45,013 nucleotides of DNA from Patescibacteria group bacterium. Lineage in GTDB: Bacteria > Patescibacteriota > Patescibacteriia > Magasanikbacterales > UBA922. The notes under the pieces are model-generated. The model did no database searches. It saw only the letters and a program-made list of their open reading frames with translations, and was not told where the DNA came from. The DNA is taken from assembly GCA_028687045.1 (NCBI GenBank), contig JAQUAW010000007.1:1-45013 (forward strand), read 5' to 3'. Numbering within the stretch: position 1 is the first letter of the stretch; each line of letters begins with the position of its first letter. This document shows positions 1-45,013 of the stretch, in pieces. The position numbers and the translations under genes are program-made.

Positions 1-464
1 TTTTCTGAAAGCATTGGTGTTATTGTAATCAATTCACTGTTTAAGAAACCATCTTTTTTTGCATAAATTGTATATGGAGTAGTTGTTGTAATTTCAAGTT
101 CATAGATTCCATCTTCATCAAACATTTCTTTGTCATTTATAAAAAATGTAGTAGATGATGATATGTCCCAAGTTGTCGTGCTATTTTCTAAATTTTCAAA
201 AAGTATATTGAGAGTAGTTGTAGTGTTGATAAAAGGTGTCGTAGTAGAGGCCGTTATTTTTAGTTGTGCCGTTGTTGAGTTTTCTGTATTATTAATATTA
301 CTATTAGTGTTTGAAGAAGTACCTAAACCATCATTTGTTGTAGATGAACTAGTTGAAATATTATCAGTTGTACTCGTCGTCTCAGCATTGGCAAAATCAA
401 AAGCTGACAGGCTCAAAATTGTTACTATAGTAACAAATAAAATTTTAGAAAGTACTGTTTTCAT
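1..464 (-). CDS. Secreted Thr/Ser-rich protein, 3' truncated by window start
   Basis: Open minus frame from ATG at 464 to the window edge: MKTVLSKILFVTIVTILSLSAFDFANAETTSTTDN..., signal peptide then T/S-rich linker. Overlaps the stop of the upstream DUF4430 gene by 20 bp. Confidence 0.8.
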   Translation of the reverse strand, partial: MKTVLSKILFVTIVTILSLSAFDFANAETTSTTDNISTSSSTTNDGLGTSSNTNSNINNTENSTTAQLKITASTTTPFINTTTTLNILFENLENSTTTWDISSSTTFFINDKEMFDEDGIYELEITTTTPYTIYAKKDGFLNSELITITPMLSE

Positions 465-1023
465 ATTTCCATTCTATATTATCTTGTGAATTAATTTTTT
501 GGATAGATATTCCCGCTTTGGCACTAACGCCATTTAAATAGTAAACCCAATATTTACCTTGTTTGTTATCATTTTTTATTCCATTTATTTCATCTACAAA
601 TTTTCCCATACTTCCATAATCTATTGTATGGTATATAAAATTTGATTCTTTTTGGAGTTTGTTCATCAATTCTTCTAGTGTAATATTTTCTTTTGCAAAA
701 TTTATTTGATAATTGTTGTCTGCTATTTTTATTGTTGCTGAAAAGGGGATTGATTGTTCTTCGGTTTTTTGTATATCTGTCGTGGTGACTATTTCCTCTA
801 ATTTCTTTGTGATTATTTCTTTTTCTAAAATTTTATTTTCTTGAAATTTTTCTATTTTTGTTTCTTCAATTTTTGGCTCTTCTTCATTATTAATTATTTC
901 AATTTTATTTATTTCTTGCTTAATATTTTTATTATCTTTCTCTTGTTGGTAAAAAAGAAAGACCGAAATAGTAATTAAAACAGTTAGAAAAATTAGGTGA
1001 TATTGCCATTTTATTTTTTGCAT
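445..1023 (-). CDS. DUF4430 (transcobalamin-like C-terminal) domain protein, membrane anchored
   Basis: N-terminal TM; C-terminal ITLEELMNKLQKES...GKYWVYYLNGVSAKAGISIQKINSQDNIEWKYE fits DUF4430. Confidence 0.8.
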   Translation of the reverse strand: MQKIKWQYHLIFLTVLITISVFLFYQQEKDNKNIKQEINKIEIINNEEEPKIEETKIEKFQENKILEKEIITKKLEEIVTTTDIQKTEEQSIPFSATIKIADNNYQINFAKENITLEELMNKLQKESNFIYHTIDYGSMGKFVDEINGIKNDNKQGKYWVYYLNGVSAKAGISIQKINSQDNIEWKYENSTF

Positions 1024-1049
1024 AAAAAAATCTGCTTATATAGAGCAGA
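1024..1049 (-). terminator. Intrinsic terminator = expression platform of the cobalamin riboswitch
   Basis: Minus: TCTGCT-ctatata-AGCAGA-TTTTTTT directly before the ATG at 1023. Confidence 0.8.
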
Positions 1050-1113
1050 AAAATAGTTTAAACAAATCTTATTTGTCAAAAAAATAAGAATTATATTCCT
1101 GCTCGGGATAAAT

Positions 1114-1221
1114 CATATTTGAAGACCGGACTCAACTTTTTGGCTAAAGTATTACCGTTGCGGCACAGTGGAGGAATTCCCGCCCGTCTGGGGGTGGGTC
1201 ACCTCACTTCCAACAAATATA
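1114..1221 (-). ncRNA. Cobalamin riboswitch aptamer
   Basis: Minus strand: TATATTTG(P1)-TTGGAAGTGAGGTGA-[CCCACCCCCAGACGGGCGGG]-AATTCCTCCACTGTGCCGCAACGGTAATA...AGTTGAGTCCGGTCTT-CAAATATG(P1'). Contains CCGCAACGGTAA and a B12-box-like GAGTCCGGTCTTC, closed by an 8-bp P1. Confidence 0.88.
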
Positions 1222-1291
1222 AATTGATTTGTAATATTGCTATCTTAGCTTTTTTATTTTGGTCTGTCAAATTGTGCTTGTGAACAAACTT

Positions 1292-1321
1292 TTGACAAGT
1301 CCTTTTTAGTATTGTTATAAT
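1292..1321 (+). promoter_or_regulatory. Sigma70-type promoter for the lipoprotein at 1352
   Basis: TTGACA (1292-1297), 18-bp spacer, TATAAT (1316-1321). Confidence 0.75.
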
Positions 1322-1351
1322 GACTTTGTTTACTCAAGTAAGAAAATTATT

Positions 1352-2209
1352 ATGAATACAAAAAATTTGTTAGTTGCTACTCTGGCTGTTTTGGCCTTGG
1401 TTGGTGCTGGTTGTACCCAATCTATTAATTTGAATAGTAGTTCTAATGGTGGTTTCAATTTTGGAAAAAATAATGTGAAAGAAGAAAGTGATGAATTGGG
1501 TGTGGGTAGTAAAGTTTTTGCCGAGTGGAAAGAAAATACTTGGTACGAAGGTTCTATTGATAATACCTGCGAAGGTGGTTTCAATATTTATTTTGTTGAT
1601 AATTCTACAAAATGTGCTTCAGCTTCTGAAATTTTGAAAAACAAAATTCTCAAAGCAGAAGAAGTAAAAGTAGGTACCAAAGTAATTGCCAAATGGACTG
1701 CAAAAGCTTATTATGACGCTGAAGTTATAAAAGTGAATGTAGATAAATATACAGTAAGATATTATGACAAAATGGAAAGAGATGTGACTTTGGACGAAAT
1801 GATATTAGATACACGTATTGATGTCAGGGGAGATGAAACTCAAGTTGGACAAGTATTGAAAGATAATTTCAAAGTAGGGGATGTTGTAGTAGCTGAGTGG
1901 ATGACCGCTGATTCTCTATATAGTGCCAAGATACAAGGTGTTTGTGACAAAGGTTTGACTGTAAAATATTATGATAATGCTGAAAAATGTTTGGAAACTT
2001 CTCAAATAATATTGGATGTACCAGCTACCAAAGATATTTTACAAGCTGATACCAAAGTGTTAGTGAGAGATACTAATACTAGTAATTTCTTTGCGGGTAA
2101 AATCACTAAAATAGTTGGTGTAAATTATGAAGTGGTTTATAAATTGTATGGTGATGAAGTTACCAAAACTTTACAAATTGCACAATTGAGAATAGATAGT
2201 AGAAAATAA
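1352..2209 (+). CDS. Lipoprotein with four tandem Tudor/Agenet (SH3-like) repeats
   Basis: Lipobox LVGAGC; repeated pattern V(x)A(E/K)W...Y...I/V...YxVxYYD... Confidence 0.75.
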   Translation: MNTKNLLVATLAVLALVGAGCTQSINLNSSSNGGFNFGKNNVKEESDELGVGSKVFAEWKENTWYEGSIDNTCEGGFNIYFVDNSTKCASASEILKNKILKAEEVKVGTKVIAKWTAKAYYDAEVIKVNVDKYTVRYYDKMERDVTLDEMILDTRIDVRGDETQVGQVLKDNFKVGDVVVAEWMTADSLYSAKIQGVCDKGLTVKYYDNAEKCLETSQIILDVPATKDILQADTKVLVRDTNTSNFFAGKITKIVGVNYEVVYKLYGDEVTKTLQIAQLRIDSRK

Positions 2210-2223
2210 TTTGAAATAAAAAT

Positions 2224-2256
2224 AAAAACATCACTTATAAAAGTGATGCTTTTTGT
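2224..2256 (+). terminator. Intrinsic terminator after lipoprotein
   Basis: aaaaacatcacttataaaagtgatgcttttt. Confidence 0.75.
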
Positions 2257-2322
2257 TTAAGTTATAATTCTAAATTAGATAATAACATTGATAAAAAGAT
2301 TGAAGGAATATTTTTATAGAAT

Positions 2323-2450
2323 AGTCCTTACTTTTTGTCATCAAAAAGTAACAAAAACTGTTGAGGGGGAAAGAACTCGCTTGTGTTGCCAAGGGCAAAG
2401 TAATCATTGACAAACAACGGAGCTCAAACAGTTTCCCCCTCAAACTCCCC
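2323..2450. repeat. 128-bp dispersed palindromic repeat, copy 1
   Basis: Differs at 4 positions from 19579-19706; internal inverted repeat TTGAGGGGGAAA/TTTCCCCCTCAA. Confidence 0.9.
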
Positions 2451-2510
2451 AAGGATTTTATAAAAGATGTTTTATTTTAATAATATAACAATTAATTTTG
2501 TAGATGAATA

Positions 2511-2544
2511 AAAAACTACAAGACTGATGTTTTGTAGTTTTTTA
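2511..2544. terminator. Bidirectional intrinsic terminator
   Basis: aaaactaca...tgtagtttttta hairpin downstream of mscL stop. Confidence 0.65.
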
Positions 2545-2560
2545 TTATTTTTTAGATTAA

Positions 2561-2944
2561 TTATTTTTTTAGAGAGTCTCTTATTTCACGAAGAAGTTTT
2601 ATATCTTCGGGAGTTTCTTTTGGCTTCTCTTCTTCTTTCTTTTTGAATTTATTTATTTGTCTGATTATTATAAATATAGAAAAAGAAATGATGACGAAGT
2701 CTAAGACGGTATTTATAAACGCGCCATAGTTGAGAGTAATAGCTTCTGTTGTTTCTGTTGCTTTTTTTAGGGTAAGGGCTAGCTTGGAAAAGTCTACACC
2801 GCCACTAAGCGCTCCAATCGGTGGCATGATAATATCATTGACTATGGAAGTTACTATTTTTCCAAAAGCTCCACCGATGACAACGCCGACAGCCATATCT
2901 ACTACATTACCTTTCATGGCAAATTTTTTGAATTCTTTAAGCAT
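2561..2944 (-). CDS. mscL: Large-conductance mechanosensitive channel
   Basis: [44 protein letters not shown] is the MscL signature. Confidence 0.95.
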
Positions 2945-2949
2945 ATTTT

Positions 2950-3630
2950 TTAGAATGAAAATGATTTGAACATTTCTTGTGCTGTTGTTACAAATTTTTC
3001 GAAGTCACCTTGTTTGCCTGTGTAAGTAAGCACATATACATAATCTTCAAATACAGTATATGATTGAACAGTAGCTGTAGGTGTATCTTGTCCAGGATAA
3101 GTACCTGTGAAGATAAGGAATTTACCAGGTTCGCCGTCAACTTCTGTATCTTCATGTTTAGTAATTTTAAAATTTTCCATATATTGTCCAAGCGCTTCTG
3201 TGTTTTGTTTATCAAATTTTGCTAAGTCCATACCAACTTCACTAAAATCTTGGATCATGATGCCAACACTTTCTTGAAATTCGTCTGTGGCAGATTGTAA
3301 TGGTGAAAAAAATGAAGCAATCATGACTTTTCCATCACCAGGTGTTACTTCCCAATCACTTGGATAATCAATAGTTATGCCTTCATCCTCGTTGTTGTAG
3401 GTTTTGAAATCTGTAGTTGCATTTGTTGTTACTATTTCTTGTTTTTCTTCTACTTTACTAGGAGTTGTTTCTACATTTTGTTGTTTATTTTTGGCTTCGT
3501 CATTCAATTTATTTACGGTAGTATTTACATCAGCAACTAATTTTTTACTAGAATTAAAAAAGAAAAAACCTAATCCCAAAAGAGACAAAAGTACTACGAC
3601 GACTAGAGCTAAAAGTATTTTTTTTACCAT
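2950..3630 (-). CDS. Membrane-anchored PsbP/Mog1-like protein
   Basis: N-terminal TM; ...[13 protein letters not shown]...[17 protein letters not shown]... is PsbP-like. Confidence 0.6.
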
Positions 3631-3708
3631 ATTTATTATTAGATAAATTATTTATTTTTTTAGTGATAATATTTTTTTACATAAATATTTTTTTAGTTTG
3701 TTAATTTT

Positions 3709-4758
3709 TTATTGAATATTCAAAGGTTTGGAAAAAAAATCTGGGTAGATACTCGTAATATTTTTTCTAATAGTATTTCTCATGCTTACAAGTTCTGGAT
3801 AATCATAGAAGAATAATATTTTTTGGTCCATTACTTTGTTTGATTGTGGTTTGTCTGTAAGGACAAAGTGGGCAAAACTTTCGGCAATATCTTCATCTGT
3901 ATCAGTAGCAGCATATTCGGTAATGAAAACATCAGGATTATCTTCATAAAAATAAGTTTGATCTTCTTCATATGCATCATAACCAACGTTATTTTTCCAA
4001 TCTTCGTACAAGCCATTAGCCCAGAATTTTTCGAAGTAAATAAAAGAATAAGCACCTTCATATAGACAACCTTCAGATAATAAATGTGTAAAACAATTAT
4101 ATTCATCGTAGTTATTATAATCTACTTGGCTACTGTTCAATGTAAGTAAGTGTCCAAATTCGTGTACTAGTGTATATGTAAAATCTTGTAAGTCAAAGAA
4201 TTTACCTTTTTTCAAAGTGTCAGCTGGATCAACATAAAATCCCCAGACATTACCATCGTTCAAATACATTGAGGCTAAAGAGCCATCGACGCCGTCGGTG
4301 TTGATAATGAAATTGTCTATATATTTTGTAGTATTTATTTCACCAAAAATATTATAAAAATAATCCCACAAAAAATTATGTTCGACAGTGTTATTGGCTT
4401 CTAAAGTAAATTCTGGATTGGTTGTTTTGTTTGTTAAATTTATTTTTTCATCTACAATTTCATAAGTAGCTAAGTCTATTCCTTCTTCATCAACATATTC
4501 CAAATCATCTAAATATGAAACAATGTTTGAATTATCCAAAAAATTATTTTTTGGTGATACTTTTACTTCTGTTACTTTTTCTTCAATAATTTTTGCATTA
4601 TTATTTTCTTCAATTTGAGATGTGTCTATTACTTGTTGTTTGCTTGTGTTAGCGAAAGTAATGAGAGATATTACAAAAAATATTACAATGGCTGTACCCG
4701 TGATACTTAATAGTAATATCCATTTGTGTTGTTTGATAAAAGCTATGACTTTTTCCAT
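3709..4758 (-). CDS. Membrane-anchored putative zinc metallopeptidase
   Basis: N-terminal TM; TLVHEFGHLLTL (HExxH) and downstream DIAESFAHF. Confidence 0.6.
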   Translation of the reverse strand: MEKVIAFIKQHKWILLLSITGTAIVIFFVISLITFANTSKQQVIDTSQIEENNNAKIIEEKVTEVKVSPKNNFLDNSNIVSYLDDLEYVDEEGIDLATYEIVDEKINLTNKTTNPEFTLEANNTVEHNFLWDYFYNIFGEINTTKYIDNFIINTDGVDGSLASMYLNDGNVWGFYVDPADTLKKGKFFDLQDFTYTLVHEFGHLLTLNSSQVDYNNYDEYNCFTHLLSEGCLYEGAYSFIYFEKFWANGLYEDWKNNVGYDAYEEDQTYFYEDNPDVFITEYAATDTDEDIAESFAHFVLTDKPQSNKVMDQKILFFYDYPELVSMRNTIRKNITSIYPDFFSKPLNIQ

Positions 4759-4826
4759 ATTTGAAATTAAGATTTATTTGTGCTAATTTTATCAGAAATA
4801 GGGGATAGGAGCAAGTTTTTTGAAAA

Positions 4827-4862
4827 CAAAAAAGACCTTGTAAAAAGGTCTCTTGTTTTTTT
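4827..4862 (-). terminator. Intrinsic terminator
   Basis: Minus: gagacctttttacaaggtctttttt after the 4861-5232 gene. Confidence 0.7.
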
Positions 4863-5232
4863 AGTTAAAACCAGTAAAAATTATCATACAAGCCCCAAAA
4901 AGTAAGAATGGTAATATAAAGAAAGATATCAAACCTATACCAATGTAGCGTCTTTTTTTTCTAAAAGATACATATATACTAGCTAACATGATTATAAAAA
5001 GTATGATTGAAATTGCTGAAAAATAATATCCTTCTAAAAAAAAGGAACCATAAGTGGATAGTTTTGTAAGTATGGACATTAAAAATATAGAGATTACAAC
5101 AGGTCCAAAAAGACCTAATATAAAATCACGTGTTTTGTTACCTTTAGTTGCGTAGTAACCTGTCTCTGTTTGATTCATTTTTTTTATTTCATCTATTTGT
5201 TCCAAACCATTTGGATTATTGGGATTGTTCAT
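4861..5232 (-). CDS. Hypothetical small multi-TM protein
   Basis: Hydrophobic helices; 4 bp between overlap start with lgt end (17-bp overlap). Confidence 0.65.
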   Translation of the reverse strand: MNNPNNPNGLEQIDEIKKMNQTETGYYATKGNKTRDFILGLFGPVVISIFLMSILTKLSTYGSFFLEGYYFSAISIILFIIMLASIYVSFRKKRRYIGIGLISFFILPFLLFGACMIIFTGFN

Positions 5233-5977
5233 ATCTTTTTTCTTTTAGATGCTTCAAGTTTATGAAAACCAAAGCAATGAGTGAAATATATTGAAATAAA
5301 GTTAGTCCAAAATAGTGGGGATTTTCTCTAATAAATTCTTCAAAAAATCTAAATATAAAATAAGAATTCATAAGTAAATAAAATAAATAGCCTGGGTTTG
5401 CTGTTTTTCTTTTGTATAGTAATATCGGAAACATTATCAACATAAATATTGTCTCATATATTTGTGTTGGGTGTCTAGGTATATTATCTCCAAAATTTAT
5501 ACCCCAAGGTAAGTTGGTTGGAATTCCATAACAGCAACCTCTCAAAAAACAACCAATTCTACCAATAGCTACTCCTAGAGCTATAGCCGGAGCAAACAAA
5601 TTTCCTTTTTTTTCTTTTATAGCTAACTTTTTCTTTACATACCAAACTGCCAAAGTGCCACCGAGCAATCCTCCGGTGATAGTTCTTCCTGCTAAAATAT
5701 ATGTTATGTCAGGAAAATTTTTTATAATGTCTGGAAGGTTTATTAGTAATATTGGCAACTTGGCACCAAGTACTCCACCGACTAATCCTGCTATTAAAAT
5801 ATAAAAAGAATTTTCACTTAGTTCTTTTTCTTTTTTTGCTAAAATATAGTATACAATCAAACCAACAATTAATCCCAACAATACAAAAAAAGAATAAGAG
5901 TTTACTTCGAAATTATAGATATTAAATAAAGTCGGCATTATTCCCCAGTTATCTGGATGTGTATGTAAGTCTAACAT
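5216..5977 (-). CDS. lgt: Prolipoprotein diacylglyceryl transferase-like protein
   Basis: GRTITGGLLGG..., AIGRIGCFLRGCCYG, PRHPTQIYE motifs of the Lgt family. Confidence 0.9.
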   Translation of the reverse strand: MLDLHTHPDNWGIMPTLFNIYNFEVNSYSFFVLLGLIVGLIVYYILAKKEKELSENSFYILIAGLVGGVLGAKLPILLINLPDIIKNFPDITYILAGRTITGGLLGGTLAVWYVKKKLAIKEKKGNLFAPAIALGVAIGRIGCFLRGCCYGIPTNLPWGINFGDNIPRHPTQIYETIFMLIMFPILLYKRKTANPGYLFYLLMNSYFIFRFFEEFIRENPHYFGLTLFQYISLIALVFINLKHLKEKRYEQSQ

Positions 5978-5978
5978 T

Positions 5979-6461
5979 TTATTTTTTTAATTTTTTGCTA
6001 AGAGAGCAACAGCCACCAGCTTTCATACAATTGTATAGTTTATAAGCAGGACATAAACCAAGAGCTGATATTGTCTTCATTATTGCTAAAAATAGTACAA
6101 TTATCCAACCAATTTTAGTATTTATAAAATATAAGAATATGATAGCTAAGAGAGCAAAAAAACTACCAAGAGCGTGAGCAAAACGCATACCAGCTACTCC
6201 AGCATTTATTTTTTTACTTTTTACAAAAAGTCCAATAGTGTGGTTGTATAAGACAATCATTGGGGCGTGTTTGATTGTCAAAAGAGCGGAGAAAAATAAT
6301 ATAGTAAAAGTTAGTAAAACTAGTAATTTTAAGTGTAAAAAAAAGGCTAACCAAAGTATTATCATGACACCATAGCGACAAAAAGCAAAAGCATCATTTC
6401 GTATTTCTACAAAATCAGTTGAACAATTTTGGCAACTATTATTTTCTTCGGCTGTTAGCAT
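5979..6461 (-). CDS. DUF4395-like membrane protein
   Basis: NDAFAFCRYGVM..., multiple TMs, ...LGLCPAYKLYNCMKAGGCC. Confidence 0.5.
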   Translation of the reverse strand: MLTAEENNSCQNCSTDFVEIRNDAFAFCRYGVMIILWLAFFLHLKLLVLLTFTILFFSALLTIKHAPMIVLYNHTIGLFVKSKKINAGVAGMRFAHALGSFFALLAIIFLYFINTKIGWIIVLFLAIMKTISALGLCPAYKLYNCMKAGGCCSLSKKLKK

Positions 6462-6467
6462 AAAATT

Positions 6468-7049
6468 TTATTTGTTTAGTTTAAATTTTGGGAAAAACAT
6501 ACCAACTTCTTTTTGATATTGTTTGTATTCTACAAAAGTTTGTGATAATAATTTTTCTTCTTGTTTGGCTCGGTAATACATGAAAGGTATAAAAATAAAG
6601 GCGTGAGCCAGAAAAGCTAAATAGTTACTGTACACTAAACACGAACCAATAAACATCATCATTAGAGAAGCATAGAGTGGATGCCTGACTAGTTTGTACA
6701 TCCCAGTTTTGGTAAGAGTATGGTTTTGATAAATCTTTATTTGGTTTGCCCAATTTTTACCTAAGTTTAGCCTTCCTACAATGTTGATTGTACATCCAGC
6801 TATAATCATCGTCAATCCTGATAAAATTAGTATATATTGTAAATTTTGGGGTATTTGGATAGTACCTATTTGGAATCTAATTAATAAATAAAAGCCAACA
6901 AAAAATAAAGTCATAGTACCTGTTTCTACAATGCTTCTTTTTTCTTTTGTGGCTTTTTTGTCTAATCCTTCTACAAAATTGATAAGTATAGATGTGAACA
7001 GAGCAAACAGACAAATGCCAATAATTATATTTGAAATTAAGTTTATCAT
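6468..7049 (-). CDS. Isoprenylcysteine carboxyl methyltransferase (ICMT/PEMT)-like membrane methyltransferase
   Basis: YKLVRHPLYASLMMMFIGSCL...EEKLLSQTFVEYKQYQKEV. Confidence 0.8.
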   Translation of the reverse strand: MINLISNIIIGICLFALFTSILINFVEGLDKKATKEKRSIVETGTMTLFFVGFYLLIRFQIGTIQIPQNLQYILILSGLTMIIAGCTINIVGRLNLGKNWANQIKIYQNHTLTKTGMYKLVRHPLYASLMMMFIGSCLVYSNYLAFLAHAFIFIPFMYYRAKQEEKLLSQTFVEYKQYQKEVGMFFPKFKLNK

Positions 7050-8410
7050 TTTCGGTGGAACATGTTATAAGCTGAAAAAGGAATCTTTTTTAGCTCAGGA
7101 GTTATAATATGGACACATTCTTTTTGCATAGATTTCATATCGAAATTATAAACATCAATAAAAGAAGTGACACTAATACGAAAAGTATTTTCATCAATAT
7201 ATTTTAATTTTTCCTCTTGTGACTTTAGCAAGAAACTTGCTGGGATAATATTTTTGACGTCTTTGATAAAGTTAGTACAATTACAACCACCAATTCCAGA
7301 AAAAACTTCGTTGGCTTTTTCTTTCAAAATAGCATCAGCATCAAAAGCAAAAGTATTATCTATCAAAGGTAAATAACTTTTGACTTTTATTTTTCTCGTG
7401 ATTGGCACAAATTTCTTTTTGTCTGATTTGACCATATATGTCACAGCCACTCTTTCTACATTGCAAGGTAGTGGAATGATGTCACCTTTTTGAAATAAGT
7501 CGGGAGATTGTTCTTCTATTTTTTTGATAACGCCTGACAGAGTTAATCTGTTTTTGGTATTTATTTCTCTCAATCTCCCAAAGTAGGTGACTGGTTGAAA
7601 ATTTATACCTCTGATACCTTTTGTCTCGGTACCAAATTCTATGATTTTGCCAATTTGATCGTCGTTGTAACCTTTGTCTAAAGTAGTTACTAGAGTAATA
7701 GGTATTTCGTATTTGCGTAAATTTTCAATAGCTTTTAATTTTGTTTCTAACAAATCTCTACCTCGTAAGTGTGTGTAGGTACTTTTTTCAAAACCATCAA
7801 ATTGTAAATACACTTCGAATTTACCTTTGAACTGACTAAGTTCCTTTACAAATTCTTCATCTTCAGCAATTCTAATACCATTGGTATTGAGCATGATATA
7901 TTTTATCTTTTTTTCTCGAGCTGTTTTGATAATCTCAATTATTTCAGGATGAACAGTTGGTTCACCTCCACTAATTTGTAAAATTTCTGATTCACCACCT
8001 TCACTATCCACCAAAAAATCTAACATTTCAGATATTTTTGCTACTGCCAAAGGTTCGCCTTTTCCACTATTGGCATAACAAGTTGGGCAACTAAGATTAC
8101 ATTTGTTAGTGACTTCTATCAAAGCTATACAAGTGTGTTGATCATGTTGAGGGCATAGTCCACAATCAAAAGGGCAACCTTTTTCTGTTTGGGTTTGGGT
8201 TTTGCAAGGTGTGCCTGGTTTATCAAATTCTCGTTTGCTTAGGTGATACTCTACATCTTCTTCAAATAGTTCCTCTTGTAAGCCGTGTTCTTTGCAGAAT
8301 TTGTGTAAAAATACTTTTTCATCTTTTATAACAATTTTTGTAGGTATTACTTTTAGACATTTTGGACAAATACTCGTGGTCGATTCGTGATAAATATAAT
8401 TTCTATCCAT
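7046..8410 (-). CDS. Radical SAM protein of the MJ0619/Tes-like family
   Basis: N-terminal SICPKCLKVIPTKI; GCPFDCGLCPQHDQHTCIALIEVTNKCNLSCPTCYANSG with CxxxCxxC. Confidence 0.82.
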   Translation of the reverse strand: MDRNYIYHESTTSICPKCLKVIPTKIVIKDEKVFLHKFCKEHGLQEELFEEDVEYHLSKREFDKPGTPCKTQTQTEKGCPFDCGLCPQHDQHTCIALIEVTNKCNLSCPTCYANSGKGEPLAVAKISEMLDFLVDSEGGESEILQISGGEPTVHPEIIEIIKTAREKKIKYIMLNTNGIRIAEDEEFVKELSQFKGKFEVYLQFDGFEKSTYTHLRGRDLLETKLKAIENLRKYEIPITLVTTLDKGYNDDQIGKIIEFGTETKGIRGINFQPVTYFGRLREINTKNRLTLSGVIKKIEEQSPDLFQKGDIIPLPCNVERVAVTYMVKSDKKKFVPITRKIKVKSYLPLIDNTFAFDADAILKEKANEVFSGIGGCNCTNFIKDVKNIIPASFLLKSQEEKLKYIDENTFRISVTSFIDVYNFDMKSMQKECVHIITPELKKIPFSAYNMFHRK

Positions 8411-8486
8411 ACTTTGTTGTTTATTTTTAAAAATTTATTTATGCTAATTTTATCAGAAATAGGGGATAGAATCAAGTTTTGGACAA

Positions 8487-8520
8487 AACAAAACACCTGA
8501 ATTACAGGTGTTTTGAAAAA
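8487..8520 (-). terminator. Intrinsic terminator
   Basis: caaaacacctgtaattcaggtgttttg on minus strand. Confidence 0.65.
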
Positions 8521-8533
8521 ATATTTAGTTGTA

Positions 8534-10465
8534 TTATGTTTGTTGATATTTGAAAGATTTTTTCATAGCTTTCCAGAAAACTTCTTTATTGACACAATGT
8601 GGATTGCTACCATCACAATCTTTGTTTTCCAAGATGTTGCCATATTTGGCAAAAGTATTTTTGTCTTCATACATATACGGATCTTTTTGCAAATTGGCTG
8701 TGACTGCTGCGTGAGCTTTGTCTACATCTCCACCGGCTTTGGCTAATTCTTCTTCCATACCAAGATTGTAAGCGCGGACAAGACCACGAAACTCAGCTGA
8801 TTTGGCTTCTTTTTGGACTGTTTCAAGTGCTTCGCCAAGTATAGCTGTAGTTGGTGCTGAGGCAGGGGAATCGACAAGGTCTATTAGTTCTCCGAAAGCG
8901 GCTTTTTTGGCCTCGTCTGTTATTTTGTCGATGATGTCATCTTTTATTTGATCTTTTATCCGACCTGTTTCTCTATCGAAGTCTTGTTGCTCTTGACTCA
9001 ATCCTTTGTCTATCGCTGCTTGTCTCTCAAGCATTCTTTCATAAAACAGCAATGATTCATCGTATTTTTTTTCTTTTTCTGTTGGGTTCGAATTCCAGAA
9101 TTTCAAATAATCTTTGGCATTGCCTAGCTTTTCATTCCAGCGAAGTTTTACCATTTCGGTTGGATCCATATTTTCTATATCGTTTTTTGGATCATTTTTG
9201 TAAGCTAGCATTTCGCTGATAGCTTTATATTCTTTGTCACTAAGCTTTTCACCTTTATCACGCAAACTATCGTTTAGAGCTGTCAAAGAATTTTTGGTTT
9301 TTTCGTCTATTTTTCCTGTAGCATAGTCTAGCGCTGTTTGTTTGTTCATTGGATCTGTGAGAGATTCGTATTCTTTTTTGTTTTTATCGTTGATTACTTC
9401 CATGTAGTCTGCTTTGGTTTTTTCTAATCCGTCTAGTTGTTTTTGTAAATCAGCGTCTGGATTGTCAGCCAATTCTTTTTTCAAAAGTTCTATTTGGTCG
9501 TCTATTTCAATGACTTTTCCTGGATAGATAGATGGCCCAACTTGTGAAATACAAGATGCTTTGTCAGCGCCTGTTAAGGTTACACAACCAGAAGGATTTT
9601 GAAATTTTACAGAGGTGTTCAAGATACATTCTTCTTTGGTATAAGAATAAAGTCCACCTTTTATTTTGTCACAAGCACTAAGGTCGCCAGTATTTTCAGC
9701 AATACGTAGATAGCATTTGTCTTTTGGTGGGTTGGAACCGGAATCACTGAAATCTTCGCCTTTTATTTTTTCGCAAGTATCAGCAGTGCCTCCTTGGACT
9801 GCTGCATTTTGTAAACAATGATCAGGATTATCAAAAAAACTGCAAGCCCATTCGTTGATATTACTGACACAACCTGTAAGAAATAATGGGGCAATGATAA
9901 TTGTTGCGACTAATGCTGATTTTTGGACTAGTTTTTTACTAATTAGCATTTTGACGATGATTATCAAAGTCCAAATAGCGAGTAACCAAAACAAAAATTT
10001 GGTGGTGGATAATAATGGTACGCCAATGTAGTAAATTACACCTCTACCAATGTCAGTATATTTGTTTTCAAAATAAACTAATTGTCTAGCAAAAAAGTAC
10101 CAAGGCAAAGTCATGAGTAGTGCCAGGGCTGGAAAAATTAGTTTGCAATCTTTCAGTTTGGTTTTTTTCAAAATAAAATAAACAATGTATCCTCCAAGCA
10201 TAGAGATGAAACCAAGTGCAAGTCCAGCAAAAATACTATACTTACTAAAAATTTTAGTTATACGAGCGTCGGTAATATCAGGGTATTTGATACTCACCAA
10301 ATCATAAGCAAAAAAATAAAAAAGACCGCCAAACAGAATCAAAAATAAAAAAGGCAGGAGAGCTGAATGGAGAAAGCATTTCTTTGGCTTTCTCTCTTTT
10401 TTTTCTTTGGGAACTTCGTCTATTTTCGGCTCTGTTTTAGGTTGTTCCATAATTTCTTCTTCCAT
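8534..10465 (-). CDS. Large multi-TM protein with Cys-rich then coiled-coil extracytoplasmic region
   Basis: 643-aa ORF; about 5 TMs, internal lipobox-like APLFLTGC, paired-Cys segment, charged helical C-terminus. Confidence 0.7.
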   Translation of the reverse strand: MEEEIMEQPKTEPKIDEVPKEKKERKPKKCFLHSALLPFLFLILFGGLFYFFAYDLVSIKYPDITDARITKIFSKYSIFAGLALGFISMLGGYIVYFILKKTKLKDCKLIFPALALLMTLPWYFFARQLVYFENKYTDIGRGVIYYIGVPLLSTTKFLFWLLAIWTLIIIVKMLISKKLVQKSALVATIIIAPLFLTGCVSNINEWACSFFDNPDHCLQNAAVQGGTADTCEKIKGEDFSDSGSNPPKDKCYLRIAENTGDLSACDKIKGGLYSYTKEECILNTSVKFQNPSGCVTLTGADKASCISQVGPSIYPGKVIEIDDQIELLKKELADNPDADLQKQLDGLEKTKADYMEVINDKNKKEYESLTDPMNKQTALDYATGKIDEKTKNSLTALNDSLRDKGEKLSDKEYKAISEMLAYKNDPKNDIENMDPTEMVKLRWNEKLGNAKDYLKFWNSNPTEKEKKYDESLLFYERMLERQAAIDKGLSQEQQDFDRETGRIKDQIKDDIIDKITDEAKKAAFGELIDLVDSPASAPTTAILGEALETVQKEAKSAEFRGLVRAYNLGMEEELAKAGGDVDKAHAAVTANLQKDPYMYEDKNTFAKYGNILENKDCDGSNPHCVNKEVFWKAMKKSFKYQQT

Positions 10466-10704
10466 ATGATTTGGGGTTAGCTACCTTAGTGTAAAATAGG
10501 GTAGGGGTAAGTAAGTGATTAATTGGTAATTTCAGTTATTGATTATAGTATAGCACTTTGATTTTTAAATAAAAATCTTTGTGTTGATAAAATGTTTGGA
10601 TAAAAAAACCAGCTAAGTTTTTTAGATGGTTTTTGTGATTAAATTATAACGTCCTCGTGAATGTAATGTTGCGCTAGCAATATGGGTGAAGCGAAGCTGA
10701 ATCG

Positions 10705-10772
10705 CATATCCAGTGTTGTGTGATAGTTCTCTTTTATGAAAAAAATCTAATTCAATTTTGGCACTTTTTATC
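10705..10772 (+). repeat. Left inverted repeat flanking the Ltp gene
   Basis: atatccagtgttgtgtgatagttctcttttatgaaaaaaat...ttttggcacttttta matches the reverse complement of ~11596-11663. Confidence 0.75.
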
Positions 10773-10786
10773 CTTGTTCAATGCAC

Positions 10787-11575
10787 TTAGTCATTAAGAT
10801 GTTGAATGGCATAATCAGCTTCAGCTTTCGTGAATTTTTCACCATATGTAGAAGTCAGTTGGTCGTGAATAGCGGATGGTGACATATTCATAGTATCCTG
10901 ATAAGTTTTTGCCTTAACTAAAGCGTTTGAATTCCAATCAGCTTTCATATTGTCTATTGCATACTGTGCGGCATTAGCCGAAAACTTTTCACCATATTCT
11001 GAAACAAGCTGATCATAAACACCTTGTTTTGACATGTTCATTGTTTTTGAATATATTATGGCTTTGTTAAGAGCAGATTTATATTCAGATGGAACAGTTA
11101 CTTCCTTAGTCGGCTCTGGTTTTTCTTCAATAGCTTCAACTTTTTTTTCATTGGAAGGAGGAATTATTTCTGTTTTTTCCGTTTCAATTGATTTTTTGTT
11201 ATTAACAGTTTGAGGTTGTTCTTCTGTTGGTTTTACTTCATCTTTCTGTTGTTTAGTACTTGATGCCGATTGTTCTTGTTGAACTTTTGACTGATTATTT
11301 TGTTGTTTTGAGGCGTCGACTGTTGAATTAAAAATTATAAAACCAATAATAATCACAATTATTTTCATTCCGCTAGAAAGACGAAATTTCCATTTTTCAT
11401 CTACCAATTTATTAATAGGAGGAAGAAGCACAGCCGCCATTATTAACATTACAATTCCTGGAACTGGTTCAGAAAAAACAGAAACAATTCCGATTAATGC
11501 AAAGAGAACGCCGAATATCCAACTTAAAATTAGACCAATTGTAATTTTTTTATTTGTTGTTGATTGTTCTGCCAT
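10787..11575 (-). CDS. Ltp-family (host cell surface-exposed lipoprotein, PF07553-type) protein with N-terminal TMs
   Basis: Two repeats: SALNKAIIYSKTMNMSKQGVYDQLVSEYGEKFSANAAQYAIDNM and ALVKAKTYQDTMNMSPSAIHDQLTSTYGEKFTKAEADYAIQHL. Confidence 0.85.
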   Translation of the reverse strand: MAEQSTTNKKITIGLILSWIFGVLFALIGIVSVFSEPVPGIVMLIMAAVLLPPINKLVDEKWKFRLSSGMKIIVIIIGFIIFNSTVDASKQQNNQSKVQQEQSASSTKQQKDEVKPTEEQPQTVNNKKSIETEKTEIIPPSNEKKVEAIEEKPEPTKEVTVPSEYKSALNKAIIYSKTMNMSKQGVYDQLVSEYGEKFSANAAQYAIDNMKADWNSNALVKAKTYQDTMNMSPSAIHDQLTSTYGEKFTKAEADYAIQHLND

Positions 11576-11595
11576 AGTTTTTTAAATTAAAGAAT

Positions 11596-11663
11596 TAAAA
11601 AGTGCCAAAACTATCCTTTATTTTTATTTTTTCACAAAAGAGAATTTCACACAACTGGTATAT
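11596..11663 (-). repeat. Right inverted repeat flanking the Ltp gene
   Basis: aaaaagtgccaaaactatcc...tttttcacaaaagagaatttcacacaactggtata. Confidence 0.75.
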
Positions 11664-11745
11664 AATCAGAACTTTTTTATTATCAATATATGCCAGGATT
11701 TATCAAAATTATAACAAAAGAAATGAAATTACGCAATTATATTTT

Positions 11746-12126
11746 TCAATTTATTTCTTTTTTTAGCCAATACTTTTCAATTATAATTACGATAGCAATT
11801 CCTATTATATAAGTAATTAAATCAATATAAGAAAATGAAGTTCCTAAAACAGTTTGGGCGATTTTTGATTTTTCTAGGTTTAATACTTTGATAATATTTA
11901 TATATTGAAAAAATTCTATAGTGAAAGAAAAAGCCAATACAAATATTGCAATATTCAAAACTGAAAATTTGAGAAAAGATTTCAGGAAACAATATATCAA
12001 GATAACAACTAACATATCGCCAATATATGGTCTAATAAAATTGTCATGTACAAAAAATACAATCAAAATTTCGATTAAAAAAATAAAAATTGTAAGACTA
12101 AAATATTTTTTGTTAAATGTGAGCAT
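11746..12126 (-). CDS. DUF2809 family membrane protein
   Basis: NFIRPYIGDMLVVILIYCFLKSF...SFTIEFFQYINI...DLITYIIGI. Confidence 0.75.
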   Translation of the reverse strand: MLTFNKKYFSLTIFIFLIEILIVFFVHDNFIRPYIGDMLVVILIYCFLKSFLKFSVLNIAIFVLAFSFTIEFFQYINIIKVLNLEKSKIAQTVLGTSFSYIDLITYIIGIAIVIIIEKYWLKKEIN

Positions 12127-12164
12127 GGTGTTGGTTTGTGTAGTCGATATTTTAATATAGTTTT

Positions 12165-12563
12165 TTATTCTAGAATTTTAAATTCTTTTGTTTTTAGATT
12201 GTAAGAATAAGGTGTAGCGATTGTGTTTAAATCTCCAGCTGATTTTGGTGTGGCAAACTGCAGTTCATTACGAGTGTCATCGGTACCACGGTAGTAGACC
12301 TTGCCAATAAGATTTTCTTTTAATATTTTTTCTTGATATAAATTATATACTTTTGCACCTTCTGGATGTCGACCTCCACTAATTCCCCATGATCCTTCTG
12401 TTATCAAGAAAACCAAACCTTCATCAGTTTTTACTTCTTTAATTTGTTGTTCATCTTCTTCCAAACCTTGTGAAACAAGGAAAATAAAAAACAAAAGGAT
12501 TACACCTAGAATAAACATCCCTGAAAGTATTAGAATGATTTTAGAAGTTTTATTTATTTTCAT
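12165..12563 (-). CDS. Hypothetical membrane-anchored protein
   Basis: 132-aa ORF with N-terminal TM. Confidence 0.6.
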   Translation of the reverse strand: MKINKTSKIILILSGMFILGVILLFFIFLVSQGLEEDEQQIKEVKTDEGLVFLITEGSWGISGGRHPEGAKVYNLYQEKILKENLIGKVYYRGTDDTRNELQFATPKSAGDLNTIATPYSYNLKTKEFKILE

Positions 12564-12582
12564 AAAAAATAATATTCTTTAT

Positions 12583-12924
12583 TTATAACCTAATATAATT
12601 ATTTCTTTCTCTTTTTGTTTCATTTGGTAATATTATTTCCAATCTTTTAAGAAATCTTTCAGCATGAGAATTTGAAACACAATTTTCTTTTTTAGCATAG
12701 GCTGTTGGTTTATAATAGCTATCACTATGATTATAACCATTTTCATATTGTGCTAGTCTTTTTTGTTCTTCTTGGCAATATTGGATAGATTCTCTTAATA
12801 TTTCTTGGGCTAACGTATCTTGCATTATTTTTTTTATTGTTTCTTCATTTAGATCTTGAATACCAAGGTGATCAGCTATAAATTTTGCTATCTGTGGTAA
12901 AGTCATTTGTTCTAATGTTTGCAT
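12583..12924 (-). CDS. Hypothetical protein
   Basis: 113-aa ORF, no recognised domain. Confidence 0.5.
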   Translation of the reverse strand: MQTLEQMTLPQIAKFIADHLGIQDLNEETIKKIMQDTLAQEILRESIQYCQEEQKRLAQYENGYNHSDSYYKPTAYAKKENCVSNSHAERFLKRLEIILPNETKRERNNYIRL

Positions 12925-13060
12925 ATTGGATAATATATATAATTTTTTCTATAATAATTTTAACAAAAAATTTTTGTATTAGCAAATAGAAGCATTTGTT
13001 AACTATGTACAAAATTCAAATTATTTGTTAGTATGATACATCAATAGTATACTTTAAGTT

Positions 13061-13159
13061 ATGATATTCAAAAAAGACAATCGACCAGTGCTAGCACTTG
13101 CCCCAATGGCCGACCCCGAAAAACTTCCCTTCGGTCAGTATTCGGGGCGAGAATCTTAA
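13061..13159 (+). pseudogene. Truncated duplicate of the dus 5' end ending in a palindrome
   Basis: MIFKKDNRPVLALAPMAD|PEKLPFGQYSGRES* compared with dus MIFENRSQPILALAPMADMTDWAFGQI; divergence point is CCCCGAA...TTCGGGG. Confidence 0.75.
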
Positions 13160-13168
13160 TTTTACGTT

Positions 13169-14158
13169 ATGATATTTGAAAATCGTTCACAACCTATTTT
13201 AGCTCTTGCCCCTATGGCCGACATGACGGACTGGGCTTTTGGGCAAATTTGTCGCCAGGTAGAAAATGATGGATTCAAAGGTGAGACCCCCTCCCAACCT
13301 CCCCCTACAAGTGGGAGGGGTAATTTTGTGATATTTCGAGAAATGGTCAGTTCAGAAGCGATTGTGAGAACCAATGAAAAAACTTTGAGAATGTGCAAAT
13401 TCGATAATAATGAACATCCTATAATTCAGCAAGTATTTGGGGCTTATCCAGAAGTCGTAGTCAATGCTGCCAAACTAATTGTAAAAAATTTCAAACCAGA
13501 TGGAATCGACGTCAATATGGGTTGTCCTGTGCCAAAAATAGCTGGAAAAGCTGATTGTGGAGCAGCTTTACTCAAAGACCCACAAAGGGCTTATGAGATT
13601 GTAAAAGCTCTAAAAAAGGCAGATTTGGGCGTCACAATCAGTATTAAAACTAGATTGGGCTGGACTGACAATGATGATATTTTGACATTTGCACCACTGA
13701 TGGAAAGTGCTGGGGCTGACTTCATTTCTATCCATGGTCGCACCAAACAAGAAGGATATACAGGAACAGCTGATTGGGAAAAAATTGCGCAAGTAAAAAA
13801 ACTAATTTCTATACCAGTCTTTGCCAATGGTGATGTCAAGAATCAAGCAGATATCAAACGTTGTCTAGAAATTACCGGAGCTGATGGCATTATGATTGGT
13901 AGGGGAGCGCTTGGTAATCCGTGGATTTTCAAAGGTCTAGACAGAGAAGATGTGCCACTGGATGAATTGAAACGCGTCGTAATAGCACACGCCAAACTTC
14001 ATATACAGCATTATGGTGAAAAAGCGATCACCACATTTCGAAAACATTTATCATACTATTTCAAAGGTATGGCTGGAACGAAAGATCTTAGGAGCGAACT
14101 CGTGCGAGTGAAGAGTATTGAAGAATTAGAAAATATTATAAAAAAAATCCCTAATTAA
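13169..14158 (+). CDS. dus: tRNA-dihydrouridine synthase
   Basis: LALAPMADMTD, NMGCPVPKIAGKADCGAALL, SIKTRLGW, FISIHGRTKQEGYTG, DGIMIGRGALGNPWIF. Confidence 0.93.
   Translation: MIFENRSQPILALAPMADMTDWAFGQICRQVENDGFKGETPSQPPPTSGRGNFVIFREMVSSEAIVRTNEKTLRMCKFDNNEHPIIQQVFGAYPEVVVNAAKLIVKNFKPDGIDVNMGCPVPKIAGKADCGAALLKDPQRAYEIVKALKKADLGVTISIKTRLGWTDNDDILTFAPLMESAGADFISIHGRTKQEGYTGTADWEKIAQVKKLISIPVFANGDVKNQADIKRCLEITGADGIMIGRGALGNPWIFKGLDREDVPLDELKRVVIAHAKLHIQHYGEKAITTFRKHLSYYFKGMAGTKDLRSELVRVKSIEELENIIKKIPN
13276..13330 (+). repeat. Palindromic repeat inserted in frame in dus
   Basis: ggtgagaccccctcccaacctccccctacaagtgggaggggtaattttgtg encodes GETPSQPPPTSGRGNF; resembles the arms at 34034-34080. 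Confidence 0.75.
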
Positions 14159-14174
14159 GGGATTTTTTGATTTA

Positions 14175-14612
14175 TTATTTTTCTTCTGGTCTGCCTAAAC
14201 CCGCTTCTTTTATTTTTTCTACTAAATCTTCAAAACTAATATTTTGTAATTCTTGATAAGAAGACATTCTTGGTAAAATGTAATGTAAAAATAAACCTTC
14301 AGATGTTTTTACAATTATTTGTTGATCTACACCTGTATGAAAGTCTTTTTCAAAGGTTCCTGGATGTTTTAGTTTAGCATCACCATTTTTATAGGGCTCT
14401 AATATTTTTTTTAAATTTTCTCTTTTTTCTTGATTTCTTTGTATATCGCTATCTATTTTGGCTGATCTAGCCTCATTTTGTGCCTTCATACTTTGTATGT
14501 CTGCTTCTGTTTTTTGTGTTGCACTGTCCCTCCAGCTTGCTTCTTTTGGTGTAAATTTTTCTCCTATTGCTTTTAACACTTCTGATTCTGTTCCTCCTGG
14601 TTTATGTATCAT
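14175..14612 (-). CDS. Hypothetical protein
   Basis: 145-aa ORF, coiled-coil-like. Confidence 0.5.
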   Translation of the reverse strand: MIHKPGGTESEVLKAIGEKFTPKEASWRDSATQKTEADIQSMKAQNEARSAKIDSDIQRNQEKRENLKKILEPYKNGDAKLKHPGTFEKDFHTGVDQQIIVKTSEGLFLHYILPRMSSYQELQNISFEDLVEKIKEAGLGRPEEK

Positions 14613-14646
14613 ATTATTAAAAATTTAAAATTTATTGTTTTTGATA

Positions 14647-15120
14647 TTATTGATTTATAAGTGTTTTTAATTTTGATGATTTTTCTATATTTCTAAATTT
14701 ATCCTTAATCAAACCTCTTAAATTACTTAAATTTAGAGTGTCGGCCTGTAAAGGGTATTCGTCGTCTGTATAATATAAATGTTTTAATTCTTTTTCATTT
14801 GCATGCCAAACAAAGTTTTTTGATTTTAAAGATTCTGTAAATAAAATATAGGGTTGTTTATTTATAGTAGCTTTTAGTAAAAAGCCGTTTATCCCATATT
14901 TTGCAAATATTGCATCTTCATCGTCTAATGAAAGAGTTTCTTCAATTAGTACATTTGAAGGATAGCCTCCAAGTTTTTCAAAATCAATTTGTATTGGAGG
15001 TATATTAGAAAACAGTGTTGAAGAAAAATATTCACGTATTTTTGTTCTTACTTCTGTTTCTGGATTATCGGGACTATGTTCTAGTCTAGAAAATACATCT
15101 GATTCCGACATTGTACTCAT
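14647..15120 (-). CDS. Hypothetical protein
   Basis: 157-aa ORF, adjacent to the GT2 gene. Confidence 0.5.
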   Translation of the reverse strand: MSTMSESDVFSRLEHSPDNPETEVRTKIREYFSSTLFSNIPPIQIDFEKLGGYPSNVLIEETLSLDDEDAIFAKYGINGFLLKATINKQPYILFTESLKSKNFVWHANEKELKHLYYTDDEYPLQADTLNLSNLRGLIKDKFRNIEKSSKLKTLINQ

Positions 15121-15121
15121 A

Positions 15122-15817
15122 CTATTTAAATCTTAATTTAAAAATAATTAAAAAGAATTCTATGATATCTTTTTTACTAAGTTTTGATTTTCCCTCTCTT
15201 CTGTCAATAAATGTAACAGGAATTTCGGTGATTGTAAAGTCTGCTTTCTGTGTTTTGTATAGTAGTTCTTCTTGAAAAGCATAGCCATTGCTTTTGATTT
15301 TATCTAAATTTAGCGTTTTTAACACTTGTGAATTGAAACAACGAAAACCAGCTGTGACATCTTTGGCTTTTAGTCCAAGCAATATTCTCGAGAGCCACAT
15401 TGCACCATTACTCATAAATTTGCGAGTGAAGCCCCAGCCGATAATTTTTCCGCCAGCTATTTTCCTTGAACCAATTACTAAATCATGATTTTTGGCAGCT
15501 TCAAGCATGGCTGGCAAATCATCTGGGTCGTGCGAAAAATCAGCATCCATTTCGAAAATGCGATCAGCTTGCAATTCTAAAGCTTTTTTGAAGCCAGCAA
15601 TATAAGCAGAACCAAGACCAAGCTTGCTGGCACGTTCTAGAATATGTAGGGGATATTTACTTTGTAAATTTTTGACTACTTGAGCTGTACCATCTGGAGA
15701 ATTGTCGTCAACCACTAAGATTTCTAAACCAATTATATTTAGAGCAAAAATTTTATTGATTAGTTTCTCAATATTTTCTTTTTCATTGTAAGTCGGTATG
15801 ACGATTATTGTTTTCAT
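15122..15817 (-). CDS. Polyprenol monophosphomannose synthase-like GT2 glycosyltransferase
   Basis: IVIPTYNEKENI, VVDDNSPDGTA, EMDADFSHDP, GSR...GFRCFN. Confidence 0.9.
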   Translation of the reverse strand: MKTIIVIPTYNEKENIEKLINKIFALNIIGLEILVVDDNSPDGTAQVVKNLQSKYPLHILERASKLGLGSAYIAGFKKALELQADRIFEMDADFSHDPDDLPAMLEAAKNHDLVIGSRKIAGGKIIGWGFTRKFMSNGAMWLSRILLGLKAKDVTAGFRCFNSQVLKTLNLDKIKSNGYAFQEELLYKTQKADFTITEIPVTFIDRREGKSKLSKKDIIEFFLIIFKLRFK

Positions 15818-15819
15818 AG

Positions 15820-17262
15820 TTAGTCTGATATTTTTTCCAAACCACTTTCCAAATTTTTGAATTTGTAAATTATTGGTTTGTTGTCTAATAATTTTTGTAA
15901 ATTTTCAGAACTCAATTTTTCTGCTCTATATATATTGCCAGAAATAGTTTGGTTTTTGTAACCATATAATATTTCTTTATCAAAATAAGTTAGGAAAGCT
16001 AGTATTGATCTGTTACCATCTGGAATTCCATTGGGAATATCATAGAACAACATATCTTTTTTTTCAGGCCAAGTTGGATAATCTGTTGTTACTTGGTTTC
16101 TAACCAGAGTGTAGGTGTCGGTAAGTTTTTTGTATTGACTTATTGTCTGTGTAGCTCGTGTTAGACTTAGTATAAGTGTAATAGCGATACTTACATAGAT
16201 CAAATAATTTATTATTTTCTTTTCTTGTTTTATAGCAAGAATCCAAAAACCTAAACCAAGTATGAAGAAAAAAATAGAAGAATAAAGAAAACGTGGAGCC
16301 ACACCTTTGACAATAGCGAAAGGTAAATATGTGATGACAGAAGAAGCAAAAGATAATAGCGTTAGCTTCAAATATAAATTTGCTTTGAAAAAGTATTTAT
16401 AACTAGCTGTAATAATAAGAATAAATAAAGCTAAATAAGACAATAATATTTGTTTAGTATAAAAAAATAAAAGTACAACAGAGCGCAGATTATGAAAAGG
16501 TGCTAAAAAAATATTGCTTTGATTGGTTCCTACACTACCTAGACTTTTGCCTAATATAAAATAGCGATAGACAATAAGCATCCCCAAAATTAAAAAAGTA
16601 CAAAATGTTAGTAGATAATTTTTTTTGTTACGTAGTTCTTTGAATATTATCAAAGTTGCTGTTAGAATCAAAGGTACTGCAAAAGAAACTTCGTAAGTCA
16701 AAAATCCTAAAATAAGAAAAATATAAGCTAAAGCAATATTCAATTTATTTTTTTGTAATTTTGTGAAAGATAAATAAAAGAATAATCCAGAAATTAAAGA
16801 TATAAGTAATCCCCAAGAATGAGTCTGTCCAGAAATCCAAGCTACTACTTCGTGATGATCTGGATGTACTGCAAACAATAAGGCTATAAAAATTGGAAGT
16901 AAATGTTTTTTACTAATTTTTTGTAAAATAAAATAAATAAACCAAGTGATACTGGTGTGCAAAAAAATATTGACTAAGTGCCAGCCAAAGGCTGATTCAC
17001 CAAACAAAAGTCTGCTTGTAAAAAAAAGTAAACGCATGATAGGACGCAAAGTATTGCCATGTTCCCATGAGCCAATAAAGAGATGTCCGATTTGTGCTAA
17101 ATTTAGTGGTTCTATCCAGACATAATCGTCGAGAATAAAAGTGCCGTGCAAAGCTGGATAATACAAAGTAAAGATAATGACAAAAATAAAAAACCACGCA
17201 ATGAAATTGTGGTATTTTTTTATTAAATTTATCAATTTACTATTCATATTTTTTTTGGGCAC
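15820..17262 (-). CDS. Multi-TM GT39/PMT-like glycosyltransferase
   Basis: PALHGTFILDDYVWIEP...GWHLVNIFLHTSITWFIY...FAVHPDHHEVVAWISG. Confidence 0.75.
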   Translation of the reverse strand: MPKKNMNSKLINLIKKYHNFIAWFFIFVIIFTLYYPALHGTFILDDYVWIEPLNLAQIGHLFIGSWEHGNTLRPIMRLLFFTSRLLFGESAFGWHLVNIFLHTSITWFIYFILQKISKKHLLPIFIALLFAVHPDHHEVVAWISGQTHSWGLLISLISGLFFYLSFTKLQKNKLNIALAYIFLILGFLTYEVSFAVPLILTATLIIFKELRNKKNYLLTFCTFLILGMLIVYRYFILGKSLGSVGTNQSNIFLAPFHNLRSVVLLFFYTKQILLSYLALFILIITASYKYFFKANLYLKLTLLSFASSVITYLPFAIVKGVAPRFLYSSIFFFILGLGFWILAIKQEKKIINYLIYVSIAITLILSLTRATQTISQYKKLTDTYTLVRNQVTTDYPTWPEKKDMLFYDIPNGIPDGNRSILAFLTYFDKEILYGYKNQTISGNIYRAEKLSSENLQKLLDNKPIIYKFKNLESGLEKISD

Positions 17263-18079
17263 AACTGAGCAAATTTTTCATGAGCAAAGAAACCGTAATC
17301 GGACCCACGCCACCAGGTGTTGGTGTAATATAGCTTGCTTTTTTGACAGCTTCCTCAAAATTTACATCACCATACATTTTGTTGTTTGCAAAAGCAATAC
17401 CTGTGTCAATAATAATTACATTTTTCTTTAGCATATTTTTGCGTATCAAATCTTTTTTGCCAACAGCGGATACTATGATGTCAGATTTTTTGAGGATTTT
17501 TTTCAGATCTCTAGTATGTTCGTTGCAAGTAGTGACTGTCGCTTGTTTATTCAAAAGCATTATGGAAAGTGGTTTGCCGACGAGTGCTCCTGCACCAACT
17601 ATAGTAATATTTTTTCCTTTGACATCAAGATTTATGGATTTGAAAATTTCAAGTACGGCTTGAGGAGTTGGGGGAGTGAAGTCAGCTGTTTTCATAACCA
17701 GTTTACCAATATTGGTATTGGTCAGACAATCTACATCAATATCTGGGTTCACTGCATCTAGAACTTCTGGTGTAAACAAAGGTTCTGGTAGTGGAAGCTG
17801 GACTATCATACCTCTGATGTTCTTTTCTTTTTTCTGGATATCTTTGATATTTTTTACCAATTTTTCTTTTTCAATATTAGTTGGAAAACTATAGATTTCA
17901 AAATCAATACCAGCATAATTGGCAGCTTCTTGTTTTCTTCGTACGTAAGTTTGAGATGGTTTGTCATCCCCAACAAAAATAACAGCCAACTTTGGTTTGA
18001 ATTCTAATTTATTTATTCCAATTTTGACTTCTTCCAATATGTCAGAGGAGATTTTTTTGCCGTTTATAATTTTTTCCAT
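17240..18079 (-). CDS. folD: Methylenetetrahydrofolate dehydrogenase/cyclohydrolase
   Basis: MEKIINGKKIS..., GDDKPSQTYVRRKQ, GMIVQLPLPE, TPTPGGVGPITVSLL. Start placed at the internal Met, not 18112. Confidence 0.93.
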   Translation of the reverse strand: MEKIINGKKISSDILEEVKIGINKLEFKPKLAVIFVGDDKPSQTYVRRKQEAANYAGIDFEIYSFPTNIEKEKLVKNIKDIQKKEKNIRGMIVQLPLPEPLFTPEVLDAVNPDIDVDCLTNTNIGKLVMKTADFTPPTPQAVLEIFKSINLDVKGKNITIVGAGALVGKPLSIMLLNKQATVTTCNEHTRDLKKILKKSDIIVSAVGKKDLIRKNMLKKNVIIIDTGIAFANNKMYGDVNFEEAVKKASYITPTPGGVGPITVSLLMKNLLSCAQKKYE

Positions 18080-18087
18080 AAAAATTT

Positions 18088-18133
18088 CTGCGTTTATCCG
18101 CGTTATAATCACTTTAATCCGCGTTTATCAACC
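18088..18133. repeat. Short iterated repeat between folD and the oxidoreductase gene
   Basis: ctGCGTTTATCCGCGTTATAATCACTTTAATCCGCGTTTATCaacc. Confidence 0.6.
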
Positions 18134-19441
18134 GAGAGTAAATTTTTCAAAATATATTTTACTTTTTTGTATTCCAAGTTTTTTCAGTGCTTTGGTAACA
18201 ATTTCCATCATAGGTTTTGGTCCACAAATATAGAAATCTCTTTCAAGATAATCTGGTACATATTTTTTTATTTTTTCTTCGTCCATATAACCATGTTCAT
18301 CTACACCATTGTCTTCTTTACTCAAGACGTGAATAATTTTTACATTTTTTTCAGAAAATTGTTTTTGTTCTTTTTGAAAAATGGCATCCTGTGTAGTGTG
18401 GTGACAATTGAAAACAATAGATTCATAATTTTCATCTAGTGATTTCAAGATAGACTGTATTGGCGTAATACCAACACCGCCAGCAATGAAAGCTAATTTT
18501 TTGTTGTTTGTTCTTTTGGTTGTAAATATGCCGTGAGGACCATCAATGACAACTTTTGTTCCTACTTTTATATTTGCAATATCAGAAGTGAAGTCTCCCA
18601 AATTTTTTATAGTGACACGTAAAAGTTTATCTTGAGGACTTGAAGAAAAGGAAAAAGGATGTGCTTGTAAAAAACGTTTTTTGTCCAAGAAACGCCAAAT
18701 AGCAAATTGTCCTGCAATATATTTGAAATTTTCTAAGTTTTTTCCAGATATGTAGATAGAAATTGTTCCATTTAGTTCTGTTTCTATTTTACTTATTTCA
18801 AATTGATGTTTGTAAAAAGAATAAGCTGGCAAGAAAAAACGATAAAAAAATAAATTTACAAAAGTAAAAGTATAAAGCAAAACCCAATAAGCTTGAAAGA
18901 CTGTGTTTTTATAAAAATCGCCGCCTATTTCCATTTGGTGCTCAAAAGCTAATAATATTGCTAAATAAGAAAATAAATGTACTAGATACCAAGTTTCGTA
19001 TTTTAATTTTTTGAAAACAATGACCAGAGAAGATACAAAAACAAAAGTAAATATGAAGACAGAAACAATTGCAGGAAGAAGTTCCCAATATTTGATGAAA
19101 TTTAGTGTTTGATTTAGAAAAGATATTTGACCACCAATAGCATAGCCAAAAATTACAAAAAAACCGTGAGCAAAAACAAAAAATATAGTCAAAAATGCAG
19201 AAAGGCGGTGTGCGTAAGATAATTTATCAAAACCATAACTTCTTTCAATCCATTTTGTACGACCAATAAGTAAAAGCTGGATCAAAACAAAGAACACAGA
19301 TAATAAGCCAGTAATTCTAGCGACAGAAATAAAAGCTTCTGACTGACTATCAAAAAGCATCGTACCAGAATTAGCCCACCAAAAATAGCAAATAATTCCC
19401 AGATTTAGTAACAAGAATAGATTTAATAATGTTTTTTTCAT
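18128..19441 (-). CDS. Ferric reductase-like transmembrane flavocytochrome/oxidoreductase
   Basis: N-terminal multi-TM with conserved His; FAD-binding HPFSFSSSP; NAD-binding AGGVGITPIQSIL and YICGPKPMM. Confidence 0.8.
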   Translation of the reverse strand: MKKTLLNLFLLLNLGIICYFWWANSGTMLFDSQSEAFISVARITGLLSVFFVLIQLLLIGRTKWIERSYGFDKLSYAHRLSAFLTIFFVFAHGFFVIFGYAIGGQISFLNQTLNFIKYWELLPAIVSVFIFTFVFVSSLVIVFKKLKYETWYLVHLFSYLAILLAFEHQMEIGGDFYKNTVFQAYWVLLYTFTFVNLFFYRFFLPAYSFYKHQFEISKIETELNGTISIYISGKNLENFKYIAGQFAIWRFLDKKRFLQAHPFSFSSSPQDKLLRVTIKNLGDFTSDIANIKVGTKVVIDGPHGIFTTKRTNNKKLAFIAGGVGITPIQSILKSLDENYESIVFNCHHTTQDAIFQKEQKQFSEKNVKIIHVLSKEDNGVDEHGYMDEEKIKKYVPDYLERDFYICGPKPMMEIVTKALKKLGIQKSKIYFEKFTLG

Positions 19442-19476
19442 AGTTTAATTGCAATAAAGTGTTTAATTACGAAGCT

Positions 19477-19505
19477 ATTATACACTTTGTTGGCTAAAAT
19501 ATCAA
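19477..19505 (-). promoter_or_regulatory. Sigma70-type promoter for the 18128-19441 gene
   Basis: Minus: TTGATA-17 bp-TATAAT. Confidence 0.65.
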
Positions 19506-19518
19506 GCTTATTTTGTAT

Positions 19519-19555
19519 AAAAAAACATCACTTTTCGTAAGTGATGTTTTTTTAT
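19519..19555. terminator. Intrinsic terminator hairpin
   Basis: aaaaaacatcacttttcgtaagtgatgttttttt. Confidence 0.7.
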
Positions 19556-19578
19556 TTATCAGACAAATAATATGAAAC

Positions 19579-19706
19579 AGTCCTTACTTTTTGTCATCAA
19601 AAAGTAACAAAAACTGTTGAGGGGAAAAGAACTCGCCTGTGTTGCCAAGGGCAAAATAATCATTGGCAAACAACGGAGCTCAAACAGTTTCCCCCTCAAA
19701 CTCCCC
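19579..19706. repeat. 128-bp dispersed palindromic repeat, copy 2
   Basis: 4 differences from 2323-2450. Confidence 0.9.
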
Positions 19707-19767
19707 ATTGGTTATATAAATTGGAATTAATCGTTTAGTTTTTATCTGTTTTATTTATACAAAACAC

Positions 19768-20721
19768 TTATCTAATCACTTCAGGTTTGAGTTCGCTATT
19801 AGTTTTTAACAGATCAGGATCAATGGTTCTCTCAAAACAAACATTTCCAATACCATGATCCCATTTTTGTGAAGCTAACAAAGTAGGGGAGCCGTAGTAA
19901 TAATTTGCTCTAGCCATATTTTCATCTGGTTTGAGTTCAGTTTTGAAATTCGCACAAAGCTCAAAACTTAAATCAGATTTTACATTGTAAGTATAAGATT
20001 CGTTTGTTTCAGGATCTACTGGTAAAAAAAATCCAGTTGTGTCATTTTGTAGATCCGTTAGTTGTTCTGGTAGTTTTTCTTTTTGTTGCCAGTAATAACT
20101 AATTTGAGAACTAATATTGTTTAGATGTTCAATTCTATTATTATCAAATCTTTTGTTTCTTTGTTCTTTTGGTGTGCCAACAATAAAAAATCCAGCAACA
20201 ATACTTCCCAAAACTATGATAGATATGGTAGTTGCTAAAATTTTTAGTATATTTGTTTTTTCAGATGTTCTTTTCAAATCCCACATATAGTAAGCAAAAG
20301 TTGCTCCAGCAACTATCAAAACAATAAGTACTTTCAAGAAAAATCTAATAGTCAATTCACCTTGTAAAAAATTGAATACAAAAATCATGAGATCAACAAC
20401 GATAGTAATAGCTGACAAAAATAGGGTGAAGTAGAGAAGCCATTTTCGAAGTTCAAAATCTTTTTTTTCTGGCATTGCTTCTATATCTTTCTCAAGTAAC
20501 CAAGAGGTAAATATGAAAACAGGAATAGAAACAAACAAAACAGCAGAAGCCCAAGTAACTCCATTTGAATCATAATTATAATAATTCAAAGCGTCTGGAA
20601 AAAGTTTGTTTACATATTGAATTAGTAGTGTAATAAAAGCGATTATACTAAGATAAAAAGCGAAGATATTGAAAAGATGAAGAAACACATCTTTTGGTGT
20701 GTTGTGGTTTGTTTGAGTCAT
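19768..20721 (-). CDS. DUF5671-like multi-TM protein
   Basis: TPKDVFLHLFNIFAFYLSIIAFITLLIQYVNKLFPD and several TMs. Confidence 0.7.
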   Translation of the reverse strand: MTQTNHNTPKDVFLHLFNIFAFYLSIIAFITLLIQYVNKLFPDALNYYNYDSNGVTWASAVLFVSIPVFIFTSWLLEKDIEAMPEKKDFELRKWLLYFTLFLSAITIVVDLMIFVFNFLQGELTIRFFLKVLIVLIVAGATFAYYMWDLKRTSEKTNILKILATTISIIVLGSIVAGFFIVGTPKEQRNKRFDNNRIEHLNNISSQISYYWQQKEKLPEQLTDLQNDTTGFFLPVDPETNESYTYNVKSDLSFELCANFKTELKPDENMARANYYYGSPTLLASQKWDHGIGNVCFERTIDPDLLKTNSELKPEVIR

Positions 20722-21010
20722 ATGATTTAATTAATAAATTATATATATGTTAGTATAGCATTTTTGTTTTGAAATAGATATATATATAGAATAAGATATT
20801 TGATTTACGCTGTTTTGTTATGAATAATATACTTATCTTGTATTATATTACTTAGTGATATAATTGACAAGGGGATTATGGTATAAGATTGTGGTATAAG
20901 GAGGCTTGATTATAAATCAAAATCGTGTATAATAGGACTGCAATTATTCATTAAGTATCTCGCAATAATCTTACAAGGTTAGTCGGGATTAAGTCGTTAA
21001 GTTATTAAAT

Positions 21011-22012
21011 ATGAAGTCACAAAATTCTCAAAAAAATGAAGACAGAAATATTTTTCTGGTTTTTGTTGCTATTTTAGTTGTTATTGGTTTAGCATATTTT
21101 GTTTATCCAAAATTACATTCGGATGCTAAAGATATTGAATCAGTAAATAATGTGGTAGAAACTTTTGGAAAAAGAATGCAAGATGTTAATTTGAAAATTG
21201 AAGATCAAGATGTTTTGTCTCTAACTATAGAAAAAGAATATGGGGACTTGGTAATTTCTCCAGACTTGCTAGTAGATTGGCTTAGAGATCCTAGTAGTGC
21301 TCCAGGAACCCAAGTTTCTAGTCCTTGGCCAGACCATATTGAAATTTTGAGTACAGAAAAGCAAGAAAATGGAAGTTATGAAGTGAAAGGAAATGTAGTT
21401 CAAATAACTAGTAATGAGTTGTCAGATATCTGTATCAAAGATAGAGAAAATCCAGCTTGTGTAATCACTGATTATTCGGTCAAACAAGCTATTGATATTA
21501 TTGTAGAAAAAAATAGAGAAGAGGGTCTCCCTTGGTTAATTTCCAAAGTTACTTTTGGAGATTTTGATATAAATGAATATTCTGGTTGGGAAAGAATTCA
21601 AAATGATGAGGTTGGATTTTTTTATAAATATCCTAAAAAAATTGCTAACAATTATGTTTTGACTAATGAGAATTGGTTACCACAAATTATTGTAGATAGT
21701 TTTGTCAAAGATTTTAACTGTGATATAACTAAAAAAGGTAATAAAACCAAAGAAATTGTTACAAAAACTAGTATCAATAATAATGATTATTGTGTAACGA
21801 CCAAAACTTTGAGTCAAGCAGGAACTAATACTAATGACTATAATTATCAAACTTTTTCTTCGGATAAAGGTTTAATTTCGGTATTATTTTCTTTAGATTA
21901 TGTACAATGTTCTACTTTGGGAAAGGATGTACAAGAAGATTGTAAGTCTACACAAAAAATGGTAAATATAGATAATATGGTAGACAAAATTGTCAGAAGT
22001 ATTGAATTGTAA
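21011..22012 (+). CDS. Hypothetical membrane-anchored protein
   Basis: 333-aa ORF with N-terminal TM. Confidence 0.65.
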   Translation: MKSQNSQKNEDRNIFLVFVAILVVIGLAYFVYPKLHSDAKDIESVNNVVETFGKRMQDVNLKIEDQDVLSLTIEKEYGDLVISPDLLVDWLRDPSSAPGTQVSSPWPDHIEILSTEKQENGSYEVKGNVVQITSNELSDICIKDRENPACVITDYSVKQAIDIIVEKNREEGLPWLISKVTFGDFDINEYSGWERIQNDEVGFFYKYPKKIANNYVLTNENWLPQIIVDSFVKDFNCDITKKGNKTKEIVTKTSINNNDYCVTTKTLSQAGTNTNDYNYQTFSSDKGLISVLFSLDYVQCSTLGKDVQEDCKSTQKMVNIDNMVDKIVRSIEL

Positions 22013-22049
22013 TTTTGATAAAGATTACAATCATAAGATAAGTAACAAT

Positions 22050-22083
22050 AAAAAAACCAACCTTGGAAAATGTTGGTTTTTTG
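22050..22083. terminator. Bidirectional intrinsic terminator
   Basis: aaaaaaccaaccttggaaaatgttggttttttg between convergent genes. Confidence 0.7.
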
Positions 22084-22090
22084 TTTGAAG

Positions 22091-22576
22091 TCAATTATTA
22101 TCTTCTATAATTATTTTCACATGATCAAAGAGATCAAAATCATTTTTATATATTTTTGTTACAGCAACTTTTAATTCGTCGTAGCTGATGAAATTATCCC
22201 AAATAGGGTATTCCATGTTTAATTCACGGTTACGGTGTGTTACTAAAAATTTTTTTAAGTTTAGACTAGAATTTTTTATTTCTGTTTCTTTGCCATATTT
22301 AAATTTTTTTTCTACATCGTTTAGTAATAGTATAATGACTTCATGATCTTTGATTAAAACTGGAGTAGGACCATTGTTTTCAGTAAAACCCATATAGTTG
22401 TCGAATTTTGGGAAAAGGAAATCATTTTCTAATTGTATATGAAATTTTAAGTGTTTAGAAAATTCTTGGAATATTTTTTCTGTTTTTGTACCATCATTTT
22501 TTTTTGATAAAAAATTACTCCAGAGTTTATCAAGGCATTTATGGTCAGCGTACATAAACTTAGATACAGCTGTCAT
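22091..22576 (-). CDS. Hemerythrin HHE-domain protein
   Basis: DHKCLDKLW...HLKFHIQLENDFLFPKF...VLIKDHEVI...HRNRELNMEYPIWD ligand pattern. Confidence 0.85.
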   Translation of the reverse strand: MTAVSKFMYADHKCLDKLWSNFLSKKNDGTKTEKIFQEFSKHLKFHIQLENDFLFPKFDNYMGFTENNGPTPVLIKDHEVIILLLNDVEKKFKYGKETEIKNSSLNLKKFLVTHRNRELNMEYPIWDNFISYDELKVAVTKIYKNDFDLFDHVKIIIEDNN

Positions 22577-22714
22577 ATTTTCTAATATAAATGTATATAA
22601 ATTTAGTATAGTATATTAATAAATATTTTACAAAGGTAAATGGTGGATAAGTTTATTGGTTATTTAAAATTAAGGGTGGTATAATAGAACTATACAAATT
22701 TAGTATGGTATATT

Positions 22715-22748
22715 CCCGACTAATTTATCCGCCTTGGGCGGAGTCGGG
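22715..22748. repeat. Palindromic nested hairpin
   Basis: CCCGAC-taatttat-CCGCC-ttg-GGCGG-a-GTCGGG. Confidence 0.7.
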
Positions 22749-22896
22749 ACAAGAGAACTTGATTTACAATAATTTATCACTAAAACATATTTTCTTATAT
22801 TTTATACGTTTATTGCAATATGGTTGATTATATATAATATAACTTTTGGCTTGGACAATTCAAAATTGCTTAAACCAAAGGTCGAATATTTAATTT

Positions 22897-24093
22897 ATGT
22901 ATAATTATAATTATATGAAAAATACAATAAAAAAAGTTAAGGTACTTTCCTTAACAGCGGTGTTTGCTCTGTCAGCAAGTTTTATGTTTTTGCCATTTTC
23001 GGTAAGAGCTGCAACTGTTGATAGCTCCAACCCGACAATAGCTATTACTTCACCTGTTGAAGATGCCGTAGTATCTGGTATGTCTTCAATAGTTGTTAAC
23101 ACAGCCGATGCTTATTCATCGTGTGTGGTGACTTTGTTTGGTTCAAATTATGATGTTTCTCCCTTACAAACTGATCATTCTGGAGGAAATTTATTCATTT
23201 GTGGTACAGATATGACGACTATATACCAATCTCAACATGGTACCAATCTGTCTCGTGTTGCTTCTTATCTAATTCCTGCAAGTTATACTGGTGTTGATAA
23301 AGTAGAGTTCTATTTTGATGGTATGTTGTTTGGTACAGATATGACAGCTCCTTATTCATTTGATTGGAATACTGCTATTTTCGCTGATGGTATACATGCT
23401 TTAGCAGCTCGAGCCTATGATCAAGCTGGAAATACTAGTACTTTTTCAATGGTAAATATTACTATTGATAACACACCAGTTGTATCACCAGTCATAACAA
23501 GTATAGCTTTGACACCGACAACTTCTAGTATCTATGTTGGTAATACTGTACAATTGACAGCTGTAGCTCTAGATCAATATGGTAATGCTTTAGCAACACA
23601 ACCAACTTTTGATTGGATGTCAAATCTTACAGGTATTGCTACTGTGAATGCAACTGGATTAGTTACAGGTGTTAGTACAGGTTCTGCAATTATTACTGTT
23701 ACTGATGATGTAAGTAATATTAGCAAAACAGCTGTGGTCAATGTTACAAATACACCACCACCTGCAATAACCGGTAGTATAAAAGTAGAAATGGAACATG
23801 GCAAAGCCGAAATTCATATCAAGGTAAATGGCATGGAAGATGAATTCAAAATGAATGCTTCAACAAAAGAAGAAATAATAGCTGCCATTGCTAGTAGAAC
23901 TGGATTAACTAGTGCACAAATTTTGCAAATAGCACAATTTGATATGCACAATGAACAAGGTGATGAACATGAAAATGAAAACGGTAATGAACATGAAGAT
24001 GAACACGAAGATGAACACGAAGATGAACATCATGAAAATCATGAACGTCAAAATCATGAAGACAATAATCACCATGAAAACAGTGATGATTAA
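22897..24093 (+). CDS. Secreted Ig-like (Big_2/Big_17-like) protein with His/Glu/Asp-rich C-terminal tail
   Basis: Signal peptide; VDKVEFYFDGMLFGTDMTAPYSFDWNT; ITSIALTPTTSSIYVGNTVQLTAVALDQYGN...; HEDEHEDEHEDEHHENHE tail. Confidence 0.82.
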   Translation: MYNYNYMKNTIKKVKVLSLTAVFALSASFMFLPFSVRAATVDSSNPTIAITSPVEDAVVSGMSSIVVNTADAYSSCVVTLFGSNYDVSPLQTDHSGGNLFICGTDMTTIYQSQHGTNLSRVASYLIPASYTGVDKVEFYFDGMLFGTDMTAPYSFDWNTAIFADGIHALAARAYDQAGNTSTFSMVNITIDNTPVVSPVITSIALTPTTSSIYVGNTVQLTAVALDQYGNALATQPTFDWMSNLTGIATVNATGLVTGVSTGSAIITVTDDVSNISKTAVVNVTNTPPPAITGSIKVEMEHGKAEIHIKVNGMEDEFKMNASTKEEIIAAIASRTGLTSAQILQIAQFDMHNEQGDEHENENGNEHEDEHEDEHEDEHHENHERQNHEDNNHHENSDD

Positions 24094-24140
24094 TTCAGAA
24101 TTTAATTTAACTTAATTTATGCATTGCAAAAGGTCGAACT

Positions 24141-24174
24141 AAAAACCTCTCCGAATTGCGGAGAGGTTTTTTTA
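24141..24174 (+). terminator. Intrinsic terminator
   Basis: aacctctccgaattgcggagaggttttttt. Confidence 0.85.
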
Positions 24175-24203
24175 TTTTTTATAATTATATTTTTTTCATC
24201 AAA

Positions 24204-24371
24204 TCAATTGGAACTAAATAATTTAAAGACTAGCCAGATTCCAAAAATTCCACCAACAAAAGTACCAAGTACAGAAGAAAAAGAAAACATACTCGCACCA
24301 AACCAGACTGGTACATAAGCACCAAGTGTACTACCAATTATCATACCGAGCATGACTAATTTTTTGTCCAT
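24204..24371 (-). CDS. Small membrane protein, 55 aa, below the ORF-track cutoff
   Basis: MDKKLVMLGMIIGSTLGAYVPVWFGASMFSFSSVLGTFVGGIFGIWLVFKLFSSN*. Confidence 0.75.
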   Translation of the reverse strand: MDKKLVMLGMIIGSTLGAYVPVWFGASMFSFSSVLGTFVGGIFGIWLVFKLFSSN

Positions 24372-24375
24372 ATTA

Positions 24376-24819
24376 TTACAATTTATTTTTTTCTACAAAA
24401 TCTTCTGTTTTGACAGATTGACTTATGTCACGCAAAAAACATTGTTCCTGCATAGCTAGAGCATCTTTGATTCTTTCCAATTTTGAAGGTGCTGTGTTTG
24501 GAGGAATATTTTCAAAAGAAAAATATTGGATGTCATCTGCTTCACGTGTGTGTTTGATTTCGCCACCAATTATTTTACAAAGAAATGTAAAAACCAAATC
24601 TTGTCTTTCGGGTCGGCTTCCTATACTAACTATTTTTTCTATCTTTACTTGTAAACCGGTTTCTTCTTCTACTTCACGAATAGCTGCTTGCCAAGGTGTT
24701 TCATCTTCTTCCCATTTGCCACCAGGTATTTCCCAAAGATCATGATCTGTACGATGAATCATAAGAACTTCTTTATTTTCGTTTAGTATTACAGCGTAAA
24801 CGCCACTATTTATATTCAT
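24376..24819 (-). CDS. NUDIX hydrolase
   Basis: GGKWEEDETPWQAAIREVEEETGLQV Nudix box. Confidence 0.93.
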   Translation of the reverse strand: MNINSGVYAVILNENKEVLMIHRTDHDLWEIPGGKWEEDETPWQAAIREVEEETGLQVKIEKIVSIGSRPERQDLVFTFLCKIIGGEIKHTREADDIQYFSFENIPPNTAPSKLERIKDALAMQEQCFLRDISQSVKTEDFVEKNKL

Positions 24820-24854
24820 ATTAGTTGTTTAGTTTTTTATTCTTTTTATTATAA

Positions 24855-24889
24855 CAAAAAACGTAGCTTAATCAAGCTACGTTTTTTTT
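24855..24889 (-). terminator. Intrinsic terminator
   Basis: aaaaaacgtagcttaatcaagctacgtttttttt. Confidence 0.65.
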
Positions 24890-24902
24890 CATTTTATTTA
24901 TT

Positions 24903-25934
24903 TTATCTCTTCCAAACAATTTTGGCAAATTTCCAAACATACTTAGCAACAAATAATACGATGAAGAAGTAGAGGAGATATTGTAAGATAGTCAAGACCC
25001 AAAGGACCAGATTGATACTAATATCTTGTACCAGTTTGTTGGTGTCTGTGATAAAAGATTTTACGGCAATTTTCCAAGAATCTTTTAGATTTTGTCCGTC
25101 AACGAATTTGTTTTCTTGGACATAGACATTGAAATAAGTATATTCCAATCTGTCTAGTTGTTCAGCTTTGGAGCGAGCTAGTATATCTAGATTGGCTGTG
25201 ATATTTATTTTTTCTTGAGTTAATTTTTCGATGATTTGGATTTTACTATCGATTATTTTTGCTAGTGCATTGGCGTCTTGAGTTTTTCTAGCGACGTCTG
25301 TGATCTCGTCATATGCTTTTACCGCGTTGTTTAGTGTGGAGTCGATAGAAGCCAATTTTTTCTCCAAAATTTCTACTTCGCTCGTATAATCATTGATAAC
25401 ATTTTTGATAGTACGAACATTTTCATTTAATTCTTTTGGATCCAAATCTTTTAGAATGCTCAAAATTTCTTCTACACTCGCAGTCTTTACTTTGAAAGTA
25501 TAGTTACAGCTTCTTTCATATTTACTAGCATTTTCGAAGATGACATCTTCACGAGCTTTTAGCGCAGACACGCTATTGCAAGTATCTTCCAAGTTGCGAG
25601 TTTCTATTGTTGCATTATAATCTTTTACTTCGTAATCTTCTGCATCATCTCCTGGAGTGTTGTTGGTTGAAGGCATTATCTCTGGAGCGACATTTCTGAC
25701 AGACAAACTAGCATCTTCGGCGTAGTATGAATTTGATGAGGCTTTGCCAAGTGAGATGTCGGCTGAACTAGGGTAGGACAGCCCCATATTACCAGACAAT
25801 CCTGACTTGAGAGGACTGATAGAATAAGTGATAAGACGGATTGCCAAAGCGATGACAACGATGACAACGATAGCGAGACCAGCAAGTTTTAGCACGTTGC
25901 TAAACTTGAAATTGAAATTTTCGGGGAATTTCAT
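24903..25934 (-). CDS. DUF4349 domain membrane protein
   Basis: VRTIKNVINDYTSEVEILEKKLASIDSTL coiled coil and C-terminal TM, DUF4349-like. Confidence 0.8.
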   Translation of the reverse strand: MKFPENFNFKFSNVLKLAGLAIVVIVVIALAIRLITYSISPLKSGLSGNMGLSYPSSADISLGKASSNSYYAEDASLSVRNVAPEIMPSTNNTPGDDAEDYEVKDYNATIETRNLEDTCNSVSALKAREDVIFENASKYERSCNYTFKVKTASVEEILSILKDLDPKELNENVRTIKNVINDYTSEVEILEKKLASIDSTLNNAVKAYDEITDVARKTQDANALAKIIDSKIQIIEKLTQEKINITANLDILARSKAEQLDRLEYTYFNVYVQENKFVDGQNLKDSWKIAVKSFITDTNKLVQDISINLVLWVLTILQYLLYFFIVLFVAKYVWKFAKIVWKR

Positions 25935-26142
25935 ATAAGTTCAGGTTAAATTAATTATTTTATATATTATAGCATATGTGGTTAAAAAATATAATGTATT
26001 TGCGTGAGATATATATGTTGTTTCATTAAATAAATTTCTAACAAAAATAAATATTATTATAAATAATTTCATATAAACTATGTAGAAAGTATCTCACATT
26101 TAGACTATTCTCAATCTAAATGTAATAACATAATATTTTATC

Positions 26143-26171
26143 TTGACAGTATTTTAAGTCTAATATATAAT
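26143..26171 (+). promoter_or_regulatory. Strong sigma70-type promoter of the MarR-ABC operon
   Basis: TTGACA (26143-26148), 17 bp, TATAAT (26166-26171). Confidence 0.85.
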
Positions 26172-26191
26172 TAGATTATCTAATAATTAGA
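26159..26191. promoter_or_regulatory. Overlapping MarR-type operator palindromes
   Basis: TCTAAT-atata-ATTAGA, TTAGAT-t-ATCTAA, TCTAAT-a-ATTAGA overlapping and following the -10. Confidence 0.75.
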
Positions 26192-26198
26192 TTATATA

Positions 26199-26627
26199 AT
26201 GATTATGAAAGATATAAATAAAATTATTGAACTTGTTTTTATTTTGAGTAGAATAACAAGAGAGGGTGTTGAAGAAAAGAATAATTTATTGTCTTATATT
26301 CAATTTCAGACTTTGTCTTTTTTGATAAAACAAAAAAATCCTACAATGAAAGAAATATCCAAACATGTTCATATTACCTCTCCGTCTGCTACTATTCTAA
26401 TAAATAATTTAGTTAGAATGGGTTTGGTTTCAAGAGTAAATGATAAGGATGATAGACGTGTAATTCGTCTTATTATTACAACAAAAGGTAGAGAAGAACT
26501 TGAGAAAGGATTCTTAATGGCAAAAAAACATTTAAAAAAAGTATTTAGACAATTATCAGAAAAAGACAGAGATGATTTTGTACGTATTTTAACCAAACTT
26601 TCTAAATTATTTAATCATAATACATAA
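26199..26627 (+). CDS. MarR-family transcriptional regulator
   Basis: winged HTH ...MKEISKHVHITSPSATILINNLVRMGLVSRVNDKDDRRVIRLIITTKGREEL. Confidence 0.93.
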   Translation: MIMKDINKIIELVFILSRITREGVEEKNNLLSYIQFQTLSFLIKQKNPTMKEISKHVHITSPSATILINNLVRMGLVSRVNDKDDRRVIRLIITTKGREELEKGFLMAKKHLKKVFRQLSEKDRDDFVRILTKLSKLFNHNT

Positions 26628-26680
26628 AGAGTATTTTGAAAAAAAATTAGTATATTTTATATATAAATTAAAAAATTAAA

Positions 26681-27895
26681 ATGAATCTTAAAACATCTTT
26701 TTTCCTTGCCTACACCTCAATCAAAAGGGGGAGTAAAGGTACTTTGGTAATGACTATACTGATAATGACATTGGCTTATGTAAACCTTGTTTTTATATCG
26801 TCTATATTTGGTGGTATAGTAGAGGCTATAAATAAAGAATCAATCAATAATCAGTATTCTAATATCGTAATAGAACCTGAAATCGACAAAAAATATATAG
26901 ATAATAAAGATGCTATACAGCTAATAGATACTGTCCCTGGAATTATTGCTAGTTCTGCTCATTATATAGATAGTACATCTATTAGCTATGATGAATATAA
27001 TGATGGTAATGATATAAAAAAAGGTAAGTGGGTTTTAAAATCTATAGATATAGAAGATGAAGTAAAAGTTACAGAAGTTCATAATTCAATGATTGAAGGC
27101 TCTTATTTAGAGTCAACAGATAGAGATCAGATAATAATTGGAAAAGAAATAGCAGGGGGTCATGGTGGTAGTTTAGAGCATTTGAGTCTTGGTGGTGTTT
27201 CCGTTGGGGATAAAATAGATGTAAGTTTTAGTAATAATATAAAAAGAACATACACTGTAAAAGGTATTTTTAGTGTCAAAAGTACGCAGGTTGACCAAAT
27301 GGCTTTTATTACAAAAAAAGAAATGGAGTCAGTTTTAAAAGTTCATAATTTGGCGTCAGAAATATTAGTTAAAATAGATAATGTAGGGGAAGAAAATATT
27401 TATATAAATGAAATTAGAAATTTGGGTTTACGAAATGAAGATATCAAAAGATGGGATGAGCTGATGGGATTTACATCAAGTGCTAGTAGTAGTTTTATTA
27501 TGATTAGTCTTATACTTGGTATAATAGGAACGATTGTAGCAGGAGTTACTATCTTTATTATTATATTTGTAAGTGTTGTGAATAAGAGAAGACAAATTGG
27601 GATATTAAAAGCTATTGGTATGAGGGAAAGTACAATAATTTTATCTTTTGTTGTTCAAGCTTTGTTTTATGCCATAGTGGGAATTGTTTTAGGTGTTTCA
27701 TTTATCTTGTTTGTGTTGCGACCATTATTTTTGGCTAATCCCTTAGATTTTCCTGTTGGTTGGGTATCGCTGAAAGTCACATTTAATATAATTAGAATAA
27801 GTAATATTAGTTTATTATTGGCATCTCTTGTTGGAGGATTTTTCCCTGCATTTCGTGGTGCTAGAGAAAGTATATTGAAATCAATTTGGGGTTAA
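26681..27895 (+). CDS. ABC transporter permease, FtsX/MacB-like
   Basis: N-terminal TM, large extracytoplasmic domain, three C-terminal TMs; VNKRRQIGILKAIGMRES. Confidence 0.9.
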   Translation: MNLKTSFFLAYTSIKRGSKGTLVMTILIMTLAYVNLVFISSIFGGIVEAINKESINNQYSNIVIEPEIDKKYIDNKDAIQLIDTVPGIIASSAHYIDSTSISYDEYNDGNDIKKGKWVLKSIDIEDEVKVTEVHNSMIEGSYLESTDRDQIIIGKEIAGGHGGSLEHLSLGGVSVGDKIDVSFSNNIKRTYTVKGIFSVKSTQVDQMAFITKKEMESVLKVHNLASEILVKIDNVGEENIYINEIRNLGLRNEDIKRWDELMGFTSSASSSFIMISLILGIIGTIVAGVTIFIIIFVSVVNKRRQIGILKAIGMRESTIILSFVVQALFYAIVGIVLGVSFILFVLRPLFLANPLDFPVGWVSLKVTFNIIRISNISLLLASLVGGFFPAFRGARESILKSIWG

Positions 27896-27906
27896 AAATA
27901 AATTTT

Positions 27907-28572
27907 ATGATTATTGAAGTAAAAAATTTAAAAAAAACATATGAAGGAAGAGTTCCTACGCATGCTCTCAAAAATATTAATTTTGGTATAAAAAAAGGGG
28001 AGTTTGTGGCTCTTATGGGACGTAGTGGTTCTGGCAAATCTACTCTTTTGCATCAGCTTGGTTTGCTTGACACACCAACAAGTGGAGAGATTATAATGAA
28101 TGGAAATAATCTTGTTTTACTTGATGAAAAGAAAAAATCCGAGTTTCGTCTGAAAGAACTGGGATATGTATTTCAATCTTATGCACTTTTGCCTGAGCTT
28201 ACTGCTTTGGAATCAGTATATTTGCCACTCATGCTTTTGGGTGTGACTAAAAAAGAATATATAAAAAAAGCCTCTGAAATGTTGGATAAAGTTGGTCTTG
28301 GTGATAGACTACAGCATTTACCAAGAGAAATGTCTGGTGGGGAACAGCAAAGAGTCGCTATCGCAAGAGCACTAGTGAACAGTCCTGCAATTTTGTTTGC
28401 TGATGAGCCAACAGCAAATTTAGATACAGAATCATCAGAAGTTATTTTGAAATTATTTAAAAAATTAAATAAAGAAATTGGACAAACAATAGTAATGGTT
28501 ACTCATGAACCTGATGATAAAAAATATGTAGATAGAGTAATATGGTTGAAAGATGGTGTTATAGAAAGTTAG
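27907..28572 (+). CDS. ABC transporter ATP-binding protein, MacB/LolD-like
   Basis: MGRSGSGKSTLLHQLG (Walker A), MSGGEQQRVAIARAL, ILFADEPTANLD (Walker B). Confidence 0.95.
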   Translation: MIIEVKNLKKTYEGRVPTHALKNINFGIKKGEFVALMGRSGSGKSTLLHQLGLLDTPTSGEIIMNGNNLVLLDEKKKSEFRLKELGYVFQSYALLPELTALESVYLPLMLLGVTKKEYIKKASEMLDKVGLGDRLQHLPREMSGGEQQRVAIARALVNSPAILFADEPTANLDTESSEVILKLFKKLNKEIGQTIVMVTHEPDDKKYVDRVIWLKDGVIES

Positions 28573-28590
28573 TTTGAAATTGTTTTATAC

Positions 28591-28620
28591 GAAAAACCAG
28601 CTATAGATAGCTGGTTTTAT
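28591..28620 (+). terminator. Intrinsic terminator of the ABC operon
   Basis: aaaaaccagctatagatagctggttttat. Confidence 0.7.
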
Positions 28621-28666
28621 TTACTCTTAGTGTGGGAGGATGTTGGAACTTTTTTGAAAATAAAAA

Positions 28667-29635
28667 TCACTTAATCAAAACATTGAACAAGTAGCCAGTA
28701 AAGATAATTCCTACACCTACGACAGAAGCGAAAATAATAATAAGCTTAGTTTTCATTACTTTTTTCAAAATCATAAACTCTGGCAAAGATAGGGCAGTGA
28801 CTGCCATCATGAAAGCCAAAGTAGTACCAATCGCCACACCTTTTTCAGTCAGAGCACTGACGAGAGGAATCACACCAGCGGCATTGGAATAGAGAGGAAT
28901 TCCGACTAAGACAGCGAGAGGGACAGCATACCACTTGTCAGCTCCAGCGTACTGCGCCAGGAAGTCGGCGGGGACATAACCATGAATCCAAGCACCAAGA
29001 GCAATACCGAGAATCACGTAGATCCAGACTTTTTTTATAATATCCCAAGTATAATCTAGAGCATATTTGTGGCGCACTTGCCAAGTCATTTTTGGTAATT
29101 GGATATTATTCATCTGTTGATTTTTGCGGACGAAGTCGGTTAGCAGATGTTCTACTGGCAATTTACCAATTAGCAAACCTGAAAAAATAGCGATAGCAAC
29201 ACCACTGACTATATAGATAGATGCTATTTTCCAGCCAAACATCCCAAACAACAAGACGAGTGCGACTTCGTTTATCATCGGGGAAGCAACGAGAAAAGAA
29301 AAAGTGGCGCCAAGCGGAACACCAGCTTCCACAAAACCCAAGAAGAGGGGAACAGCCGAACAAGAACAAAATGGTGTGACAATGCCAAGTAAGGCTGACA
29401 AAATGTTACCGACAAACTTGTGTTTGTGTGACAAAATGTTGCGTACTTTTTCTGGTGGTAGATAAGAGCGGATGATAGAAACTACATAAATAATGACGAG
29501 GAGTAACAAAAAAATTTTGATAGTATCAAATATAAAAAAATTGACAGCACTGGCAAGTAGAGTGTTTGGAGTTATAGAAAATACTTGGTAAGTAAGCCAA
29601 TCAGCCAACAATTGGACTGGATAAAAGATACTCAT
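28667..29635 (-). CDS. Putative permease, ArsP_1/DUF318 family
   Basis: TPFCSCSAVPLFLGFVEAGVPLGATFSFLVASPMINEVAL. Confidence 0.9.
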   Translation of the reverse strand: MSIFYPVQLLADWLTYQVFSITPNTLLASAVNFFIFDTIKIFLLLLVIIYVVSIIRSYLPPEKVRNILSHKHKFVGNILSALLGIVTPFCSCSAVPLFLGFVEAGVPLGATFSFLVASPMINEVALVLLFGMFGWKIASIYIVSGVAIAIFSGLLIGKLPVEHLLTDFVRKNQQMNNIQLPKMTWQVRHKYALDYTWDIIKKVWIYVILGIALGAWIHGYVPADFLAQYAGADKWYAVPLAVLVGIPLYSNAAGVIPLVSALTEKGVAIGTTLAFMMAVTALSLPEFMILKKVMKTKLIIIFASVVGVGIIFTGYLFNVLIK

Positions 29636-29638
29636 AAA

Positions 29639-29884
29639 TTATGATTTAATATTTGCCAATATTTCTTTTATTTCCGCCACATCTGGAACACGACCATAAC
29701 TAAGTACTTGTTCATCTACGACTAGAGCAGGAGTGCTCATAATCCCGTAATTCATAATCAGACCCATGTCTGTGATTTTTTCTATCACTGCTTCTGACAA
29801 ACCCAAAGTTTCTACCGCTTTTTTGGTATTTTCTTCCAATCTTTTACAATTGGGACAACCTGAACCGAGAATTTTTATGAGCAT
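29639..29884 (-). CDS. Small thioredoxin-like redox protein
   Basis: ILGSGCPNCKRLEENTKKA...GIMSTPALVVDEQV. Confidence 0.9.
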   Translation of the reverse strand: MLIKILGSGCPNCKRLEENTKKAVETLGLSEAVIEKITDMGLIMNYGIMSTPALVVDEQVLSYGRVPDVAEIKEILANIKS

Positions 29885-29885
29885 A

Positions 29886-30197
29886 TTATTTGCTTAGTAC
29901 TAAATTAAAATTAGTTAAATATTTGTCCAAGATTTTGTGATTCAATTCGTAATAAACTTTCAATCCTTGTTTTTCAGATTTTATTAGCTCAAATTTCTTC
30001 AACACGCTTAGATGGTGCGAAACAAGATTCTGTAGTAAATCAAGATTTGGCCAAATTTCACAAACGCATTTTGGTCCAGATTTCAAAATGCATAAAATAC
30101 GCATTCTGTTTTCTTCAGAAATTATTTTCAAAAAATCTACGGTCTTTTTTAAGTCGCTACTTATTTTTTTGTTGCTACAACATTTTACTTTTGGCAT
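29886..30197 (-). CDS. ArsR/SmtB-family regulator
   Basis: SEENRMRILCILKSGPKCVCEIWPNLDLLQNLVSHHLSVLKKFELIKSEKQG. Confidence 0.93.
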   Translation of the reverse strand: MPKVKCCSNKKISSDLKKTVDFLKIISEENRMRILCILKSGPKCVCEIWPNLDLLQNLVSHHLSVLKKFELIKSEKQGLKVYYELNHKILDKYLTNFNLVLSK

Positions 30198-30212
30198 AAT
30201 ATTTTGTTAGAC

Positions 30213-30234
30213 TATATCAATATACATTGATATA
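30213..30234. promoter_or_regulatory. ArsR-type operator
   Basis: Perfect TATATCAAT-atac-ATTGATATA just upstream of the arsR-like gene. Confidence 0.85.
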
Positions 30235-30273
30235 ATAATACAACATAATGTTTTTTGTTGCAAGTTTTGGACA

Positions 30274-30306
30274 TAAAAAAGAACGTGATAAAATCACGTT
30301 CTTTTT
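30274..30306. terminator. Intrinsic terminator hairpin
   Basis: aaaaaagaacgtgataaaatcacgttctttttgg; near-copy at 31380-31413. Confidence 0.65.
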
Positions 30307-30353
30307 GGCTCTCTGTATGGGACGATGTCGGAATTTTTTTAAATTAATTATAC

Positions 30354-30382
30354 TTGACAAAATTATAAATTTATTGTATATT
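30354..30382 (+). promoter_or_regulatory. Sigma70-type promoter
   Basis: TTGACA-17 bp-TATATT. Confidence 0.65.
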
Positions 30383-30416
30383 TAGCCAAATTAACTAATA
30401 ATTTAAATATAATTGT

Positions 30417-31364
30417 ATGGGATCAATACTAGCAAAAGGGGCTATCCTTTTCAGCATTACCTTACTTATTACTGGATGTAATGTGGACGTCGGCTCAAAA
30501 CTAAATACTGAAATAAAAGAAAACCTGGATTCAACTGTAGTTGAAAATCAAGATTCAATTAAAGAAGACACTAAAAAAGAATCTAACATCGTAGAGACTG
30601 GTGAAGACAAAGTATCTTCTGATGTAGAGGAGGAATCTAAAATCGAAGAAGCTAATAAAGAAGAAAAAACTTCGGCTACTCCAACAAAGACATCTCAAAC
30701 AGTCCAAGTTGTTATCAAAGATAAACAAGGAAATGAATTATATAATGATTTTTCTGTTGCTTTTGAAGAAAAAGAAACGGGTAAACAGATTCGTAAATTT
30801 CCTACAGGTAAAATGCTAGTTTTTTCCAATGTTCCTGTTGGGGAATATAATTTAATTGTACATCCTGTGGTAAGAGATAGTTACACAGAAACAATATATA
30901 AATATCAAAAGATGGATATTTCAATTCTTGGAGATAGTAATGAAGATGTAAGAACAATTGTAATTACAGCTGAAGATAAACCAGAGGAACAAACAGAATC
31001 TTCTAGTACTTCTCAAGAATCTCAAGCTAGTGATAATACTAATGATGTAGCTCCTAGTGTAGCAACAAAAACGTCTCAAACATTTCAAATCATAATTAAA
31101 GATGCACAAGGAAATGAAATATACGATAGATTTACTGTTGCCTTTGAAGAAAAAAGTACAGGTAAACAAATACGTAAATTCCCTACAGGAAGTATGCTTG
31201 TTTTTTCTAAGGTCCCTGCTGGAGAATACAACTTACTTATAAGTCCTGTATTAAAAGTAGGTGAAACAGAAACAATATACAAATCACAAAAGATGGATGT
31301 TTCAGTTCCTGGAGATAGTAATGAAGATGTAAGTACACTTGTAGTAATGGCTGAAGTCAAATAA
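30417..31364 (+). CDS. Lipoprotein with two tandem ~100-aa homologous domains
   Basis: Lipobox LITGC; TSQTVQVVIKDKQGNELYNDFSVAFEEKETGKQIRKFPTG... repeated as TSQTFQIIIKDAQGNEIYDRFTVAFEEKSTGKQIRKFPTG.... Confidence 0.85.
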   Translation: MGSILAKGAILFSITLLITGCNVDVGSKLNTEIKENLDSTVVENQDSIKEDTKKESNIVETGEDKVSSDVEEESKIEEANKEEKTSATPTKTSQTVQVVIKDKQGNELYNDFSVAFEEKETGKQIRKFPTGKMLVFSNVPVGEYNLIVHPVVRDSYTETIYKYQKMDISILGDSNEDVRTIVITAEDKPEEQTESSSTSQESQASDNTNDVAPSVATKTSQTFQIIIKDAQGNEIYDRFTVAFEEKSTGKQIRKFPTGSMLVFSKVPAGEYNLLISPVLKVGETETIYKSQKMDVSVPGDSNEDVSTLVVMAEVK

Positions 31365-31379
31365 ATATAAAAAGATATA

Positions 31380-31413
31380 TAAAAAAGAACGTGAAAAATC
31401 ACGTTCTTTTTTG
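31380..31413 (+). terminator. Intrinsic terminator
   Basis: aaaaaagaacgtgaaaaatcacgttctttttt. Confidence 0.7.
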
Positions 31414-31962
31414 GCTCGACGGGTGGGGCTCGAACCCACGACCCACTGGTTACAGTTCCCTCTTTCTTTCGAAAAAGACTGGACTATTTCATCACCCATG
31501 CATAAACTTGATCTAGTCAAGAGCATTTCGGGTGCGGAGCGCTTCGAATCCGTTCTACGAATCCTACTCCCACAAGGGGATAGTCTCTGAACCTTCCCAA
31601 TTTTCTGAAGCATTTGTTTGAGGACAAACCTTGTAAACAAGGATCTTCAATTCGTTACTTCGCTTCTACCTAAGTAGAAGATTTAAAAATTGGGCTTGGC
31701 TGCAGGTTGCCATTTTCTTTTCAGAAAAACAGGTTTCCTGTCTATCAGATCATTGATCTGTAGTTTCTGCAAGTACTTGTGTAAGTACAACAGAACAGTT
31801 CACTCCGTTGGCACTATAGCGTTTCCACTATAGGCTGCTATATTTAATTCCAATAAATTAGAATTACTTATTTTAACCCCCGACTTGTCGGGGCTACTGC
31901 TAGCTACCGTAAAGGTAGGTAAAATTTCACAGCCAGTTGCTCTACCGCTGAGCTACCGTCGA
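31412..31962 (-). tRNA. tRNA-Asn(GUU) with encoded CCA, interrupted by a group I intron
   Basis: Exons 31929-31962 and 31412-31452 join to TCGACGG TA GCTC AGCGGTA GAGC A ACTGG CTGTTAA CCAGT GGGTC GTGGG TTCGAGC CCCAC CCGTCGA G CCA; all four stems pair. Confidence 0.9.
31453..31928 (-). ncRNA. Group I self-splicing intron, 476 nt, no homing endonuclease ORF
   Basis: 5' exon GGCUGU pairs with IGS GCAGCC with U-G at the splice site; terminal G before the 3' exon; CCTGCAGCCAAGCCC and GGTTCAGAGACTA resemble tRNA group I intron core motifs. Confidence 0.85.
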
Positions 31963-32227
31963 ATTTGGATTGTGTATATTCGTTTTGTAGTTAACGATTT
32001 TTAACTCCCGACTAGTCGGGACTACCGCAAGCTACCGTCGAATATATATTGTAGTGGCTTATTCTAGCAAATTTTGTAAAATTTAGCTCAAATAAACCGC
32101 TCATAGCATAACATATAGCTTTTATATTGTCAATAAAAAAGTTGTCCACAAAATTATTTTTTCCTATTTTGTCTATAATTTACAAAAATGTAAAAAAGTA
32201 GTAAACTAAATGGGCTAATAAAGAACT

Positions 32228-33442
32228 ATGAAAAAATTATTTTTACCAATTTTAATACTTATTATAGCTGGCGGTGCTGTTTTTTTTGTTCGTTATACTC
32301 ATAGTGAAAAAAATGTTGAAGAAGTTAATATTGATCAAGATATAAAAGGTATTAAAGAAGAAAAAAAATATAATATAGCTAATCATATTGTGGAAGAGGA
32401 TGATACTTTTGCAACGATTATGGAAGAGTTTGGGATTGATTATAGTGAAATGCTTGCTATTCTCGACGCAGCTTCAAGTACTTATGATATGACCAGAATT
32501 CGGGTCGGGCAACCAATTAGACTTGCCAAAGATGAAGGAGGAAAAGATGTTTATCTTGAGTATGAAACAGGCAAAGAATATTATGTACATATTGATTTTC
32601 TTGACGATTACCAATTCAACGTAGAAAAAAGAGCCATAGAATATAAGACAGAAGTCGTAAAGCAAGGGGCAAGCATTAGTAGCTCGATGTACCTTGATGG
32701 TCTTGATGCTGAAATTCCTGAAGCGATTATTGTGGATTTTGCCAATGTCTTTGCTTGGACTATTGATTTTTCGGTGCAAGTTCAAAAAGATGATAGTTTC
32801 GAAATTCTTTATGAAAAAAGAAGTAGAGAAGGACAAGAAGTGAATTATGGACGAGTTTTGGCTGGGAAATTTGTAAATAGTGGCAAAGTTTATACAGCTT
32901 ATTTGTTTGAAGATGAAGAAGGCAAAGCTGCTTATTATAGTGCTGAGGGTGAAAATTTGCAAAAGCAATTCCTCAAAGCTCCACTTGAGTTCAAACGTAT
33001 TACTTCTGGATTTACTTATGCTCGCTTTGATCCTATCAATTATAGTAAACAAAAACATTTGGCTATCGATTATGCAGCAACTATAGGTACTCCTATCATG
33101 GCGGTGGGAGATGGAATAATTGAATTTGCCGGTTGGAATAGCCAAGGCTTTGGTAATTTTGTGAGTATTCATCACAATGATACTTATACTACACAGTACG
33201 CACACATGTCAGGCTTTGGTCCGGGCATCAAAAATGGTGTTCAAGTAGTTCAAGGACAGGTGATTGGTTATGTTGGAAGTACAGGACATTCTACTGGTCC
33301 ACATTTACATTATCAGATAAAACAAAATGGTGCGCTCGTAAATCCTCTAAATCTTGAACTCCCGGCTGGTGATCCTGTGCCTGAAGATAAACTTGAAGAA
33401 TTTAAGAAAGTTGTTGAGGAATACGATGGTTTGATGAATTAG
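32228..33442 (+). CDS. M23-family peptidoglycan metallopeptidase with OapA/LysM-like N-terminal domain
   Basis: KQKHLAIDYAATIGTPIMAVGDGIIEFAGWNSQGFGNFVSIHHNDTYTTQYAHMS...GSTGHSTGPHLHYQI. Confidence 0.93.
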   Translation: MKKLFLPILILIIAGGAVFFVRYTHSEKNVEEVNIDQDIKGIKEEKKYNIANHIVEEDDTFATIMEEFGIDYSEMLAILDAASSTYDMTRIRVGQPIRLAKDEGGKDVYLEYETGKEYYVHIDFLDDYQFNVEKRAIEYKTEVVKQGASISSSMYLDGLDAEIPEAIIVDFANVFAWTIDFSVQVQKDDSFEILYEKRSREGQEVNYGRVLAGKFVNSGKVYTAYLFEDEEGKAAYYSAEGENLQKQFLKAPLEFKRITSGFTYARFDPINYSKQKHLAIDYAATIGTPIMAVGDGIIEFAGWNSQGFGNFVSIHHNDTYTTQYAHMSGFGPGIKNGVQVVQGQVIGYVGSTGHSTGPHLHYQIKQNGALVNPLNLELPAGDPVPEDKLEEFKKVVEEYDGLMN

Positions 33443-33579
33443 AATTGTAAAGGGATAACACAAATATAAAACGAATATCACAAATAATTTAATTTGTAGG
33501 TCAAATCCGTAAATCTGGATTATCCGTAAATCCGGATTGTTAATAAACTTTTTTAACTAATTAATTTTTAAGACAACGT

Positions 33580-33933
33580 ATGCAAGACATCCAAGAAATT
33601 TTTAATAAAATAGAAGAGTCAAAAAAACAAATGAAGGAACTCAAGTCTTCATTTAAAGAAGCACTAGAAGCTGTGCAAGAATATCAATTAGTACAAGAAG
33701 AAATGAAAGCTCTTCGTGAAAAAAGAAAACGTATAGAGCAAACTACCAAAGAACAATTTTCTGCTGAAATTATTAAAATAGAAGATTTGAAAATAGATAT
33801 TGAATCAGATATGGAAATGCTTAGTGACATTGCTATCGCCAAAATTACCAAAGGTGAGGCTATCGGAATCACTGACAAATATAGCAATGAATATGAACCA
33901 ATCTTTAAAGTAAAATTCAAGAAAGTTAGCTAA
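33580..33933 (+). CDS. Hypothetical coiled-coil protein
   Basis: 117-aa Lys/Glu-rich ORF. Confidence 0.6.
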   Translation: MQDIQEIFNKIEESKKQMKELKSSFKEALEAVQEYQLVQEEMKALREKRKRIEQTTKEQFSAEIIKIEDLKIDIESDMEMLSDIAIAKITKGEAIGITDKYSNEYEPIFKVKFKKVS

Positions 33934-34033
33934 AATATAAATAAAATATCACTATCTAGGTGATATTTTTTTATCCACAATTGACTGATTTTTTAGAAGT
34001 GGGATACTAAAGTCATATTCAGCAAAACTGAGT

Positions 34034-34166
34034 ATATGTGTTCCCTCTCCTTGTAGGAGAGGGGAAGGGAGAGGTCTCAGACATTGTAATATAGTAGAAT
34101 TTTACAATATAACAATGTTCCGTTAAGACCCTACCCTGACCCTTCCCTACGAGGGAAGGGAATTTT
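34034..34166. repeat. Nested palindromic MITE-like element
   Basis: Arms ccctctccttgtaggagaggggaagggagaggtct and aagaccctaccctgacccttccctacgagggaaggg around attgtaatatagtagaattttacaatataacaat. Confidence 0.75.
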
Positions 34167-34235
34167 CTAAAAAGATTTAACATAAATAAATATCCCTTGT
34201 CGTGCTTTCGCCGACTTCGGGATGAAGGAAATAAT

Positions 34236-34466
34236 ATGTCTGTATTAGTATATTCCACCACAAGTTGTCCATACTGCAACATGGCCAAAGATTATTTTAA
34301 GGCTAATAATGTTGAGTACACAGATTACAATGTTGGTGAAGACCAAGCAAAAGGTCAAGAAATGGTTCAGAAGTCTGGACAAATGGGAGTGCCTGTCATT
34401 GATATTGATGGTACAATTATCATTGGTTTCAATAAAGAAAAAATTAATGCAGTGCTTGGACTTTAA
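34236..34466 (+). CDS. Glutaredoxin-like protein
   Basis: VLVYSTTSCPYCNMAKDYFKANNVEY...GVPVIDIDG; start set at the ATG after GAAGGAAAT. Confidence 0.9.
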   Translation: MSVLVYSTTSCPYCNMAKDYFKANNVEYTDYNVGEDQAKGQEMVQKSGQMGVPVIDIDGTIIIGFNKEKINAVLGL

Positions 34467-34629
34467 TTCATGAAAGCATTAAAACATAAAAACATGAAAA
34501 CACTTCTTTTTGAGAAGTGTTTTTTGTTTTAAAATTAACAATTTAACAATGGAAAAATAGTGCAGTGTGTCTACTTTTCTAAATTTAAATTTTGTGTTAA
34601 AATATACCAGCCTTTAAATCATCAAAATT

Positions 34630-34728
34630 TTCTAGATAATTTTTTAGAATCAATTGAAAGTATTATTAGCTAGAAATATTTATTTTAAGAAAGATCCCTC
34701 GTCGTGCTTTCGCCGACTTCGGGATGAA
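34630..34728 (+). repeat. Right half of the Fe-S-cluster-type palindromic element
   Basis: tctagataattttttagaatcaattgaaag...aagaaagatccctcgtcgtgctttcgccgacttcgggatg; cf. 39436-39533. Confidence 0.8.
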
Positions 34729-34739
34729 AGTGAACAACT

Positions 34740-35327
34740 ATGTCAAAAGAAATAGTGTTAGACATTGAAACAATAGGGGATATACGTGAATTTGATAAAC
34801 TTGAAGTCACTGTAGTTTCTATTTATGAATATGAAACTGATAAATATACTTCTTTTGAAAAGCACGAATTGGGACAACTCTGGCCAATACTTGAAAAAGC
34901 TGAAAGAATTATTGGTTTCAATAGTGAACATTTTGATATGCCAATTTTGGATAAATATTATGCTGGCAATTTGATGTCATTTCCTCAACTGGATATGCTA
35001 AAGGTTGTCAAAGATATGAGTGGTAAAAGATATAAGCTAAATGACTTAGCCAAAGCAACTTTGCAAATAGAAAAAAGTGCCGATGGTTTACAAGCAATGG
35101 AATGGTTTAAAGAAGGTAAGCTAGATGAAATAAAAAAATATTGTGAACAAGATGTCAAAGTTACCAAAGAACTTTATGAATATGGTAAGAAAAACAAGAT
35201 GATATATTTTCCAACTTTGACAGGGGAGATTCAACCAATTGGTGTGGACTTCGATATGCCGGTAGCTTTTGCTAATGCTAAAGGGCAGGTGACAGGGAAT
35301 AATATTAATTTGACACTTCCGCTATAA
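34740..35327 (+). CDS. Ribonuclease H-like 3'-5' exonuclease (DEDD)
   Basis: VLDIETIGD, IIGFNSEHFDMPIL, YKLNDLAKATL, YCEQDVKVTKELYEYG. Confidence 0.8.
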   Translation: MSKEIVLDIETIGDIREFDKLEVTVVSIYEYETDKYTSFEKHELGQLWPILEKAERIIGFNSEHFDMPILDKYYAGNLMSFPQLDMLKVVKDMSGKRYKLNDLAKATLQIEKSADGLQAMEWFKEGKLDEIKKYCEQDVKVTKELYEYGKKNKMIYFPTLTGEIQPIGVDFDMPVAFANAKGQVTGNNINLTLPL

Positions 35328-35428
35328 AAGCAGAATAAGCAAGATAGGCAGAATAGGCAGATTAAGATTTTATAATAAAAAAATAGACTAAATTATTTAG
35401 TCTATTTTATTTTGAAAAAATGTGTCTT

Positions 35429-35460
35429 CGCCCGCGTCGTCTTGAGAGACTCCGCGGGCG
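35429..35460 (-). terminator. GC-rich hairpin downstream of the 46-aa ORF
   Basis: CGCCCGCG...CGCGGGCG, followed on minus by aagacacattttttc. Confidence 0.6.
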
Positions 35461-35467
35461 ATCGCTC

Positions 35468-35608
35468 CTAAAAGTTTTTCCTTTTTTCTCGGAGGCCACG
35501 TGTGCCTCCAAGCATTTTCCAGAAAAACATGTAGAGGAGCACGAGACACAATAGTGCCAACAATAGTAGCCCAAGGGCTACTATCCCAGCAACTTTGATT
35601 GCTCGCAT
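35468..35608 (-). CDS. 46-aa GC-rich single-TM protein
   Basis: GGAGGGGAGT-ATG; MRAIKVAGIVALGLLLLALLCLVLLYMFFWKMLGGTRGLREKRKNF*. Confidence 0.65.
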   Translation of the reverse strand: MRAIKVAGIVALGLLLLALLCLVLLYMFFWKMLGGTRGLREKRKNF

Positions 35609-35747
35609 ACTCCCCTCCAGGAGCTTGGTTCCTCGCACTGCGCGAAAAACTATCTATAGTTAACTCTTTTTGGTTTTATTTGTCAATAAAAAAACAATCT
35701 CACTTAGTGAAATTGTTTTCATGTTTTTATGCTTTAATGGTTTAATG

Positions 35748-36395
35748 TCAATGTCCTTTCCTCACATTTCTATTTTCATATTCTATCATAATTTTTTCCA
35801 TATCTTTTTCAGTCAAATCTGGTAAAAATTTATTATAAAAAACAAATTCACTGTAAGCTGCTTGCCAAAGACAAAAATTTGATAATCTTTGTTCGCCACT
35901 AGTTCTGACAATCAAATCAAGTGGGGGAACTTCCAAATATTTTTCAAAATTATTTCCACCTTTTTTGACAGCACGTCTGATTTCATCGTGACTGCCATAA
36001 TCCATACAAAGTATAACTGTAAATTTTTTGAAGTTTTTTGTTTTTTCTTCTAAATCTTTTGTTTTTTTCATGAGTGATTTTGGTAGTCTTGTCTTTCTTC
36101 CTGCTTGAACAAAACGAACTTGTTTTTCGATTAGTTCTTTACCCCAAGAATCACAGACTTCTTCAAACAAATCCATTAAATTTTTCACTTCCAGAGGACT
36201 TCTATTCCAATTTTCTGTGGAAAAAGTATAGACAGCCAGAGTATCAAATTTGTTTTTATTATTATACAAGTATTCAAAAAAAACGTCTTTTACAGCTAAA
36301 AAACCTTGATTGTGTCCTTCTTCGGTTTCTGAACCTTTTTCTTTGGCCCAGCGTCTGTTGCCATCTGCTATGAGGCCTATTTTTAGTTTTGGCAT
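35748..36395 (-). CDS. uppS: Undecaprenyl diphosphate synthase-like cis-prenyltransferase
   Basis: LIADGNRRWAKEKG, YTFSTENWNRS, DLIVRTSGEQRLSNFCLWQAAYSEF. Confidence 0.93.
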   Translation of the reverse strand: MPKLKIGLIADGNRRWAKEKGSETEEGHNQGFLAVKDVFFEYLYNNKNKFDTLAVYTFSTENWNRSPLEVKNLMDLFEEVCDSWGKELIEKQVRFVQAGRKTRLPKSLMKKTKDLEEKTKNFKKFTVILCMDYGSHDEIRRAVKKGGNNFEKYLEVPPLDLIVRTSGEQRLSNFCLWQAAYSEFVFYNKFLPDLTEKDMEKIMIEYENRNVRKGH

Positions 36396-36407
36396 AGTGG
36401 TAATGGT

Positions 36408-36559
36408 AATCCCGAACCCGAGGAACGAGGGGAGGGATCTTTCCTAAAAATAAATGTTTTTGTTTAATAGAACATTAATTGATTCTAAAAAACGTCTTTA
36501 AATAAAACAGAGTAATCAGGGTCTACAGATCCCTCTCCGTCCTTCGGCGGTTCGGGATT
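36408..36559 (-). repeat. Two-armed palindromic element, inverted copy
   Basis: aatcccgaacccgaggaacgaggggagggatctttcc...attgattctaaaa...tctacagatccctctccgtccttcggcggttcgggatt. Confidence 0.85.
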
Positions 36560-36568
36560 ATTTGAACT

Positions 36569-37264
36569 CTAAAATATCTCAAACTTAATATTTTTCATAT
36601 CAACATCGCTATCAATCAATAATTTACGAATATCTTTGACCATGTCTGGACTGCCACAAAGGTAGAATTGATTATTTTTTTTGTCTGTTATTTTTGATGG
36701 TAAGTGTGCACTCACACGTCCAGTGTTTCCCTTCCAATTTTCACTAGGTCTGGACAATGTAAAATCAAAAGAAAAATTTGTATATTTATTTGATAATTCT
36801 TCTAATTCTTTTATATAAAAAATATCTTCTTCATATCTAATACCAAATAGTAGATAGATTTTACTTTTGTGTGCATAATCTTCCAGAGAAGTTCTCAGCA
36901 TTGAAACAATCGGAGCAATACCACTACCAGTTGCGACATAAGTTCTTTCAACGTCATCTTCGTTTATTATGAAATGTCCCATTGGATCAGAAATCTTTAT
37001 GTTTTCTCCGACAGTGATATTTTTGAAAATTTCAGAGGCTTCACCACCTGCTAAACATTTGATACACAAGTCTATTGTTTCGTCACTTGGTTTAGAAAAA
37101 ATAGAGTACGATCTTTTCAGATTTTCAAAGAAAATTTGCAAAAATTGACCTGGCTTAAAATCATAATTAGCTGGTTTTTTTAGTTGAAAATATAGTGTAT
37201 CAATATTAAGATTTTCTTTTTTTATGATGTTGGTTTGGTATGTGTTTATAGTCATATTATCCAC
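36569..37264 (-). CDS. FAD/NAD(P)-binding ferredoxin reductase-type oxidoreductase
   Basis: RSYSIFSKPSD, TYVATGSGIAPIVSMLR, FYLCGSPDMVKDI. Confidence 0.9.
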   Translation of the reverse strand: MDNMTINTYQTNIIKKENLNIDTLYFQLKKPANYDFKPGQFLQIFFENLKRSYSIFSKPSDETIDLCIKCLAGGEASEIFKNITVGENIKISDPMGHFIINEDDVERTYVATGSGIAPIVSMLRTSLEDYAHKSKIYLLFGIRYEEDIFYIKELEELSNKYTNFSFDFTLSRPSENWKGNTGRVSAHLPSKITDKKNNQFYLCGSPDMVKDIRKLLIDSDVDMKNIKFEIF

Positions 37265-37360
37265 AATTTGACAATGATTTAAAAATGATATATCATACCA
37301 CCCAAGTATAATATATCTTTTACTTATTAACCCATTTTTGGGATATAAAATTTATTTAAT

Positions 37361-37768
37361 ATGATTAGCATCAATCGACAAAGTGACTATGCTATACAAT
37401 TGGTTGTAGCTTTATCCAAAGTTAGTGAAAAAGCTCCATTAAGTCTCAAGAAATTCTCTACAGATAGTAACATATCTTTTCTCTTTTTGCAACGTATTGC
37501 TAGATCACTAAAAAATGCAAAAATGATTGATTCTACCAGAGGTATGTATGGTGGTTATTTTTTAGTAAAAGATATTAAAAAAATCACTGTCAAAGAAGTT
37601 ATGGAAGCTGTAGAAGGACCTTTTGGAGTAACAGCGTGCTTTCGAGGTCATGTTTGTCCTCGTGCTAAGACTTGTACTGCCAAACAAGTTTTGAATAGTC
37701 TAAATCTGCAATTAGAAAAAATTTTATCTAACATGGTTATCGCTGATTATATTGTTAAATCCAAATAA
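37361..37768 (+). CDS. Rrf2-family regulator with three cysteines (IscR-like)
   Basis: MISINRQSDYAIQLVVALSK...ACFRGHVCPRAKTCTAKQVL. Confidence 0.9.
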   Translation: MISINRQSDYAIQLVVALSKVSEKAPLSLKKFSTDSNISFLFLQRIARSLKNAKMIDSTRGMYGGYFLVKDIKKITVKEVMEAVEGPFGVTACFRGHVCPRAKTCTAKQVLNSLNLQLEKILSNMVIADYIVKSK

Positions 37769-37773
37769 AAGAT

Positions 37774-39036
37774 ATGTCTTTCCCTCAAAAACCTGAAAAC
37801 AAAAGAACAGTTTATTTTGATCACGCTGCTACTACTTATGTAGCTCCAGAAGTTGTCAAAGAAATGATGCCTTATTTTTCAGATATTTATGCCAATCCTT
37901 CTGGTTTGTACGCAATTGGTCGTGAAGTAAATGGTGCTCTTGAAGATGCTCGTCGTCGTGTCGCCCAAATTTTGCATGCTTTGCCAGATACTATATTTTT
38001 TACTGGTGGCGGCACTGAGTCAGACAATATGGCTATTTTTGGTGTAGTTCGTAAACACGAAAAAAATGGCAAGCATATTATTACTACTAAAATTGAACAT
38101 CATGCAGTTCTATACCCTTTTGAATATTTAGAAAAACATGGATTTGAAGTGACTTATCTGGAAACCGATGAATTTGGTTTTGTTAGTGCTAAACAAGTCA
38201 AAGAAGCTCTTCGCGCTGATACAATTCTTATTTCCATAATGTATGCCAACAATGAAATTGGGACAGTAGAACCAATTGCCGAAATTGGTCGTGAACTTTT
38301 GAAATGGAGAAAAGACAATAATACTAAATATCCATATTTTCATACTGATGCTTGCCAAGCTGCAGGAGCTTTTGATCTTGATGTTGAAAAATTACATGTA
38401 GATCTCATGACAATCAATGCTAGTAAAATTTATGGTCCAAAAGGTGTTGGAATTCTATATAAAAATAGAAACGTAAATATTGAAGCTATTGTTTTTGGTG
38501 GTGGACAAGAAAGAGGTTTGCGCTCTGGTACAGAAAATGTTCCTGGTATTGTTGGTTTTGCCAAAGCTCTAGAACTAGCACAAGAAAATAGGGAAGTGGA
38601 AAATAATAGATTAACTGAACTTCGTAATTATTTTTGGGATAGACTTGAAAAAGAAATTCCTAAAGTAAGATTAAATGGACCTTCTCTTGATAATTCTGAA
38701 TTACGTTTACCAAATAATTTAAATGTTTCAATTTTAGATATTGAAGGTGAAGCTCTTTTACTTTATTTAGACGAGTACGGAATTGTTTGTTCTACTGGTT
38801 CTGCTTGTACTTCTGAGTCACTTGATCCGTCTCACGTCTTGCTTGCTTGTGGCTTGCCTTATGAATATGCTCACGGTAGTCTACGTTTTACACTTGGCAA
38901 AAGAACTACAAAGGAAGATGTGGATTATGCTATGACATATTTACCGGGAATTGTGGAGATTTTAAGAAAAATTTCACCGGTAAATTTGAAAATGGATGTT
39001 AAGGAAAATACTCATCCGCAATATCATCAGAGGTGA
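37774..39036 (+). CDS. Cysteine desulfurase (IscS/NifS)
   Basis: VYFDHAATTYVAPEV..., HHAVLYPFEYL, TDACQAAGAFDLDV, ASKIYGPKGVGILY, GIVCSTGSACTS. Confidence 0.96.
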   Translation: MSFPQKPENKRTVYFDHAATTYVAPEVVKEMMPYFSDIYANPSGLYAIGREVNGALEDARRRVAQILHALPDTIFFTGGGTESDNMAIFGVVRKHEKNGKHIITTKIEHHAVLYPFEYLEKHGFEVTYLETDEFGFVSAKQVKEALRADTILISIMYANNEIGTVEPIAEIGRELLKWRKDNNTKYPYFHTDACQAAGAFDLDVEKLHVDLMTINASKIYGPKGVGILYKNRNVNIEAIVFGGGQERGLRSGTENVPGIVGFAKALELAQENREVENNRLTELRNYFWDRLEKEIPKVRLNGPSLDNSELRLPNNLNVSILDIEGEALLLYLDEYGIVCSTGSACTSESLDPSHVLLACGLPYEYAHGSLRFTLGKRTTKEDVDYAMTYLPGIVEILRKISPVNLKMDVKENTHPQYHQR

Positions 39037-39043
39037 GGTCAAT

Positions 39044-39533
39044 AATCCCGAACCCGAGGAACGAGGGAAGGGATCTGTAGACTCTGTCAATATTCAAAAC
39101 CATAACAAAGCATTTTTATGATGAGAAAAGGCTATTATGTATATTTGTTAAGTAGTCTTAGTGGTGTATTTTATGTAGGATATACAGATAGTTTGACAGA
39201 TAGAATAAGAAAACATAAAAATGGTTTTTATGAGAATGCTTTTACAAAAAAATATAAAGTGAATAGATTAATTTATTGGGAAGTGTATAATAGTCAAGAT
39301 GAAGCGTTAGTAAGAGAACAAAAATTAAAAAAACTTTCACGAACAAATAAAATAAAACTGATAGAACAATTTAACCCACATAAAAATGATTTATTCAAAG
39401 ATGTTGAATTATTAGGTAAATTGAATTTTTATAAATAATTTTTCTAGATAAACTTTTAGAATCAATTAACGTAAATTTTTCTGATGAGATTAATTTAAGA
39501 AAGATCCCTCTCTGTCCTTCGGCAGTTCGGGAT
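39044..39533 (+). repeat. Long palindromic element carrying the GIY-YIG ORF
   Basis: Left arm aatcccgaacccgaggaacgagggaagggatctgtagactctgt; right part ttttagaatcaattaacgt...gaaagatccctctctgtccttcggcagttcgggatg. Confidence 0.85.
39118..39438 (+). CDS. GIY-YIG nuclease domain protein
   Basis: YYVYLLSSLSGVFYVGYTDSLTDRIRKHKNG...EALVREQKLKKLSR. Confidence 0.93.
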   Translation: MMRKGYYVYLLSSLSGVFYVGYTDSLTDRIRKHKNGFYENAFTKKYKVNRLIYWEVYNSQDEALVREQKLKKLSRTNKIKLIEQFNPHKNDLFKDVELLGKLNFYK

Positions 39534-39544
39534 GAGGATATTAT

Positions 39545-40204
39545 ATGACAAATACAACAGGCGCAAAAATTCAAGACAAACAAGGTAATACTTGGCTCTA
39601 TTCAGATACAGTAAAAGATCATTTCTTCAATCCACGTAATATTCTTTTTTCTGGTGAAGAAGATAAATATGATGCTGATGCTACGGGACGTGTTGGTTCT
39701 CCAGCTTGTGGTGATGAGATGGTCATTTGGTTGAAAATTGATCCAAAAACTGAAAAAATAATAGAATGCAAATGGCAAACTTTTGGTTGTGGTAGTGCTA
39801 TTGCTTCTACCTCTATGCTTTCGGTTATGCTTTCTGAAAATGGGGGAATGACTCTTGATCAAGCTTTGAAAATAAAGCCTCAACATATTATGGAACGTCT
39901 TGGTGGTTTGCCAAATAGAAAGATTCATTGTTCAGTCTTAGGTGACAAAGCTTTGCAAGCTGCTATCAATGATTGGTATCGAAAAACTGGTCAACATAAC
40001 AAGATTATTACTACTGGTGCCAAAATTATTGATAAAGAATTGAATATTACAGATCATGATATTGAAGAAGCTGTTCTTGAAGGTGCTAAGACTCTTGAAG
40101 ATGTTCAGAAAAAATTAAAAGTAGGTGTAGCTACGCCGGAAGCAATTCCTGAGATTGAACAGCTGATTAGGTTTTATTCGGAGAAGTATTATGGGGCGGA
40201 ATAG
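39545..40204 (+). CDS. Fe-S cluster assembly scaffold, NifU/IscU-like with C-terminal BFD-like region
   Basis: VKDHFFNPRNILF, GSPACGDEMVIWLKID, WQTFGCGSAIASTSM, RKIHCSVLGDKALQAAINDWYRK. Confidence 0.93.
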   Translation: MTNTTGAKIQDKQGNTWLYSDTVKDHFFNPRNILFSGEEDKYDADATGRVGSPACGDEMVIWLKIDPKTEKIIECKWQTFGCGSAIASTSMLSVMLSENGGMTLDQALKIKPQHIMERLGGLPNRKIHCSVLGDKALQAAINDWYRKTGQHNKIITTGAKIIDKELNITDHDIEEAVLEGAKTLEDVQKKLKVGVATPEAIPEIEQLIRFYSEKYYGAE

Positions 40205-40214
40205 GTGGTACAAT

Positions 40215-40362
40215 AATCCCGAACTGGCGAAGCACAGAGAGGGATCTGTAGACTCTGTGAACTTTTAATCAAATAAAAAACTATCAGAATCAATTAACGT
40301 AAATTTTTTCTAAGAAGTTTATTCTTAGGAAAGATCCCTACATGTATTCTCATGTCGGGATT
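40215..40362 (+). repeat. Two-armed palindromic element
   Basis: aatcccgaactggcgaagcacagagagggatctgtagactctgtgaac...agaatcaattaacgt...gatccctacatgtattctcatgtcgggatt. Confidence 0.88.
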
Positions 40363-40374
40363 GACTGTAACCCT

Positions 40375-40668
40375 ATGCAAAAATTAACCAAAGATTTAAT
40401 TATAAAACAATTAGAAACAGTAATAGACCCTCACATCGGCCTAGATATTTGGACGCTTGGTTTTATTTACGAAATAAATATCAAAGATGATAAGAGTGTT
40501 CATATTTTGATGACTTTGACAACTCCAATGTGCCCTTTAGATGGTGATATCAAAGATATGATAAAAGATGCTTTGGCTGAAATTGGTGTGGAAAATGTAG
40601 AAGTAGAGAAGACCTTCGATCCACCTTGGACTCCGCCGGAGGCTTTGCGAAGGATGATGGGTGTTTGA
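40375..40668 (+). CDS. DUF59/MIP18-family metal-sulfur cluster assembly factor
   Basis: MQKLTKDLIIKQLETVIDPHIGLDIWTLGFIYEI...TTPMCPLDGDI...DPPWTPPEALRRM. Track start at 40342 lies in the repeat. Confidence 0.9.
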   Translation: MQKLTKDLIIKQLETVIDPHIGLDIWTLGFIYEINIKDDKSVHILMTLTTPMCPLDGDIKDMIKDALAEIGVENVEVEKTFDPPWTPPEALRRMMGV

Positions 40669-40675
40669 TTACAAA

Positions 40676-40823
40676 AATCCCGAACTGGCGAAGCACAGAG
40701 AGGGATCTGTGGACCCTGTGAACTATGAATCTAAAAATATCTTTTAGAATCAATTAACGTTAAAAATTAATTAAAAAAATTCTACTTAGGAAAGATCCCT
40801 ATATGTATTCTCATGTCGGGATT
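40676..40823 (+). repeat. Two-armed palindromic element
   Basis: aatcccgaactggcgaagcacagagagggatctgtggaccctgtgaac...agaatcaattaacgt...gatccctatatgtattctcatgtcgggatt. Confidence 0.88.
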
Positions 40824-40835
40824 GACTGTAACCTT

Positions 40836-41132
40836 ATGCCAAAAAAAATAGAAGTTTGTTGTGGTGGGACATGTTTGGGAAGAAAGTCTGATCAAATATT
40901 TGACTATTTACAAAATGAATACAAAGATACCGATACTGCCGTTCACATGTGTAGTTGTTTAGGTCGTTGCAAAAAAGGACCAAACATTTTAGTTGATGAG
41001 ACAAAAGTTTATCATTACAGCAAAATCCGAACTATCAAAGAAAGTATTGAAAATAATGAAGGTGAGCAGTATAATAGATATGACAATGAAGAAAAACTTG
41101 ATTTAGCAAGTGATTTTCTTGGCGATCTCTAA
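40836..41132 (+). CDS. Thioredoxin-like [2Fe-2S] ferredoxin
   Basis: MPKKIEVCCGGTCLGRKS...VHMCSCLGRCKKGPNILVD. Track start at 40803 lies in the repeat. Confidence 0.88.
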   Translation: MPKKIEVCCGGTCLGRKSDQIFDYLQNEYKDTDTAVHMCSCLGRCKKGPNILVDETKVYHYSKIRTIKESIENNEGEQYNRYDNEEKLDLASDFLGDL

Positions 41133-41136
41133 CGTC

Positions 41137-41310
41137 AATCCCGAACCCGAGGTACGAGGGAAGGGATCTGTAGACCCTGTGAACTTTGAATTATTTAATA
41201 AACGTCTTTTAGGGTCATACAAAAACATATTAATTAAAAAAGTTTTAATTTAAGAAACCTGCCTGCCGGCAGGCAGGGATTCCTCTCTGTTCAATCGGTA
41301 GATCGGGATG
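41137..41310 (+). repeat. Degenerate two-armed palindromic element with embedded 20-bp perfect palindrome
   Basis: aatcccgaacccgaggtacgagggaagggatctgtagaccctgtgaac...cctgcctgccggcaggcagg (41258-41277)...gatcgggatga. Confidence 0.75.
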
Positions 41311-41320
41311 ACAAAAAAAT

Positions 41321-41623
41321 ATGGAAGAAAAAGAACCAAAAATGCCAATAAACTTTGACACTCTGCCAGAAGATATCTCTATGAAGATTAGAGCTGGTGG
41401 CAAGATTCGACGCATTGTCGTGGACAGAGAAGCCTGTATTGGCGCTCAATCTTGCGTGGTAGTTGCCCCAGGAGTATTTCAAATGGATGATGATAACTTA
41501 GCTTATGTGACAGATCCAAATGGTGAAGATGAAGATACTGTCATGCTTGGTGCTCAATCCTGTCCTGTATTAGCTGTTCATCTTTATGATGAAGAGGGGA
41601 ATCAGATTTTTCCGGAAGAATAA
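41321..41623 (+). CDS. Ferredoxin
   Basis: VVDREACIGAQSCVVVAPGVFQMDDDNLAYV...GAQSCPVLAVHLYDEEG. Confidence 0.85.
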   Translation: MEEKEPKMPINFDTLPEDISMKIRAGGKIRRIVVDREACIGAQSCVVVAPGVFQMDDDNLAYVTDPNGEDEDTVMLGAQSCPVLAVHLYDEEGNQIFPEE

Positions 41624-41655
41624 AGTGCATAAAAACATTAAAACATTAAAACATA

Positions 41656-41686
41656 AAAACACCTACGAAAGGTGTTTTTGTTTTTT
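41656..41686 (+). terminator. Intrinsic terminator at the end of the Fe-S gene array
   Basis: aaaacacctacgaaaggtgtttttgtttttt. Confidence 0.75.
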
Positions 41687-41811
41687 ATGTCCTTTTACAA
41701 AAGCTAATCTAACTTTCATAAAAGGGGGTGGGCTGCGACTGTGTTGCGCGGCCCGTGGTTCGTTGGTACTCGTTTTGGTTGCAGAGCACGTGAACATCCC
41801 CCTCGTGTAGT

Positions 41812-42141
41812 TCAATGGCTGTTGAGACCCGTGATGAGGTAGGTCGATGCCTCCATCACTGGCACGTCGTAGTCTCGCGGGTCATGGAATTTACGCGTCA
41901 AGAGGAGCGACTTCGGGGCTCCATTCTCGTCGTGATTCAGCTTGTACTCCCAGATACCCCGGAACCATGTGGTGGTGCGATTGCCACCACCATTCTGTCT
42001 CCATCCAATCGTCAGGTTTCCGATCAGGTCTACGTCGCTGTAGTCATGACTACCGACGACGTGACCCTTCTTTCCACGGTTTTCGTGGATTTTACATCCA
42101 CTAAACCGAACTTCTCGGAGTTCTTTTTCTTCAACGCTCAA
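41812..42141 (-). CDS. GC-rich hypothetical protein (109 aa from the TTG at 42141)
   Basis: AGGAGG at 42149-42154, 7 nt before TTG at 42141; LSVEEKELREVRFSGCKIHENRG...TYLITGLNSH*. The track start at 42195 is also TTG but has no visible SD. Confidence 0.65.
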   Translation of the reverse strand: MSVEEKELREVRFSGCKIHENRGKKGHVVGSHDYSDVDLIGNLTIGWRQNGGGNRTTTWFRGIWEYKLNHDENGAPKSLLLTRKFHDPRDYDVPVMEASTYLITGLNSH

Positions 42142-42225
42142 AATTGCACCTCCTGGCCAACGAAATCTCTCGTGAGTAACTATCGCACTATGCAATTGCT
42201 ACCACACGAGAAGACACTAGATTTA

Positions 42226-42252
42226 ATCATATTATTATTATTATTATGTCAA
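42226..42252 (-). promoter_or_regulatory. Promoter with (ATT)5 spacer tract
   Basis: Minus: TTGACA (42252-42247), TAA-repeat spacer of 15 bp, TATGAT (42231-42226). Confidence 0.5.
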
Positions 42253-42310
42253 GTATTCATATGAACAACTCGTAAAATGTAAGCATTGCTAACTAATTTT
42301 TTTGTATATC

Positions 42311-42345
42311 AAAAAACCAACCTTTTCCAAGATTGGTTTTAGCTT
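42311..42345 (-). terminator. Intrinsic terminator downstream of clpB
   Basis: Minus: aaaaccaatcttggaaaaggttggttttttg. Confidence 0.7.
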
Positions 42346-42411
42346 TTCCCGCGTAGACGGGTCCGCCTTGGGTGGGCAGGCCTTTTTGGCCTTTCTAGCA
42401 TTACAAGCCTT

Positions 42412-45013
42412 TTAGGCCTTTATCTCAATCTCACCCTTCACCACTTCAATTTTCACCTCACTACCTTCATGAACCTTTTTTTCTACTATTTGCATAGCTA
42501 ATTTATTTAGAAGCTCTGTCTGAAGCACACGTTTTAGAGGACGTGCTCCAAGATTTTCATCAAAACCTTTTTTGGCAAGCCAGTCTTTGGCTTTGTTAGA
42601 AATCTTGATAGAAATTTTTTGTTTTTTGAGACGTTTTTCAATTGCCAAAATTTGTAAATCTACTATTTGGCGAATTTGTTTTTCGTTTAGAGAATGGAAA
42701 ACAATAATATCGTCAATACGATTCAAAAATTCTGGTTTGAATTGTTCTTTCAGAGCTGACATGACAGCCTTATTTACTTTATTATTATTTTTATCTTTAT
42801 CTTTTTTGTTGTCACTAGTTTCAAAACCAAATTCTCCTTTTTTACCCATAGACATTATAATATCACTAGCAATATTACTTGTCATAATTATCACAGTATT
42901 TTTGAAATTCACTTTGCGACCTTTGGCATCTGTCAGATGTCCATCTTCCAGAATTTGGAGCATTATATTGAAAGTATCTGGGTGTGCTTTTTCTATTTCA
43001 TCAAATAGAATTACTGAATATGGTTTTCTTCGTACTATTTCTGTCAATTGTCCACCTTCATCAAAGCCAACATAGCCAGGAGGGGAACCAATCATCTTGC
43101 TTACCGCGTGTTTTTCCATATATTCTGTCATATCTACGCGTATTAAGGCTTCTTCATCATTGAACAAAAATTCTGCAAGAGCTTTGGCTAATTCAGTTTT
43201 TCCTACACCAGTTGGCCCCATGAAAATAAAAGAACCGATAGGACGTTTTTCTTCAGCAATACCAGCTCGACTACGACGAATAGCATTGGAGACCGATTGT
43301 ATAGCTTCTTCTTGTCCGATGACACGTTTGGTGATTTCTTTTTCCATTTTGGCAAGTTTTATTACTTCATCTTCCAACATTTTGTTTAGTGGAATGCCTG
43401 TCCAACGAGAAACCACGCGGGCAATATCTTCTTCTGTCACTTCTTCTTTGAGAATGCTGTTTGTCTTTTGTAAATCAGCCAATTTCATTTCATATTTTTT
43501 GATAGCTTTTTCTATCATAGGAATTTTACCATAACGAAGCTCAGCCACTTTTTGCAAGTCACCTTTACGTTCTTCTATTTCCGAGTTTTGTTTTAGTTTG
43601 TCTATTTCTTTTTTGTGTTCACGGATTTTGGTAATAATATCTTTTTCATTAGTCCATTGCATTTCTATTTCTTTACTTTGATCTTTCAAATTAGCCAGTT
43701 CTTCTTTCAATTTTTGTTCGCGTTCTTTACTTTCATTGTCAGTTTCTTTTTTGAGTGCTTTTAGTTCAATTTCTATTTTCATTATTTGACGTTTCATTTT
43801 ATCCAGATTGTCTGGCATTGAGTCTATTTGCATTTTTAGAGCACTAGCCGCTTCATCAATAAGATCAATCGCTTTGTCTGGTAATTGTCTGTCGCTGATA
43901 TAACGATTGGAAAGTTGGACAGAAGAAACAATAGCTGGATCAGTAATACGTACGCCATGATGAACTTCATATTTTTCTTTGATACCACGCAAAATTGCGA
44001 TAGCATCTTCTGTTTTTGGTTCTAGAACTAAGACTGGTTGGAAACGACGTTCAAACGCAGCATCTTTTTCAATATGTTTTTGGTATTCTTTGATAGTTGT
44101 TGCACCTACTACATGCATTTCACCACGAGCTAGGCCTGGTTTTAGCATGTTTGAAGCGTCTACAGCGCCTTCAGAGCTACCAGCACCCACAATAGTGTGT
44201 AATTCATCAATAAACAAAATTATTTTGCCTTGGGCTTCTGTTACTTCTTTGATTACAGCTTTGAAACGTTCTTCAAATTCACCTCTAAATTTGGTACCAG
44301 CGAGTAGGGAACCGATGTCCAAAGAAATGATTTCTTTGTTTTTCAAATTTTCTGGCACATCTCCATTGACGATTCTTTGAGCCAAGCCTTCGACAACCGC
44401 TGTTTTACCAACGCCAGGTTCACCAATAAGCACTGGATTATTTTTTGTTCTGCGAGTAAGTACTTGCATGACACGACGAATCTCATCGTCACGACCAATG
44501 ACTGGATCAAGTTTTTCTTTGCGAGCACGTTCGGTCAAATTGATACCATATTTTTCAAGAGCCTGATATTTGCTTTCTGGTTCCGGACTATCAACTCGTT
44601 GATTGCCACGAATGTCTTTTAGAACATTTAGAATATCTTGGTATTGTACTTTTTGACGAGAGAGGGCGTCACTAATAGGGTTTTTGTTAGTCAAAAAAGC
44701 AAGAAGTAAATGTTCAACACTAATAAATTCATCGTGCATTTTCTTGGCTTCATTATCAGCATTTTGTAAAATAAAAATCATGGCTTGGCCAAGCGTTACT
44801 TGTCCAATATTACGATTTTCCGGCATTGCTTGTTTTGGAATGGCATTTATCATTTCTTGAACTTCAGTCTTTAGCTGTTCAATATTGACATTGAGTTTTT
44901 TGAAAATAGAAACAACAACACCTTCACTTTGATTGAGTAAGCTCAAAAATAAATGAGGTGGTTCTATTTGTGTTTGGCTATTTTGGTTGGCAATGCTTTG
45001 CGAATTTTGAATA
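42412..45013 (-). CDS. clpB: ATP-dependent chaperone ClpB, 5' end beyond window
   Basis: Two AAA+ domains ([26 protein letters not shown]), coiled-coil M domain; frame stays open past 44946 to 45012 ([28 protein letters not shown]). Confidence 0.95.

Follow-up and report, generated by a model that had tools for sequence, protein, structure and literature searches.

The minus strand of the window—that is, of the whole 45-kb contig of 45,013 nucleotides that was analysed—carries at about 1238-1024 an element that covariance models, folding and comparison with relatives confirm, at the level of sequence, as a cobalamin riboswitch of clan CL00101, and which very probably represses an operon apparently for B12 capture and uptake by premature transcription termination. 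The best-supported reading is that the bacterium is probably auxotrophic for B12 and that the riboswitch is B12-OFF, its terminator and antiterminator excluding each other; in this reading we infer both the binding of the ligand and the sign of the response, while the anatomy of the RNA, its conservation and covariation, and the gene order in relatives are observed in the sequences. The host, whose genome assembly measures 1.15 Mb and is 96% complete, belongs to the CPR and is Magasanikbacteria-like, its nearest named relatives being Candidatus Magasanikbacteria. With most cofactor pathways missing, CPR bacteria have to obtain vitamins from their neighbors, the importers and regulators involved being largely unknown.

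The RF01482 (AdoCbl) model aligned to the element over its full length (1-149) with 43.3 bits and an E of 7.8e-7 in the 401 bases searched, and over the whole 1.15-Mb genome the element was the sole match (E 5.3e-7). Since the Rfam gathering score of RF01482 is 50 bits, a default scan with cmscan at that cut-off reports nothing at the element, and for the same reason we assigned the RNA to clan CL00101 and not to the RF01482 family, with which it shares the helices and the B12 box. The assignment to the clan follows from the significant covariance match, from the covarying junction helices together with the B12 box, from a kissing loop between L5 and L13, and from the B12-related genes downstream. 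A covariance model constructed from relatives (R1) gave the element 107 bits, in which model, however, the window sequence was itself part of the training set. The window RNA also folded better than 199 of 200 shuffled sequences (z -2.4), and the other Rfam matches in 950-1350—CRISPR repeats, sRNAs, a miRNA, and SAM-II—were discarded as chance, all of them having E values of at least 0.89. A preliminary description, made from the letters alone, had recognized a cobalamin aptamer on this strand, which recognition is borne out by the genome-wide RF01482 search and by R1; the cmscan check that it proposed thus gave a significant match, though one below the Rfam cut-off. The RNA is a riboswitch of a known type, with an L5/L13 pair typical of the clade, that the Rfam cut-off misses.

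In the aptamer (all positions being on the minus strand) the P1 strands UUAUAUUUG (1222-1214) and CAAAUAUGA (1121-1113) pair in the fold, and the P1 pairs covary in relatives (helices 1-2). P1 had been described as a helix of 8 bp between TATATTTG (1221-1214) and CAAATATG (1121-1114), both of which strands are present, but the fold gives 9 bp. P3 (1207-1170), which the RF01482 alignment forms from G(U)GAGG (1207-1202) and CCUCC (1174-1170), has two-sided changes in 4 of its 5 pairs and 99.8% of its cells paired among 100 distinct sequences. Its loop is enlarged by a 20-nt hairpin, CCCACCC..GGGCGGG (1198-1179), which had also been pointed out beforehand and is indeed there, but as a private insertion, missing from all 25 other sequences of the 26 that make up alignment A1, the basis of R1. 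The alignment and the covariation place L5, UGCCG closed by UG/CA, at 1165-1161; the literature consensus for this loop is UCCCG (PMC10653944). The alignment of relatives further gives a junction-closing helix of three pairs, CGG (1157-1155) with CCG (1129-1127), whose middle pair changes two-sidedly in 37 of 100 sequences and whose outer two never vary, and a P6 hairpin, ACUUU/AAAGU (1150-1135), that covaries in all 6 pairs. The B12-box-like AGUCCGGUCUUC (1132-1121) was located by the RF01482 alignment, with A107, G108, C110, and G112 of alignment A1 invariant. Upstream, a consensus scan found promoter-like TTGACA (1270-1265) and TAAGAT (1247-1242) at a spacing of 17 nt, agreeing with the consensus at 10 of 12 positions; this promoter-like sequence, by itself without functional weight, would put the transcript start near 1235, just ahead of P1. 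The letters and positions of the preliminary description—P1, the B12-box-like GAGTCCGGTCTTC, the insert, GAGCAG, CTGCTC, the terminator with its T7, and the ATG at 1023—were all verified.

Among 95 related genomes the RF01482 search detected the element in 35, and in only 14 of the 95 above the cut-off, whereas R1 recovered it in DUF4430 loci missed by RF01482 (e.g., L069, L072, L083, and L103-L106) and, over the class, in 78 of 381 genomes. When 100 distinct sequences were aligned, 25 of 28 pairs exhibited two-sided changes and 90.1% of the paired cells were standard pairs. The covariation score was 0.643 versus 0.171 for shuffled sequences and at most 0.157 for slid controls; these figures, obtained from related sequences fitted to a structure model, lean towards the structure, the slid controls nevertheless being far lower. 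In L098, L097, L096, L004, and L129, second copies of the riboswitch stand ahead of short TAT-/lipoprotein-like proteins of 120-160 aa, some of which carry a WLFYV/I motif and may be divergent DUF4430 domains. One CPR genome includes a contig of 7.5 kb (L101, G030:C10) with TonB-receptor-like and CobT/CobS-like cobalamin genes and cobalamin-type riboswitch matches, apparently contamination by another bacterium.

P13, its loop L13, and the kissing loop, which the preliminary description had left unnamed, must, to judge from the sequences, constitute the link between aptamer and antiterminator. P13 is the hairpin UCC[CGAGCA]GGA (1108-1097), to which the near-invariant UCCCGAGCAGGA of the relatives corresponds, and its stem, paired at 92.5%, shows two-sided changes in each of its three pairs. 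Compensatory changes give GCC/GGC (L010, L021), UCCU/AGGA (L004), and CUCC/GGAG (L002, L007), and in L023 and L030 the P13 stems are much longer and unrelated in sequence. L13, CGAGCA (1105-1100), was delimited through its covariation with L5, to which it is joined by the five standard pairs A1100-U1165, C1101-G1164, G1102-C1163, G1104-C1162, and C1105-G1161, with A1103 bulged. The loops of relatives occur in matched L5/L13 types, namely UGCCG/CGAGCA, UCCUAG/CUAAGGA, AUCCG/CGAGAU, UACCG/CGGGUA, and UCGCG/CGCGA. When every L5 was scored against the hairpin loops that follow it in the same sequence, the fit was 0.851, against a mean of 0.781 (sd 0.008) in permutations, of which it exceeded 1000 of 1000, the permutation and combined p-values overstating the certainty because the sequences are related. 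L5 and L13 are nearly constant among close relatives, the covariation stemming from the more distant members, and the eleven members with UCCCG in L5 fit the kissing model more poorly. A kissing interaction between L5 and the GGGCGGG of the insert was rejected, the insert being private and L13 conserved. In the env8HyCbl riboswitch, which controls translation, the L13 of the kissing loop is likewise bulged, but that kissing loop contains a mismatch as well, where the window has five standard pairs (PMC10653944).

The intrinsic terminator, returned by the terminator scan, consists of a stem at 1049-1031 (6 bp, 3 of them GC, with a 7-nt loop; hairpin -6.6 kcal/mol), the shortness of which counts against the reading, and T7 at 1030-1024; in 400-1700 it was the only one found, with 0.5 expected. 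In the minimum-energy fold a 9-bp antiterminator helix joins GAGCAGGAA (1104-1096), which overlaps L13 and the 3' side of P13, to UUUCUGCUC (1051-1043), which overlaps the 5' arm of the terminator. That GAGCAG (1104-1099) complements CTGCTC (1048-1043), so that the two states look mutually exclusive, had been noticed in the preliminary description, and the pairing proves real and recurs in relatives in shifting register and sequence. Folding of the two states, as there proposed, gave -16.0 kcal/mol for the antiterminator and -14.0 for P13 plus terminator, the unliganded fold being thus the antiterminator by only 2 kcal/mol; P13 alone amounts to -1.6 kcal/mol. An intrinsic terminator lies downstream in 61 of the 70 relatives with a recognizable L13 motif, and at those 61 loci the duplex of the P13 segment with the terminator averages -13.7 kcal/mol, compared with -8.7 for shuffled terminators. 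The complementary piece of the terminator moves from CUGCUC (window, L005) to CUCGG (L006, L012), UCGGG (L009, L015), or CCUGC (L010), which shifts point to selection on pairing rather than on sequence. Competition with P1 as the switch was rejected, since P1 and the antiterminator are both formed in the minimum-energy fold; and as those two do not overlap, it must be P13, with the L5-L13 kissing loop, that provides the coupling.

This layout resembles that of the Priestia megaterium metE corrinoid riboswitch, with the same L5-L13 kissing loop stabilizing P13, the same repression by termination, and the same weak P13 set against a stronger antiterminator (PMC10653944). In that RNA, which was tested by mutation, the 3' side of P13 pairs with the 5' side of the terminator, and the antiterminator surpasses P13 in stability when the kissing loop is missing (PMC10653944); in the window, the 3' side of P13 similarly pairs with the 5' arm of the terminator as an antiterminator. 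The window RNA differs in having UGCCG and not UCCCG in L5, a bulged A in L13, an antiterminator that includes most of L13 (GAGCA) plus the 3' side of P13, and uptake-type genes, not metE, under its control.

In the mechanism that we propose, RNA polymerase would transcribe the aptamer first; if cobalamin were bound, L5 would kiss L13 and keep P13 closed, in which state GAGCAGGAA would be locked and unable to pair with the 5' arm of the terminator, the terminator would form, and transcription would end just ahead of the ATG. Without the ligand, the 9-bp antiterminator would displace the weak P13, and the operon would be read; a modest gain in P13 stability from the kissing loop would be enough to shift the equilibrium between the states. 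The products of the operon would bind B12 outside the cell and import it for use by the adenosyltransferase and the B12-dependent ribonucleotide reductase.

Since translation is the target of many cobalamin riboswitches (PMC10653944), and since the ATG here comes immediately after the U-tract and lacks an obvious Shine-Dalgarno, the same aptamer might operate mainly at that level, the liganded platform hiding the start region; but we regard this possibility as unlikely in view of the canonical terminator with its T7, of terminators complementary to P13 in 61 of 70 relatives, and of the position of the start codon, which the terminator hairpin does not include and which many relatives have far downstream. 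Very unlikely, in our estimation, is a decayed cobalamin-like aptamer or a sensor of some other corrinoid form or tetrapyrrole: the core positions are all intact, the private 20-nt insert is confined to the P3 loop, and the L5 of UGCCG instead of UCCCG, which along with that insert and the sub-threshold Rfam score would speak for such an origin, is common to 66 of 100 distinct relatives. More than one corrinoid can elicit a response from corrinoid riboswitches (PMC9600662), and the ligand of the window RNA may be the adenosyl, methyl, or hydroxo form. The least credible alternative, to which we give hardly any weight, is an activating switch in the manner of A. halodurans cobT, of which a precedent does exist (PMC10653944), with P13 itself blocking the terminator; P13 shares no positions with the terminator and can exist beside it, a forced fold having accommodated both, and instead competes with the antiterminator, as befits a repressing layout, while the uptake-like target genes are of a sort normally repressed by the product.

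As to the operon that the B12-OFF switch would control, a DUF4430 gene of 192 aa (1023-445; PF14478 at 54 bits, cut-off 23.8) has its ATG directly after the T-run and encodes a protein with a hydrophobic N terminus and a transcobalamin beta-domain-like C terminus. Its end is overlapped by the start, at 464, of a toroid+DUF4430 (transcobalamin-like) gene, of which the window holds the 5' part (464-3) as an open-ended ORF cut by the contig end. The remainder is found at G000:C23:1-1437, succeeded by a DUF6580 gene at C23:1574-2107, with neighbors and order as in genome G002, so that the operon was, most simply, divided between contigs by the assembly. In relatives the order is DUF4430, a squalene-cyclase-like toroid protein of 660-980 aa (often with a detectable DUF4430), and DUF6580. 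For a class-level homologue of the toroid+DUF4430 protein (L145; predicted pLDDT 86), the window copy being truncated, the 15 best PDB fold matches were transcobalamins, haptocorrin, and intrinsic factor, with a Foldseek E of 1e-12 to rat transcobalamin and with both the toroid and the beta domain in evidence; and the sequence profile of the toroid protein reaches the C-domain of transcobalamin-2 (E 8.6e-6). As in that fold family, an alpha-alpha toroid is followed by a small beta domain (DUF4430), but the toroid protein is bacterial and has extra C-terminal Ig-like stretches, and in the Magasanikbacteria it is preceded by a second, separate DUF4430 protein, which is anchored, and the order and lengths are not the same.

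For DUF6580 the predicted fold (pLDDT 87) had B12-bound BtuM as its first match (Foldseek probability 1.00, TM 0.61-0.66, E 0.064), and the nine best matches, weak as they are (E 0.064 to 1.1), were all BtuM/FolT/ThiT/RibU or other ECF S-components; the best sequence-profile match was 6fnp, which we take to be the cobalamin transporter ECF-CbrT, at a nonsignificant E of 0.15. The predicted structure thus makes DUF6580 a candidate importer. BtuM, a solitary S-component-like B12 transporter, works without an ECF module (PMC6072759), and DUF6580 likewise has a predicted helical membrane fold and no EcfT, but differs in having no detectable sequence homology to BtuM and in lacking its essential, invariant cobalt-ligand cysteine; DUF6580 alignment A4 contains no invariant cysteine at all, and H24 is invariant instead. 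Operation of DUF6580 with a standard ECF module was rejected, the PF02361 search having found no CbiQ/EcfT in the 95 genomes. We lean, on balance, towards DUF6580 as a new family of B12 importers without EcfT, for which family we infer the transport function from the modelled fold, and which would be fed by the anchored transcobalamin-like binders, in a module that would be shut off by the riboswitch and would supply the class II ribonucleotide reductase across much of the Patescibacteria.

We searched the genome for the B12-related families PF02310, NrdJ, PF01923, PF02361, DUF4430, and DUF6580. Its genes include one for a ribonucleotide reductase of class II, dependent on B12 (PF08471, 132 bits), and one, at 193 bits, for a cobalamin adenosyltransferase of the PduO type, and no PF02310 B12-binding protein was found in it; the reductase is apparently the sole B12-dependent enzyme found in the genome so far. 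Over the 95 genomes, DUF4430 and DUF6580 were both present in 47 of the 49 that had either, the other 2 having DUF6580 only (p 4e-25), and DUF6580 was accompanied by an over-threshold NrdJ in 42 and not in 7 (p 8e-10, or 3e-7 after collapsing to genus), which p-values are inflated by shared ancestry. DUF6580 occurred alongside a divergent, low-scoring reductase in 0 of 23 genomes, and the adenosyltransferase accompanied NrdJ in 41 of 42. Among 80 loci fetched by DUF6580 alone—many of whose contigs are also in the R1 training set—an R1 match lay upstream on the same strand in 47 and on the opposite strand in 0, with one of the 80 having a second match, downstream. Rfam cobalamin aptamers exceeded the cut-off in 3 of 10 further-scanned loci (L211, L215, and L250), L211 being among the 47. 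Across the class, the same aptamer was observed ahead of genes that, identified by eye from sequence, look like class I NrdAB (L172), class III NrdD/NrdG (L164), and other reductase genes (L095, L170), as would be expected if B12 status set which reductase is made.

In the open-access literature—the range of the search, so that novelty is provisional—we found no paper on a cobalamin riboswitch in Patescibacteria: articles joining riboswitch, cobalamin, and candidate phyla radiation are not about such a switch, and those on Patescibacteria that mention riboswitches do not mention cobalamin; nor did we find a paper there on DUF6580. Although switches of this type are known, the occurrence of one in CPR bacteria and the importer that it would control appear undescribed; the operon is the more novel part, apparently an undescribed B12-scavenging operon widespread in Patescibacteria. 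A B12-sensing switch would give a function to unannotated genes, making DUF6580 a testable B12 importer and the DUF4430/toroid proteins likely binders of B12, which would be bacterial counterparts of human transcobalamin. The riboswitch may also serve as a natural ligand-controlled expression element for Patescibacteria, for which group inducible systems have been called for, with riboswitches named as candidates (PMC11665869).

Elsewhere in the window, the divergent neighbor of the riboswitch operon (1352-2209, plus strand) encodes a putative lipoprotein with repeated Tudor/DUF4537-like domains, and similar proteins occupy the same place in genomes G001-G003. At 7046-8410 (minus strand) is a radical SAM protein with an HMPTM zinc ribbon that matches TrsS at 371 bits and the tetraether lipid synthase Tes at 331 bits, both below the cut-off. 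A group I intron (RF00028, 67 bits) at 31856-31460 (minus strand) interrupts a tRNA gene at or close to the anticodon arm, with exon pieces around 31960-31925 and 31460-31405; with ARAGORN, the window gave no intact tRNA. A degenerate copy of the 5' part of this tRNA (TTCGACGGTAGC...) occupies 32060-31990 (minus strand), about 90 bases upstream of the interrupted gene, and near it GTAGCCCCGACAAGTCGGGG-like hairpins are repeated.
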